Below are positions 1 to 64,000 of a stretch of 64,000 nt of DNA, in pieces. Every line of letters begins with the position of its first letter. The first letter of the stretch is position 1. The notes under the pieces were generated by a model that was not told where the DNA came from, searched no databases, and saw only the letters and a program-made list of their open reading frames with translations. Position numbers and translations under genes: made by a program. The stretch is from Azospirillum thermophilum (lineage in GTDB: Bacteria; Pseudomonadota; Alphaproteobacteria; Azospirillales; Azospirillaceae): positions 945,501 to 1,009,500 of the forward strand of contig NZ_CP029353.1 of NCBI RefSeq assembly GCF_003130795.1. Direction: 5' to 3'.

Positions 1-1614
1 GTCGACCAGGGCTTCGCCGCCGGCAATTCAGCCCTGCTCGACCGCGCGCTGCTCGTCCTGATGGGCGTCATCGCCCTGATGGCCGGCGCCACCTACAGCC
101 GCTTCTACCTGGTGAGCTGGATCGGCGAGCGGGTGGTGGCCGACATCCGGCGGGCGGTCTACGACCATGTGCTGACGCTGTCGCCCGGCTTCTTCGAGAC
201 CACCAAGACCGGCGAGATCCTGTCGCGCCTGACCACCGACACGACGCTTCTTCAGGTGGTGGTCGGCTCCTCCGTCTCGATCGCGCTGCGCAACACGCTG
301 CTGTTCCTCGGCGGCACCGGGATGCTGCTGGTGACCTCGCCCAAGCTGACCGGGCTGGTGGCGCTGGTGGTGCCGCTGGTGGTGGCGCCGATCATCCTGT
401 TCGGCCGGCAGGTGCGCCGGCTGTCGCGCGCCAGCCAGGACAGGGTCGCCGACGTCGGCTCCTTCGTCGAGGAGACGCTGGCCGCCATCCGCACCGTCCA
501 GGCCTTCACCCACGAGGCCATCGACCGCGCCCTGTTCGGCCGCCGGGTGGAGGAGGCGTTCGACGTCGCCATCCGCCGGGTGAAGGTGCGCGCCGTCATG
601 ACGGTGATCGTCATCGTGCTGGTCTTCGGCGCGGTCGGCACCATCCTGTGGATCGGCGGCCATGACGTGCTGGCCGGCCGCATCTCGGCGGGCGAGCTGT
701 CGGCCTTCGTCATCTATGCCGTGGTGGTCGCCGGATCGGTCGGTGCCATCAGCGAGGTGATGGGCGACCTGCAGCGCGCCGCCGGCGCCACCGAGCGGCT
801 GGTCGACCTGCTGGCGACCCGGTCGGAGATCCGTCCCCCGCCTCGCCGGTGGCGCTGCCGGTGCCGGCGCGGGGCGCCCTGTCCTTCGGGCAGGTGCGCT
901 TCCACTACCCCTCGCGCCCCGACTGGGCGGCGCTGGAAGGCTTCACGCTCGACGTGGCGCCGGGCGAGCGGGTGGCGCTGGTCGGGCCGTCGGGGGCGGG
1001 CAAGTCCACCGTCTTCCAGCTCCTGCTGCGCTTCTACGACCCGCAGGCGGGGTGGTGCGGCTGGACGGGGTGGACGTGAAGGCCGCCGATCCGGTGGAGC
1101 TGCGCAGCCGCATCGGCCTCGTCGCGCAGGATCCCGTCATCTTCTCCGCCAATGCCTGGGAGAACATCCGCTATGGCCGGCCCGGCGCCGGCGACGCCGA
1201 GGTGCGTGCCGCCGCCGAGGCGGCCCACGCGCTGGAGTTCCTCGACGCCCTGCCGGAGGGATTCGACACCTTCCTCGGCGAGAAGGGCGTAAGGCTGTCG
1301 GGGGGCAGCGCCAGCGCATCGCCATCGCCCGCGCCATCCTGCGCGACCCGCCGGTTCTGCTGCTGGACGAGGCGACCAGCGCACTCGACGCCGAGAGCGA
1401 GCGGATGGTGCAGGACGCGCTCGACCGGCTGATGCATGGCCGGACCACGCTGATCGTCGCCCACCGCCTTGCCACCGTGCTCAACGCCGACCGCATCGTG
1501 GTGATGGAGCAGGGGCGGGTGGTGGAGACCGGGACCCATGGCGAACTGGTGCGCCAGGGCGGGCTCTATGCCCGTCTGGCCGCGCTGCAGTTCGATCAGG
1601 CGCCGGCGGTCTGA
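1..1614 (+). pseudogene. ABC exporter (fused membrane and ATPase domains), 5'-partial, frame broken three times as sequenced
   Basis: The gene enters from the left edge already in frame, so its start is outside the window. Residues 1 to about 270 form the six-helix ABC exporter membrane domain ([17 protein letters not shown] is typical). The ATPase domain follows in pieces: Walker [10 protein letters not shown] in frame 3 (near 985-1010), the Q-loop region in frame 2 (1052-1300), then the ABC signature, Walker [12 protein letters not shown] and H-loop IVAHRL in frame 1. Three one-base contractions, at C835-839, G1049-1052 and G1300-1305, explain all frame changes; adding one base to each gives a continuous protein of 538 residues with every ABC motif. 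It belongs to the MsbA/lipid or multidrug exporter family in the inner membrane; the substrate cannot be told. Errors in the read are more likely than gene decay, since no motif is otherwise damaged. Confidence 0.85.
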
Positions 1615-1638
1615 GCGGCCGGCCGCGGGGCGGCGGGG

Positions 1639-2118
1639 TCAGCGGAACTTCGGCCGCCGGCCCGCCTTCAGCGCCTGCACCGCCTGGTCGAGCGTCTGGA
1701 GGAACTGGGAGCGGTCGCGCTGGCTCATCGGCGCGTTGCCGCCGCCGGCCACCCCCATGTCGCGCAGGTCCTGCATCAGCGCGCGGGAGGCCAGGGCCTG
1801 GCCGATGTTGTCGCCGGTGAAGGGGCGGCCGGTCGGGCCGATCACCACCGCGCCACGCTTGACGCAGCGGTCGGCCAGCGGGATGTCGGCGGTCACCACG
1901 ACGTCGGTCGGCCCGGCCCGCTCGGCGATCCAGTTGTCGGCGGCGTCGAAGCCGTCGCCGACCACCACCAGCTCCGCCCGGCATTCGGTCGGCAGGCGCA
2001 GCGGGCTGTTGGCGACCAGCAGCACCGTGCAGCCGGTCCGTCCGGCCACCTTGTAGATCTCCGGCTTTACCGGGCAGGCATCGGCATCCACATAGATATT
2101 GATCGCGATGTCGGCCAC
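1639..2118 (-). CDS. UPF0178 (YaiI/YqxD, DUF188) family protein
   Basis: The 159-residue protein has the family's N-terminal block [10 protein letters not shown], a central [12 protein letters not shown] and the [10 protein letters not shown] segment, and is full length for the family. The fold is PIN-like, but the biological role of YaiI proteins is not established. The start is a GTG at 2118, backed by an AAGGAGA ribosome binding site about seven bases upstream. It is convergent with the ABC exporter (25 bases between stops) and divergent from ettA. Confidence 0.9.
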
Positions 2119-2236
2119 CGGCGCCTCTCCTTCGTCGTTTCACAGGGCGTCCTTATGCGCTAAAACCTCGGTCCAGCGAAGTGGCGCCGCGGGCGGCGTC
2201 CAATTTTCTTTCCCGTGCAGAAGGTCGGAGCGGCGC

Positions 2237-3913
<1,677 letters not shown>

Positions 3914-3940
3914 CCGGCCGCGGGATGTCCCGATAAGGCG

Positions 3941-3975
3941 AAAGCCCCTCTCCGGCGACGGAGGGGGGCTTTTCG
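3941..3975 (+). terminator. Intrinsic terminator after ettA
   Basis: A 13-bp stem with one G.U pair (AAAGCCCCTCTCC against GGAGGGGGGCTTT) and a six-base loop is followed by TTTTCGTTT. It lies between the convergent ends of ettA and the minus-strand HTH gene and could serve both, though the T-run is clearer in the ettA direction. Confidence 0.85.
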
Positions 3976-4002
3976 TTTGGCCGGACTGGATCGTCCGGCC
4001 GC

Positions 4003-4761
4003 TCAGAGTTCGAAGAGAAGCTGGGCCGGGCCACCGGGCTTCTTGCGCTTCTTCGCCGGCTTCCTTCCGGGCGCCGCTTCCTCGCCGGCGGCGGGCTTCG
4101 CCGTTTCGGCCGCCGTCGGCTTCGTCTCCTCGGGCGGCTCAACCGGTTCCGGCGTCGGCTCCTCGACCGGTTCCGGCGCCGCCTCGGGGATGGGGGCGGC
4201 GGCCAGTTCGAGCAGAGAGGGTTCCGCGTCGTCGGGCTTGCCCGCTTCCGGCAGGGACTCCTGCGGCTTCGCCTCTTCCGGCAGGGCCTTTCCCTCCGGC
4301 GCCTGTGCTGCGGCGGGAGGCTCCCCGGCCGCGGCGGGCGGCTCGGCGGCGGCCTCGGCGGAAGCGGCGACCTCCTCCGTCTTCTTCCCCGCCTTCCTGC
4401 GCGGTGCGCGCGGGGTGAAGCCGACGCCCTGTTCGGCGCGCTCCAGCGCCTTGTCGCGGGCGACGGCTTCCGGCGCGTTGGGGTCGCCGTCCAGCCACTT
4501 GCCGCGCTTGATGACCTCGTTCACCCGGCCCTGGTTGACGCCGAGCTGGAAGGCGATCTCCTGCTGGGTCATGTCGGTGGTCTGGTGGAGGTGCAGGATC
4601 TCGGCCGCCAGCTCCGGAGTCATCTTGCGTCCGGTGACCCGGCGCGCCGGCCGGATGGAGCGGCTGGCCCGGTCGCGCTCCCGCAGCGATTCCAGGATCG
4701 CCAGGGCCTCCGTATTGCCGGCCGCCTTCAGCGCCTCCTCGAACTCCTTCAACGTCGCCAT
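4003..4761 (-). CDS. Helix-turn-helix protein with long Pro/Glu/Ala/Lys-rich tail
   Basis: The 252-residue protein has an N-terminal region with a clear HTH, roughly residues 47-88: TPELAAEILHLHQ then MTQQEIAFQLGVNQGRVNEV, ending in RGKWL. It looks like a sigma-70-region-4-like or resolvase-like DNA-binding helix pair. From about residue 115 the protein becomes low-complexity and rich in E, P, A and K, with repeats such as EPVEEPTPEPVEPPEE, and ends in a basic patch (KPAKKRKKPGG) and the hydrophobic LLFEL. The start ATG at 4761 has an AGAGGA site upstream. It is a probable DNA-binding regulator; its targets are unknown. Confidence 0.75.
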   Translation of the reverse strand: MATLKEFEEALKAAGNTEALAILESLRERDRASRSIRPARRVTGRKMTPELAAEILHLHQTTDMTQQEIAFQLGVNQGRVNEVIKRGKWLDGDPNAPEAVARDKALERAEQGVGFTPRAPRRKAGKKTEEVAASAEAAAEPPAAAGEPPAAAQAPEGKALPEEAKPQESLPEAGKPDDAEPSLLELAAAPIPEAAPEPVEEPTPEPVEPPEETKPTAAETAKPAAGEEAAPGRKPAKKRKKPGGPAQLLFEL

Positions 4762-5005
4762 TCCTCTACCCCGCCAAGTCGGCCGTTCCCCCGGGGGCGC
4801 GGCCTGCTGTCCTGAACCGTTCCTATAGATAAGGCAAATTGACGGGAATTTGACCGTCCGTCTTGGGAGTATCCGACGATTCGTTCAGCCGCCCGCCCGG
4901 CGGATTGGGACGTCCGGCGCGGAGATTGGGACGGAGCGGCAAGTCCTGCTCCGCCTTCCCTGCTATCGTCGGAACATCGAGACGACCCGAGCGGGAGCCA
5001 GGACC

Positions 5006-5242
5006 ATGAGCGACGAGACCAAACCCGAGGCGACGGCGGAGCACGCGCCGCAGCAGGCCGGCCCGCAGAGCGGCGAACTGTCGGACGAGGCGCTCGACGC
5101 GGTGGCCGGTGGCGCGACCTATACGATCAACATCGTCAACCAGTCGCCGGACACCAACCGCTTCCTGGTCTTCCAGAAGCCCGCCCCGGCGCCCGGCAAC
5201 CATGCCCCGATCGCCTGGAGTCCCTTGACCCCCTGGCGGTGA
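5006..5242 (+). CDS. Small double-glycine-leader peptide, RiPP/bacteriocin-precursor-like
   Basis: This 78-residue protein starts at an ATG with CCAGGACC just upstream; the longer open frame from 4850 has no ribosome binding site. Residues 1-36 look like an NHLP/Nif11-type or double-glycine leader: acidic and ending ELSDEALDAVAGG, with the Gly-Gly at 35-36. The remaining 42 residues form a compact core with INIVNQSPDTNRFLVFQKP and a Pro-rich end (SPLTPWR). There is no Cys, so lanthionine or disulfide chemistry is not expected. No modification enzyme or C39-peptidase transporter lies nearby; the ABC exporter at the left edge shows no peptidase domain in the visible part. Function is unknown. 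The stop is 17 bases from the end of the convergent pentapeptide-PilZ gene. Confidence 0.6.
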   Translation: MSDETKPEATAEHAPQQAGPQSGELSDEALDAVAGGATYTINIVNQSPDTNRFLVFQKPAPAPGNHAPIAWSPLTPWR

Positions 5243-5258
5243 GCCGCGACAGGCGGCC

Positions 5259-6742
5259 TTACCCCGCCATCTTCTGGTGGTCGAGGAAGGCGGTCTTCAG
5301 CAGGGCCTTCAGGTCGTCGCCATACTGGTGGAACCGGACGGAGAGCTGGCCGCGCTCGTCGTCGCGGTGCAGCACCACCAGATGGGCGGCGGCCTGCACC
5401 TCCTTCCGGTCGGTCATCACCACGCGGGCCGGGAACATGTCGCCGCGGCGGAAGGGCTGGTCGGGCGCCAGCAGGCACAGCCCGCCGACCGACCAGTTGC
5501 GGGTCGGGAAGACGCCATGCTCGGTATGGACCACCATGCCGGGCCGCACGAAGCGCTTCTGCCGCCGCCGCTCCTCCAGCGGGGGAGGGGGAAGGGAACC
5601 GCGGCCTCCGGCACCTTCAGGTCGGTGCCGGCGAGGATCGTCCGCTTGAAGGTGGCGCCGCGCACCACCGCCTCGCCCATGCGCGCCTCGCTCAGGTCGG
5701 CATCCGAGAAATCGGCGCCCTCGAAGTTCGTCGGCCAGGCCCGTCCGCCGGCCAGCACCGCCGGCCGGGCATCCAGCCCTCTCAGGACGGCGTGCGACAG
5801 GAAGGCGCGCCGCAGCGTGGCGCCGCGCAGTGTGGCGCCGCTGAGGTCGGCCTCGTCGAGGTCGATGTAGGACAGCTCCGCCATCTCCAGGCTGGCCTTG
5901 ACCAGCCGCGCTCCCGGCAGGCGGCAGCGCCGCAGCCTCGCCGCGGCCAGAGTCCGCCCCTCCAGATCGGCGCCCGCCACCGAGACGAGATCCAGGTCCA
6001 GCCGCCTGCCGTCCGCCCCCTGGCTGTCCACCCACCGCTCGTGCGTCGCCACCAGCTCCAGGAACTCGGCGACCGGCATGGCGGTGTAGACCGGCGGTAC
6101 GATGGCGTCGGGCGGCAGCGCGAAGGGGATGTAGGTCCGCTGCAGGGTCGCGTGGTCCATCACCGTGTTGCCGAAGGTGGCGCCGTCCAGCGTCGCCCCG
6201 CCGAAATCGGTGCCGACCAGCACGGCCGAGGTCAGCTCCGCCCCCGTCAGGTCGGCGTCGTTGAGGTCGGCCCCCGTCAGGTCGCAGCCGGCGAAGTTGG
6301 CGCCGGCCAGGATGGAACGCTCCATCTTCGCTTCGGTCAGCCGGGTCGTGCCGCCGCGGGTGGCCCTGCCTTCCGAGTCGGTCATCAGTTCGCCCGCCCG
6401 GAAATCCGCCCCGCGCAGGTTGGCGTCGGTCAGCTGCGCCCGGTGCAGGTTGGCGCCGCGCAGATCGGCGCCGGCCAGCATGGCGCCGGACAGGTTCACC
6501 CCCTCCATGTCGGCACCGAACAGGTCGGCCTGCGACAGGTCGGCCTTGACCATGCGGGTGCCCGACAGGTTGGCGCCGGCCAGCTTGGCGGCCACCAGGG
6601 AGACGCTGTCGAGGTTCAGGCGGGAGAGGTCGCGGAAGCTGAGATCGGCACGCCGCCCGCTGCTCGGCCGCTTGAGCCACTTCTGATGGGCGAGGATGAT
6701 CGCGCGCAGTTCCTCGATCTCTTTCGGGTCGCGTTCGGCCAT
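5259..6742 (-). pseudogene. Pentapeptide-repeat protein with C-terminal PilZ domain; one frameshift as sequenced
   Basis: The N-terminal part (about residues 1-385) is two blocks of A(D/N)LxG pentapeptide repeats, each introduced by a short helical module (LAHQKWLKRP near residue 18 and THERWVDSQGADGRRLDL near the middle). After the C-run at 5581-5585 the frame changes by one base; restoring a base joins it to about 110 residues with the PilZ signature: RRRQKRF (RxxxR) followed by NWSVGG (N/DxSxxG). The repaired protein is 494 residues. PilZ domains bind cyclic di-GMP, so this is a predicted c-di-GMP-responsive right-handed beta-helix protein. No signal peptide or membrane segment is visible, so it is likely cytoplasmic. 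Its first two modules match the paralogue at 37510-38823. The break is probably a base-call error. Confidence 0.8.
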
Positions 6743-6856
6743 CGGTCGGGGGGTTCCGCAGCAGGCTCAACAAGGACGGGCGGTCGCCGGCAGAATACCG
6801 GTTCCGGCGCGCCGCGTCACGCGATGGTGGTAGGCCCTTCGTGCAATTCGCTGCAA

Positions 6857-6886
6857 TGAAAAAGGGCCGCCCCGCGGGACGGCCCT
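6857..6886 (-). terminator. Intrinsic terminator after mlaC
   Basis: On the minus strand the sequence forms a stem AGGGCCGTCCC against GGGGCGGCCCT with one mismatch and is followed by TTTTTC. It sits 35 bases past the mlaC stop and ends the mlaA-mlaC unit. Confidence 0.8.
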
Positions 6887-6920
6887 GAGTCGGCGTGCCG
6901 GACCGTGAACCGGCGGCAGG

Positions 6921-7535
6921 TCAGCCGGCGGTGCCGGTCTTCTGCCGCATGGCGCGCAGCAGGCCTTCGATCTGCCCGCCGCTGGAACTGATGACCGAGG
7001 CGAACTCGGACCGCTGGGTGACGCTCATGCTGACGCCCTCGACGATCACGTCGATGATCTTGAAGCCGGCGTCGCGCTTGCGCACGCGCCAGTCGACATT
7101 CACCGGCGGGCCGTTCGGCCGCACGATCTGGGTGGTGACCACCGCGTCGGTGTCGCCCTCGGGGCGGCTGCCGGTGATCTTGAAGGTCTCGCCCGAATAT
7201 TCGACGAAGCGATCGGCATAGGTGGCGACGATCATCTTCTCGAACAGCTTCTGGTACTCGTCCTGCTGCTGCGGCGTGGCCTGGTTCCAGAACCGGCCGA
7301 GCACGAAGCGCCCGATGTACGGGACGTCGAAGCCGCGATAGAGCAGGGTGCGGAACTTCTGCACCGACTGATCGCGCGGGACGCTCTTGTCCGAGAAGGT
7401 GGCGATCGCCTCGTTGCCGAGCGACTGGATGAAGGCACCCGCCCCGGCATCGGCCTGGGCGAGGACGGATCGGCCGGCCCAGCTGCTCACCGCGAGCAGG
7501 GCCGCGCACGCGACGAACAAACGACGTGTCAGCAT
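6921..7535 (-). CDS. mlaC: MlaC/Ttg2D-family phospholipid-binding periplasmic protein
   Basis: The 204-residue protein begins with a signal peptide (MLTRRLFVACAALLAV, cleavage near VLAQA). The mature part has the MlaC pattern: KFRTLLYRGFDVPYIGRFVLGRFW, then EYQKLFEKMIVATYADRF and the C-terminal beta sheet ending in a Ser/Gly-rich stretch. MlaC shuttles phospholipids between MlaA at the outer membrane and the MlaFEDB ABC transporter at the inner membrane. It follows mlaA on the same strand, 135 bases downstream, which supports the assignment. The MlaFEDB genes are not in the window. Confidence 0.93.
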   Translation of the reverse strand: MLTRRLFVACAALLAVSSWAGRSVLAQADAGAGAFIQSLGNEAIATFSDKSVPRDQSVQKFRTLLYRGFDVPYIGRFVLGRFWNQATPQQQDEYQKLFEKMIVATYADRFVEYSGETFKITGSRPEGDTDAVVTTQIVRPNGPPVNVDWRVRKRDAGFKIIDVIVEGVSMSVTQRSEFASVISSSGGQIEGLLRAMRQKTGTAG

Positions 7536-7625
7536 GGCATTCGAAAAGTGGCTGCCCTGGGGGCTTTGTCAACACTCTTTGCGTGATAACAATCGCCTGG
7601 AGGGGCCTTGCGGTTCCCGGCAGGA

Positions 7626-7648
7626 GCGGCGGGGAGGATCCCCGCCGC
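7626..7648 (-). other. Perfect 9-bp hairpin between mlaA and mlaC
   Basis: GCGGCGGGG and CCCCGCCGC are separated by the five-base loop AGGAT. There is no T-run after it, so it is more likely an mRNA-stability or attenuation element than a full terminator. Confidence 0.5.
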
Positions 7649-7670
7649 CCGCCAGGATAGCGCCCTGCGA

Positions 7671-8444
7671 TTACGGCTTGGTATATTCCGGATATTCGGT
7701 GGCCGAGCCGGTGGAGCGGTTCTCGACCTCCGCCTGGCGCTGCTGGTGGTGCAGGCTGCGCACGGTGGCGTAGAAGTCGAGCGAGTTGCGCTTCAGGTCG
7801 TCGACCTCCTTCAGCACGCGCGAGCGGCGGTCGACGGCACCGGTGACGGCGCGGGTGACCAGCACGTTCTTGTGGTCCTGGGCGTAGGCCCAGATGCGCA
7901 CCGGATCGGCCACCGTGTCGACGCCGTAGCCGACCGCATCGCGCAGGTTCGACGGGCCGAGCAGCGGCAGCACCAAGTACGGCCCCTCGTCGACGCCCCA
8001 GACGGCCAGCGTCTGGCCGAAATCCTCGGGCTTGTTGGGGATGCCGGCCTGGCTCGCCACGTCGGCGATGCCGCCGGCGCCCAGGATGGTGTTGGTCATG
8101 AAGCGGCCGGTCGCGTCGCTCGCCCCCTGCAGGTCGCCCTGGAGGAGGTTGTTGGCGATGTAGAGCGGCCCCAGCAGGTTGTCGATGAAGTTGTGGATGG
8201 CGTCGCGCACGGGGTCCGGAACCACGACGACATAGACCTCTGCCGCCGGGCGCAGCGCCAGCGTGTCCACGGCCTCGTTCGCCGCGAAGACGAAGCGGTT
8301 CGGCACCTCGAGCGGGTCATAGACCTCCTGGCTCGCGGTTGCGCCCGAATCGGCCGGCTTGTTCGCGCAGGCGGCGGCGGACAGGGCCAGGGCGGCAACA
8401 GCGGCCGAACGGAGGAGGGAGCGGGTGAATTGTGCCAGCTTCAT
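7671..8444 (-). CDS. mlaA: MlaA/VacJ-family outer-membrane lipoprotein
   Basis: The protein of 257 residues starts MKLAQFTRSL and carries a lipoprotein signal with a lipobox ending AAAC, Cys26 being the predicted lipidated residue. The mature part shows MlaA hallmarks: YDPLEVPNRFVFAANEAVD, RDAIHNFIDNLLGP, NTILGAGGIADVAS and GPYLVLPLLGPSNLRDAVGY. MlaA removes misplaced phospholipids from the outer leaflet of the outer membrane and hands them to MlaC, encoded next. The open frame extends 43 codons upstream, but the signal peptide fixes the start at 8444. It is divergent from the ArsR-type gene. Confidence 0.95.
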   Translation of the reverse strand: MKLAQFTRSLLRSAAVAALALSAAACANKPADSGATASQEVYDPLEVPNRFVFAANEAVDTLALRPAAEVYVVVVPDPVRDAIHNFIDNLLGPLYIANNLLQGDLQGASDATGRFMTNTILGAGGIADVASQAGIPNKPEDFGQTLAVWGVDEGPYLVLPLLGPSNLRDAVGYGVDTVADPVRIWAYAQDHKNVLVTRAVTGAVDRRSRVLKEVDDLKRNSLDFYATVRSLHHQQRQAEVENRSTGSATEYPEYTKP

Positions 8445-10786
<2,342 letters not shown>

Positions 10787-10853
10787 GGCGACGGCAGGGC
10801 TCGGCCTGTGCTAGTTTGACGCAGCGGCACGGACGGTGCGGAGGGCGGACGCG

Positions 10854-11327
10854 ATGGACGGTCGGATCGGCTACGACGACGACTTCTATGCCTGGACGCA
10901 GGAGCAGGCGCGGCTTCTGCGCGAGGCGGCGTCCGAGCGGTCCAACTCGCCCATCGACCATGAGAACCTGGCCGAGGAGATCGAGGGCATGGGGCGGTCC
11001 GACGCACGGGCGCTCAACAGCGCGCTGATGCGCGTGATCGAACACCTCCTGAAGCTCGACCACTCTCCGGCCGCCGCGCCGCGCGCCGGCTGGCGAAGCT
11101 CGGTCATCAACCACCGGATCGAGGCGCTGGAGCAACTGGAGACCAGCCCCAGCCTGCGCAACCGCATCGAACTCGAGCGCGCCTACCGCAACGCCCTGCG
11201 CCTTGCCGCGGACGGGCTGGCCCGGGACGGCATCGCGCCGCACGCCCTGCCGGCCGAATGCCCCTACACGCTCGGCCAGCTCCTCGACCACGACTGGTGG
11301 CCCGCCGGCCGCCAGGACCAGCCCTGA
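10854..11327 (+). CDS. DUF29 family protein
   Basis: This 157-residue protein has the DUF29 pattern: YDDDFYAWTQEQARLLRE, then LAEEIEGMGRSDARAL, LMRVIEHLLKLDH and the closing CPYTLGQLLDHDWWP. DUF29 proteins are common in cyanobacteria and alphaproteobacteria and have no known function. ATG 10854 is chosen over GTG 10836 because GGAGG lies about ten bases before it. It lies between metF and metH with gaps of 67 and 43 bases on the same strand, so it is likely carried on the same transcript although a role in methionine synthesis is not known. Confidence 0.88.
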   Translation: MDGRIGYDDDFYAWTQEQARLLREAASERSNSPIDHENLAEEIEGMGRSDARALNSALMRVIEHLLKLDHSPAAAPRAGWRSSVINHRIEALEQLETSPSLRNRIELERAYRNALRLAADGLARDGIAPHALPAECPYTLGQLLDHDWWPAGRQDQP

Positions 11328-11370
11328 CCTCCCGTCTCCCGACGCCAAGCCAACGGACAAGACCCGACCC

Positions 11371-14300
11371 ATGCCCCACATTCTCGACACCCTGCGCGAC
11401 CGTGTTCTGCTCTGCGACGGCGGGTTCGGCAGCCGGATCCAGGCGCTCGACCTCGATGTCGAGAAGGACTACTGGGGGCATGAGAACTGCACCGACATCC
11501 TTCCGCTGTCCCGCCCGGACATCGTCCGCGAGATCCATCGCGGCTATTACGAGGCCGGTGCGGACATGGTGGAGACCGACACCTTCGGCGCCTCGCCGGT
11601 GACGCTGGGCGAGTTCGGCATCTCCGAGAAGGCGTTCGAGATCAACCAGCGCGCGGTCGAGCTGGCGCGCGAGGCGGCGGAGACCTTCACGGACGGGCAG
11701 CCGCGCTTCGTCATCGGCTCCATCGGGCCGGGCACCAAGCTGCCCAGCCTCGGCCATATCGCCTACCAGGACCTGGAGGACAGCTTCGCCGTCCAGGCGG
11801 CCGGGCAGATCGCCGGCGGCGCCGACGCCATCCTGGTGGAGACCTGCCAGGATCCGCTGCAGATCAAGGCCGCCGTCAACGGCATCAAGCGTGCCCGCAA
11901 GGAGGCCGGGGTCGACACCCCCGTCTTCGTCCAGGTGACGGTGGAGACGACCGGCACGCTGCTGGTCGGCACCGACATCGCCGCGGCGGCCACGGTCATC
12001 CAGGCGCTCGACGTGCCGCTGATGGGGCTGAACTGCGCCACCGGGCCGCTGGAGATGAGCGAGCACGTCAAGTGGCTGACGCAGAACTGGCCGGGCCTCG
12101 TCTCCGTCCAGCCCAACGCCGGCCTGCCGGAGTTGGTGGACGGCAAGACCCATTACCCGCTGCGCGCCGAGGATTTCGCCACCTGGCTGGAGCGTTTCGT
12201 GGTCGAGGACGGGGTGAACCTCGTCGGCGGCTGCTGCGGCACCAACGTCCCGCACATCGCCGCCGCCAACCAGATGCTGCGCCGGCTGGCGCCCGCCGGC
12301 TCGCACCGCCCGGCGCCGAAGAACCGCACCGTGCACTGGGTGCCGGCGGTGGCGTCGCTCTACTCGCAGGTCACGCTGCGGCAGGAGAACGCCTTCTTCG
12401 CCATCGGCGAGCGCTGCAACGCCAACGGTTCCAAGAAGTGGCGCGAGCTGCAGGAGAGGAACGACTGGGACGGCTGCGTCGAGATGGCGCGCGAGCAGGT
12501 GAAGGAAGGCAGCCACTCGCTGGACGTCTGCACCGCCTTCGTCGGCCGCGACGAGGTGGCGGAGATGCAGGCGGTGGTCTCGCGCTTCGCCGGGTCGGTG
12601 ACCGCTCCCCTCGTCATCGACTCGACCGAGTATATCGTGCTCGAGAAGGCGCTGGCGCTCTACGGCGGCAAGGCCATCCTCAACTCCATCAACTTCGAGG
12701 ATGGCGAGGAGCCGGCGCGCAAGCGGCTGGAACTCGCCAAGAAGTTCGGCGCCGCGGTCATCGCCCTGACCATCGACGAGGAGGGCATGGCCAAGACGCC
12801 GGAGCGCAAGCTGGAGATCGCCCGGCGCCTCTATGATCTGGCGGTGAACGAGTACGGGCTCGCCCCGTCCGACCTGCTGTTCGATCCGCTGACCTTCACC
12901 ATCGCCACCGGCAACGAGGACGACCGCAAGCTCGCCATCTGGACGCTGGAGGGCATCGAGGCCATCGCGCGGGAGATGCCCGGCTGCCAGATCATCCTCG
13001 GCCTGTCCAACGTCTCCTTCGGCCTGAACGCCGCGGCGCGCCATGTGCTGAACTCGGTCTTTCTCGACCATGCGGTGAAGCGCGGGATGACCGGCGCCAT
13101 CGTCCATGTCTCGAAGATCCTGCCGCTGCACCAGATCCCCGAGCAGGAGGTCAAGGTCGCCGAGGATCTGATCTTCGACCGCCGCGCCGAGGGATACGAC
13201 CCGCTGCAGGCCTTCATCGCGCTGTTCGAGGGGCGCAAGGCGGCCGACGCCAAGAAGAAGGCGCGCGCCGAGACGGTCGAGGAGCGGCTGAAGGAGCGCA
13301 TCGTCGACGGCGACCGCACCGGGCTGGAGGACGATCTGGCGGAGGCGCTGAAGGGCCATTCGCCGATCGACATCATCAACACCCTGCTGCTCGACGGCAT
13401 GAAGGTGGTCGGCGACCTGTTCGGCGCCGGCAAGATGCAGCTTCCCTTCGTCCTGCAGTCGGCGGAGACGATGAAGGCCGCCGTCGCCTACCTCGAACCC
13501 TTCATGGAGAAGGTCGAGGGCCAGCAGAAGGGCACGCTGGTGCTGGCGACCGTGAAGGGCGACGTCCACGACATCGGCAAGAACCTCGTCGACATCATCC
13601 TGACCAACAACGGCTACAAGGTCGTCAACCTCGGCATCAAGCAGCCGGTGACCACCATCATCCAGGCCGCCAAGGAGCATAAGGCCGACGCCGTCGGCAT
13701 GTCCGGCCTGCTGGTGAAGTCCACCGTGGTGATGCGCGAGAACCTGGAGGAGATGACCCGCGAGGGGCTGGAGGTGCCCGTCCTGCTCGGCGGCGCCGCG
13801 CTCACCCGCGCCTATGTCGAGACCGACTGCGTGGCAGCCTACGGGTCGGGCCGCGTCGCCTATGCCGGCGACGCCTTCGACGGGCTGACGCTGATGGACC
13901 AGGTGGTGTCCGGCAGCTTCGACCAGCAGCTCGCCATCCAGCAGGCCAAGCGGGCGGGCAAGGCGGTCAACAAGCGCCGCGTGCTCGGCAAGGCCACCAG
14001 CGCCGCCGAGGGGCCGGTCGACCGCGAGGCCGCGCGCGCGCGCCGCGCCCGGCTGGCCGACGGCGTGCCGGTGCCGACCCCGCCCTTCTGGGGGCCGAAG
14101 CTGATCGAGCATGTGCCGCTGAAGACGCTGGTCACCTACCTCAACGAGCGGATGCTCTACCAGCTCCAGTGGGGCTACCGGAAGGACGGCAAGTCCTTCG
14201 AGGAGTTCAAGGAGTGGGCGAAGAAGGAGCTGCGCCCGGTGCTCGACCGCATCCTGCGCATCGCGGCGGAGCAGGAGATCCTGCGCCCGCAGGCGGTCTA

Positions 14301-14862
14301 CGGCTATTGGAAGGCGGCGGCCGACGGCAACGACGTCATCCTGTTCGCCGAGGACGGCACCAGCGAGGTCGCCCGCTTCACGCTGCCGCGCCAGGCGAAG
14401 GAGGACGGCGAGTGCATCGCCGACTTCCTGCGCGACGTGAACGAGCCGGAGCGCGACGTGCTCGGTCTGCAGATCGTCACCATGGGGCAGCACTGCGCCG
14501 AGGTCGCCCGCCAGTGGTTCGCCGAGAACCGCTACCAGGACTATCTCTACCTGCACGGCCTGTCGGTGGAGATGACCGAGGCGATGGCGGAGTATGTCCA
14601 TGCCCGCATCCGCGCCGAGCTGGGCTTCGCCGCCGAGGACAGCCGCGACAAGGAGAAGCTGCTGCAGCAGGGCTATCGCGGCAGCCGCTACAGCTTCGGC
14701 TATCCCGCCTGCCCGAAGCTGGAGGACCAGGAGCAGCTCCTGCGCCTGCTCGACGCCGGCCGCATCGGCGTCGAGATGTCGGACGAGCACCAGCTCCACC
14801 CCGAGCAGAGCACCTCGGCCATCGTCCTGCACCATCCGCGGGCCAAGTACTTCTCGGTCTGA
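11371..14862 (+). CDS. metH: Cobalamin-dependent methionine synthase
   Basis: MetH transfers methyl from 5-methyl-THF to homocysteine through B12. At 1163 residues it has all four modules: the homocysteine domain with zinc cysteines (GLNCATG near residue 220, GGCCGTN near 287-292); the pterin domain (FFAIGERCNANGSKKW, then DSTEY); the B12 domain with the axial-ligand motif DVHDIGKN, His733; and the C-terminal activation domain (RGSRYSFGYPACP and MSDEHQLHPEQSTSA). The frame opens further upstream, but MPHILDTLRDRVLLCDGGFGS sets ATG 11371. No cobalamin or SAM riboswitch was seen before the operon, so control by the ArsR-type regulator is the likely route. Confidence 0.98.
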   Translation: MPHILDTLRDRVLLCDGGFGSRIQALDLDVEKDYWGHENCTDILPLSRPDIVREIHRGYYEAGADMVETDTFGASPVTLGEFGISEKAFEINQRAVELAREAAETFTDGQPRFVIGSIGPGTKLPSLGHIAYQDLEDSFAVQAAGQIAGGADAILVETCQDPLQIKAAVNGIKRARKEAGVDTPVFVQVTVETTGTLLVGTDIAAAATVIQALDVPLMGLNCATGPLEMSEHVKWLTQNWPGLVSVQPNAGLPELVDGKTHYPLRAEDFATWLERFVVEDGVNLVGGCCGTNVPHIAAANQMLRRLAPAGSHRPAPKNRTVHWVPAVASLYSQVTLRQENAFFAIGERCNANGSKKWRELQERNDWDGCVEMAREQVKEGSHSLDVCTAFVGRDEVAEMQAVVSRFAGSVTAPLVIDSTEYIVLEKALALYGGKAILNSINFEDGEEPARKRLELAKKFGAAVIALTIDEEGMAKTPERKLEIARRLYDLAVNEYGLAPSDLLFDPLTFTIATGNEDDRKLAIWTLEGIEAIAREMPGCQIILGLSNVSFGLNAAARHVLNSVFLDHAVKRGMTGAIVHVSKILPLHQIPEQEVKVAEDLIFDRRAEGYDPLQAFIALFEGRKAADAKKKARAETVEERLKERIVDGDRTGLEDDLAEALKGHSPIDIINTLLLDGMKVVGDLFGAGKMQLPFVLQSAETMKAAVAYLEPFMEKVEGQQKGTLVLATVKGDVHDIGKNLVDIILTNNGYKVVNLGIKQPVTTIIQAAKEHKADAVGMSGLLVKSTVVMRENLEEMTREGLEVPVLLGGAALTRAYVETDCVAAYGSGRVAYAGDAFDGLTLMDQVVSGSFDQQLAIQQAKRAGKAVNKRRVLGKATSAAEGPVDREAARARRARLADGVPVPTPPFWGPKLIEHVPLKTLVTYLNERMLYQLQWGYRKDGKSFEEFKEWAKKELRPVLDRILRIAAEQEILRPQAVYGYWKAAADGNDVILFAEDGTSEVARFTLPRQAKEDGECIADFLRDVNEPERDVLGLQIVTMGQHCAEVARQWFAENRYQDYLYLHGLSVEMTEAMAEYVHARIRAELGFAAEDSRDKEKLLQQGYRGSRYSFGYPACPKLEDQEQLLRLLDAGRIGVEMSDEHQLHPEQSTSAIVLHHPRAKYFSV

Positions 14863-14897
14863 TCCGGTCGTTCTTGTCTGTTCGATCTTGGAGGAAC

Positions 14898-14934
14898 GCC
14901 CTCCGCCGCCCATGCTATAGTGGCGGCGGAGGGC
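14898..14934 (+). promoter_or_regulatory. Perfect 13-bp hairpin covering the ribosome binding site of the first MNT gene
   Basis: GCCCTCCGCCGCC (14898-14910) pairs exactly with GGCGGCGGAGGGC (14922-14934) around an 11-base loop. The right arm contains the GGAGGG ribosome binding site of the ATG at 14939, so the fold would hide it. There is no T-run, which argues against a simple metH terminator, though it may also slow read-through. The second copy of the gene pair keeps the right arm but has lost the left arm. Confidence 0.65.
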
Positions 14935-15072
14935 GGCCATGGCGGTGGTGGACGACAAGCTGAGGATCCTGCTGGACCGGATCGTTCCGGCCCTTCAGCC
15001 GGAGGCCGTCTACCTGTTCGGCAGCCGGGCGCGCGGCGACTTCGACGAGGACAGCGACTACGACCTGCTGGT
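14924..15072 (+). repeat. Direct repeat, copy 1 of 2 (about 149 bp, three mismatches)
   Basis: The sequence from 15 bases before the first MNT start to codon 45 is repeated 769 bases downstream (15693-15841) with only three differences by eye, two of which are synonymous third-position changes. Beyond this the two genes diverge strongly. Confidence 0.9.
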
Positions 15073-15259
15073 GGTCGTCCCGGACGACGCGCCGAGGGAG
15101 CACCGCTCTGCCGTCTTCGCCCATGCCGCCAAGGCGGGTACCGGCATCCCCGCCGACATCGTGCCCTGCCGGCGGTCCTTCTTCGAGGCGAACAAGGATC
15201 AGGTCGGGACGCTGAGCTACAAGGCGGTCCGCGAGGGAATCCGGGTCTATGGTGCATAA
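14939..15259 (+). CDS. MNT-type nucleotidyltransferase domain protein, copy 1
   Basis: A minimal nucleotidyltransferase of 106 residues with the catalytic signature GSRARGDFDEDSDYDLLV at residues 28-45, giving the two metal-binding Asp in SDYDLL. Such proteins pair with HEPN proteins, and in several studied toxin-antitoxin pairs the MNT partner silences the HEPN toxin by adding AMP to it. Here the HEPN gene overlaps by 11 bases (ATG 15249), the usual order. Whether this pair acts as a toxin-antitoxin system is inference. Confidence 0.85.
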   Translation: MAVVDDKLRILLDRIVPALQPEAVYLFGSRARGDFDEDSDYDLLVVVPDDAPREHRSAVFAHAAKAGTGIPADIVPCRRSFFEANKDQVGTLSYKAVREGIRVYGA

Positions 15260-15689
15260 GACCGGGGTGCATAAGGCCGGGGCGGACCGCTGGCTTGCCG
15301 TGGCGCAGACCGACCTTCTGGCGGCGCGGGCCTGCCTGGGGGCGCCGGGCCCGCTTGTCACGGTGGCCTCCTATCACTGTCAGCAGGCGGCCGAGAAGCT
15401 GGTGAAGGCGGTGCTGGTCCGGCTGGACATCGATCCGCCGAAAAGCCACGACATCGACGCGCTGCTCCTCAGGCTGCCGCGCGATCTTCCGCTGCGCCGG
15501 GTGCTTGAGCCGCTGGGCCGCTTCACCGCCTTCGCGACGCTCTACCGCTATCCCGGCGAGGCGGAGGACTCTTCCGATGAGCCGACGCCCGGGGAGGTCG
15601 CATCCTGGATCGTCGAAATCGACGCCGTGCTTGCCGAGGTGCGGCACGTCCTCGGCGCCCCACCCGAACCGGGCGGATCCGTATTATAA
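15249..15689 (+). CDS. HEPN domain protein, copy 1
   Basis: The 146-residue all-helical protein has the HEPN core SYHCQQAAEKLVKAVL followed by DPPKSHDIDALL, as in the Pfam HEPN family. The RX4-6H RNase motif of HepT-type toxins is not visible, so ribonuclease activity is doubtful. It overlaps the preceding MNT gene by 11 bases and is presumably its partner. Confidence 0.85.
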   Translation: MVHKTGVHKAGADRWLAVAQTDLLAARACLGAPGPLVTVASYHCQQAAEKLVKAVLVRLDIDPPKSHDIDALLLRLPRDLPLRRVLEPLGRFTAFATLYRYPGEAEDSSDEPTPGEVASWIVEIDAVLAEVRHVLGAPPEPGGSVL

Positions 15690-15692
15690 CGA

Positions 15693-15841
15693 CGGCGGAG
15701 GGCGGCCATGGCGGTGGTGGACGACAAGCTGAGGATCCTGCTGGACCGGATCGTGCCGGCCCTTCAGCCGGAGGCCGTCTACCTGTTCGGCAGCCGGGCG
15801 CGCGGCGACTTCGACGAGGACAGCGATTACGACCTGTTGGT
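15693..15841 (+). repeat. Direct repeat, copy 2 of 2
   Basis: Partner of 14924-15072. It spans the ribosome binding site and first 45 codons of the second MNT gene. The near identity, including silent positions, set against divergent flanks points to a recent duplication followed by gene conversion of this segment. Confidence 0.9.
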
Positions 15842-16028
15842 GATCCTTCCCGACGATCGGGCCGAGACGAGGCCTGCTGTCCGCCGCGCCTACGAGGCCA
15901 AGGCGGGTACCGGAATTCCGGCGGATTTTCTCGCCTGCACCCGAGGCGGGTTCGAGCGCTCGAAGGATCTCAAGGGCACACTGAGCTATGAGGCCAGCCA
16001 CTTCGGAGTCCTCGTCTATGGCCGGTGA
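15708..16028 (+). CDS. MNT-type nucleotidyltransferase domain protein, copy 2
   Basis: Residues 1-45 are identical to those of copy 1, including the GSRARGD and SDYDLLV catalytic motif; the rest is clearly diverged (ETRPAVRRAYEAKAGTG onward) but of equal length, 106 residues. It lies 19 bases after the first HEPN gene and overlaps the second HEPN gene by 11 bases, repeating the geometry of the first pair. Confidence 0.85.
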   Translation: MAVVDDKLRILLDRIVPALQPEAVYLFGSRARGDFDEDSDYDLLVILPDDRAETRPAVRRAYEAKAGTGIPADFLACTRGGFERSKDLKGTLSYEASHFGVLVYGR

Positions 16029-16425
16029 GGCTCTTCTGGCCTGGATCAGGGTCGCTGACCTCGACATCAAGGCGATCCGCAACAACCTCTTCGGCCCCGA
16101 TCCCACTGCCGATATTGCAGCCTACCATTGCCAGCAGGCGGCGGAGAAACTGGTGAAGGCGCTGTTGCTGGCAGCGGACATCCATCCGCCCAAGACCCAT
16201 GACATTGAAGCGCTGGTCGACCGGCTCCCCAACGGGCATCCCTTGCTGCCCCTGATTGCGCCACTGGGGCGATTTACCGAGTTCGTCACGTCCGCCCGCT
16301 ATCCCGGTCCGGATCCCTTCGCGGACGTTTCCTCCGGTTTGTCCATTGCCGACGTCGCCTCCTGGCTTGCCGAGATCCAGGGGGTGCGGGCCGAAATCGT
16401 CCGGTTCCTGGAGGTGTCGCCATGA
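16018..16425 (+). CDS. HEPN domain protein, copy 2
   Basis: The protein is 135 residues from ATG 16018, chosen because it repeats the 11-base overlap seen in the first pair. It shares AYHCQQAAEKLVKALLLA and PPKTHDIEAL with copy 1 but is much diverged elsewhere. No RX4-6H motif is visible. Its stop overlaps the start of the thioesterase gene (ATGA), so the five genes from 14939 to 16901 may be one transcript. Confidence 0.83.
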   Translation: MAGEALLAWIRVADLDIKAIRNNLFGPDPTADIAAYHCQQAAEKLVKALLLAADIHPPKTHDIEALVDRLPNGHPLLPLIAPLGRFTEFVTSARYPGPDPFADVSSGLSIADVASWLAEIQGVRAEIVRFLEVSP

Positions 16426-16901
16426 CCGCCGCCCCGCTCGACCTCCACCGGGCGACCGTCCGGCCGGAGTGGATCGACTACAACGGCCACATGAACGTCG
16501 CCTACTATCTGCTGGCCTTCGACCAGGCGACGGACGCCGTGCTCGACCGCTTCGCGATCGGCCGCCACTATGCCGAGACGCAGCAGCGCTCGATGTTCGT
16601 GGTCGATGCGCACCTGACCTATGCCCGCGAGGTGACGGAGGGCGATCCGCTGCGCTTCGCCTCCTGGCTGCTGGGTGCGGACGGCAAGCGGCTGCACCTG
16701 TTCCACGAGATGCGCCACGCGGAGGACGGGTTCCTGGCGGCGACGGCGGAGTTCATGCTGGTACATGTCGATCTGTCGCAGCGCAGGGCCGTCCCCTTCG
16801 CGGAACCGGTCGCCGCGGCGCTGTCCGCGGCGGTGCGGGCGCATGCCGCGCTGCCGCGTCCGCCGCAGGCGGGGCGGGCGGTGCGGTCCATCGGCGGCTG
16901 A
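16422..16901 (+). CDS. Hotdog-fold acyl-CoA thioesterase family protein
   Basis: The 159-residue protein has the 4HBT/hotdog opening WIDYNGHMNVAYYLLAFDQATD, with the Asp-Tyr-Asn-Gly-His-Met motif of 4-hydroxybenzoyl-CoA-type thioesterases, then FVVDAHLTYAREV and LHLFHEMRHAEDGFLAATAEFMLVHVD. Enzymes of this type hydrolyse acyl-CoA esters in the cytoplasm; some relatives act on betainyl-CoA in carnitine breakdown. The substrate here is unknown. It is coupled by a four-base overlap to the second HEPN gene. Confidence 0.85.
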   Translation: MTAAPLDLHRATVRPEWIDYNGHMNVAYYLLAFDQATDAVLDRFAIGRHYAETQQRSMFVVDAHLTYAREVTEGDPLRFASWLLGADGKRLHLFHEMRHAEDGFLAATAEFMLVHVDLSQRRAVPFAEPVAAALSAAVRAHAALPRPPQAGRAVRSIGG

Positions 16902-16990
16902 GCGCCCGGCCTCCCGCCGCCTGCGGCTAATCGTCGGATGAAGCGACGGGCGGGTTTTCTCATGACACGCGTGCCCCCACATAAAGGGGC

Positions 16991-17485
16991 ATGATCAGAT
17001 CCGCCTTCGCCGCCGCCCTGCTCCTCGCGCTCTTTCCCCTCTCCGCCGCCGCCGACTGCGCGGATCCGGCGGCTCCCGCCGTCAATTGGCGCCGCTGTTA
17101 CTTCGACGGGCAGGATCTGCAATCGGCCACCCTGACCGGCGCCATGCTGCGCGACGCGGTGTTCCAGCGCGCCACGCTCGACGGGTCCGACCTCGGCGAG
17201 GCCGACGGCTACCGGGCGAAGTTCGTCAGCGCCCGGGCGGTCGGCACCCGCTTCGACCGGGCCCGGTTGATCGAGGCCGACTTCACCCGTGCCGACCTGA
17301 CCGGCGCCTCCTTCCGCGAGTCCGACCTGCGCAATGCCAAGCTGGTGGGGGCGACCCTGCGCAAGGCCGACTTCACGGGGGCGAAGCTGGCCGGCACCGA
17401 CCTGCGCCACGCCGACCTCTCCGGGGCTGTCTGGCTCGATGGCCAGCGCATCTGCGCGGACGCGTCCATCGGGCAGTGCAACTAG
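16991..17485 (+). CDS. Exported pentapeptide-repeat protein
   Basis: The 164-residue protein starts with a signal peptide (MIRSAFAAALLLALFPLSAAAD, cleavage after AAA near residue 21). The mature part is one block of A(D/N)LxG-type repeats (ADLTGASFRESDLRNAKLVGATLRKADF region, about residues 42-148) capped by a Cys-containing end, DGQRICADASIGQC. This is a short right-handed beta-helix predicted to be periplasmic. The family is widespread in alphaproteobacteria without known function. It is the smallest of four pentapeptide-repeat genes in the window. Confidence 0.85.
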   Translation: MIRSAFAAALLLALFPLSAAADCADPAAPAVNWRRCYFDGQDLQSATLTGAMLRDAVFQRATLDGSDLGEADGYRAKFVSARAVGTRFDRARLIEADFTRADLTGASFRESDLRNAKLVGATLRKADFTGAKLAGTDLRHADLSGAVWLDGQRICADASIGQCN

Positions 17486-17585
17486 CGGGCTTTGTTGCAG
17501 GGCGAAAGAGCAACGGTCTGTCTTGCGGACAGCCGCCGCTCCGGGATATCCTTCGGGACCGAATGAATTCCGATGGGCGAGTCCG

Positions 17586-18608
17586 GTGAGCGACGGGGAT
17601 TTCGAACGGGCGAGCGGGCTTGCGGCACGGGCGATGGAGCGCATGCTGGCCGACCGGCTGCCGCCGACGCCGCAGAACTTCACGCTGTGGTACGTCTATT
17701 ACAGCGGCCAGCTCCCCGACCTGATCCGCGCCATCGACCTCGCCGGCCGGGACGGCAAGACGCCGCCGCAATCGCTGCTCGACGAGTTCTACAAGCGCTT
17801 CTTCACCTTCGACGCGGAGGTGCAGGCGATCCGCGAGACGTCGGAGAAGGCGCGCCACGCGTTGAGCCGCGTGCTGGAGCAGATCGGCTCGGTGGAGACG
17901 GAGACCGACCGTTACGGCCACACCCTGACCGGCTTCCGCGGCGAGCTGGACCAGCCGCTGACCGTTGGGGAGCTGCGCGCCATGGTCGCCGCCATCGCGG
18001 CGGAGACCGCGGCGATCGTCGAGCGGCAGGCCCGGCTGCAGGCGCATCTCCAGGAATCGTCCCAGCAGCTCGCCGAAATCCGTGTCAGCCTCGACACCGC
18101 CCGGCGGGAGGCGCTGACCGACGGGCTGACCGGCATCGCCAACCGCAAGGCCTTCGATCAGGCGCTGGAGGACGCGATCGCGGAGGCCGGGCGCGAGTCC
18201 CTGCCGCTGTCGCTGCTGATGATCGACATCGACCATTTCAAGAGCTTCAACGACACCCACGGGCACCTGATCGGCGACCATGTCCTGAAGCTGGTCGGGC
18301 GCATGCTGATGGAGTGCATCAAGGGGCGCGACACCGCCGCCCGCTTCGGCGGCGAGGAGTTCGCCATCGTCCTGCCGCGCACCCCTCTCGCCAGCGCCAT
18401 GACGGTGGCCGAGCAGGTGCGGAGTTGCGTCGGCGCCCGCCAGATCGTCAACAAGGCGCGCAACGCCAACTACGGCACCATCTCCCTGTCGGTCGGCGTC
18501 GCCGAATACCGGCCGGGCGAGGATGCCGGCAGCCTGATCCGCCGCGCCGACCAGGCGCTCTACGTCGCCAAGCGCTCCGGCCGCAACCGCGTCTGCGCCG
18601 ACGCCTGA
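17586..18608 (+). CDS. Diguanylate cyclase (GGDEF domain), no product-inhibition site
   Basis: The 340-residue soluble protein has a helical N-terminal half (FERASGLAARAMERMLADRLPPTPQNF, then a coiled-coil-like stretch to about residue 175) and a complete GGDEF domain: LTDGLTGIANRKAF, LMIDIDHFKSFNDTHGH and the active site RFGGEEF. It should make c-di-GMP from two GTP. The inhibitory RxxD site five residues before GGEEF reads KGRD, so feedback inhibition is probably lost. No membrane segment or receiver is seen. The start is uncertain: GTG 17586 fits the conserved N-terminus, ATG 17634 is the alternative. Confidence 0.88.
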   Translation: MSDGDFERASGLAARAMERMLADRLPPTPQNFTLWYVYYSGQLPDLIRAIDLAGRDGKTPPQSLLDEFYKRFFTFDAEVQAIRETSEKARHALSRVLEQIGSVETETDRYGHTLTGFRGELDQPLTVGELRAMVAAIAAETAAIVERQARLQAHLQESSQQLAEIRVSLDTARREALTDGLTGIANRKAFDQALEDAIAEAGRESLPLSLLMIDIDHFKSFNDTHGHLIGDHVLKLVGRMLMECIKGRDTAARFGGEEFAIVLPRTPLASAMTVAEQVRSCVGARQIVNKARNANYGTISLSVGVAEYRPGEDAGSLIRRADQALYVAKRSGRNRVCADA

Positions 18609-18645
18609 CGCGCCGGCACCGACCTTCCCATCGATCGGCCCGGCG

Positions 18646-20697
18646 TCAGGCCGGGCGCATCCAGACCGCGGTGTCGTGGAACGCGGCGCCGCCGGCCGGC
18701 GGGACCGGCTCGGGCGAGGTCAGGCTGTTGATGCCGATGCCCTCGACGAAGGCGTGGTTCGGCCAGATGCCCTCGACGATCACCACGCCGCGCGGCACCC
18801 CGTCGAACGGCCTGGCATGGACCACGACGCTGCCCTGCGGGTTGCCCAGCCTCACCCTCTCGCCCTCGGCCAGCCCGAGATCCCCGGCGTCCAGCGGGTG
18901 GATCAGCGCGGTCGGCCGCCCCTCGCGCTTCTGCGAGGTCGCCGTCTCGGTGAAGGAGGTGTTGAGGAACTGGCGCGCCGGCGCGGTGACGAGGCGGAAG
19001 GGATGCTCGGCATCGGCGTCGCGTGCCGGCGGCATGTGGTCGGGAAGCGCCGGCATGCCGCCATAGGGGCCCAGCGCGCTCCAGTCCGGGGCGAAGCGGA
19101 AACGGCCGTCCGGCCAGGCGAAGCCGGTCAGGAAATGCGAGGTCTCGAAATCCGGCTGGGCGTCGATCCAGCGCGCCTCGGTCAGCGACTGCGCATCGCC
19201 GAGGCCCGACGTCTTCAGCATGGCGTCGATGATCTCCAGCGCCGACATGCCGAATCCGGGATGCTCGGCGCCGACGCGCCGCGCGATCTCGCTGACGACC
19301 CGGTGGTTCTCGCGCGCCTCGAACTGCGGCTCGATCACCTTGCGGCCGATCAGGATGTGCATCTGGCCGCCGCCGCGGTAGAGGTCGTCATGCTCCATGA
19401 AGGTGGTCGCCGGGATGACGAGGTCGGCCAGCCGCGCCGTATCGGTCATGAACTGCTCATGCACCGCGACGAACAGGTCCTCGCGCAGGAAGCCCTGGCG
19501 GACGCGGCGGGAATCCGGGCAGATGGCCGCCGGGTTGGTGTTCTGGATCAGCATCGCCGTCACCGGCACGCCGCCCTTCAGGTCGCGCGGGTCGCCGGTC
19601 AGCACCGCGCCGATGCGCGACTGGTCGAAGGAACGCACCGAGGGGTCGAGCCGGTCCAGCCCCTCCGACAGGGTGCGGTCGATGTGGTAGATGCCGGACG
19701 AGCAGTAGAGCGCCCCGCCGCCGCGGTGCTGCCAGGCGCCGGTCACCACCGGCAGGCAGGACACCGCATGCATCTGGGCCGCCCCGTTGTGGGCGCGTGT
19801 CAGCCCATAGCCCAGCCGCAGGTAGCTGCGCTTCGTCGTGCCGTAGAGCGTCGCGAAGGCCTCGATCTGCTCCACCGGCAGGCCGGTGATGGCCGAGGCC
19901 CACTCCGGCGTGCGGCCCGCCAGATGCTCCTCCAGCCGCTCCAGCCCGGCGGCATAGCGGGCGAGATAGCCGCGGTCGGCGTGGCCGTCGCGGAACAGCA
20001 CATGCATCACCGCGCAGGCCAGCGCCCCGTCGGTGCCCGGCCGCAGCATCAGGTGCAGGTCCGACACCTCGGCGGTGCCGGTGCGGTAGGGATCGACGGT
20101 GACCAGCTTCGCCCCGCGCGCCTTGCGGGCGCGGCTGACGTGGGTCATCACGTTGACCTGGGTGGCGACCGGATTGCCGCCCCAGTTGACGATCAGGTCG
20201 CTTTCCGCCATCTCGCGCGGATCGGCGCCGCGGATGTCGCCGTGGCCGGCCAGCCAGCCCATGTTTGCCGGCGTGTCGCAGACGGTGCTGGTCTGGCGGG
20301 AATAGCGCTTGGCGTGGCGCAGGCGCTGGATGCCGCCGCGCTGCACCAGCCCCATGGTGCCGGCATAGTAGTAGGGCCAGACGGCCTCCGGCCCGTACTG
20401 CCGCTCCGCCGCCAGGAAGGCGTCGGCGATGCGGTCCAGCGCCTCGTCCCAGCCGATCTCCGTCCATTGGCCGGAGCCCTTGGGGCCGCTGCGCAGCAGG
20501 GGGACCTTCAGCCGGTCCGGCGCGTGGGTCCGCTCGGCGTAACGGCTGACCTTGGCGCAGATGACGCCGGCGGTATAGCTGTTGTCGGCCGCGCCGCGGA
20601 CCTTGCCGATCCGGTCGGGGGCCAGCCGCTCCACCTCCAGGGCGCAGGTGCTGGGGCAGTCGTGCGGGCAGGCGGTGGGAAGGAACTCGGCCGGCAT
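18646..20697 (-). CDS. Molybdopterin-containing oxidoreductase (formate dehydrogenase/DMSO reductase family)
   Basis: The 683-residue protein opens with the 4Fe-4S motif CPHDCPSTC plus a fourth Cys in GVICAK. It continues with typical molybdopterin-binding segments: WDEALDRIADAF, STVCDTPANMGW (probable Mo ligand Cys), DLIVNWGGNPVAT, VTVDPYRTGTA and a C-terminal dinucleotide-binding domain. There is no Tat signal, so it is cytoplasmic. No gene for an electron-transfer partner is next to it. The substrate cannot be inferred; assimilatory or formate-type enzymes are candidates. It lies 154 bases after dctM on the same strand. Confidence 0.85.
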   Translation of the reverse strand: MPAEFLPTACPHDCPSTCALEVERLAPDRIGKVRGAADNSYTAGVICAKVSRYAERTHAPDRLKVPLLRSGPKGSGQWTEIGWDEALDRIADAFLAAERQYGPEAVWPYYYAGTMGLVQRGGIQRLRHAKRYSRQTSTVCDTPANMGWLAGHGDIRGADPREMAESDLIVNWGGNPVATQVNVMTHVSRARKARGAKLVTVDPYRTGTAEVSDLHLMLRPGTDGALACAVMHVLFRDGHADRGYLARYAAGLERLEEHLAGRTPEWASAITGLPVEQIEAFATLYGTTKRSYLRLGYGLTRAHNGAAQMHAVSCLPVVTGAWQHRGGGALYCSSGIYHIDRTLSEGLDRLDPSVRSFDQSRIGAVLTGDPRDLKGGVPVTAMLIQNTNPAAICPDSRRVRQGFLREDLFVAVHEQFMTDTARLADLVIPATTFMEHDDLYRGGGQMHILIGRKVIEPQFEARENHRVVSEIARRVGAEHPGFGMSALEIIDAMLKTSGLGDAQSLTEARWIDAQPDFETSHFLTGFAWPDGRFRFAPDWSALGPYGGMPALPDHMPPARDADAEHPFRLVTAPARQFLNTSFTETATSQKREGRPTALIHPLDAGDLGLAEGERVRLGNPQGSVVVHARPFDGVPRGVVIVEGIWPNHAFVEGIGINSLTSPEPVPPAGGAAFHDTAVWMRPA

Positions 20698-20851
20698 GGG
20701 CGCCTCGGGCTGGGGGATTGTCCAGGGGCGCGAAGTTTAGGCATGCGAACAGTCGGCCGGCAAGGGCGGGGGGCGGCGGGGCAGGGATGCGCCGTCCGGC
20801 CTCTGCCCCTCTCCCTGCCCGAAGGCGTCCCCCGGCCTCGTCCGGTCCGCG

Positions 20852-22150
20852 CTACATCACCCCGATCAGGCGGGGGAACCACAGCGAGATGGCCGGGATG
20901 TAGGTCACCATCGCCAGGAACACCAGCATGGTCAGCAGCCACGGCCAGACTGCCACGGTCAGCTCGGTGATGCCCATCTTGGTGATGCCGCTCGCGACAT
21001 AGAGGTTCAGGCCCACCGGCGGGTGGCACATGCCGACCTCCATGTTCACGATGATCAGGATGCCGAAATGCACCGGGTCGATGCCCAGCTTCATCGCCAC
21101 CGGGAACAGGATCGGCGCCAGGATCAGCACGATCGAGGACGGCTCCATGAAGTTGCCGGCCGCCAGCAGCACGATGTTGACCACCAGCAGGAAGACCCAG
21201 ACGCCCATCTGCTGTTCGATGATCCAGGCCGCCATGGTCTGCGGGATCTGCTCCGAGGTCATCAGGAACGAGAACAGCACGGCGTTGGTGATGATGTAGA
21301 GCAGCATCGCCGACATGCTGGCGCTGTCCAGCAGCACCTTCGGCACCTGGCGCAGCGTCATGTCCTTGTAGACGAAGACCGCGACGACGAAGGCGTAGAC
21401 CGCGGCCATCGCCGCCGCCTCGGTCGGGGTGAAGACGCCGCTGTAGATGCCGCCCATCACCACGACGATCAGCAGCAGGCCCCAGAAGCTCTCGCGGAAG
21501 GCCGCCCAGCGCTCGCCGAAGGTCGCCCTTGGCATGCGCGGATAGCCGTTGCGCCGCGCCCGGGTCCAGGTGGTGATGCCGAGCATGGTCGCCATCATCA
21601 GGCCCGGCACCACGCCCGCCAGGAACATCTGGCCGATGGAGGGGGCCTGCGGGTGGCCGGTGACGGCGACGCAGTACATCACCATCACGATGGACGGCGG
21701 GATCAGGATGCCGAGCGCGCCCGACGTGGTGACGATGCCGGCGCCGAAGCGCTTGGGAAAGCCCTGCTTCACCATCGCCGGCAGGATGATCGAACCGATG
21801 GCGACCACCGTGGCCGGGCTGGAGCCCGACACCGCGGCGAACAGCGCGCAGGCCATGACGCCCGCCAGCCCCAGCCCGCCGTGCCAGTGTCCGACCATCG
21901 AGGTGGCGAAGTTGATCATCCGCCGCGCCACGCCGCCGTGCGTCAGGAAGTTGCCGGCCAGGATGAAGAACGGGATCGCCATGATCTCGAACTTCTCGAT
22001 GCCGGTGAACAGCTTCAGCGCCACCGCGTCGATCGGCACCTGGGTCAGGAAGAACAGGAAGCTCAGCACCGTCAGGCCGAGCGCGATGGAAATCGGCATG
22101 CCGGTCAGCATCAGCGTGATCAGCAGGCCGAAGATGATGGCGCCGTTCAT
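20852..22150 (-). CDS. dctM: TRAP transporter large permease DctM
   Basis: The 432-residue protein is a 12-helix DctM permease: MNGAIIFGLLITLMLTGMPIS at the N-terminus, IPFFILAGNFL, AAVSGSSPATVVAIG, SGALGILIPPSI, and MEVGMCHPPVGLNLYVASG near the end. With DctP and DctQ it imports C4-dicarboxylates or related organic acids using a sodium or proton gradient. ATG 22150 overlaps the dctQ stop (ATGA), showing translational coupling. Confidence 0.96.
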   Translation of the reverse strand: MNGAIIFGLLITLMLTGMPISIALGLTVLSFLFFLTQVPIDAVALKLFTGIEKFEIMAIPFFILAGNFLTHGGVARRMINFATSMVGHWHGGLGLAGVMACALFAAVSGSSPATVVAIGSIILPAMVKQGFPKRFGAGIVTTSGALGILIPPSIVMVMYCVAVTGHPQAPSIGQMFLAGVVPGLMMATMLGITTWTRARRNGYPRMPRATFGERWAAFRESFWGLLLIVVVMGGIYSGVFTPTEAAAMAAVYAFVVAVFVYKDMTLRQVPKVLLDSASMSAMLLYIITNAVLFSFLMTSEQIPQTMAAWIIEQQMGVWVFLLVVNIVLLAAGNFMEPSSIVLILAPILFPVAMKLGIDPVHFGILIIVNMEVGMCHPPVGLNLYVASGITKMGITELTVAVWPWLLTMLVFLAMVTYIPAISLWFPRLIGVM

Positions 22151-22716
22151 GCCGGGCCTCCTTCCTTGGCGGCCTCGACCGGGTCGATGCCGTCGACATG
22201 GGCGTGGTCGTGGTGCGGCAGCTCGCCCGAGCGCAGGAAGCTCCAGGCCACCTGCAGGAAGCGGAAGCACATCAGGTAGGAACCGCAGGGAACGGCCAGA
22301 TAGACGATCCACATCGGCAGTTCCAGGTCGGCCGACACCTGCTCGGTGTCCGCCATGTGCCAGACGAAGTTGGCGCCGAGCGTGCCGACGACCCCGGTGA
22401 ACAGTGCCCCGGCCAGCAGGCCGAACAGCACGAAGGCATGGCGCGGGCCGCGGTCCAGCCGGTTGATGACGACGTCCACCCCGACATGGATGCCGGTCCG
22501 CACGCCGTAGGCGGCGCCGAACTTGGCCATCCAGACGAACATGTAGATGCAGAGCTCCTGCGCCCAGGCGAGGTTCCAGTGCAGGACATAGTCTTGGACG
22601 GCGGGGATGCCCGACAGGTAGCGGTGGACCACCGCCACGAAGATGACGAGCGTCGCCGCCGCCATCAGGGACGCGATCAGCGTCTCCTCAAGGCGGTCGA
22701 GGATTTTCATGAGCAT
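22147..22716 (-). CDS. dctQ: TRAP transporter small permease DctQ
   Basis: The protein of 189 residues starts MLMKILDRLEETLIASLM and has four membrane segments, with QDYVLHWNLAWAQELCIYMFVWMAKFGA between the first and second pair, typical of DctQ. A His-rich end (PHHDHAHVD) follows the last helix. DctQ forms the membrane complex with DctM. ATG 22710, two codons downstream, is an alternative start. Confidence 0.92.
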   Translation of the reverse strand: MLMKILDRLEETLIASLMAAATLVIFVAVVHRYLSGIPAVQDYVLHWNLAWAQELCIYMFVWMAKFGAAYGVRTGIHVGVDVVINRLDRGPRHAFVLFGLLAGALFTGVVGTLGANFVWHMADTEQVSADLELPMWIVYLAVPCGSYLMCFRFLQVAWSFLRSGELPHHDHAHVDGIDPVEAAKEGGPA

Positions 22717-22801
22717 CGGGGAAGCTCCCGGACGGGGGAGGAGGGCACGATGGGGGCGGCAGCGGGAACCGGATGCCCGGTCCCCCGGCGTCGCCCCGAT
22801 C

Positions 22802-22822
22802 CTCCCCCGGGGCGGGGGAGGG
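22802..22822 (-). other. Hairpin between dctP and dctQ
   Basis: CCTCCCCC and GGGGGAGG form an 8-bp GC stem with a five-base loop, 20 bases after the dctP stop and before dctQ. Such stems behind a binding-protein gene commonly protect its mRNA or reduce read-through, giving more DctP than permease; that role is inferred here. Confidence 0.5.
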
Positions 22823-22841
22823 GAACCGGGCGCGGGATGCC

Positions 22842-23867
22842 TTACATCTTGAAGCCGGCGGCCTCGGCTTCCTTGTAGATGGCCTGGATCAGATCCTTGC
22901 CGACGCGGGACTCGGCGTCCTTGTGGACGGGCAGCAGGGCCTTCATCCAGGCCTCGCGCTCTTCCTTGGTCTGCTCGTGGAACGCGGTCTTGCCCGACGC
23001 CTTCATCTGGGCCATCGAGGTGTCGTTCTCGCTCTGCGCGATGTCGTTGGCGAAGGTGGTCGCCTCCTTCATGGCGCCTTCGAGAGCGGTGCGCACGTCG
23101 GCCGGCAGGCCGTCCCAGAACTTCTTGTTCACGATGACCGCATAGCCGAGATAGCCGTGGTCGGTCAGCGTGGCGTGCTTCTGCACCTCGTGCATCTTCT
23201 GGGTATACATGTTGGACGGCGGGTTCTCGGTGCCGTCCACAACGCCGGTCTGCAGCGCCTGGTAGACCTCGGAGAAGGCCATGACCTGCGGCAGGGCGCC
23301 CAGCGCGCGCATCTGCGCGTCCAGCACCTTGGAGGACTGGATGCGCATCTTCAGGCCCTTCATGTCCTCCGGCTTGATGAGCGGCTTGTTGGCGCTCATG
23401 ACCTTGAAGCCGTTGTCCCAGTAGGCCAGCCCGATGATCCCCTTGCTCTCCAGCTTCTGGAAGAGCTGCTTGCCGATCGGACCCTCGGTCACGCGGCGCA
23501 GCACGGTCTTGTTCGGGAAGATGTAGGGCAGGTCGAAGACCTCGAACTCCTTGGCGCCCAGCGGGCCGAACTTGGCCAGCGACGGGGCGAGCATCTGCAC
23601 CGCGCCGAGCTGCAGCGCCTCCAGCTCCTCCTTGTCCTTGTAGAGCTGGCTGTTCGGATAGACCTCGACCTTCACCTTGCCGCCGGTCGCCTTCTCCGCC
23701 AGCTCCTTGAAGCGCTCGGCACCCTTGCCCTTGGGGGTGTCGGGGGCGACGACGTGGCTGAACTTGATGACGATGGGATCCTGGGCGTAGGCGGCCGGGC
23801 TGAAGGCGACCGGCGCCGCCATCAGGCAGCCGAGCGCTGCGGCGCAAAACAGCTTGGTGAACGTCAT
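22842..23867 (-). CDS. dctP: TRAP transporter substrate-binding protein DctP
   Basis: The 341-residue periplasmic protein has a signal peptide (cleavage near AAYAQD) followed by the DctP fold: IVIKFSHVVAPDTPKGKGAE, VEVYPNSQLYKDKEELE, the substrate-contact region MRIQSSKVLDAQMRALGA and TGVVDGTENPPSNMYTQKMHEVQKH. The Arg of the MRIQSS motif is the usual carboxylate ligand. C4-dicarboxylates (malate, succinate, fumarate) are the likely substrates given the DctS/DctR-like genes opposite. It is the first gene of dctPQM and is divergent from the sensor kinase with 119 bp between them. Confidence 0.95.
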   Translation of the reverse strand: MTFTKLFCAAALGCLMAAPVAFSPAAYAQDPIVIKFSHVVAPDTPKGKGAERFKELAEKATGGKVKVEVYPNSQLYKDKEELEALQLGAVQMLAPSLAKFGPLGAKEFEVFDLPYIFPNKTVLRRVTEGPIGKQLFQKLESKGIIGLAYWDNGFKVMSANKPLIKPEDMKGLKMRIQSSKVLDAQMRALGALPQVMAFSEVYQALQTGVVDGTENPPSNMYTQKMHEVQKHATLTDHGYLGYAVIVNKKFWDGLPADVRTALEGAMKEATTFANDIAQSENDTSMAQMKASGKTAFHEQTKEEREAWMKALLPVHKDAESRVGKDLIQAIYKEAEAAGFKM

Positions 23868-23986
23868 TACTCGCTTCCTCCGGGACGTCTTTGGCCGATT
23901 CGTTGCGGGATATGCCGATTATACGGCCCCGTACATATCGCCTATTGTTCAATATGCTTTCGATCGGGGCTATTGTGGAAATCCGC

Positions 23987-26155
23987 ATGCCCAATGAGTA
24001 CTTCCGGTTTCAGCCCGTGCCCGCATCGCCCGACGCCCCGCATCCCCAGCTTCCCGCCGCTCCGCGGGCCGCCTCGCACGCCATGCCCATCGCGGCGATG
24101 GCGCTGGTCGTCGTCCTGCTGGGCGTCTTCCTCTGGCTGCTCCATCGCAGCGAGCAGGAGGAAGAGGCGGAGACCCTGATCAAGGACGTGCTGTGGGTCG
24201 AGCAGACCCTGCACTTCCAGATCGCCTCCGACGAGGAGAAGCTGCTGCACCTCGCCGAACAGCTCGCGGGAGAGGAGGGCGGGCGCAGCCGCTTCGACTC
24301 CATGGCCCGGCTGGTGGTCAGCGCCAACCCGGCGATCGAGCGGGTGGTGTGGCTCGATGCCGCGGGCCATCCGCTGCTGACCGAACCGCCGGCCGGTCGG
24401 GCCGAGGGCGGCGCCGGCGACGGCGCCGGCGACGGTGCCGGTGGGGGCGCCGGCGGGGGAGGGGACCCGGCCGGCCGGGCGCGGGCCGACGCCTTCCTGA
24501 TCGCCCGCTCCTCGGGCCTGCGCAGCTACGGCGCGCCCTACCGCACGGCGGCGGGCGGCGCCGGCTTCGATCTCGTGGTCCCGATGTCGCGCGACGGGCG
24601 CTTCATCGGGGCGCTGGTCGGGGTGATGTCGCTCGACGCCATGCTGACCCATCACGTCCCGTGGTGGGTGGCGCAGCGCTACCGCATCGAGGTGGTGAAC
24701 GCCACCGGCGCCGTGCTCGCCGCCAAGTCGCGGGTCGCCCCGCCCGACCCGCGCCACAGCCACACCGTGCCACTCGACCGGCCGGGGCACGGGCTGGCCC
24801 TGGTGGCGACCCTCTACCGGACGGACGCGAACATGACGCGCATCGTCCTGCTGGTGGCGATCTTCGGCCTGACCGCCGCGGCGCTGGCCAGCCTGTGGTC
24901 GCTGCGCCGCCACATCGCCCGCCGCATCCGGGCGGAGGAGGCCCTGCGCGCCGAGCACGCCTTCCGCAAGGCGATGGAGGACAGCCTGACCGTCGGCATG
25001 CGGGCGCGCGACCTGGAGGGGCGCATCACCTACGTGAACCCCGCCTTCTGCCGGATGGTCGGCGTGCCGGCGGAGGAGCTGATCGGCCGCGGCCCGCCCA
25101 TGCCCTATTGGCTGCCCGAGGAGCTGGAGGAGGCCGAGGCCGCCTTCCGCGCCGTGCTGGCCGGCAAGGCGCCGTCCAACGGGCTGGAGATGCGCTTCCG
25201 CCGTGCCGACGGCGAGCGGTTCGACGCGCTGATCTACGAGGCGCCGCTGATCGACGCCAACGGCCGCCATGCCGGCTGGATGGGCTCCGTCCTCGACGTG
25301 ACCGAGCGCAAGCGGGCGGAGGAGCTGGCCCGCCAGCAGCAGGAGAGGCTGCAGCACACCGCCCGGCTGATCACGCTGGGCGAGATGGCCTCCACCCTGG
25401 CGCACGAGCTGAACCAGCCGCTGTCGGCCATCGCCAGCTATTGCACCGGCTGCCTCAACAAGCTGCGCTCCGACCGGTTCGAGCGCGAGGAGGTGGCGGC
25501 GGCGCTGGACAAGCTGGCCGCCCAGGCCCGGCGCGCCGGCCAGATCATCCGCCGCGTCCACGAGTTCGTGCGCAAGCGCGAGCCGGTGGTCGCCCCCTGC
25601 TCGCTGACCCGGGTGGCCGAGGACTGCGTCGCCCTGATGGGCGCCGACGCCGCCCGCCACGGCGTCCGGCTGGAGCTGGAGGCGGCGGAGGGGCTGCCCG
25701 AGGTGTGCGGCGACCGCATCCTGCTGCAGCAGGTGGTGCTGAACCTGATGCGCAACGGCATCGAGGCGATGGCCCGCACCCCGCGCGGCGACCGCCGCCT
25801 GACGATCGCCGTCTCGGCGGGGGAGGCGGGGCCCGGCGAAAGGCAGGCCGGCGAGCCGGCGGTGCGGCTGTCCGTCCAGGACCGCGGCTGCGGCATCCCG
25901 CCGGAGAATGCCGCCTCCCTCTTCACCCCCTTCTTCACCACCAAGTCCGAAGGCATGGGCATGGGGCTGAACATCTGCCGCAGCATCGTCGAGCATCACC
26001 GCGGCCGCCTGTGGTTCGAGCCGGGGGAGGACGGCGGCACCCGCTTCCTGGTATCGCTTCCCGTGGCGCCGGTTCCGTCCGCGTCCCCGACCTCGTCCCA
26101 AATCCCGGCCCCGGCCCCCACCGCCGCCCGGCCTCTCGCGGATGCCGCACAATGA
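23987..26155 (+). CDS. DctS-like sensor histidine kinase (periplasmic sensor, PAS, HisKA)
   Basis: The 722-residue kinase has two membrane helices (about residues 29-50 and 283-306) flanking a large periplasmic sensor domain. A PAS domain follows (DSLTVGMRARDLEGRITYVNPAF), then HisKA with LAHELNQPL (phospho-acceptor His473) and an ATPase domain with NLMRNGIEAM, DRGCGIP and GMGMGLNICR. This arrangement next to dctPQM matches the DctS sensor that controls TRAP dicarboxylate uptake in Rhodobacter. ATG 23987 is chosen because GGAA lies eight bases before it; the frame is open further upstream. A glycine-rich repeat (24403-24470) interrupts the sensor domain. The stop overlaps the next start (ATGA). 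Confidence 0.9.
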   Translation: MPNEYFRFQPVPASPDAPHPQLPAAPRAASHAMPIAAMALVVVLLGVFLWLLHRSEQEEEAETLIKDVLWVEQTLHFQIASDEEKLLHLAEQLAGEEGGRSRFDSMARLVVSANPAIERVVWLDAAGHPLLTEPPAGRAEGGAGDGAGDGAGGGAGGGGDPAGRARADAFLIARSSGLRSYGAPYRTAAGGAGFDLVVPMSRDGRFIGALVGVMSLDAMLTHHVPWWVAQRYRIEVVNATGAVLAAKSRVAPPDPRHSHTVPLDRPGHGLALVATLYRTDANMTRIVLLVAIFGLTAAALASLWSLRRHIARRIRAEEALRAEHAFRKAMEDSLTVGMRARDLEGRITYVNPAFCRMVGVPAEELIGRGPPMPYWLPEELEEAEAAFRAVLAGKAPSNGLEMRFRRADGERFDALIYEAPLIDANGRHAGWMGSVLDVTERKRAEELARQQQERLQHTARLITLGEMASTLAHELNQPLSAIASYCTGCLNKLRSDRFEREEVAAALDKLAAQARRAGQIIRRVHEFVRKREPVVAPCSLTRVAEDCVALMGADAARHGVRLELEAAEGLPEVCGDRILLQQVVLNLMRNGIEAMARTPRGDRRLTIAVSAGEAGPGERQAGEPAVRLSVQDRGCGIPPENAASLFTPFFTTKSEGMGMGLNICRSIVEHHRGRLWFEPGEDGGTRFLVSLPVAPVPSASPTSSQIPAPAPTAARPLADAAQ
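24412..24465 (+). repeat. GGCGCCGGCGAC-type tandem repeat inside the sensor domain
   Basis: Roughly four and a half imperfect 12-bp units encode GAGDGAGDGAGGGAGGGG-like sequence between two parts of the periplasmic sensor domain. It is a low-complexity insert likely to vary in length between strains. Confidence 0.6.
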
Positions 26156-26772
26156 CCACGCTGCACATCATCGACGACGACGAAGCGATCCGCGACGCGC
26201 TGAGCTGGCTGTTCCAGTCGCGCAACGTGCCGGCCCGCTGCTGGCCCTCGGCCGAGGCCTTCCTGGAGTCCTGCACGCCGCAGACCGCCGGCTGCCTGCT
26301 GCTCGACGTCCGCATGGAGGGGATGGGCGGGCTGGAGCTGTTCGACCGGCTGCAGGATCTCGGCTGCCGCATGCCGGTGATCTTCCTGACCGGCCATGCC
26401 GACGTGCCGATGGCGGTGGCGGCGCTGAAGAAGGGGGCGCGCGACTTCGTCGAGAAGCCCTTCAACGACAACGAGCTGGTCGACCGCGTGATCGAGGCGC
26501 TGGCCTTCGACGCCGGACAGCGCGAGCGGGAGGCCGGGCAGGCCGGCATCTCGGCGCGGCTCGCCACGCTGACCCACCGCGAGCGGCAGGTTATGGAGCT
26601 GGTGGTCGCCGGCCGGCTGAACAAGGTGATCGCCGACGAGCTCGGCATCAGCATGCGCACGGTCGAGGTCCACCGCGCCCACGTCTTCGAGAAGATGCGC
26701 GTGAAGACGGCGGTCGAGCTGGCGCGGCTGCTCGCCGCATCCGGAGAAGCCGCGGCGGGGACGACTCGTTAA
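26152..26772 (+). CDS. DctR-like response regulator (receiver plus LuxR-type HTH)
   Basis: The 206-residue FixJ/NarL-type regulator has a receiver with DDDE, the phospho-acceptor Asp in LLLDVRMEG (about residue 54), and FLTGHAD and EKPF switch residues. The C-terminal LuxR HTH reads LTHRERQVMELVVAGRLNKVIADELGIS then RTVEVHRAHVFEKM. It overlaps the kinase gene by four bases and is its partner; the likely target is the divergent dctPQM promoter. Confidence 0.92.
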   Translation: MTTLHIIDDDEAIRDALSWLFQSRNVPARCWPSAEAFLESCTPQTAGCLLLDVRMEGMGGLELFDRLQDLGCRMPVIFLTGHADVPMAVAALKKGARDFVEKPFNDNELVDRVIEALAFDAGQREREAGQAGISARLATLTHRERQVMELVVAGRLNKVIADELGISMRTVEVHRAHVFEKMRVKTAVELARLLAASGEAAAGTTR

Positions 26773-26834
26773 CCGGTCTTTTCGTAAAATGTCGCCGTCG
26801 GGCCGGTCCGCCGGCCGCCTTCGCCGGAGCCGTC

Positions 26835-28549
<1,715 letters not shown>

Positions 28550-28566
28550 CGCCGGCGCGGCCGGGG

Positions 28567-28923
28567 TCACTGGTCGGGGATCAGGCTCGACAGGGTGCGG
28601 GCGAGCAGGCGGGGGCTGATCGGCTTGCTCAGCACCACGGTGCTCGCGTCGGAGGCGAGCGGGCCGCCCTGCGCGGCATAGCCGCTGATCAGGATCACCG
28701 GCAGGCCCGGCCGGCGCTGGCGGATGCGGGTGACCAGCTCCTTGCCGTTCATGCGCGGCATGTTCATGTCGGTCACCACCGCGTCGGCCGGGTCGCTGTC
28801 GTCCGCCTCCAGCGCCTCCACCCCGTCGCCGGCCAGCGTCACGCGGTGGCCCTCGCCCTCCAGCGCGGTCTGGAACAGCATGGCGACCAGCGCCTCGTCT
28901 TCTACCAATAGGATATGCGCCAC
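28567..28923 (-). CDS. CheY-like single-domain response regulator
   Basis: A stand-alone receiver of 118 residues: HILLVEDEALVAMLFQTALE, phospho-acceptor Asp in VVTDMNMPRMNG, ILISGY and SKPIS. No output domain is present, so it acts by protein contact or in a phosphorelay. The GTG start at 28923 aligns with the receiver's first strand; the frame extends upstream without family similarity. It converges on the frame-broken kinase with only 17 bases between stops. Confidence 0.87.
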   Translation of the reverse strand: MAHILLVEDEALVAMLFQTALEGEGHRVTLAGDGVEALEADDSDPADAVVTDMNMPRMNGKELVTRIRQRRPGLPVILISGYAAQGGPLASDASTVVLSKPISPRLLARTLSSLIPDQ

Positions 28924-29051
28924 GTCCTGTCGTCCGTTTGCCTGTGGTTCGTGGAATCGCCCTCCGGACCACCGTCGGACCGATCCTGGAATAGGGCCGG
29001 GCACCGGACCGGTCAAGCCGGGCGAAGGCGTAGGCCGCCCTGGCGAAAGCC

Positions 29052-30848
29052 TTACGTTCCAGTGTTCCGAAGGTGCAATCCGTCCGCAGGTCCGGCCTGC
29101 CCGCCGTCCCGTCCGGTCCTCCCTCCGGTCCCCCTTCCCGCCAGGGCGTCCCCGACCCGGTCGGCCAGTTCCGCCCGGCGGTAGGGCTTGCCCAGCACCG
29201 CCCCCTCCGGAAGGTGCGGGGAGTCGTCGTTCAACTCTTCATTGTAGCCGGTCGTCAGCAGGACGGCGGTGTCGGGGGAGCGGCGGCGGAACCGCTCGGC
29301 CAGCACCAGCCCGTTGATCCCACCGGGCATGACGAGGTCGGTGAACAGCAGGTCGATCGGCGGCCCGTGGTCGAGCAGGGCCAGCGCCTCCTCGCCGGAC
29401 CGGGCGGACAGCACCCGGTAGCCGAGCCCCGTCAGGTGCGAGACCGCAAGCTCCCGCACGTCGTCGCTGTCATCGACCACCAGGACGGTCGCCGGGGTGC
29501 CTTCCGATGCGGCGGACGGCTGGCGCGGCACCGGCGCCTGCTGTTCCGCCGGCCGGGCGGCGGCGCGCGGGAACAGCATGCGCAGGGTGGTTCCCTGGCC
29601 GGGTGTGCTCTCGATCTCCAGCCGGCCGCGCGACTGCTGGACGAAGCCGTGGACCATGGCGAGGCCGAGCCCGGTGCCCCGGCCGGGCCCCTTGGTGGTG
29701 AAGAAGGGTTCGGCCGCCCGGCGCAGCACGTCCGGCGGCATGCCGTCGCCGCGGTCGCTGACGCTCAGCGTCACATACTCGCCGGGCGGCAGGTGGTCGC
29801 TTTCGGCCTCGCCGTCGAGCTGGGTCAGGCCGGTGGCGATGACCACCTCGCCGCCGTCCGGCATGGCGTCGCGCGCATTGATGACCACGTTCAGCAGCGC
29901 CATCTCCAGATGGACGGGGTCGAGCTGGCAGGGCGGCAGCGGCGCCCGCAGGTCCAGCCGCAGCGACACCCGGTCGCCCACCGTGCGCGACAGCATGTCG
30001 ACGAACTCGGTCACCAGCGCGTTGAGCCGGACCGGCTTCGGGTCCAGCCGCTGCTTGCGGGCGAAGGTCAGGAGCTGCTGCGTCAGCCGCGCGCCCTGCT
30101 GGGTCGCCCGCTCCGCCAGCTCCAGCGGACGGCGGATCGCCGCCGGATTGGTGTCCAGCAGGTCGGTCATCTGCTCCAGCGTCCCGGCGATGACCTGCAG
30201 CAGGTTGTTGAAGTCGTGCGCCAGCCCGGCGGTCAACTGGCCGATCGCCTCCATCTTCTGCGCCTGGTAGAAGGCCTGCTCCGACACGCGCCGCCGGGTG
30301 ATGTCCATCTGCGAGGCGAAGAAATACAGGAGCTTGCCCTGCGGGTCGAAGACCGGCCCGATGAACAGCGCGTTCCAGAAGGCGCTGCCGTCGCGCTTGT
30401 AGTTCAGCACCTCCAGCGAGATCGGGCGCCGGTTGCGCACCGCCTCGCGGATCTCCGCCACCGTCTCGCGGTCGGTCTGCGCCCCCTGCAGGAAACGGCA
30501 GTTGCGGCCCAGCACCTCGTCCTTCTCATAGCCGGTCAGGTCGAAGAAGGCGCCGTTGGCGAAGACGATGGGATTGTCCGGCTGGTTGGGGTCGGTCACC
30601 ACCATCGGCATGCGCGTCATCGCGACCGCGGCGAAGAACACGTCGCCGCGGCCTTCCAGTCCCGGCTGCGACACCATCCCCATCTGCCAGTGGTGGAGGG
30701 GCGGCCTGCCGGTCGGACTGACGGAGGCCCTGTCGTCCATGCCCTCGGCGGCCAGCCCGGCGCTCGCGTTGCCGCCGCTTCCTTCGGTCCGCACCCGCTC
30801 GGCCGAGTCTCCGGATGGCCCGGCGGACAGCTCGCTGCGATCCGACAT
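29052..30848 (-). CDS. LOV-domain hybrid histidine kinase (predicted blue-light sensor)
   Basis: The 598-residue cytoplasmic protein begins with a disordered stretch of about 70 residues. A PAS domain follows that has the full LOV photoreceptor signature GRNCRFLQG with the flavin-adduct Cys117, then TDRETVAEIREA, NYKRDGSAFWN and the C-terminal Gln in FFASQMDIT. Next come HisKA (GLAHDFNNLLQ), an ATPase domain (GGEVVIATG region, DRGDGMPP, GRGTGLGLAMVHGF) and a receiver with Asp in LLFTDLVMPGG. In LOV kinases blue light forms a Cys-FMN bond and changes kinase activity. ATG 30848 has GGGAG six bases upstream; ATG 30860 is the alternative. The receiver keeps LVVDDSDD and LGKPYRR. Confidence 0.93.
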   Translation of the reverse strand: MSDRSELSAGPSGDSAERVRTEGSGGNASAGLAAEGMDDRASVSPTGRPPLHHWQMGMVSQPGLEGRGDVFFAAVAMTRMPMVVTDPNQPDNPIVFANGAFFDLTGYEKDEVLGRNCRFLQGAQTDRETVAEIREAVRNRRPISLEVLNYKRDGSAFWNALFIGPVFDPQGKLLYFFASQMDITRRRVSEQAFYQAQKMEAIGQLTAGLAHDFNNLLQVIAGTLEQMTDLLDTNPAAIRRPLELAERATQQGARLTQQLLTFARKQRLDPKPVRLNALVTEFVDMLSRTVGDRVSLRLDLRAPLPPCQLDPVHLEMALLNVVINARDAMPDGGEVVIATGLTQLDGEAESDHLPPGEYVTLSVSDRGDGMPPDVLRRAAEPFFTTKGPGRGTGLGLAMVHGFVQQSRGRLEIESTPGQGTTLRMLFPRAAARPAEQQAPVPRQPSAASEGTPATVLVVDDSDDVRELAVSHLTGLGYRVLSARSGEEALALLDHGPPIDLLFTDLVMPGGINGLVLAERFRRRSPDTAVLLTTGYNEELNDDSPHLPEGAVLGKPYRRAELADRVGDALAGRGTGGRTGRDGGQAGPADGLHLRNTGT

Positions 30849-31294
30849 GCCGTCTCCCATCCCATGCTATCCTGCCTGCTGTAAACGCCTGTGCGCCGCG
30901 AAAGTTCACGCGTAGTTCGGCAGCGCGCAGGACATCGAGGACATCGAATTGTCTCATCCGTCCGGCGGAATCCTGCGGGATTTGAGCATTTTCCCAAGAA
31001 CCGGCGCGGCGCGTTTTTCGGATCGAAAGAGTTATGTAAAAAGTTACTTCATATTGTCGGCGAAGTGCGTTGCGTATTTGCCACTGTTTACCTGAGTCTC
31101 GCTCGGTTGCCGAATCTACCGATTTCGTCGGATGCGGCACTATACCCTTTGTTAACCAACAAACCCTACCATGCGCACGATCGCCGGTCCCAGGCAGCGG
31201 GCGGCTCCGGCCGCCGTGCGGCGGCAGGGGCCCAAGGGGTGGCGATGCCGGACGAACCCCGACTTTTCGAAACCCTGGCGGGTCTGGAGCCGAT
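30849..31294. other. AT-richer divergent promoter region between the LOV kinase and the PBP-like gene
   Basis: No gene is supported in this 446-bp stretch. It is visibly richer in A and T than its surroundings between about 31000 and 31170, as expected where two divergent promoters lie. No operator or hexamer pair could be assigned with confidence. Confidence 0.5.
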
Positions 31295-34200
31295 ATGGCG
31301 CGGGTGTGGTTGCGACGTGCGGTCGTGGGTGTTGCGCTGGCGGCGGCGATGGCCGGGCTGGGCGTCGCCGCACAGGAGGAGATGCGGAGCTCCCGTCTGC
31401 AGGCGCGTCTGCTCTCCACCTACGCCCAGGGGATGAGCTTCACGCTGGGCGAGGGGCCGAACCCGGCCGCGCGCTATCCGACCCAGGGTCCCTATAACGA
31501 AAGGTTCGGCTACGTCGGCTTGCCGGGCTATCTGCGGTCGCTGACCGACGACATCTACGCGATCGAACAGCAGGCCCAGCTTTCCCCGCGGCTCGACGGC
31601 TTCATGGCGGCGGGCGGCTTCCCGATCTACCACGAGAAGACCCGCGCCGGGCTCACCATGCTCGACCGCAGCGGGACCACCATGTTTTCCGCCCGCTATC
31701 CGGAGCGGGTCTTCACCAGGTTCGAGGACGTGCCGCCGCTGGTCGCGGACACGCTGCTGTTCATCGAGAACCGCGAGCTTCTGCGCGAGGACGAGCCGCG
31801 CCGCAACCCGGCGGTGGAGTGGGACCGCTTCGCCGGCGCGGTGCTGATGCTGCCGGTACAGTGGGTGAAGCCGGGCACCCGCTCGCCCGGCGGCTCGACG
31901 CTGGCGACGCAGATCGAGAAGTACCGCCATTCCCGGACGGCCAGACGGTGGGCGCGACGGAGAAGCTGCGCCAGATGATCTCGGCCAGCGTGCGCGCCTA
32001 TCTCGACGGCGAGGACACCGGCGGCCAGCGCCGGCGCATCCTGGTCGACTACCTGAACTCCACCCCGCTGACCGCGCGGGCCGGCTTCGGCGAGGTCAAC
32101 GGGCTGGGCGACGGGCTGTGGGCCTGGTTCGGCACCGACCTCGGCATTGCCCAGCAGCTCCTGCGCGACCCGGCGCCGGACGAGCGGACGCTGCAGGTCA
32201 AGGCGCTGGCCTACAAGCAGGTGCTGAGCCTGCTGCTGGCGCAGCGCCGCCCCTCCCACTACCTGATCCAGGACCGTGCGGCGCTGGAGCGGCTGGCCAA
32301 CAGCCACCTGCGGGTGCTGGCGCAGGCCGGCGTGATCGACGAGCGGCTGCGCGACGCCGCCCTGTCGCTGACCCTGAAGTTCCGCGAGGAGGCGCCGCAG
32401 CCGCAGGCCGCCTCCTTCGTCGAGCAGAAGGCGACCAACGCCATCCGCGCCCGCCTGCTGTCGATGCTCGGCGTTCCCAGCCTCTACCAGCTCGACCGCA
32501 CCGACCTGACGGTGCAGACCACGCTCGACGCCGCCACCCAGCAGCGCGTGGTGGAGGTGCTGGGCAAGCTGAACGACCCGGACTTCGCCCGCCAGATGGG
32601 GCTGACCGGCGAGCGGCTGCTCGACTCCAAGAACAACGACCTGTCGAAGATCGTCTACTCCTTCACCCTCTACGAGCGGGGCAGCGACGCCAACTACCTG
32701 CGCGTCCAGGCCGACAACCTCGACCAGCCGCTCGACATCAACGAGGGGGCGAAGCTCGACCTCGGCTCGACGGCCAAGCTGCGCACGCTGACGACCTACC
32801 TGGAGATCATCGCCGAGCTGCACGCCCGCTATGCCCACCTGCCTCGGGAGTTCCTGACGGACGTGGGGGAGGAGGCGTCGGACAACCTGACGCGCTGGGC
32901 GGTGGAGTGGCTGTCGGGCACGCAGAACCGCAGCCTGCAGGCGATGCTCGACGCGGCGATGGAGCGGCGCTACTCGGCCAGCCCGGGCGAGGCCTTCTTC
33001 ACCGGCGGCGGCGTCCACACCTTCGTCAACTTCAACAAGGACGACAACGGCCGCATCCTGACGCTGCAGGAATCGCTGCGCAACTCGGTGAACCTGCCCT
33101 TCATCCGGCTGATGCGCGACATCGTGCAGTTCTACATGGCCGAGGGCGGCGACGACAGCGCCGACATCCTGCAGAACCCGGATCACCCGGCCCGGCAGGC
33201 CTATCTCGCCCGCTTCGCCGACCGCGAGGGCAGCGACTTCATCAACCGCTTCTACACCAGCTACCGCAAGCGCACCCCCGACCAGGCGCTCGACCTGCTG
33301 GCCAGCCGCACCCGCCCGGTGCCGCACCGGCTGGCGGTGATCTTCCGCACCGTCCGTCCCAAGGCCGGCATGGCGGAGTTCGGCCGCTTCATGCGCGCCC
33401 GGCTGCCCGACGCCAAGCTGAGCGACGCCGACCTCGCCTCGCTCTACAGCAAGTACGGGCCGGACCGCTTCTCGCTGAACGACCTCGGCTATCTCGCCCG
33501 TGTCCATCCGCTGGAGCTGTGGCTGGTCGGCTATCTGCAGACCAATCCCGACGCCAAGCGGCAGGAGGTGCTGGACGCCAGCATCCGCGAGCGGCAGGAG
33601 AGCTACACCTGGCTGTTCAAGAAGGGGCAGGCGGCGCAGAACACCCGCATCCGCATCGGGCTGGAGGAGGAGGCCTTCCGCCGCATCACCGAGCAGTGGC
33701 GCAAGGTCGGCTACCCGTTCGAGACGCTGATCCCGTCCTTCGCCACGGCCATCGGCAGCTCGGCCGACCGGCCGGCGGCACTGGCCGAGCTGGTCGGCAT
33801 CATCCTGAACGACGGCGTCCGCCAGCCGATGGTGCGCGTCAAGTCGCTCCACTTCGCCGAGGGCACGCCCTACGAGGCGAAGGTCGGGCTCGGCCCGCTG
33901 GAGGGCCGCCGGGTCCTGCGCCCGGAGGTCTGCGCCACCCTGCGCCGCGCCCTGATGGACGTGGCGCAGAACGGCACGGCCAAGCGCGTCTGGGGCAGCT
34001 TCAAGGACGGTTCCGGCCAGATCCTGCCGGTCGGCGGCAAGACCGGCACCGGCGACCACCGGCTCGACCGTTACGGTCCCGGCGGCGTGCTGATCGAATC
34101 GCGGGCGGTCAACCGCACGGCGACCTTCGTCTTCTACGTCGGCGACCGCTTCTTCGGCACCATGACCGCCTTCGTCCATGGGCCGGAGGCCGACCACTAC

Positions 34201-34323
34201 CGCTTCACCAGCGCGCTTCCCGCCCAGCTCCTGAAGAGCCTCGCCCCCGCGCTGCAGCCCCTGATCGACCCGCCCGGCAACACCCGCACCGCCGAAACCG
34301 GCAAGGTGCCGACCGGGCTGTAG
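31295..34323 (+). pseudogene. Class A penicillin-binding-protein-like transglycosylase/transpeptidase, one frameshift as sequenced
   Basis: The repaired protein has 1009 residues. A membrane anchor (about residues 8-27) precedes a region resembling the GT51 glycosyltransferase (IENRELL, PGGSTLATQIEKYRHSPDGQT, EKLRQM, ILVDYLNSTPL), somewhat degenerate because the usual ED..F..H reads ENRELLRED. The transpeptidase has all three motifs: STAK (Ser492, Lys495), SVN (598) and KTG (916). The SVN-KTG gap of about 318 residues is longer than in standard class A PBPs. A one-base loss in the CCC at 31932-31934 breaks the frame. ATG 31295 follows TGGAG. It is predicted to polymerise or cross-link periplasmic peptidoglycan. 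Confidence 0.82.
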
Positions 34324-34327
34324 GGCG

Positions 34328-35260
34328 TCAGGGCAGGGTGGGGCAGGTTGATCCCCGCAGCGACGACAGCGGGAGCTGCGGTTCGATCTCCACCCGGTTG
34401 CGGCCGGCCTTCTTGGCACGGTAGAGCGCGGCATCGGCGCGGGCCATCAGCGCCTCCAGGCTCGTGTCGGCGCGGGTCAGCCAGGCCAGCCCGATGCTGA
34501 TGGTCAGGGCGAGCGCGCCGCCGCCCTCCAGCGGCAGGGAGGCGGCGGCCAGCCGCTCGCGCAGGCGCTGGCCCGCCGCATAGGCGTTGACCGGGCTGGT
34601 CTCCGGCAGCAGGACGGCGAACTCCTCGCCGCCCAGCCGCCCGATCAGGTCCGGGCCGCGCAGCACCGACTTGCAGACCCGCACCGTCATGCGGATCGCC
34701 TCGTCGCCGGTGGCGTGCCCGTGGGTATCGTTGACCCGCTTGAAATGGTCGATGTCCAGCATCAGCAGCGACAGCGGCCGCTCGTAGCGGCTGGAGCGGG
34801 TCATCTCCTCCGCGCCGCGCTCCAGGAAGCGGCGGCGGTTCAGCGCGCCGGTCAGCGGGTCGGTGGTGGCGAGCCGTTCCAGCTCGCGCTGCATGGCGAC
34901 GACGCGCGACGCCGCAAGCAGCCGGGCGGAGGCCCATTTCCAGTCCAGCGGCTTGCGCAGGAACTCGTCGGCTCCGGCCTCGACCAGCTCGTGGTACTGG
35001 TCGGTCATGCTGCCGGGGATCATGATGATCAGGTAGAGATGGCGCAGCCCCTGGCGGGTGCGCAGGTGCCAGCACAGCTCCAGCCCGGTCATGTCCGCCA
35101 GCCTGATGTCGGCCATGACCACGTCGAAGCGCTCGTGCGCCGTCGCCTCGATCGCCTCGGCCCCGTTGCCGGCGGTGACCGTGCTGCAGCCGAGCTTGTT
35201 CAGCTCGTACACCATCATGTTCCGATGGTGGGGGGAATCATCCACGATCAGGATGCGCAA
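34328..35260 (-). CDS. Response regulator with GGDEF output (PleD/WspR-type diguanylate cyclase)
   Basis: The 310-residue protein has an N-terminal receiver (MRILIVDDSPHHRNMMVYEL, Asp in MADIRLAD about residue 51, RKPLDW) joined to a GGDEF domain: LATTDPLTGALNRRRF, MLDIDHFKRVNDTHGHATGD and the active site RLGGEEF. The inhibitory site RGPD lies five residues before GGEEF, so this cyclase should be feedback-inhibited by c-di-GMP, unlike the one at 17586-18608. Phosphorylation of the receiver is expected to drive dimerisation and c-di-GMP synthesis. Its kinase is not adjacent. It converges on the PBP-like gene with four bases between stops. Confidence 0.92.
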   Translation of the reverse strand: MRILIVDDSPHHRNMMVYELNKLGCSTVTAGNGAEAIEATAHERFDVVMADIRLADMTGLELCWHLRTRQGLRHLYLIIMIPGSMTDQYHELVEAGADEFLRKPLDWKWASARLLAASRVVAMQRELERLATTDPLTGALNRRRFLERGAEEMTRSSRYERPLSLLMLDIDHFKRVNDTHGHATGDEAIRMTVRVCKSVLRGPDLIGRLGGEEFAVLLPETSPVNAYAAGQRLRERLAAASLPLEGGGALALTISIGLAWLTRADTSLEALMARADAALYRAKKAGRNRVEIEPQLPLSSLRGSTCPTLP

Positions 35261-35428
35261 GACGACGGCTCCGCCAGTCGATGTCCCTGCGTTTATGGAT
35301 CAAGCGCAGGCTCAACGTAAATGGGCGGCTTGTCGGATCGGCTCCCGGATCGGGGGAATATGTCCTCCGGCCGATGACGCGACGTCATCCCCGCCGGACG
35401 TCCTGCCCAGCGCGGTTGTACGACCCGG

Positions 35429-35758
35429 TCAGCTTGCGCGGTGATTGCGGCGCTTGCGCCGGCGGTCCAGCCGGTGGATCCGGTCGATCAGGTCGCCGAT
35501 GGTCGAGGCCTCCTCCACCTCGCCCAGATGCAGCAGCACCCGCACGTAGGTGTCGAGCAGGCCAAGCACCGCCTCCTCGTCCGTCGCCCCCTGGGCCGGC
35601 CGGCCGAAGGCGTCCAGCACCAGGGCGCCGCTGTCGGCGAGCGCCTCCGCCACCTCGTTGATCGCCGACTCGAGCGCGGCGTCATCATCGTCCGGCGCCG
35701 TCAGCACCGGGTCGAGCATGGTGGGGAAGGCAAGTCGTTCGTCGAGATGTCCAGCCAT
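35429..35758 (-). CDS. Hypothetical acidic/helical protein
   Basis: The 109-residue protein is not a family I recognise. It is acidic in the first half (APDDDDAALESAINEVAEAL) and ends in a strongly basic tail (RLDRRRKRRNHR). Predicted to be mostly helical and cytoplasmic, with no signal or membrane segment. ATG 35758 begins MAGHLDERLAF. Confidence 0.55.
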   Translation of the reverse strand: MAGHLDERLAFPTMLDPVLTAPDDDDAALESAINEVAEALADSGALVLDAFGRPAQGATDEEAVLGLLDTYVRVLLHLGEVEEASTIGDLIDRIHRLDRRRKRRNHRAS

Positions 35759-35793
35759 CGGTCGTCCTCGGGGTGTCTTCCTTGAAAATGGCG

Positions 35794-36057
35794 TCAGCAG
35801 ACGGTGTCGGCCAGGGATGTGGGGGCCAGGGATGTGGGGAGCAGGGATGCGGGGGTCAGGGAGTTGGCGGCCAGCACCAGCGCGCTGTCCTGCGCGCTGG
35901 TCAGGTCGGGGCAGCGCGCGGCGGTCTGGCCGTCGATCAGCACGAGCCAGCCGCTGTCGAAGCCGGCGGCCTCGTAGCGCAGTTCGATGGAGCGGCCGGC
36001 GCCGTCCAGCGCGAGCCGATGGGGGGATTTGAAGGACCAGGTGAGATGCAGGGCCAT
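35794..36057 (-). CDS. Hypothetical small protein with C-terminal 5-residue tandem repeats
   Basis: ATG 36057 has a near-perfect AAGGAGGAGG ribosome binding site, so this 87-residue frame is very likely translated; the upstream extension lacks support. Residues 1-60 look like a small beta protein (MALHLTWSFKSPHRLALDG, IELRYEAAGFDSGWLVLIDGQ). The end is built of SLTPA/SLLPT/SLAPT units encoded by a 15-bp tandem repeat. Function is unknown. Confidence 0.6.
   Translation of the reverse strand: MALHLTWSFKSPHRLALDGAGRSIELRYEAAGFDSGWLVLIDGQTAARCPDLTSAQDSALVLAANSLTPASLLPTSLAPTSLADTVC
35809..35868. repeat. Four-unit 15-bp tandem repeat in the 3' end of a small gene
   Basis: Units are GGCCAGGGATGTGGG twice exactly, then GAGCAGGGATGCGGG and GGTCAGGGAGTTGGC. 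The unit length is a multiple of three, so copy-number change keeps the frame and adds or removes five residues. Confidence 0.85.
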
Positions 36058-36423
36058 GATCCTCCTCCTTCGAGGATCCGGGCCTCTGCCGTCCTGGCTG
36101 GTCCGGTTGCGTCGGGGCCGGCGGCAGAGGCGTGCTGGACAGGGAAACGGGACGGCCACCGGAAAACGCCCGGGCCGGCCCCGGCCGCCGTCACGCGATG
36201 ACGGCAGCCACGGCAGGACGGGGCGTAGTCGGTGGTGGAGAGGGCGGGGCCGGGTTTTCCGCCGCGCCATCCGGCTCCGGTCTTCCGACCGGGCAGCATT
36301 CGCTTCTGCTAAATGGGATCTTCCGCCCGGGGAGCAAGGGGGAAGCTGCGGGCGGGAGCGGGCAGCCGGCCCGTTCCGCGGCAGGACAGGGGCGGGCAGG
36401 GCGGACCCGCCCGCCGGACGGGA
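36058..36423. other. Intergenic region with a GC hairpin behind the DUF882 gene
   Basis: No gene is supported. GGCGGGC (36391-36397) and GCCCGCC (36409-36415) form a 7-bp stem just past the stop of the minus-strand DUF882 gene, without a T-run. The strong ribosome binding site of the small gene at 36057 lies at the other edge. Confidence 0.5.
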
Positions 36424-37014
36424 CTACCAGTGGCGCAGCGGGCCGACGTCGACGTGGACGAAATTGCTGTCGGGGTAATAGCCGACTCCGCCGCCGCGCA
36501 GGCTCAGCGCGGCCTTGCGCAGGTGGCCCAGCGGCAGGCCGGGGATGCGCAGGTCGATCGCCTTGCCCTGCATGTGGAAGCTGTTCTGGGCGACGCCGCT
36601 GCCGTCCGCCTCGCGCAGCATCGCGTTCGTCTCGGGCGAGCGGTAGGCGGAGATGACGTGGACCGGATTCCGGCTGCCGATCTTGCGGGTCAGTGCATAG
36701 ACCAGATCCAGCAGCCTCGGGTCCATCGGATGGACGGAGCCGGTCCGGTGGTCGCGCAGCAGCCGGTTGATCTCGCGCATGCCGTCGCGCAGGTAGCGGC
36801 CCTTGGCCCAGTATTCGGCCTGGATGCGCTCGCCGGTGTGCAGGTTCATCAAGGAAAGATGCCGTGGCGGGGCGCGCAGGCCGGCTTCGGATTCGCCCGG
36901 AACCAGGACCGATGCGGCGGCTGCCATGCCCAGCCCGGCCCGCAGAAGGTCGCGGCGGCCAAGACGGCTGCCGGCCCCGCCGGCGGCCGCCGGCGGCAGT
37001 TTGGTCTCTTCCAT
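36424..37014 (-). CDS. DUF882/YcbK-like peptidase-fold protein with Tat signal
   Basis: The 196-residue protein has a twin-arginine signal (GRRDLLRAGLGMAAAASVL, residues 19-37). The mature domain is the M15A-like DUF882 fold: HLSLMNLHTGERIQAEYW, the AYRSPETN motif, NSFHMQGKAIDLRIPG with the zinc-binding His and Asp, and the C-terminal FVHVDVGPLRHW with the last zinc His. Relatives are predicted zinc-dependent peptidoglycan hydrolases, YcbK-like, in the periplasm. The hydrolase role is inferred from fold and zinc ligands. Confidence 0.9.
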   Translation of the reverse strand: MEETKLPPAAAGGAGSRLGRRDLLRAGLGMAAAASVLVPGESEAGLRAPPRHLSLMNLHTGERIQAEYWAKGRYLRDGMREINRLLRDHRTGSVHPMDPRLLDLVYALTRKIGSRNPVHVISAYRSPETNAMLREADGSGVAQNSFHMQGKAIDLRIPGLPLGHLRKAALSLRGGGVGYYPDSNFVHVDVGPLRHW

Positions 37015-37509
37015 GTATCCCCCATTCCCCTGGGCGTTCCGGGCCGGGCAGCAGGGCCTTCACCGGAACGTCCGGTTCTTTAGCGGATTGGGACCAGTTT
37101 CTGTCAAGAAACCAATGATTAAAGAATCGCCGGTCGGGGCTTTCCGGGACTTCCGGCCCGGCCCCGGTCAAGCTGGCCCGCTTCGGTGCGCCCGTCTGTT
37201 CATGTTACATTCTTGAAACCGGCTGTAACCGCTCCGCTCGAGTCGCGGGGGCGGCATCCGGAGGTCTCGCGATGAAGCAGCGGATGTGTCCAGTGAACTC
37301 GTACCGGCCTATGATAAGAATCGGCGCATAGTTAAGGGAAAATTGCTGAAAATTATCGACAACACTGGATGTTTCGACACTCGACATCTGCGAAATAGCA
37401 GAGGACTATACCGAAAGATCGAGCGCAAAAGGGGCAACCGTTCAGGCTTCGGTAAGGAATTGCAGGGCATGATCCAGGTAGCGAAAACATCGCACCGTGT
37501 TGTTTTTCC
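37015..37509. other. AT-rich intergenic region
   Basis: This 495-bp region has no supported gene. From about 37290 to 37500 it is clearly AT-rich compared with the flanks. It should hold the promoter of the minus-strand DUF882 gene and of the pentapeptide gene beginning near 37510. No clean operator or insertion-sequence end was found. Confidence 0.5.
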
Positions 37510-38823
37510 GTGTCCACAGCAAACGCCCTCTCTCCGCAGACCACCCCTTCGTTTCGGTCCGATCAACTGACGGACATGCTCGACAGGCATGCCCGCTGGA
37601 TCAAGGGCCAGCCGGGTGGTGCGCGCGCAAACCTGGCGATGGCCGACCTGGAAGGTGTCGACCTGTCGCACCGGGACCTGCGCGGCGCGCATCTCGTCGG
37701 CGCAAGGATGGCTCGCGGCCGGCTGAACGGCACCAACCTCGCCGGGGCCGACCTGTTCGGCGCCGACCTGCGCGATGCCGACGTCAGCCGCGCCAACCTG
37801 ATGCAGACCGATCTGCGCGGGGCCCGGCTGCGCGACGCCGATTTCTCCAACTCCAACCTGCGCGGCGCCGACATGCGTTCCGGCTCGCTGGAGCCCGGCG
37901 GCAGCGCCCGGCGCGGCAATCCCTCCGATGCCGAGCTGCTGGAGGCCGACGCCGCCCGCCAGATGCACAAGCTCGCCCTGCTGCGCCTGCAGAACGGCAT
38001 GACCGCCGGCGGCGGCATCCCGACCGACCTGACCGGGGCGGTGCTGCGCGGCGCCAACCTGTCGGACGCCGACCTCACCGGCTCGATCCTGCAGAATGCC
38101 GACCTGAGCGGGGCGGTGCTGGCGCGCACCAACCTCAGCGACAGCCGGCTGAACGGCGCCAACCTGTCCGGCGCCGTGCTGGATGGGGCTGTGTTCGACA
38201 ATGCCGATCTGGTGGGCACGCGGCTGACCGACTGCGACCTGTCCCGCACGATGCTGACCACCGCCCAGTTCACCCGGCCGATCGACAGCATCGGATCGGA
38301 GATCCAGCGCATCATCCATGACCATGAACGCTGGATCGACAGCTTCGGCCAGCGCGGCGAGCGGGCGGAGCTGGACGGCGCCGACCTCAGCCGCGCCGAC
38401 CTGCGCAGCGTCAACCTGTCCGCCGCCTGCCTGCGCGGGGCCAACCTTTCGGCGGCGGCGCTGACCGGCGCGCGCCTGATCATGGCCGACCTGTCCGGGG
38501 CGAACCTGGAGGGGGCGAACCTGATGGGCGCCGACCTCAGCGGCGCCAACCTCAGCTATGCCCAGCTCACCGGGGCCGACCTGACGCGGGTCCGGCTCGG
38601 CCCGGCGGAGATCAAGGATCCGTCGGGACGGCCGACCGGCCGCTCCTGGGCGGCGAACCTGATGGGGGCCGACCTGCGCGGCGCCTTCCTCGTCGGCACG
38701 ACGCTGGCGCAGGCCAACCTGACCGACGCCAACCTCGCGCGGGCCGACCTGGACGGCGCCGACCTCAGCGGGGCCAAGCTGCAGCGGGCGAATCTTCCGG
38801 GCCGGCTGCCCCGCCGCCGCTAA
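37510..38823 (+). CDS. Pentapeptide-repeat protein, paralogue of 5259-6742 without PilZ
   Basis: The 437-residue protein is made of two runs of A(D/N)LxG repeats, each opened by a helical module: LDRHARWIKGQPGGARANL near residue 24 and HDHERWIDSFGQRGERAEL near residue 272. The end has GRSWAANLMGADLRGAFL, matching GRAWPTNFEGADFSDADL in the 5259-6742 protein, but stops in PGRLPRRR with no PilZ domain. No signal peptide is seen. The GTG at 37510 is the first start in frame but lacks a clear ribosome binding site; ATG 37576 is possible. The role of these beta-helix proteins is unknown. Confidence 0.82.
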   Translation: MSTANALSPQTTPSFRSDQLTDMLDRHARWIKGQPGGARANLAMADLEGVDLSHRDLRGAHLVGARMARGRLNGTNLAGADLFGADLRDADVSRANLMQTDLRGARLRDADFSNSNLRGADMRSGSLEPGGSARRGNPSDAELLEADAARQMHKLALLRLQNGMTAGGGIPTDLTGAVLRGANLSDADLTGSILQNADLSGAVLARTNLSDSRLNGANLSGAVLDGAVFDNADLVGTRLTDCDLSRTMLTTAQFTRPIDSIGSEIQRIIHDHERWIDSFGQRGERAELDGADLSRADLRSVNLSAACLRGANLSAAALTGARLIMADLSGANLEGANLMGADLSGANLSYAQLTGADLTRVRLGPAEIKDPSGRPTGRSWAANLMGADLRGAFLVGTTLAQANLTDANLARADLDGADLSGAKLQRANLPGRLPRRR

Positions 38824-39314
38824 CCCTTCCTGCCGAGCGCCTCGCACACGCCGTCGAGCAGAACCGCGAGCTGGCTCGTCGAGAAAGGCTTGACGGCGAA
38901 TCCGAGCGGCAGCGCTGCTGCGGCGCGCTCGCGGGTCAGCGTATCCGAATGGGCGCTGAGAAAGACGGAGCGGATGCCGAGCGCCCGGTAGACCTCCGTC
39001 GCCGCCGCGATGCCGTCGCTGTCGCGGGCCAGCCGGATGTCCATCAGCATCAGGTCGGGGCGCAGCCGTCCGGCGGCCGCCACCGCGTCCGGGCCGTTGT
39101 CCACCGTGCCCACCACCTCGTGCCCGAGCTCGAGAAGGATGTCCTCGATGTGCATCGCGGTGATCGCCTCATCCTCGGCGACCAGGACGCGCAGGACCGG
39201 GCGGCCCCCCGCCCCGCCGCCGGCGCCGTCCCGCCCGGCTGGAGCCAGCACGGCGCCCCGGATCGATAGGGGCGGGCGACCCGATGCGAACTTTTCTCCT
39301 ACTGGACCGAACAT
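38820..39314 (-). CDS. Response regulator (receiver) paired with HWE/HisKA_2 kinase
   Basis: The 164-residue protein has an N-terminal extension of about 40 residues, Gly/Ala-rich, and then a receiver: VLVAEDEAITAMHIEDILLELGH, Asp in LMDIRLARDSDG, FLSAHSD and VKPFS. Receivers with this DIRL..DSDGI signature usually accompany HWE or HisKA_2 kinases, and such a kinase is divergent from it with about 100 bases between. ATG 39314 is the best start available. No output domain is present. Confidence 0.85.
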   Translation of the reverse strand: MFGPVGEKFASGRPPLSIRGAVLAPAGRDGAGGGAGGRPVLRVLVAEDEAITAMHIEDILLELGHEVVGTVDNGPDAVAAAGRLRPDLMLMDIRLARDSDGIAAATEVYRALGIRSVFLSAHSDTLTRERAAAALPLGFAVKPFSTSQLAVLLDGVCEALGRKG

Positions 39315-39416
39315 GCCGTCCGTGCCACCGATTGCATGTGACGAAGTGTCGCATTCCTGCCATAGAATGATGACGCCGTCACGGGACAAGCGGGTGGCGG
39401 AGTGGAGCGAACGGGG

Positions 39417-40463
39417 ATGACGGAGCACGATCCGGGGGAGGGCGGCCTCGACGGGGCCGTGGGGAACCAGACGGGCGAGCAGCAGTTCCGCCTGCTGGCC
39501 GACAATGCGCCGGTGATGATCTGGCGGGCCGACACGACCAAGGCCTGCGATTTCTTCAACAAGCCCTGGCTGGACTTTACCGGGCGCGGCATGGACCAGG
39601 AACTGGGCTTCGGCTGGGCCGAGGGCGTGCATCCCGAGGATTTCGATCGCTGCCTCGCCATCTTCACCGGCGCCTTCGACCGGCGCGAGTCCTTCTCCAT
39701 GACCTACCGGCTGCGGCGCCATGACGGGGTCTATCGCTGGCTGCTCGACAATGGCCGGCCCTACCAGGATGCCGCCGGGCGGTTCGCCGGCTATTTCGGT
39801 TCCTGCGTCGACGTCACGGAGATGAAGCGGGCGCTCGATGACAAGGACGTGCTGCTGCGCGAGGTGCATCACCGCGTGCGCAACAACATGCAGCTCATCA
39901 CCGCGCTGCTGGACATGCAGGCCCAGGGCGCGGCCGAGCAGGAGACCCGCGACCGGTTGAGCGAGGCGGCCGGCCGCATCCGCTCCATCGCGCTGGTCCA
40001 GGAGCAGCTTCACGGCGCCGACACCGTGTCCGGCGTCGACCTCGGCGACTATCTGCGCTCGCTCGTCACCGCCGTCGCCGGGCTGCGGGGGCGTCTTGCG
40101 GTGGAGGTCGACGCCGATCCGCTCCCCCTCCCGCTCGACCGCGCCGTGCCCATCGGGCTGATCGTCAACGAACTGCTGACCAACGCCCTGAAGCACGCCT
40201 TTCCCGATGGCCGCCCCGGAACCATCCGGGTCGAGGCGCGCCGGGACGCCCAGGGGGCCGTCGCCATCCTCGTCGCCGACGACGGCATCGGCCTCGCCGA
40301 TGCAATGCTGGAGGAGCGCCCGCGCTCGCTCGGTTACCGGCTGATCCGCCGTCTGGCCGTGCAGGCCGCCGCCACCGTCGACCTGGATCCCGGCAGCGGT
40401 CGCGGCACCCGGCATCGCATCCGCCTGTCGCCGGTGAACGCTCCGGATGCCTGCGGGGTTTAA
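39417..40463 (+). CDS. PAS-domain HWE/HisKA_2 family histidine kinase
   Basis: The 348-residue soluble kinase has an N-terminal PAS domain (FRLLADNAPVMIWRADTTKACDFFN, then FGSCVDVTEMKRA), followed by the HisKA_2 phospho-acceptor region LLREVHHRVRNNMQLI (His151/152) and an ATPase domain with VNELLTNALKHAFP and DDGIGL. No membrane helix is seen, so it senses a cytoplasmic cue. ATG 39417 follows GGAG by nine bases. The divergent receiver gene is the likely partner; such pairs often feed stress or general-response circuits in alphaproteobacteria. Confidence 0.9.
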   Translation: MTEHDPGEGGLDGAVGNQTGEQQFRLLADNAPVMIWRADTTKACDFFNKPWLDFTGRGMDQELGFGWAEGVHPEDFDRCLAIFTGAFDRRESFSMTYRLRRHDGVYRWLLDNGRPYQDAAGRFAGYFGSCVDVTEMKRALDDKDVLLREVHHRVRNNMQLITALLDMQAQGAAEQETRDRLSEAAGRIRSIALVQEQLHGADTVSGVDLGDYLRSLVTAVAGLRGRLAVEVDADPLPLPLDRAVPIGLIVNELLTNALKHAFPDGRPGTIRVEARRDAQGAVAILVADDGIGLADAMLEERPRSLGYRLIRRLAVQAAATVDLDPGSGRGTRHRIRLSPVNAPDACGV

Positions 40464-40496
40464 CCGGCGGCGCAGACCATCCCTTCGACGATGGCG

Positions 40497-41369
40497 TTAC
40501 GCCATCTCTTCCGCCAGCGGCGGGGTCAGCGACTGGCACAGCATGTCGGCGACCAGCCGGACGCCGTCGCCCGCCCGATCGCCGGCCAGCAGGGCGAGCT
40601 CGGTGTCCGGCAGGCGCGGCAGCCCGTCCTGCGGTCCCAGCACCCGCGCCCCTGGCGGCACGGCGGAGCGGGCAAGCACGCTCACCCCCAGCCCGGCGGT
40701 CACCGCCGCCTGGATGCCGGACAGGTTCGGGCTGCAATAGGCCATCCGCCAGCGCCGCCCCGCCGCGTCCAGCTCGTGGACCGCCCGGTTGCGGTAGACG
40801 CAGCCCAGCGGGAACAGCACCAGCGGCAGCGGGTCCTCGCGGTGGACCGGCTCGTCCGCCGGCCCGGCCCAGCACAGCGGTTCTCGCCACACCGAGACCG
40901 CACCGGGCCGCCCCGGCTCCTGCTTCAGCAGGGCGAGGTCCAACTCCCCCGTCTCGAAGCCGGCGCGCAGCCGGACGCTGATGTCGCAGCGCACGTCCAG
41001 CCGGATCCGCCGGTTGCGCCGGGCGAATTCGGACAGCAGCCGGGGCAGCCGGTCGACCGCGTAATCCTCCGGCACGCCCAGCCGCACGGTCTCCACCGCA
41101 TCCCGCTCGCCGGACAGCATGGACCGGGCCTCGTCGTTCAGCGTCAGCATCCGCCGGGCATAGGCCAGCAGCCGCTCCCCCTCGTCGGTCAGCGCCACCG
41201 AGCGGGTATCGCGCGACAGCAGCGCCACGCCGACCGACTCCTCCAGCCGGCGGATCTGCTGGCTGATGGTGGACTGGGTGCGGTGGATGCGCTCCCCCGC
41301 GCGGGTGAAGCCTCCGGCCTCCACCACCGACACGAAGGTGCGCAGCAACGTCAGGTCCAGCTCCGCCAT
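40497..41369 (-). CDS. LysR-family transcriptional regulator
   Basis: The 290-residue protein has the LysR HTH (LLRTFVSVVEAGGFTRAGERIHRTQSTISQQIRRLEESVGVALLSR, residues 8-54) and a periplasmic-binding-fold effector domain. It is divergent from an EamA-type exporter with a 124-bp gap containing a short dyad, so it probably controls that gene and itself. The effector is unknown. Confidence 0.94.
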   Translation of the reverse strand: MAELDLTLLRTFVSVVEAGGFTRAGERIHRTQSTISQQIRRLEESVGVALLSRDTRSVALTDEGERLLAYARRMLTLNDEARSMLSGERDAVETVRLGVPEDYAVDRLPRLLSEFARRNRRIRLDVRCDISVRLRAGFETGELDLALLKQEPGRPGAVSVWREPLCWAGPADEPVHREDPLPLVLFPLGCVYRNRAVHELDAAGRRWRMAYCSPNLSGIQAAVTAGLGVSVLARSAVPPGARVLGPQDGLPRLPDTELALLAGDRAGDGVRLVADMLCQSLTPPLAEEMA

Positions 41370-41385
41370 GATCCGCTCCGGCCGT

Positions 41386-41413
41386 TATTCATCCATTCTC
41401 TGAATGAAATTCA
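41386..41413. promoter_or_regulatory. Dyad between LysR gene and EamA transporter gene
   Basis: CATTC-TCT-GAATG (41394-41406) sits within TTCATCC...GGATGAA-like flanks in an AT-rich patch midway between two divergent starts, the usual place for a LysR operator. Binding is inferred. Confidence 0.45.
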
Positions 41414-41493
41414 TCACACCATTTCGTTTCTCAATGACCACCCCCGTCGATAGCCTTTTCCCGGGAACGGGCGCTTCTGGATGGAGGACGGTC

Positions 41494-42405
41494 ATGAGCA
41501 CGATGTCGGAGTGTGTGCCGGCCCGGCGGGCGGAGGGCGCCCCCCTCGGCCTGCTGGTTCCTTTCTGCCTCGGCTGGAGTTCGGCCTTCGCCGTGGGGAA
41601 GATCGGGCTGGCGGATGCGCCGCCGCTGCTGTTCCTGGCGGTGCGCTTCCTTCTGGCCGGCGTGATCCTGACGGTTGCGGCCGGCGGGCTGGGCCATCTC
41701 CGGCGGCTCGACCGCCGCGGCTGGCTTCTGCTGGCCGGGCTGGGGGTGGTCAACACCGCGCTCTATCTCGGCCTCAGCTTCTCCGCGATGAAGTCCGCCT
41801 CGTCGGGCATGGTCGCCATCATCGTCAGCGCCGCCCCCGTCCTGACCGCCGTGGCCTCCGCCTTCTTCCTGGGGGAGACGCTGACCTTGCGCAAGGCCGC
41901 CGGGCTGGGGCTGGGGGTGCTGGGGGTCGGGCTGATCGTGCGCGGCCGGCTGGGCGGCGGCGTGGACGATCCGCTGGGGATCCTGCTGGCCCTGGGGTCC
42001 GTGGCGGCGCTCAGCGCCGGGGCGCTGCTCTACAAGCGCTTCGCGCCGGCGGCGGGGCTGGTGGTGAACGGCGGGGTGCAGACGCTGGCCGGCGGGCTGG
42101 CCCTGCTGCCGGTCGCCCTGCTGCTGGAGGACCCGGTCTCGGTCACCCCCACCGTCTCGCTGGCGCTGTCCATGGCCTACATGGTGCTGGCGGTGTCGAT
42201 CGGCTCGCACCTGCTGTGGTTCGCGCTCCTCGCCCGCACCTCGGCGACGGTGGCCAGCGCCTATCACTTCCTGATGCCGCCGCTCGGGCTCGCCTTCGGC
42301 TGGCTCCTGCTGGGGGAGACGGTGCAGCCCTGGGACCTGATCGGCATCCTGCCGGTGGCGGCCGGCATCTGGCTGGTCACCCGCCCCGCCGGCGGGGCGG
42401 GGTGA
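41494..42405 (+). CDS. EamA/DMT-family transporter
   Basis: The 303-residue protein has ten predicted membrane segments in two EamA repeats: FCLGWSSAFAVGKIGLADAPP at the start, SFSAMKSASSGMVAIIVSAAPVLTAV closing the first half, and YHFLMPPLGLAFGWLLLGE in the second. The family exports amino acids and other metabolites. ATG 41494 has GGAGG seven bases upstream; the longer frame starts inside the operator region. Divergent LysR control suggests induction by a small molecule. Confidence 0.92.
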   Translation: MSTMSECVPARRAEGAPLGLLVPFCLGWSSAFAVGKIGLADAPPLLFLAVRFLLAGVILTVAAGGLGHLRRLDRRGWLLLAGLGVVNTALYLGLSFSAMKSASSGMVAIIVSAAPVLTAVASAFFLGETLTLRKAAGLGLGVLGVGLIVRGRLGGGVDDPLGILLALGSVAALSAGALLYKRFAPAAGLVVNGGVQTLAGGLALLPVALLLEDPVSVTPTVSLALSMAYMVLAVSIGSHLLWFALLARTSATVASAYHFLMPPLGLAFGWLLLGETVQPWDLIGILPVAAGIWLVTRPAGGAG

Positions 42406-42419
42406 CCGCTTGCCGGCCG

Positions 42420-43769
42420 TCAGCCGAGCAGGGCGCGGGCGCGGGCCGGCAGGTCGGCCAGCGGCACCTCGACCTGCTCGCCGGTGGTCAGGTTCTTCAG
42501 CGTCGCCGTGCCGCGGGCCTTCTCGTCGCTGCCCATCAGCAGCACGACCGGGATGCCGGCACGGTCGGCATACTTCATCTGCTTGGCGATCTTGCCGCCG
42601 TCGAGCTGGATTTCGGTGTTGATCCCCGCCGCCCGCAGCTCGCTCGCCAGGCGGAAGTAATCGGCCGACAGCGCCGGGTCCATCTGCGTCACCAGCACCT
42701 GCGCGGTGGCGCCGCCGTCCTTGATCAGCCCGGCTTCCATGAGTTGGTAGAACAGCCGGGTGGCGCCGATCGAGATGCCGACGCCCGGCAGCTTCGACTT
42801 GGTGTAGTGGCTCGCCAGATTCTCGTAACGGCCGCCGGAGCAGACCGAGCCGATGCCGGGATGGTCGTTCAGGAAGGTCTCGTAGACTGTCCCGGTGTAA
42901 TAGTCGAGGCCGCGGGCGATGGCGAGGTTGATGCGCACCGCCTCCTCCGGCACCTGGAAGGCGCGCAGTCCCTCGATCACCGTGGTCAGCTCGGCCAGGC
43001 CCTGGCGGAAGGTCCCGTTGTCGATGCCGAGGCCGTTCAGCGCCTCCAGCGTTTCGGCGTTGGAGCCGCGGCGTTCGATCAGCGACAGGATGGTGTCGGC
43101 GGCCCGTTCGGTGACGCCGAGCGTGCCGGTCAGGCTCTCGCGCACCTTGTCGACGCCGATCTTGTCCAGCTTGTCGATCTCGCGCAGCACCAGCACGCGC
43201 TTGTCGGCGTCGTCCACCCCCAGCCCGTCGAGCAGGCCGAGCAGGACCTTGCGGTTGTTCACGTTGATCGTGAAGCCGCCGACCTTCAGCTCGGTGAAGA
43301 CATGGTGGATGACCGCCGGGATCTCCGCGTCGTACTGCGGCGACAGCGCGTCCTTGCCGATCACGTCGATATCGCACTGGTAGAACTCGCGGAACCGGCC
43401 GCGCTGCGCCCGCTCGCCGCGGTAGACCCGCTGGATCTGGTAGCGGCGGAAGGGGAAGGCGAGGTCGCGCTCATGCTCCGCCACATAGCGGGCGAGCGGC
43501 ACCGTCAGGTCGAAGCGCAGCGCCAGCTCCGGCTTGTGGCCCTGCTGGATGGCGCCGGTCGACTGTACGAAATAGACCTGCTTCTCCGTCTCGCCGCCCG
43601 ACTTGGTCAGCAGCGTCTCGACCGTCTCGAACACCGGCGTCTCGACCGGCACGAAGCCGAACCGCTCGTACCCGTGTCGGATGGTGTCCAGCATGCGCTG
43701 GAAGGCCACCTGCTGGCGCGGCAGCAGTTCCATCGTTCCGGGCGGGGTGCGGGGGGTGATCAGGCTCAT
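42420..43769 (-). CDS. hisS: Histidyl-tRNA synthetase
   Basis: The 449-residue class II synthetase has motif 1 near [15 protein letters not shown], motif 2 ([23 protein letters not shown]), the histidine-specific [20 protein letters not shown] and motif 3 ([12 protein letters not shown]), then the C-terminal anticodon domain ([36 protein letters not shown]). It charges tRNA-His in the cytoplasm. It converges on the EamA gene with 14 bases between stops. Confidence 0.97.
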
Positions 43770-43960
43770 CGGATCGGTCCGGGCTTGCGGTGGTCCCCGG
43801 CCGGCTGCCGGGGGAAAAGCGCGCTTTTTCTAGCGGCTTTCGCGCCGGGCGTCACGCCGGGAAAATTTTTCGGGACGGCCATGGAATGCTCCGTCGGGGC
43901 GCTGCGTTCATTCAGATGCGATCCGATGATGCGGGTCGCTCATCCAACAGGAGACAGTCC

Positions 43961-44518
43961 ATGTCCGGTTTCGTGTGCGGGTCGCGTTTCCGTACCTCCA
44001 TTTCGACCTTTGCGGTCGCGGCGATGCTCGCCGCCGCCCCCGCCCTGGCGGCCGGAAACGCCTCCACCGCATCCGGTGACAGCTCCACCCCGGTGACCAA
44101 GGCCGCCCCCGCCGCGCCGGCGGCCCAGGCGCCCGCCACCCAGGCGCCCGCTCCGCAGGCTTCCGGCTCCAGCGCTGCCGCGGCGGTGAGCACGGCGCCG
44201 AAGGCCCTGCCGACCCAGGTCGCCACCACGCCCAAGGCCGACCACCACAAGACCGAGGTGACCAAGACCCAGGCCGACGCCGTCGCCAAGGAGCTGGGGG
44301 CCAAGCCCTCGGACACGCTGGCGGTGCAGCTCGGCAAATATGCCGAACAGATGCATGCCGCCGCGGCGCTGAAGGACACCGCCCAGCGCGGCAAGGCGGT
44401 GACCGAGGCGCGCCGGCAGCTCTCCTCCATCGCCGGCAAGCCGGTCACGCCGGAGCAGGCCGCCAAGGTGGACGGCCTGCTGGGCCTGCCCGCCGCCCAG
44501 CCCGCGACCGTGCAGTAA
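43961..44518 (+). CDS. Exported Ala/Pro-rich protein of unknown function
   Basis: ATG 43961 has AGGAG eight bases upstream; the longer frame is unsupported. The 185-residue protein has a signal peptide (FAVAAMLAAAPALAAGN, cleavage near residue 30), an Ala/Pro/Gln linker (AAPAAPAAQAPATQAPAPQ) and a C-terminal helical domain (ADHHKTEVTKTQADAVAKELG, AEQMHAAAALKDTAQRGKAV, SSIAGKPVTPEQAAKVDGLLG). It is predicted to be periplasmic; no family was recognised. Confidence 0.7.
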   Translation: MSGFVCGSRFRTSISTFAVAAMLAAAPALAAGNASTASGDSSTPVTKAAPAAPAAQAPATQAPAPQASGSSAAAAVSTAPKALPTQVATTPKADHHKTEVTKTQADAVAKELGAKPSDTLAVQLGKYAEQMHAAAALKDTAQRGKAVTEARRQLSSIAGKPVTPEQAAKVDGLLGLPAAQPATVQ

Positions 44519-44529
44519 CGCCTTGCCTT

Positions 44530-44578
44530 GCGCCGCTCCCCCGCCGCCCGTGCCGGCCGGGCGGGGAGGGGGCGGCGC
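44530..44578 (+). terminator. Long GC hairpin after the exported protein gene
   Basis: GCGCCGC...CGCCGCCCG pairs with CGGGCGGGG...GCGGCGC across a short loop, making a stem of about 18 bp with small bulges. There is no good T-run, so termination is probable but not certain. Confidence 0.55.
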
Positions 44579-44675
44579 CTCTCCGGACGGGGCCGGTCAG
44601 TCCCGGCGTTGAAGCGGGGGCGGCATTGGGGATAGAACCAGCGCATCCGCCACAGCCGCCGCATCCGGAGCCGCC

Positions 44676-45734
44676 ATGACCGCCCCCGACCGCCTCGTCC
44701 TCCGTCGCCCCGACGACTGGCACGTCCATCTGCGGGACGGCGCCATGCTGAAGGCGGTCCTGCCCTTCACCGCCCGCCAGTTCGGCCGCGCCATCGTCAT
44801 GCCGAACCTGAAGCCTCCGGTCGCCGCCACGGCCGACGCGGTGGCCTACCGCGACCGCATCCTCGCAGCACTGCCGGACGGCACGTCCTTCACGCCGCTG
44901 ATGACCGCCTACCTGACCGACGGCACCGATCCCGCGGATCTGGCGCGCGGTTTCGCCGAGGGGGTCTTCACCGCGGCCAAGCTCTATCCCGCCAACGCCA
45001 CGACCAACAGCGCCCATGGCGTGACCGACATCGCCCGCATCGCCCCGGTGCTGGAGCGCATGGCGGAGATCGGCATGCCGCTGCTGATCCACGGCGAGGT
45101 GACGGACGGCGCGGTGGACATCTTCGACCGCGAGGCGGTCTTCATCGACACCATCCTCGGCCCGCTGCTGGAGCGCCACCCGACGCTCCGCGTGGTGTTC
45201 GAGCACGCGACGACCGCCGAGGCGGTGGCGTTCGTGAAGACGCACGCCGCCTCCGGCCGGATCGGCGCCACCATCACGGCGCATCACCTGCTGATCAACC
45301 GCAGCCACATCTTCCAGGGCGGCATCCGGCCGCACCTCTACTGCCTGCCGATCGCCAAGCGCGAGAAGCACCGCGTGGCGCTGGTGGAGGCCGCGACCTC
45401 GGGCGAGGGACCCTTCTTCCTCGGCACCGACACCGCCCCCCACACGGTCGCCGCCAAGGAGACCGCCTGCGGCTGCGCCGGCTGCTTCACCGCCGCCAAC
45501 GCGCTGGAGCTCTATGCCGAGGCGTTCGAGGAGGCCGGCGCGCTCGACCGGCTGGAGGCCTTCGCCAGCCTGAACGGCCCCCGCTTCTACCGCCTGCCGG
45601 TCGCGGAGGAGCGCGTGGTGCTGGAGCGCCGCCCCTCCGTCACGCCCGACCTCGTCCTGGTCAGCGAGGGCGACGCCGTGCTGCCCTTCCGCAGCGGCGA
45701 GACCCTGCGCTGGAGCTTCGCCGGCCCGGCCTGA
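44676..45734 (+). CDS. pyrC: Dihydroorotase
   Basis: PyrC cyclises N-carbamoyl-aspartate to dihydroorotate in pyrimidine synthesis. The 352-residue protein is the homodimeric E. coli-type enzyme: [10 protein letters not shown] with the two zinc His, MPNLKPPV, the carboxylated lysine in [45 protein letters not shown], and the Asp in [11 protein letters not shown]. All metal ligands are present. It is transcribed away from the preceding exported-protein gene's hairpin and converges on the esterase gene. Confidence 0.97.
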
Positions 45735-45753
45735 CCGCCCTCTGCCCGTCCGC

Positions 45754-46752
45754 TCAGGGCAGCATCCTGATCGACTTCATCCAGGCCAGCAGCAGGTCCG
45801 GCCACTGCGCCGCCGGCAGCCCGACCGCGAAGCGCAGCGAGAAGCCGTGGCCGCCCTGGCGGAAGATGTGCATCTCCGCCGGCACCCCGGCGCGGCGCAG
45901 CGCGTCGTGGAAGAGCAGCGAGTTGGTGACCGGGACGTCCGGATCGTCGTTGGCGTGGAAAAGGAAGGCCTGCGGCGTCGCCGGCGTCACCCGCAGCTCG
46001 GTCGAATAGGCGGCGACGGTCTCCGGCGACGGGCTGTCGCCGATCAGCTCCTGCCGGGAGACGGCGTGCGTGAAGCGTTCGTCCATCGTGACGACCGGAT
46101 ATCCCAGGGCGAGGAAGTCCGGCCTGGCCGAAACCGCGTCCGCGGCGTCGACCGGCTCATAGACCTTGCGCTCGAAGCCCGTGGCGAGCTGGGAGGCGAG
46201 ATGCCCGCCGGCCGAGAAGCCCAGCACGCCGATCCGCGCCGGGTCCAGCCCCCACTCCGCCGCGTTGGCGCGGATCAGGCGCAGCGCCCGCTGCGCGTCC
46301 ATCAGCGGCGCGTCGGTCGCCTGCGCCTTGCCCGGCAGCCGGTAGACCAGCCGGAACATGGTGACGCCGGCGTCGGTGAATCGCGAGGCGATCTCGTCCG
46401 CCTCCTTGTCGATCACCACCCGCTGATAGGCGCCGCCGGGGGTGACCAGCAGCGCCGTGCCGTTCGGGTGGGCCGGCTTGTAGACGAGCAGCGACGGGGT
46501 GGTGATCGCCAGCACCGCGCGGTCCCTGACCGCCGGATCCTTGCTGCGTTCGAGGACCTGCTGCGGAGCCGGGAACTGCGCCGAGCCCGGCGGCCCCTTC
46601 GGCCACATGACGATCTCCTGCTGGTCGGCGAGCGGCGCCGCCGCGGCGGTGGACGACACGGCCGGCAGGGCGGCGAGGATCGCGGTGCCGCCGACGACCG
46701 CGACCGTCGCGGTCCGGCCGAACCGCCGGAAGAGCGCTTTCAGACACATCAT
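45754..46752 (-). CDS. Exported alpha/beta-hydrolase (esterase/acetylxylan-esterase-like)
   Basis: The 332-residue protein has a signal peptide (VGGTAILAALPAVSSTAAAAPL). The catalytic domain has the oxyanion segment TPGGAYQRVV, the nucleophile motif GFSAGGHLA, the acidic residue in FLFHANDDPDVPV and the final His in GGHGFSL. Relatives are periplasmic esterases, some removing acetyl groups from plant polysaccharides. ATG 46752 has GGGAG upstream. An AT-rich dyad lies about 70 bases before the start. Confidence 0.87.
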   Translation of the reverse strand: MMCLKALFRRFGRTATVAVVGGTAILAALPAVSSTAAAAPLADQQEIVMWPKGPPGSAQFPAPQQVLERSKDPAVRDRAVLAITTPSLLVYKPAHPNGTALLVTPGGAYQRVVIDKEADEIASRFTDAGVTMFRLVYRLPGKAQATDAPLMDAQRALRLIRANAAEWGLDPARIGVLGFSAGGHLASQLATGFERKVYEPVDAADAVSARPDFLALGYPVVTMDERFTHAVSRQELIGDSPSPETVAAYSTELRVTPATPQAFLFHANDDPDVPVTNSLLFHDALRRAGVPAEMHIFRQGGHGFSLRFAVGLPAAQWPDLLLAWMKSIRMLP

Positions 46753-47105
46753 CCCTGGTCACTCCCTTCGCGGTCCGTCCGGCCGCAAGGCCCGGCGGAG
46801 CCGCCTGGATTCACTCCGACATACCAAATCATATTAGTATATCAGAACAGGGGGCGCCGCCCGGCGCAAGGGGCGGTAGGCCGGCGATCACGGCGGCCGC
46901 GGTGCGTCACATCGACGCGAGCGGGGCGGGCGGGCAGATCCGGGCGGGGCAGCGGCGCCTGCCGTCATCCATCGCGCCATCATCCATCGTGATTTCGTCG
47001 GATGGCGCACCCAACGAGCAGGTCCGGACCCCCGAATCGCAGTCGCCATGCGTCCGTCGCAGGGAATAGGCTGGGTCCTTGCGTGCATGGCTCACGGTGA
47101 GCGTC
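46753..47105. other. Divergent intergenic region between esterase and methyltransferase genes
   Basis: No gene is supported in this 353-bp stretch. The only notable element is the AT-rich patch at 46821-46846. The rest is GC-rich; promoters for both flanking genes should lie here. Confidence 0.5.
46821..46846. promoter_or_regulatory. AT-rich partial dyad upstream of the esterase gene
   Basis: ATACCAAATCATATTAGTAT followed by ATCAG contains overlapping half-sites (TGATAT/ATATTA) resembling operators of GntR-type sugar regulators. It is about 70 bases from the esterase start, in the expected promoter position. The regulator is not in the window. Confidence 0.35.
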
Positions 47106-47912
47106 ATGACCGAAGCGGACAAAGCCTTCGCGGGATCGATCCCGGCCCTGTACGACCGCTACCTCGGCCCATTCCTGTTCGAGCCCTATGCCCTTGATCT
47201 GGCCGGGCGGCTGGCGGGCTTCGAGGGGCGCCTTCTCGAGACGGCGGCCGGAACGGGGGTCCTGACGCGTGCCCTGGCCCACGCCCTTCCGCCGGGCGTC
47301 GCCATCACCGCGACGGACCTCAACCAGCCGATGCTCGACCATGCCGCACAGCGTCTGGACGCACCACAGGTGGCATGGCGACAGGCCGACGCGCTGACTC
47401 TCCCTTTCGAGAGCGCCAGTTTCGATGCCGTCGTCTGCCAGTTCGGAGCGATGTTCTTCCCGGACAAGCCCGCCGGCTTCGCCGAAGCGCGCCGGGTGCT
47501 GCGTCCGGGCGGCCGGTTCCTGTTCAGCGTGTGGGGTCGCATCGAGGAGAACGAGATCCCGGCGGTCGTGCATGCGGCCGTCGCGGCGGCCTTCCCGCGG
47601 GACCCGCCCAGCTTCCTGGCCCGCACGCCCCATGGGTACAACGACAGGGAGCGGATCGACCGGGATCTCCGCGAGGCCGGTTTCACCCATGTGGAGATGG
47701 AAACGGTGGCGCTGCGCAGCCGGGCCGCCTCGCCCACCGATCCTGCCATGGGCTTCTGCAAGGGAACGCCGTTGCGTCACGAGATCGAGGCGAGGGACGC
47801 GACCCGTCTCGACGAGGTGACCGGCCTCGTGGCCCAGACCCTCGCGCGGCGCTTCGGGGATGGCCCGATCGACGGTGGCATCCAGGCGCACGTCATCGTC
47901 GCCACCACCTGA
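47106..47912 (+). CDS. Class I SAM-dependent methyltransferase
   Basis: The 268-residue protein has the UbiE/type-11 methyltransferase pattern: LLETAAGTGVLTRALA as the SAM site, ITATDLNQPMLDHA with the acidic ribose ligand, WRQADALTLPFESASFDAVVCQFGAMFFPD, then EARRVLRPGGRFLFSVWG. The substrate is unknown. The ribosome binding site is weak, and GTG 47097 could also serve as start. Confidence 0.88.
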   Translation: MTEADKAFAGSIPALYDRYLGPFLFEPYALDLAGRLAGFEGRLLETAAGTGVLTRALAHALPPGVAITATDLNQPMLDHAAQRLDAPQVAWRQADALTLPFESASFDAVVCQFGAMFFPDKPAGFAEARRVLRPGGRFLFSVWGRIEENEIPAVVHAAVAAAFPRDPPSFLARTPHGYNDRERIDRDLREAGFTHVEMETVALRSRAASPTDPAMGFCKGTPLRHEIEARDATRLDEVTGLVAQTLARRFGDGPIDGGIQAHVIVATT

Positions 47913-47948
47913 ACGCCCTCGATTCCTCAACCGGCGCGCCGCACCCCG

Positions 47949-49598
47949 TCAGAACAGCGTGCCCTGCAGCGGCACCGGGCGAGGCTTCTTCGGCTCGGCC
48001 TTCTTCTCGGTCCTGTGCGGGCCCGGCTGGGCGGCGGGCGGCGGCGTGTCGGGCCTGGGCTCCCCGCCCTCCAGCACGGCGCCGGTGCGGCCGTCGGCGA
48101 AGACCAGCGTCACCGCCATGCCGGGCAGGGCGTCGGCGGCCCGGGTCAGCGGCCTGCGCTCGGCATCCTCCACCAGGGCGAAGCCGCGGGCCAGCACCCC
48201 CTTGTAGGAATAGCTCTCCAGCAGTTGCCCGGTGGCGGTCAGCTTCGCCGCCTGCGCCTCAAGCACCTTGCCGTAGCCGCGCGCCAGCCGCGGCGCCAGA
48301 TCCTCCAGCCGCCGCGACCCTTCGCCCGCCTTGATCCGCACCGGGCCGAGCGACAGGCGCCCGGCCACCCGGTCATAGCGTCCGCGCGCCGTGGTCACCG
48401 CATGGCGCAGCGCCCCGTCCAGCGCGCGAGCCTCCGACGCCAGGCGCTGGCCGGCCTGCATCAGCTTCTCGCGCGGGTGGCGCAGCTTGGCGCCCAGCTC
48501 GGCGACGCGGGTGCGCCGTCGCTCGACCAGCCCGGCGGCGGCCATCGCCAGCCGCTCCGCCCGGTCGTCCAGCCGCTGGGCATGGGTCTCCAGCAGGGCG
48601 CGCGGATCGCCCAGCCCGCGGGCCAGCCCCTCGACCCGCTGGCGGCGGTCCTCCACGGCACGGCTGGCGCAGGCCAGCAGCCGGCGCTGGCAGTCGGCCA
48701 CCTGCACCAGCAGCTCGCCGCGCACGGGAACCGCCATCTCCGCCGCCGCGGTCGGGGTGGGGGCGCGCAGGTCGGCGGCGAAGTCGATCAGCGTGGTGTC
48801 GGTCTCGTGTCCGACGGCGGAGATCAGCGGAATGACGCTGGCCGCCGCGGCGCGCACCACGCTCTCCTCGTTGAAGGCCATCAGGTCTTCCAGCGAGCCG
48901 CCGCCGCGCGCCACGATCAGCAGGTCGGGCCGCGGCACCGCCCCGCCGGGCGCGATGCGGTTGAAGCCCTCGATCGCCGCCGTCACCTGGGCCGCGGCGC
49001 TCTCGCCCTGGACGGCCACCGGCCACAGCAGCACGCGGCGCGGGAAGCGGTCGTTCAGCCGGTGCAGGATGTCGCGGATGACCGCCCCGGTGGGCGAGGT
49101 GATGACGCCGATCACGTCGGGCAGGAAGGGGATGCGCTTCTTGCGAGCGGGATCGAACAGCCCTTCGGCGGCCAGCCGCCGCTTGCGCTCCTCCAGCATC
49201 TTCAGCAGCGCGCCTTCGCCCGCCAGCTCCATCGACTCGATGACGAGCTGGTACTGCGAGCGGCCGGGATAGGTCGTCATCCGCCCGGTGACGATGACCT
49301 CCAGCCCCTCCTCGGGCCGCAAGGCCAGCTTCGCCACCGTGCCGCGCCAGCACACCGCCTCGATCACGGCGCTGTCGTCCTTCAGGCGCATGTAGCAGTG
49401 GCCGGAGCTGTGCTTCTTCGGCTGCGAGATCTCGCCGCGCACCCGGACGAAGCCGAACTCGTCCTCGATCGTCCGCTTCAGCCGCCGGGCGAGGTCGCCG
49501 ACCGTGTATTCCGGCAGGTTGGATCCCGGCCGCGGCTCGGCCGCGATCAGCGGGGAGGAGGGCTGCGACGCGGAGGGGGCATCAAAATCTTGAGTCAT
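47949..49598 (-). CDS. xseA: Exodeoxyribonuclease VII large subunit
   Basis: XseA with XseB forms exonuclease VII, which degrades single-stranded DNA into short oligonucleotides. The 549-residue protein has the OB-fold ([39 protein letters not shown]), the catalytic region ([74 protein letters not shown]) and a long coiled-coil half. The C-terminus has a Pro-rich extension. It is divergent from purD; the two starts are 57 bases apart. Frames reaching further upstream are antisense to purD. Confidence 0.96.
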
Positions 49599-49655
49599 GG
49601 TGCGGCCATGATACAAGGCGCCGTGTCGGCAACAAGCGCGGAAGGGGTCGCTGTC

Positions 49656-50945
49656 ATGAAAGTCCTGGTCGTCGGTTCCGGTGGGCGCGAGCATGCCCTG
49701 TGCTGGGCCATCGCCAACTCCCCTCTGTGTGACACGCTCTACTGCGCCCCGGGCAACGCCGGCATCGCGGGCGTCGCCGAATGCGTCGCCATCGCTGCCG
49801 AGGATGTGGAGGCGCTGGTCGGCTTTGCCAGTGACAATGCGATCGACTTCGTCGTCGTCGGGCCGGAGGGGCCGCTGGTCCTCGGCCTCGTCGACCGTCT
49901 GACCGCCAAGGGCATCAAGGCCTTCGGCCCCAGCGCCGCGGCGGCGGAGCTGGAGGGCTCCAAGGGCTTCATGAAGGACATCCTGGCCAAGTACGGCGTG
50001 CCGACCGCCTTCTATGGCCGCTTCAAGGATCCCGCCGCCGCCAAGGACTATGTGCGCAAGCACGGCGCCCCCATCGTGGTGAAGGCCGACGGCCTCGCCG
50101 CCGGCAAGGGCGTCACCGTCGCCCGCACGCAGGAGGAGGCCTTCGCCGCCATCGACGACGCGCTGGTCGGCGGCCGGTTCGGCGCCGCCGGTGCCGAGGT
50201 GGTGGTCGAGGAGTTCCTCGACGGCGAGGAGGTCAGCTTCTTCGCGCTGTGCGACGGGCAGAACGCCCTGCCGCTGGCCTCCGCCCAGGACCACAAGGCG
50301 GTCGGCGACGGCGACACCGGCCCCAACACCGGCGGCATGGGCGCCTATTCCCCGGCCCCCGTCCTGACGCCGGCCCTGCAGGACCGCGTGATGCGCGAGA
50401 TCATCCTGCCGACCGTCAAGGGCATGGCGGCGGAGGGCAAGCCCTTCAAGGGCGTGCTGTTCGCCGGCCTGATGATCGTCAGGGGTCCGGACGGCGAGCC
50501 GGTGCCCAAGACCCTGGAGTTCAACGTCCGCTTCGGCGACCCGGAATGCCAGACGCTGATGATGCGCCTGAAGTCCGACGCACTGGCGGCCCTGGTCGCC
50601 GCCGCCGACGGCGTGCTCGACAGCATCGACCTGCGCTGGCACGACCAGACGGCGCTGTGCGTCGTGATGGCCGCCAACGGCTATCCCGGCGACTATGTGA
50701 AGAACACGGAGATTCGCGGCCTCGACGCCGCCGGGGCGGTGGACGGCGTCACCGTCTTCCATGCCGGCACGAAGCGCGCGGAGGATGGCCGGGTGCTCTC
50801 CACCGGCGGCCGCGTGCTCGGCGTGACGGCGCTGGCTCCGACGGTGGCCGAGGCGCAGGCGCGGGCCTACCGCGCGGTGGACGCGCTCGACTGGCCGGAC
50901 GGCTTCTGCCGCCGCGACATCGGCTGGCGGGCGGTGGGGCGGTAA
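49656..50945 (+). CDS. purD: Phosphoribosylamine-glycine ligase
   Basis: PurD joins phosphoribosylamine and glycine with ATP in purine synthesis. The 429-residue ATP-grasp enzyme is complete: [59 protein letters not shown], the loop [24 protein letters not shown] and the C-terminal domain through HAGT. AAGGGG lies before ATG 49656. Confidence 0.97.
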
Positions 50946-51003
50946 GGGCGCCCCGCTTCGCTTTCCACAGGATGGCGCCTGAGGCCCGCCTCGCTTCAGC
51001 CGA

Positions 51004-53316
51004 CTATCTGTTTGCCAAAGCATCAAGGAAGTCGCGGTCGGAATCGCTCAGCCCGGCGGCCGCAGGGCATCCTTTGGAATCCGCAATGCCGGCGGCCAAT
51101 GGCCATGCCGTCAGGCCGCTCTCCGCGTCTGCTTGGTAATCGGATCGGACCAAGCGCAGGATTGTCGCTTTTAGAACGTAATCCCCGTCTTCGACGTTGC
51201 AGGCCAAGTCGGTCATATACACGCTGCGACCAGTGGGCGTCATTGCTTTAGATGCAATCTGTAAGTAATCGTGAAAACTAATTCCGCCAAATGAGTCATT
51301 AGCTTGTTTCATGAATTCCAAGATCCTGTATGATCTTAGGTAAAAATCGTGTGATGGATTCCTTTCTGGCGTGAGGATTTTTTTGTCCGGTGTCTGATCG
51401 ATCCATTGTATTATCTGGTATCCTAGATCTTCTTCCATCCATTCGTTTTGTAATTCAGCCCCGTTGCGAAAGTGAACCGCGGTGATGTTTGCGCCGTGCG
51501 CTCGTGTTTTCCAGGTCGCGGCTCCGTCAAGACTTGCTCCCTGTAAATGAGATTCCGAGAAATCGGCGCCCTGAAGCTGAGAGCCTGAAAGATTGGCTCC
51601 TCTCAAGTCTGATCTGTACAAATAAGCTCCGTGGAGAACCGCTCTCGAAAGATTCGCCCCCATGAGGTTGGCCTTGAAAAAGTTTGCGCCTTCCAGGTGA
51701 GCACGTGATAAATCCGCCCCTGGCATTTGTGCAAAGCTGAAATCTGACAGTTGAAGGAACGCGTTAAAAATTTCTGCGCCTTGTAGTTTGGCATTGCTCA
51801 GATCTGACCCTTGCATCTGGGCATCGTAGATGCCAACCTTGCGAAGGCTGGCGTCTGAGAAGGTTGCTCCTTTTAGGTTGACCTGAACAAGGTTGCCGCC
51901 GTCGAGTGTGGCCGATGCTAAATTGGCGCCCTGTAACGTCGATTCGGTGATCTGGCATTTCTGAAGATTTGCATTAGCGATGTCCGCTTTGCTCAGGTCT
52001 GTTTCATAAATCTTAGATTTTTGAAGATTAACCCAATTCATATCTGCGCCGACCATTTGCGATCGATACACGATCACGCCATCCATATCCGCGGAGGACA
52101 GATTCGCATCATTCAGATTTGTTTCCCGAATCAATGCGCTTTGGAGTTGGGCGTCAGACAGGTCGGCTCCTTGAAGATTGGCGCCCCGAAACACCGCTCC
52201 TTTCAGGTTGGCACCTGACAACTGCGCTCTGCGCAGGCTTCGTCCGGAAAAGTCGCGGTGGCTGAGGTTCAACGGCAGCGGTCCGGGAACGATCGTGCCT
52301 GCGGTATCGCCACCGCCGGGTTGCGCCGCGACCATGTTTGTGTGGGGCGCGCGAGGCTTCAGCGTGCGGGGAAGCCCTGCCGTGGTCAGCCAATCCCCCA
52401 GCGTTGAACCCTCGATGACAACGCCGTCGGACAGAAATTCGCCTGGAGTGGTGGCAACCAGCAGGGAAACGGCGAGAATGGCCGACGCCACCATGGCGGC
52501 AAGACGACGGGAGGCCCAGTCGAGCCGACCTCCGTCCTTCCCCTTCGGCTGGGCAGCGCCACGCGGCACCAATCCGCCGAACAACCCGACCAGCATGGCG
52601 CGCAGCGCCCGCAACGTGTCCTCCCAGGTCAGTCCGGCTTCCCGCGCCGTTGCCGCCGACAGCGCCAAGCCGGCCATCAGGCAGAGGCGGTGCCACCAGG
52701 TAATGCCCTCGCTTTGGTAGGCGAGAAACCGGATCTGGAACGCGCCGTGCAGCAGCACCGGAGCCAGCACCAGCGTCACCGCGGCGGCCAACACGGTCAG
52801 CGCCTGCGGCAGCGGCGGAGTCGCCGGGCCGCTTCCGTCTCCGCAGCGCACCGCCTCGAACCGGGCCAGCAGGCGCGTGATGACGAAGCCGTCGACGCGG
52901 TGCCGCAGTGCCTCCAGCACCGCGCCGGGGTTGCCGGCGCTCTTGGCCGCCTCCCGTTCGGCAAAGGTGAGGTAATGGCGGATCGCGTCGGCGATCACCG
53001 CCACCTTGCGGACCATGTAGAGTTGGACCAGCCAGAACAGGGCCGGCGCGCCGATGAAGAATTTCACCAGCCCGACCTCCAGATCGAAGACCGGCAGCTT
53101 GATCGGCTTCTCCACCAGCAGGTCGTAGTCGGTGACCGCCGTGACGGTGAAGATCAGGTAGATCCACAGCAGCAGGTAGGTCAGCGACTGCGCCGCCGCC
53201 GCCTTGCTCAGGTCGTTTAACGCCGCTTCGAGCTTATCCAAGCCCGCGCTGTCCGCCGCCGGATGAGGCGGCGCCGGCTTGGGCGCGACATCGCTGGGCA
53301 GGTCGTACGGCGGCAT
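51004..53316 (-). CDS. Large membrane pentapeptide-repeat protein with internal base-composition break
   Basis: The 770-residue protein has several membrane helices in the first 320 residues ([75 protein letters not shown]). From about residue 345 ([26 protein letters not shown]) to 600 it is one long A(D/N)LxG beta-helix. A C-terminal domain of about 170 residues has no recognised family. The helix-coding half (52250-53316) is as GC-rich as its neighbours, but the repeat and C-terminal half (51004-52250) is strikingly AT-rich with A/T third positions. This suggests that the repeat half was acquired separately. ATG 53316 begins [10 protein letters not shown]. Confidence 0.85.
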
Positions 53317-53622
53317 GCTGGCGCTGAAAATTGCGTGAAGTCCATCATATGCAACCGGGCGCCGCGCGGCAATGGCCGGACGCGTTCTCCCTCAATTCTC
53401 TGCGCCCCCCCCTTGCACAGAAAGGTGGAAGCGCCGCTGCATCCATGATAGGAAAATAAGCACTGATTTGCCGCGCCGGAGGCCGACCGCATACCCGCTC
53501 CGCAACTCACCATGTCCGGCCCGGCGCGCCCGTGCAACATCAAGCAATCCCATGTTTCATGGTGTTGCACGGTGTTTCATCCGGGTGTCGCCGCAACCCG
53601 GAACACCGATGAACGGCCCGCA
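53317..53622. other. Intergenic region between tadA and the membrane pentapeptide gene
   Basis: No gene is supported in these 306 bases. They hold the upstream region of the minus-strand pentapeptide gene, the end of tadA, and a nested inverted repeat listed separately. Confidence 0.5.
53530..53572. repeat. Nested 10-bp inverted repeat, possible operator or terminator
   Basis: CCGTGCAACA (53530-53539) and TGTTGCACGG (53563-53572) are exact complements; between them CCATG-TTT-CATGG forms a second dyad. It lies about 50 bases past the tadA stop and 210 bases before the pentapeptide gene start, so it could end tadA transcription or bind a regulator. Confidence 0.55.
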
Positions 53623-54081
53623 TCAGCCGCGACGGCGGTCCTTGAAAAACTCCCGCAACATCGCCCCCGCCCGCGTTTCCGCGAAGCCGCTGTAGACGTC
53701 CGGTGCATGGTGGCAGGTGGGTTGGCCGAAGAAGCGCGGGCCGTGGTCCACGGCGCCGCCCTTGGGGTCGTAGGCGCCGTAATAGACCCGCCGCAGCCGG
53801 GCGAAGCTGATGGCGGCGGCGCACAGCGCGCAGGGCTCCAGCGTCACATAGAGGTCGCAGCCGGGCAGCCGCGGCTCGCCGCGTGCGGCGCAGGCCTGGC
53901 GGATCGCCAGCACCTCGGCATGGGCGGTCGGGTCGTTCAGCTCCTCGGTCCGGTTGCCGGCGCGGCCCAGCACGGCGCCGGTCGCCGGATCGACCACCAC
54001 GGCGCCGACCGGCACCTCGCCGCGGGCGGCGGCGGCCTCGGCTTCCGCGAAGGCGATGTCCATGGGGGAGGGGATGCGCAT
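53623..54081 (-). CDS. tadA: tRNA-specific adenosine deaminase (TadA family)
   Basis: The 152-residue zinc deaminase has PTAHAEVLAIRQA (zinc His and catalytic Glu) and EPCALCAAAI (PCxxC zinc ligands), followed by RRVYYGAYDPKGGAVDHG and a C-terminal helix ending LREFFKDRR. TadA converts A34 to inosine in tRNA-Arg. The start at 54081 has GGCAGG upstream; ATG 54063 lacks any ribosome binding site. It is divergent from the pseudouridine synthase gene. Confidence 0.93.
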   Translation of the reverse strand: MRIPSPMDIAFAEAEAAAARGEVPVGAVVVDPATGAVLGRAGNRTEELNDPTAHAEVLAIRQACAARGEPRLPGCDLYVTLEPCALCAAAISFARLRRVYYGAYDPKGGAVDHGPRFFGQPTCHHAPDVYSGFAETRAGAMLREFFKDRRRG

Positions 54082-54465
54082 GCGCCGCAGCCTGCCCAGC
54101 GCCGGCACCCGCCGTCAAGGCCGCACTCCCGGTCCGCTGCCGGCGGGCGAATGGACGGTGTTCTTGCTCCGTTTCCCTCTCTCCGCTATCCTCGTGCCAT
54201 CAACGCCCGGTCCCTGCCCACACCCAAGCCTCGCTGCCGGCGTCGTGCAGGCGATGCACAATGACGGTACACCTATGATCCGCGGTAACCGCTTGATCCG
54301 GAACGGAAAAGCGGCGCCCTGGACCGTTGTGCGCCGAAAGTGTCCTGCACAGCGCGCCCAATCCGCACCGTCCGGCCCGCCGGAAAGGGCGGTGTGCCGC
54401 AGAATCCCGCGGCCCGCCGCAGAGTCGCGGTTGCGGGCGGACGGTGCAGGCCGTATGGTCCGCCA
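54082..54465. other. Divergent intergenic region between tadA and the pseudouridine synthase gene
   Basis: Nothing beyond promoter-sized space is seen in these 384 bases. Open frames crossing it lack ribosome binding sites and family similarity. Confidence 0.5.
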
Positions 54466-55767
54466 ATGACTGCCCGAAAGACCGACACCTCTCCCGCCGC
54501 CGACCATGACGGTGGCGAACGTATTGCCAAGCGGCTGGCGCGCGCCGGCCTCTGCTCGCGCCGCGATGCCGAGCGCTGGATCGCCGAGGGCCGCGTCGCG
54601 GTCAACGGCCAGACGCTGGCCAGCCCCGCCTGCGTCGTCCGTCCCGGCGACCTCGTGCAGGTGGACGGCAAGCTGGTGCCGGAGCCGGAGCCGGCCCGCC
54701 TGTGGCGCTACCACAAGCCTTCGGGGCTCGTGACGACGGCGCGCGACGAGAAGGGCCGGGCGACGGTGTTCGACCGGCTGCCGCCGGAGCTGCCGCGCGT
54801 GGTGTCGGTCGGCCGGCTCGACCTGACGACCGAGGGGCTGCTGCTGCTCACCAACGACGGCGAGCTGGCGCGCTTCCTGGAGCTGCCGACCACCGGCTGG
54901 ACCCGCCGCTACCGCGTGCGCGTCTTCGGCGAGGTGGACGAGGTGCGGCTGGCCGCGCTGCAGAAGGGCATCACCATCGAGGGCGTGAAGTACGGCCCGA
55001 TCGAGGCGGTGCTCGACCGCATCCAGGGCCGCAACGCCTGGCTGACCGTCAGCCTGAAGGAAGGCAAGAACCGCGAGATCCGCAAGGTGATGGAGACGCT
55101 GGGCCTGCAGGTCAACCGGCTGATCCGCGTCGCCTACGGTCCCTTCCAGCTCGGCAAGCTGGAGGAAGGGGCGGTGGAGGAGGTTCCGCGCCGCGTCGTG
55201 AAGGAGCAGGTCTCCCGCTTCTTCACCGGCGAGGAGGCCGAGGAGGAGGCGACCCCGACCCAGCAGCGCGCCCGCGCCCGCGCGGCGGAGCCCGCCCGGA
55301 CCGCCCGGCCGGAGCCGGTGAAGGTCGCCCCGGCGGCTCCCGAACCGGCCGGCAAGGCCGCCCGCCCGCCGCGCTCGGCCGCCAAGCGGCATGAGCTGCA
55401 GGAGCGCCGCGAGGCCGGCGACGACAAGCGCCGTGGCCCCGCTGCCCGCAAGACCGACCGGCCGGCCACCAAGCCCGCTTCCGCCAAGGCGGCCGAGGGC
55501 AGGCCGTTCCAGGGCAAGCCGGTGCACTCCAGGCCGGCCCCGGCTGGCAAGGCGCCTCCGGCCAAGCCGACCCAGGCCAAGGCGGATCAGGCCAGGATGA
55601 CCGACTCCCGGCCCGCCCGCGCCAAGGCGGGACCGGACCGGAGCGGCCCGGACAAGAGCGGCCCGCGGGGGCCGAAGCCGCGCGGCGCCGGACCGAACCG
55701 GCCGGCGGGTGGCGGCGCTGCGGGCGGTGCGCGGACGGAGCGGCCCCGTGCGGATCGTCGGCGGTAG
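54466..55767 (+). CDS. RluB-type 23S rRNA pseudouridine synthase with long basic tail
   Basis: The 433-residue protein has an N-terminal S4 RNA-binding domain (ERIAKRLARAGLCSRRDAERWIAEGRVAVNG) and a RsuA/RluB catalytic domain with the active Asp119 in GRLDLTTEGLLLLTNDG, TTGWTRRYRVRVFG, and EGKNREIRKVMETLGLQVNRLIRVAYGPF. About 175 residues follow, rich in K, R, P and A, with repeats such as AKPTQAKADQA; this is common in alphaproteobacterial homologues and likely binds RNA. It overlaps rsmD by 20 bases, so the two rRNA-modifying enzymes are co-translated. Confidence 0.93.
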   Translation: MTARKTDTSPAADHDGGERIAKRLARAGLCSRRDAERWIAEGRVAVNGQTLASPACVVRPGDLVQVDGKLVPEPEPARLWRYHKPSGLVTTARDEKGRATVFDRLPPELPRVVSVGRLDLTTEGLLLLTNDGELARFLELPTTGWTRRYRVRVFGEVDEVRLAALQKGITIEGVKYGPIEAVLDRIQGRNAWLTVSLKEGKNREIRKVMETLGLQVNRLIRVAYGPFQLGKLEEGAVEEVPRRVVKEQVSRFFTGEEAEEEATPTQQRARARAAEPARTARPEPVKVAPAAPEPAGKAARPPRSAAKRHELQERREAGDDKRRGPAARKTDRPATKPASAKAAEGRPFQGKPVHSRPAPAGKAPPAKPTQAKADQARMTDSRPARAKAGPDRSGPDKSGPRGPKPRGAGPNRPAGGGAAGGARTERPRADRRR

Positions 55768-56305
55768 GCATCGCGGCCGGCGGCTGGTGGCGCCGGAGGG
55801 GCGGGACACCCGCCCGACCACCGACCGCACGCGCGAGGCCCTGTTCAACATCCTGTCTCATGCCGCCTGGGCGCCCGACCTCGACGGGGCGGTGGTGCTC
55901 GACGGCTTCTGCGGCACCGGCGCGCTGGGGCTGGAGGCGCTGTCGCGGGGGGCCGTCCATTGCAGCTTCCTCGACCTCGGCCGCGCGGCGCTGGAGGCGG
56001 TGCGCGCCAACGTCGCGACCCTGGGGGAGGAGGCGAACGCCACCATCCTGCGGGCCGACGTGACGAAGCCGCCGGCACCGCGGCAGCCGTGCGATCTCGT
56101 CTTCCTCGACCCGCCCTACGGCAAGGATCTGGCGCCCCGTGCGCTGGAGGCGCTGGCGCGCTCCGGCTGGCTCGCTCCCGGGGCGCTCGCCGTGGTCGAG
56201 GTGGCGGAAGGCGATCCGCTTCCCCTGCCGGCCGGCTTCTCGGCGGTGGACGAGCGGCGCTACGGCGACACCCGCGTCGCCTTCCTGACCTTCGCCCGCG
56301 ACTGA
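55748..56305 (+). CDS. rsmD: 16S rRNA m2G966 methyltransferase RsmD
   Basis: The 185-residue protein begins with the RsmD block VRIVGGRHRGRRLVAPEG, then TRPTTDRTREALFNIL, the SAM site VVLDGFCGTGALGLEAL and the catalytic LDPPYG. It methylates N2 of G966 in the 30S subunit. The GTG start at 55748 has GGAG seven bases upstream and lies inside the end of the pseudouridine synthase gene. Confidence 0.95.
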   Translation: MRIVGGRHRGRRLVAPEGRDTRPTTDRTREALFNILSHAAWAPDLDGAVVLDGFCGTGALGLEALSRGAVHCSFLDLGRAALEAVRANVATLGEEANATILRADVTKPPAPRQPCDLVFLDPPYGKDLAPRALEALARSGWLAPGALAVVEVAEGDPLPLPAGFSAVDERRYGDTRVAFLTFARD

Positions 56306-56349
56306 CGGCCGGCGCCCCTGTTGTCCGCCCTGAACAAGGAGGGGCGGAT

Positions 56350-58011
56350 ATGATCAAGGACCTCTGGTACAAGAACGCGGTCATCTACAACCTGTCGCTG
56401 GCGACCTACATGGATTCCGACGGCGACGGGATCGGCGATTTCCAGGGGCTGCAGCGGCGGCTCGACTATCTGCAGGGACTGGGCGTCACCTGCCTGTGGC
56501 TGGGGCCGTTCCAGCCCTCGCCGATGAAGGACGACGGCTACGACATCAGCGACTACTACAATGTCGATCCGCGCTACGGCACGTTGGGCGACTTCGTGGA
56601 GTTCACCCACGGCTGCAAGCAGCGCGGCATCCGGGTCATCATCGATCTGGTGATCAACCACACCTCGAACGAGCATCCCTGGTTCCAGTCGGCCCGGAAG
56701 GGTCCCGACTCCAAGTATCGCGACTGGTATGTCTGGTCGGACCGCAAGCCGGAGAACGCCGACCAGGGCATGGTCTTCCCCGGGGTCCAGAAATCGACCT
56801 GGACCTATGACCGGCAGGCGCGGGGCTGGTACTTCCACCGCTTCTACGACTTCCAGCCCGACCTCAACACCGCCAATCCGGAGGTGCAGGCCGAACTGCT
56901 GAAGATCATGGGCTTCTGGATCGAGCTCGGCGTGTCGGGCTTCCGGATGGACGCCGTGCCCTTCATCATCGCCACCAAGGGACCGGACGTCACCAGGCCG
57001 GAGGAGCAGTTCGACATGCTGCGGACCTTCCGGGAGTTCGTGCAGTGGCGCCAGGGCGACGCGATGCTGCTGGCCGAGGCCAACGTGCTGCCGGAGGACG
57101 ACATGGAGTATTTCGGCCGCGACGGCGACCGCATGCACATGATGTTCAACTTCCAGGTCAACCAGCACCTGTTCTACGCGATGGCGGCCGCCGATGCCGG
57201 ACCGCTCGTCAAGGCGCTGGAGGCGACCAAGCCGCGCCCGGCCTCCGCCCAGTGGGGCTGCTTCCTGCGCAACCATGACGAACTCGACCTCGGCCGGCTG
57301 ACCGACGCGCAGCGGGCGACGGTCTTCGCCGCCTTCGGGCCGGAGCCGGGCATGCAGCTCTACGACCGCGGCATCCGCCGCCGGCTGGCGCCCATGCTGA
57401 ACGGCGATCAGCGCCGGCTGGAGCTGGCCTACAGCCTGATGTTCACCCTGCCGGGAACCCCGGTGATCCGCTATGGCGACGAGATCGGCATGGGCGACGA
57501 CCTCTCGCTGCCGGAGCGCAACTGCGCCCGCACGCCGATGCAGTGGTCGGACGAGCCGCAGGGCGGCTTCACCAAATCCGATACGCCGGTCCTGCCGGTC
57601 ATCAGCGGCGGCGCCTTCGGCTATCAGCGCATCAACGCCGCCCACCAGCGCCGCGACCCGTCCTCCCTCCTGAACTGGACCGAGCGCATCATCCGCATGC
57701 GCAAGGAGTGTCCGGAGATCGGCTGGGGCGACTTCCGGATCCTCGACACCAACCGGCCGGAGGTTCTGGCGATGCGGTACGACTGGCGGAACAACTCCGT
57801 CGTCGTCATCCATAACCTGTCGGATCGGCCGCAGGATCTCTCGCTCGTCGTCCATGGCGAGGGCAAGTCGCCCCGCCTCGTCAACCTGCTGAGCGAGGAC
57901 CACAGCGACCCGGACGAGGACGGGCGCCACGATCTGGTGCTGGAGGCCTACGGCTACCGCTGGTTCCGCTTCGGCGGCCTCGACTATCTGCTCCGCCGCA
58001 GCGAAGGATAA
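56350..58011 (+). CDS. GH13 alpha-amylase family enzyme, trehalose-synthase-like
   Basis: The 553-residue enzyme has a GH13 barrel opening KDLWYKNAVIYNLSLATYMDSDGDGIGDFQGL, typical of trehalose synthase and related glucosidases. Catalytic residues are nucleophile Asp201 (GFRMDAVPF), acid/base Glu243 (LLAEANVL) and Asp310 (LRNHDELDL); INHTSNEHPWF and the second-half YGDEIGMGDDLSLPER are also present. TreS interconverts maltose and trehalose, an osmoprotectant. The family makes related glucosyl transfers, so the exact reaction is open. AAGGAGG stands seven bases before ATG 56350. No signal peptide, so cytoplasmic. Confidence 0.9.
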   Translation: MIKDLWYKNAVIYNLSLATYMDSDGDGIGDFQGLQRRLDYLQGLGVTCLWLGPFQPSPMKDDGYDISDYYNVDPRYGTLGDFVEFTHGCKQRGIRVIIDLVINHTSNEHPWFQSARKGPDSKYRDWYVWSDRKPENADQGMVFPGVQKSTWTYDRQARGWYFHRFYDFQPDLNTANPEVQAELLKIMGFWIELGVSGFRMDAVPFIIATKGPDVTRPEEQFDMLRTFREFVQWRQGDAMLLAEANVLPEDDMEYFGRDGDRMHMMFNFQVNQHLFYAMAAADAGPLVKALEATKPRPASAQWGCFLRNHDELDLGRLTDAQRATVFAAFGPEPGMQLYDRGIRRRLAPMLNGDQRRLELAYSLMFTLPGTPVIRYGDEIGMGDDLSLPERNCARTPMQWSDEPQGGFTKSDTPVLPVISGGAFGYQRINAAHQRRDPSSLLNWTERIIRMRKECPEIGWGDFRILDTNRPEVLAMRYDWRNNSVVVIHNLSDRPQDLSLVVHGEGKSPRLVNLLSEDHSDPDEDGRHDLVLEAYGYRWFRFGGLDYLLRRSEG

Positions 58012-58085
58012 CCGGATCTTGACAGGACGGCCCTGCCGGACGCAGCCTTGACGCGCCGTCCCGTCGGGGCGGCACAACAGATGCT

Positions 58086-58242
58086 TGTTCTCAGGGCAGG
58101 GTGGAAATCCCGACCGGCGGTATCTCCTCGGCGACGAGGGGGAGCCCGCGAGCGCCCGCCGATCCCTTCCGGGGCCGGCGGGGTCAAGCAGACCCGGTGA
58201 GAGGCCGGGGCCGACGGTTACAGTCCGGATGGAAGAGGACGA
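58086..58242 (+). ncRNA. FMN riboswitch (RFN element)
   Basis: The conserved RFN blocks appear in order: TTCTCAGGGCAGGGTGGAAA, CCGACCGGCGGTA, AGCCCGCGAGCGCC, GGTCAAGCAGACCCGGTGA, then GGGCCGACGGTTACAGTCCGG and GGAAGAGGACGA. It lies about 150 bases before ribB on the same strand. FMN binding is expected to lower ribB expression. A downstream hairpin forms the likely expression platform. Confidence 0.96.
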
Positions 58243-58282
58243 GCCGACGACGACCGCATCCCGCAACACGCTTGCGGGCATC

Positions 58283-58346
58283 GTGGCCGTACGTCTGCAC
58301 CGGCGGTGCCGGGGACCATGGTTCCCGGTGCCGGCGTACGTCTCCT
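58283..58346 (+). promoter_or_regulatory. Expression-platform hairpin of the FMN riboswitch
   Basis: CGTACG and GGTGCCGGGGACC on the left can pair, with some G.U pairs, with GGTTCCCGGTGCC and CGTACG on the right around the central ATGG. There is no T-run, so control is more likely at translation start or by a Rho-type mechanism; the ribB ribosome binding site GGAG lies about 32 bases beyond the stem. Confidence 0.65.
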
Positions 58347-58389
58347 GACGCCCTGATTAAGGCTCGCCCCTTGTTTTGGAGTGAGAACC

Positions 58390-59058
58390 GTGAATCAGAT
58401 CCATAGCAACAGCAACACCGGCCTTCTTTCCCGCTTCGGCACGCCGGAGCGGCGCGTGGCCCTGGCCGTGGAAGCCATCCGCGAGGGCCGCGGGGTCATC
58501 GTCGTCGACGACGAGGACCGCGAGAACGAAGGCGACATCATCTTCGCCGCCGAGACCCTGACCGTAGAGCAGATGGCCCTGCTGATCCGGGACTGTTCGG
58601 GCATCGTCTGCCTGATCCTGCCGGATGAGCATCTCCGCCGGCTCGACCTGCCGCCGATGGTCGGCGTCAACACCGCCCGCCACGGCACGGCCTTCACCGT
58701 CTCGATCGAGGCGAAGCGCGGCGTGACCACCGGCGTCTCGGCGGCCGACCGGGTGACCACCGTCCGCACCGCCATCGCCGACGACTGCGGGCCGGACGAT
58801 CTCGCCCGGCCGGGCCACGTCTTCCCCCTGCGCGCCCACCCCGGTGGACTCGACGCCCGCCGCGGCCATACCGAGGCGACGCTGGAGCTGATGCAACTGG
58901 CCGGGCGCAAGCCGGCCGGCGTGCTGTGCGAGGTGATGAACCCCGACGGCACCATGGCCCGCCTGCCGGAGCTGGTCGCCTATGCCGAGGCCAATGCCAT
59001 GGTGGTGGTCAGCATAGAGGATCTGGTACAGGCCCGCCGGCTGAGCGCGGTGGCGTAG
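58390..59058 (+). CDS. ribB: 3,4-dihydroxy-2-butanone 4-phosphate synthase
   Basis: RibB converts ribulose 5-phosphate into the four-carbon unit of riboflavin. The 222-residue, single-domain protein has the metal and substrate motifs [33 protein letters not shown] and [14 protein letters not shown], plus [11 protein letters not shown] and [12 protein letters not shown]. The GTP cyclohydrolase II domain found in RibBA is absent. GTG 58390 has GGAG eight bases upstream; an in-frame GTG at 58381 overlaps that site. Control by the FMN riboswitch upstream is expected. Confidence 0.96.
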
Positions 59059-59068
59059 CGGGAGGAGT

Positions 59069-59098
59069 GTTCGGGCGGCAGCCTACCGCCGCCCGAAC
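59069..59098. terminator. Bidirectional hairpin between ribB and mutL
   Basis: GTTCGGGCGGC and GCCGCCCGAAC form an 11-bp perfect stem with loop AGCCTACC, ten bases past ribB. The mutL stop lies inside the loop, so the stem serves both convergent genes. T-runs are absent. Confidence 0.65.
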
Positions 59099-60984
59099 AG
59101 CCGTTCGATGTCCGCGAGCTTCAGTTCCACATAGGTCGGGCGGCCGTGGTTGCATTGGCCGCTGTGGGGCGTGGCCTCCATCTGGCGGAGAAGCGCGTTC
59201 ATCTCCTCCACACCGAGCGCCCGGCCGGCCCGGACGGAGCCGTGGCAGGCCATGGTGCCGCAGACATGCTCCAGCTTCTCCTTCAGCGACAGCGCGTCGC
59301 CCAGCTCGGCCAGCTCCTCCGCCAGGTCGCGGACCAGGGCCTTGACGTCCGACTGGCCGAGCAGGGCGGGAACCTCGCGAACCAGGATGCAGCCAGGGCC
59401 GAATCCCTCCACCACAAGCCCCAGCTCCGCCAGTTCGGCGGCGCGGGTCAGCAGGCGGTTGGCGGATGGTTCGTCCAGCTCCACCAGCTCCGGGATCAGC
59501 AGGGCCTGCCGCTTGACCCCACCCTCCAGCAGGGCGGCCTTCATCCGCTCATAGACCAGCCGCTCGTGGGCGGCGTGCTGATCGACGATGACGATGCCTT
59601 CCGCGGTCTGCGCCACGATGTAGGTGTTGTGGAGCTGCGCCCGCGCGGCACCCAGCGGGTGATCCTCCAGCGGCGGGCTCGCCGCCGGCTGCGGCGCATA
59701 GTCGGCCGGGCGGGCGGCGGGCGGCGGCGAGAAGCCGTGCAGCCGGCCCTGCAGCGGGGGCAGTGGGGACTGGAACGGCGCCTGGAAGGCATTCGACCGC
59801 TCCGCCAGTCCACGCGGCACAGAGGAGGACGGATAGCCGCCTGTACCGCCCCAGGACGATCCGCCACTCCCTCCGCCGCCGCGACCGTAGGGCAGGGGCG
59901 AGGGAGGGATGCCCATGCCATCCTCCGCCGGCTCCGGCCGCAGCGCGCCGAGCGTCGCCAGTCCCACCGTGGTGGAGGCGCGGTGCCCCGCCTCGGCCAG
60001 CGCATGCTTCAGCGATCCGACGATCAGGCCGCGGACGAGGCCCTGGTCGCGGAAGCGGACCTCGGCCTTGGCCGGATGCACATTGACGTCGACCTCCTGC
60101 GGATCGAGCTCCAGGAAGAGGGCGAGCATCGGGTGGCGGTCCCGCGGCAGGAAATCGGCATAGGCGGCGCGCACGGCGCCGACCATCAGCTTGTCCCGCA
60201 CCGGCCGGCCGTTGACGAACAGGTGCTGGTGGCGGGAGGTCGGGCGGTGCAGCGTCGGCAACCCGATCCAGCCGGCCAGCGTCACCCCCTCGCGCGCCGC
60301 CTGGACCGGCACCGCGTTGTCCTGGAAGTCGCGGCCCATCAGGGCGCCGAGTCGGGCCAGCCGGGCGTCGAGCAGGTCGCCTTGCGCCGCCGACAGCCGG
60401 AGTCCCGACCGGCCGTCGTCCGACAGGGTGAAGGCGACGCCGGGATGGGCCATGGCGAGCCGCTCCAGGCAGTCGGCGATATGGTCGTATTCGGTGCGGG
60501 CGGCCTTCAGGAACTTCAGCCGGGCGGGCACGGCGGCGAACAGGTCGCGCACCTCGACCCGCGTCCCCTGGGCCAGGGCGGCCGGCTGCGGCGTTCCCTT
60601 GCGACCGGCATCGACGGTCAGGCTCCAGGCGCTGTCAGCCCCTTGCGGACGGCTGGTCAGGGTCAGGCGACTGACGGCGCCGATGGAGGGCAGGGCCTCT
60701 CCCCTGAAGCCCAGCGAGCGGATGTCCAGAAGATCGTCGCCCGGCAGCTTGGAGGTCGCGTGACGCTCCACGGCGAGGGCAAGCTCGTCCGGACCCATGC
60801 CGCAGCCGTCATCGGTGACGGTGATCAGCGACTTGCCGCCGTCGCGCACCACCACGTCGATGCGGGTGGCGCCGGCGTCGATGGCATTCTCCACCAGTTC
60901 CTTGACGGCGGCGGCGGGGCGTTCGACGACCTCGCCGGCGGCGATGCGGTTGACGAGCGTTTCGGGCAGCATGCGGATCGGCAT
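59083..60984 (-). CDS. mutL: DNA mismatch repair protein MutL
   Basis: MutL links mismatch recognition by MutS to strand removal. The 633-residue protein has the GHKL ATPase ([45 protein letters not shown]), a Pro/Gly-rich linker and a C-terminal domain that keeps the metal-binding [12 protein letters not shown] endonuclease signature plus ACHGSVRAG and [11 protein letters not shown]. This suggests a nicking-type MutL, unlike E. coli's. The start at 60984 ([19 protein letters not shown]) is preferred over the upstream ATG at 61020. Confidence 0.96.
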
Positions 60985-61300
60985 GTCCCAAATATAGTGG
61001 TCGAACGGGAGGAATGCCACCAGACAAGGGCGACGCCAGCCCTTAGCGCACCGGTATGGCCCCGATGGCGGCGGCCATGCCGGCGGAAGGCACTCGCAAC
61101 ATCATCACTATGCCCAAATAGAACCTCACGGACGGCCTTGAATTCATTTGCATGTATTTGAGAGTTTTTATGCCCGGTTCAGGTAATGCATGCTCCTGTC
61201 TGGTAATAATATGAAGCATCTCGCTTCTTTACATTTCAACAGTGCGGTACGGATCATGCGTCACGTCCATCCTTTCAGACCATCTTTCCAGGAGGGTGTC
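60985..61300. other. AT-rich divergent region upstream of mutL and the protease-like gene
   Basis: These 316 bases contain no supported gene. The part from about 61110 to 61250 is notably AT-rich (runs such as GAGAGTTTTTATG and GGTAATAATATG) and should hold the promoter of the protease-like gene. Confidence 0.5.
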
Positions 61301-62490
61301 GTGAGCGAAGTTGCCGCGCCGTCGACCTATGCGTCGCCCGTCGTCGTTCCACTGGATCGTCCGCCGTTCGATCTGCCGGGCCAGAAGAACGGCATGTACG
61401 TGACGATCGACACGCCCAGCGGCCTGCATCATCAGGTGCAGGTCGACACGGGCTCGACGGGCCTCGTGCTGCCCGTCCAGTTTCTCTGGAAGGACAGCCA
61501 GGACGAATCGCAAGGGCTGGCCGACGGGGTCGTCTGCCTGGGCGAGGCGTCGATCACCTACCACCCGCTGGGGACTCGCAGTACGGCTGCTATTACTACG
61601 TCCCCCGCATTGCCATCGGGCGCACCAGCAAGCAGGGCGATCCGGTGACCTATGCCTGCGAAGCCGGGCCGCTGATCGTCTACGGCATCCGCTGCACCAC
61701 CGCCGCCACCGGCAAACCGATGGTCCCCGTCAACCTGAGCGTCGGCATGATGGGCATCGGCTTCGGCCGCACGCCGAAGGGCATGACCGGCCCGAACGGG
61801 CAGTTCTATTGGCCGAGCAATCCCTTCCTCTACGCCAGCACGGGCTCGCAGCCGCTTTACCCCGCCTATCTGCTGTCGTCCCGGGGCGGCGCGGGCGGCG
61901 GATACATCACGCTGGGCGTGACCGGCGAGCAGTTCACGGCGGCCCCGCTCAACGGGACGCTGGTCGATCTCACGTCGGCCTCGCCGACTCCGGTCGCGAC
62001 GGCGCCCTTCCCGAACACGCCGGGCAGCACCTGCAGCTGCAGCTGCACGCCGCCGCAGGGCAACTGGCCGGCCCCGCCGCCGCAGCGCAGCTACTACGAG
62101 ACGGCCGCGGCGACCATCGCCATCAGCACGCTGAACAATGGCCAGCCGATGCCGGCGACCATCCTGATGGACACCGGCGTCACCGGGATGATGATGAGCA
62201 TCGCGGGGATCGACAAATGGGCGGAGCAGCTCGGCAACGCGACGATCACGATCGGCGTGCCGGCGGCGGGCGGAACCGCCATGAGCTACAGCTTCTCCCT
62301 CGGCCCGGTGACCGGTTCGGGCGGCTACCCCGTGGAGCAGTCCTCCTCCCCGGCGGCGCCGACCGACTTCACGCCAATCGGCGCGTCCGGCGGGAGCTTC
62401 GTCAACACCGGCATCAACGTGCTGCAGGAGTACGACTATTACTTCGACGGGCTGCAGGGGAAGATCGGCTTCGCCAGCATCCGTTCATGA
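61301..62490 (+). pseudogene. Bilobal aspartic-protease-like protein, one frameshift as sequenced
   Basis: The repaired protein of 396 residues has two lobes, each with a DTG active-site motif: QVDTGSTGLVLP near residue 50 and ILMDTGVTGMMMS near residue 288. This is the pepsin-like two-lobe plan. A linker CSCSCTPPQGNWPAPPPQ, Cys- and Pro-rich, lies between. A G missing from the run at 61570-61573 breaks the frame; with it the sequence reads LGDSQYGCYYYVPRIAIG into the second lobe. The GTG start at 61301 has AGGAGGG five bases upstream. No signal peptide is visible, so its site of action is unclear. Whether it is catalytically active is unknown. The break is probably a base-call error. Confidence 0.72.
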
Positions 62491-62516
62491 CGGATCCGTC
62501 CTAGCGGACCCGCCCG

Positions 62517-62544
62517 CCCCTCGCCGGACATCTCCGGCGAGGGG
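62517..62544. terminator. Bidirectional hairpin between the protease-like gene and pgi
   Basis: CCCCTCGCCGGA and TCCGGCGAGGGG make a perfect 12-bp stem with loop CATC in the 67-base gap between two convergent stops. T-runs are absent, but position and strength suggest termination for both. Confidence 0.7.
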
Positions 62545-62557
62545 GCACGGCCGGTGG

Positions 62558-64000
<1,443 letters not shown>

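Follow-up and report, generated by a model that had tools for sequence, protein, structure and literature searches.

The window analysed here, 64,000 nt in length, lies on contig C2 of a genome of 6.78 Mb in 9 contigs (G000). The gene under study, P0001, occupies positions 5006-5242 on the plus strand and consists of 78 codons followed by a stop. It encodes a 36-residue leader (5006-5113, +), which is acidic with a pI of 4.05 and eight Asp or Glu residues, and a 42-residue core (5114-5239, +), which has a pI of 9.99 and contains no Cys. This split in charge is consistent with an exported precursor. The leader ends in a double-glycine (GG) box, ELSDEALDAVAGG (5075-5113, +). The initial annotation had described a 78-residue frame with an acidic leader ending in GG and a 42-residue core without Cys, and translation and composition bore this out. 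A putative ribosome-binding site, GGGAG, can be read 8 bases 5′ of the ATG (4993-4997, +). A scan limited to sigma-70-like promoters found none upstream of P0001, and shuffled sequences also averaged 0.0. A start at an upstream in-frame TTG, which would lengthen the protein to 130 aa, is disfavoured, as the metagenomic relative P0002 starts at the same Met as P0001 and the Tistrella-type relatives described below align from that Met. The G+C contents of the three codon positions were 0.65, 0.54 and 0.91, which is the pattern of local coding frames; those of the two overlapping antisense frames were 0.82/0.68/0.57 and 0.81/0.52/0.65. By its translation, its relatives and its coding pattern, P0001 is a real gene.

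P0001 lies between a gene for a small HTH protein (4003-4761, minus strand), which is divergent from it and whose Pfam HTH matches are below cut-off, and a stretch encoding pentapeptide repeats and a PilZ domain in two reading frames (5259-6742, minus strand). Neither is an exporter or a maturase, and no modification enzyme was recognised by eye among the neighbours read, as had been stated earlier. The c-di-GMP-binding gene that had been predicted end to end with P0001 also proved real: it is the PilZ gene (PF07238; 25 bits, cut-off 22.5), which is tail to tail with P0001 and 16 bases away. A c-di-GMP link through this neighbour was rejected, because the gene is on the opposite strand and the same neighbour pair is found in the congener G026 without P0001. 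The HTH gene was matched in 39 of 45 genomes; 30 loci (29 congeners and the own genome) were taken with flanks of up to 1.5 kb, and tblastn saw the gene in 28 of these. In G026 the PilZ and HTH genes are neighbours, as in the window, but are separated by 167 bases, compared with 497 in the window. Reading of the six frames by eye and tblastn gave no sign of P0001 in the G026 gap, so the gene appears to have been either gained here or lost in G026. The pentapeptide-repeat and PilZ parts, which are separate frames in the window (5259-6773, minus strand), form one open frame in G026 (L020:2106-3401); the split is either a real shift or a sequencing error. Elsewhere in the window (61-1614, +), an ABC-transporter-like gene apparently runs across three frames when read by eye (ORFs 61-1614, 849-1079 and 1052-1432), suggesting that the assembly may contain small indel errors.

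The leader had been taken for the double-glycine type that steers peptides to peptidase-exporters, and this is supported by the consensus match of the box, by an HMM control and by the residues at the recognition positions. Compared with NHLP motif 2, ELSDEQLDAVAGG (Haft, Basu and Mitchell 2010, Table 3, PMC2887384), the P0001 box is identical in 12 of 13 letters, and it shares 11 of 13 with the Nif11-type (N11P) consensus of the same table. These counts refer to the NHLP/Nif11 leader motif ELSDE(Q/E)L(D/E)AVAGG. According to Bobeica et al. (PMC6363468), C39 (PCAT) substrates carry a GG, GA or GS with hydrophobic residues upstream of it, at −4, −7 and −12, GA being an accepted variant, and in the LahT structure it is the residues at these three positions that occupy the C39 groove. 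P0001 has V-4, L-7 and L-12. Against an HMM of six GG leaders that did not include its own, P0001 scored 36.5 bits. No shuffled P0001 leader reached this score (0 of 20,000; 19,612 scored, best 14.1), nor did any of the 466 other window ORFs of at least 30 aa (best 4.9), so the box match, judged by these scores, is not due to chance. Five strong matches (E ≤ 1.1e-8), P0001 among them, came from a scan of the own genome with the box alignment; this is no independent test, because all five were rows of the model.

Searches of NCBIfam and Pfam found no Nif11 or nitrile-hydratase leader domain above cut-off in P0001, which argues against export. The match to TIGR03793 (15.5 bits, cut-off 50.9) covered residues 21-36 only. 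TIGR03798 was absent from the NCBIfam matches listed, no Pfam family was matched, and the match to the CTB family bacteriocins NF038167 (residues 24-42) reached 17.5 bits against a cut-off of 32. P0001 resembles the NHLP/N11P precursors, as described in PMC2887384, in the C-terminal motif of the leader, in the GG and in the presence of an NHLM export trio in its genome. However, the leaders of those precursors are 69 or 87 residues long (Table 3) versus 36 in P0001, and their nitrile-hydratase and Nif11 domains are not matched above cut-off in P0001. Its core is conserved across the family whereas theirs are hypervariable, and it is not clustered with an exporter as they are. P0001 can credibly be read as an export precursor of a known kind that has a short leader and an unusual core.

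Only two C39 matches were found in the own genome, on contigs C5 and C8, which confirms the earlier statement that no C39 transporter is adjacent to P0001 on C2. The C5 exporter (L054:9658-11850) scored 992.5 bits against TIGR03796 (cut-off 853.3), and beside it TIGR03797 gave 825.2 bits (cut-off 709.4) and TIGR03794 gave 227.7 bits (cut-off 156.2; residues 130-434 of a 444-aa frame). All three members of the NHLM export trio at G000:C5 are thus above the curated cut-offs. The initial annotation's description of the peptide as an orphan therefore applies to the locus, where no exporter adjoins P0001, and not to the genome, since the trio is encoded on another contig. The C8 protein fitted HlyB-type transporters best and passed none of the 25 cut-offs among the matches listed. 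A suitable exporter for P0001 is, by these profile matches, present in trans, and the C5 exporter may be the one that serves it; the lack of linkage between P0001 and the exporter genes argues against this.

Directly upstream of the C5 exporter are three precursors with the boxes ELSDADLDAVAGG, ELSDSELDSVAGG and EMSDADLDAVAGG, identical to the P0001 box in 10-11 of 13 letters; one of these precursors lies at L054:7463-7762. By eye these precursors appear Nif11-like; one scored 15.6 bits against TIGR03798 (cut-off 32.3), and no NCBIfam family was matched by the other two at E ≤ 0.01. They lie with an AraC-like regulator and the NHLM export trio in one stretch (L054:5581-14824), in which no maturase was seen. 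Pro and Phe are very abundant in the core of one of these precursors, FPPSFLFPFFPIFPIFRR. YcaO was matched by three pieces at two places in the own genome, and a frame of 1,092 aa on C3 contains its one LanC-like domain. The LanC-like frame adjoins two Nif11-like precursors (L075, L077, L098; G000:C3:97572-99533), and the locus is probably a lanthipeptide cluster.

Short relatives of P0001 were few. A profile search found 8 proteins of 72-82 aa in total, P0001 included. Among 385 genomes of the class 8 were matched, and by our reading of the matches four were real: the own genome and G303, G077 and G205, all three of one other genus, Tistrella. The other matches were rejected. That in G036 and a second one in G077 are a Nif11-like and an NHLP-like leader, respectively; those in G367 and G232 seem, on inspection by eye, to be chance hits; and that in G374 is a protein of the PF27136 type described below. 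By tblastn the gene was found on plasmid pTM3 of Tistrella mobilis. A scan of named genomes found none with P0001 and only pTM3 with the alignment, both scans using short peptide patterns. A search with P0001 turned up no true relative in 36 congeners or in 24 further genomes of the class; a match in G035 was rejected because it is out of frame within a 516-aa open frame and has an internal stop. The absence from the congeners argues against export.

P0002 has the same length as P0001 and 69% identity to it across all 78 residues. Its box ends in GA and retains V, L and L at −4, −7 and −12, in favour of export. The Tistrella-type relatives comprise nine sequences of 72-82 aa (P0004-P0010, L038 and L039). 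They share with P0001 the N-terminal stretch, the pattern DEALD..GG, a core of 42-44 aa and the lack of Cys, but their C39 recognition positions, unlike those of P0001, are polar or small. All nine retain GG and all nine read Q, A and A at −4, −7 and −12, because they have one residue fewer before GG; this argues against export. Q/A/A is not a general habit of the Tistrella genome G303, because all 13 other GG boxes read there have V, L and L/I/F. There were 19 box matches in this genome, of which six were not counted: L074 (which ends in GS), the match to the short protein, and four that were weak. G303 encodes an NHLM C39 exporter of 1041.6 bits (cut-off 853.3) and a second match just under the cut-off (850.8 bits). 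The Tistrella-type box may be vestigial, or else the family may have two states.

Eight residues (T, I, N, N, Q, F, Q and P) are invariant in all ten aligned members of the family, and core length is 42 residues in eight of the 11 members, the other three having 44. Between P0001 and three Tistrella genes dN/dS was 0.26, 0.60 and 0.36, values that are rough because dS was 0.88-1.74; for the core alone it was 0.36, 0.68 and 0.53. Among the Tistrella genes themselves, core dN and dS were 0.085/0.080, 0.119/0.081 and 0.063/0.170, so that dN was near or above dS in two of the three pairs, on very few changes.

The weak match in G374 (E 0.006) was to a 223-aa leaderless protein. A search with this protein gave 225 proteins at E ≤ 0.001, query included; the sources of the matches listed include Rhizobium, Phaeobacter, Caulobacter and Novispirillum, and many of these matches, but not every one, bear the Pfam label PF27136.1. 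The matches listed give no indication of what the family does. P0011 (source name Phaeobacter porticola), a close relative of P0012, lacks the label. In G374 the gene is one of two leaderless tandem genes, similar at the start by eye (L061:7029-8474). The PF27136 label was found on the short relatives P0005 and P0006 and not on P0001, P0002 or P0007-P0010. An alignment of the short proteins (10 rows) was compared by hhalign with one of 35 of the 120 proteins of ~221 aa among the matches listed; the probability was 89.3 (P 2.1e-6), with 43% identity over 28 columns, restricted to the start. In the predicted structure of the long protein (pLDDT 93.0), a mostly beta fold, these columns are strands 1 and 2. 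The short protein alone gave no confident fold (mean pLDDT 51.8, from only 10 aligned sequences).

The PF27136-labelled proteins of ~221 aa (e.g. P0012) thus share with P0001 the hairpin TIN..N......F.FFQ.P at their start. They are leaderless and all-beta, whereas P0001 has only the part that matches strands 1 and 2 and a C-terminal end of its own; the full domain is absent from it, 28 columns being aligned. The profile comparison and the Pfam label in relatives support an alignment of the first part of the P0001 core with the first beta-hairpin of this family. The initial annotation had stated that the core matches no known precursor class. This has to be qualified, as the core does have relatives: its family aligns with the hairpin of the labelled proteins, the label being absent from P0001 itself. 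Of the two options that the initial annotation had left, a new class of secreted peptide or a non-RiPP family using the leader, the second therefore fits better than a new class of modified peptide.

We consider it slightly more probable than its opposite that P0001 is a short-leader precursor of the NHLP/Nif11-export kind, cut and exported in trans by the C5 NHLM system and probably unmodified. The NHLM exporter would accept the GG box in its C39 peptidase, cut after Gly36 and send out the basic, Cys-free core of 42 residues, which would begin ATYTIN and, if unmodified, have a monoisotopic mass of 4,685.4 Da. The core would correspond to the first beta-hairpin of the larger all-beta PF27136 family, standing on its own. 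P0001 would then be like other GG-leader/C39-exported systems in its GG leader, C39 exporter and apparently unmodified core, and would differ from them in that the exporter is not adjacent and the core has no family match.

Rather less probable, though to be taken seriously, is that P0001 is an intracellular small protein whose GG box is an unused leftover of a precursor ancestor, the hairpin TIN..NQ...FQ.P being the conserved unit. The box is out of C39 register in nine of nine Tistrella-type members while the hairpin is conserved, with its eight invariant residues in 10 of 10, and the distant ~221-aa relatives have no GG leader (0 of 35 aligned). Homologues without the GG leader had been named earlier as evidence against a precursor; this is partly the case, as these distant relatives show no such leader and the Tistrella type, which retains GG, has its recognition positions shifted out of register. 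Against an unused box, those of P0001 and P0002 are intact at every recognition position, and the right kind of exporter is encoded in the genome. We regard it as unlikely that P0001 is a decaying fragment, a first PF27136-type hairpin fused to a leader and kept by chance without function. The rarity of the gene, the lack of a confident fold alone and the dN of the Tistrella cores would agree with decay, but core length is steady, the frame is open in two genera and a metagenome, and dN/dS between the genera is below 1, also for the core alone. Processing of Ser/Thr in trans by a YcaO or LanM enzyme of the genome, which would make P0001 a RiPP, seems very improbable. In its favour are the YcaO matches and the LanC-like domain, and leader similarity is, according to PMC2887384, only indirect evidence of modification class; yet the core cannot form lanthionine because it has no Cys, the LanC-like frame adjoins precursors of its own, and the neighbours of P0001 include no recognisable maturase. 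Beyond these readings, it is conceivable, at a very long shot, that the secreted hairpin core acts as a strand donor or mimic that inserts into PF27136 proteins of neighbouring alphaproteobacteria, blocking or reporting on them. It would then represent a precursor class whose active part is a piece of the target's own fold.

Exported peptides are usually detected by long Nif11 or nitrile-hydratase leaders, or by adjacency to an exporter or maturase. The same is found in PMC2887384. A lone short-leader precursor with its exporter elsewhere in the genome evades both detection rules. If export of P0001 is confirmed, other lone GG-box genes merit re-examination, and a family of folded proteins would become tied to peptide secretion. 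Two further frames of the own genome were observed. A Nif11-like precursor on C2 (L063:1435-1818; G000:C2:1835333) has the box ALSDDELDRISGG and scored 27.3 bits against TIGR03798 (cut-off 32.3). On C1, a candidate second short-leader peptide beginning MTDEKEQPAGRPVALTDSELDAAAGG (L081:1462-1770, E 2.9) overlaps an apparent transposase gene on the opposite strand and has a poor codon pattern.
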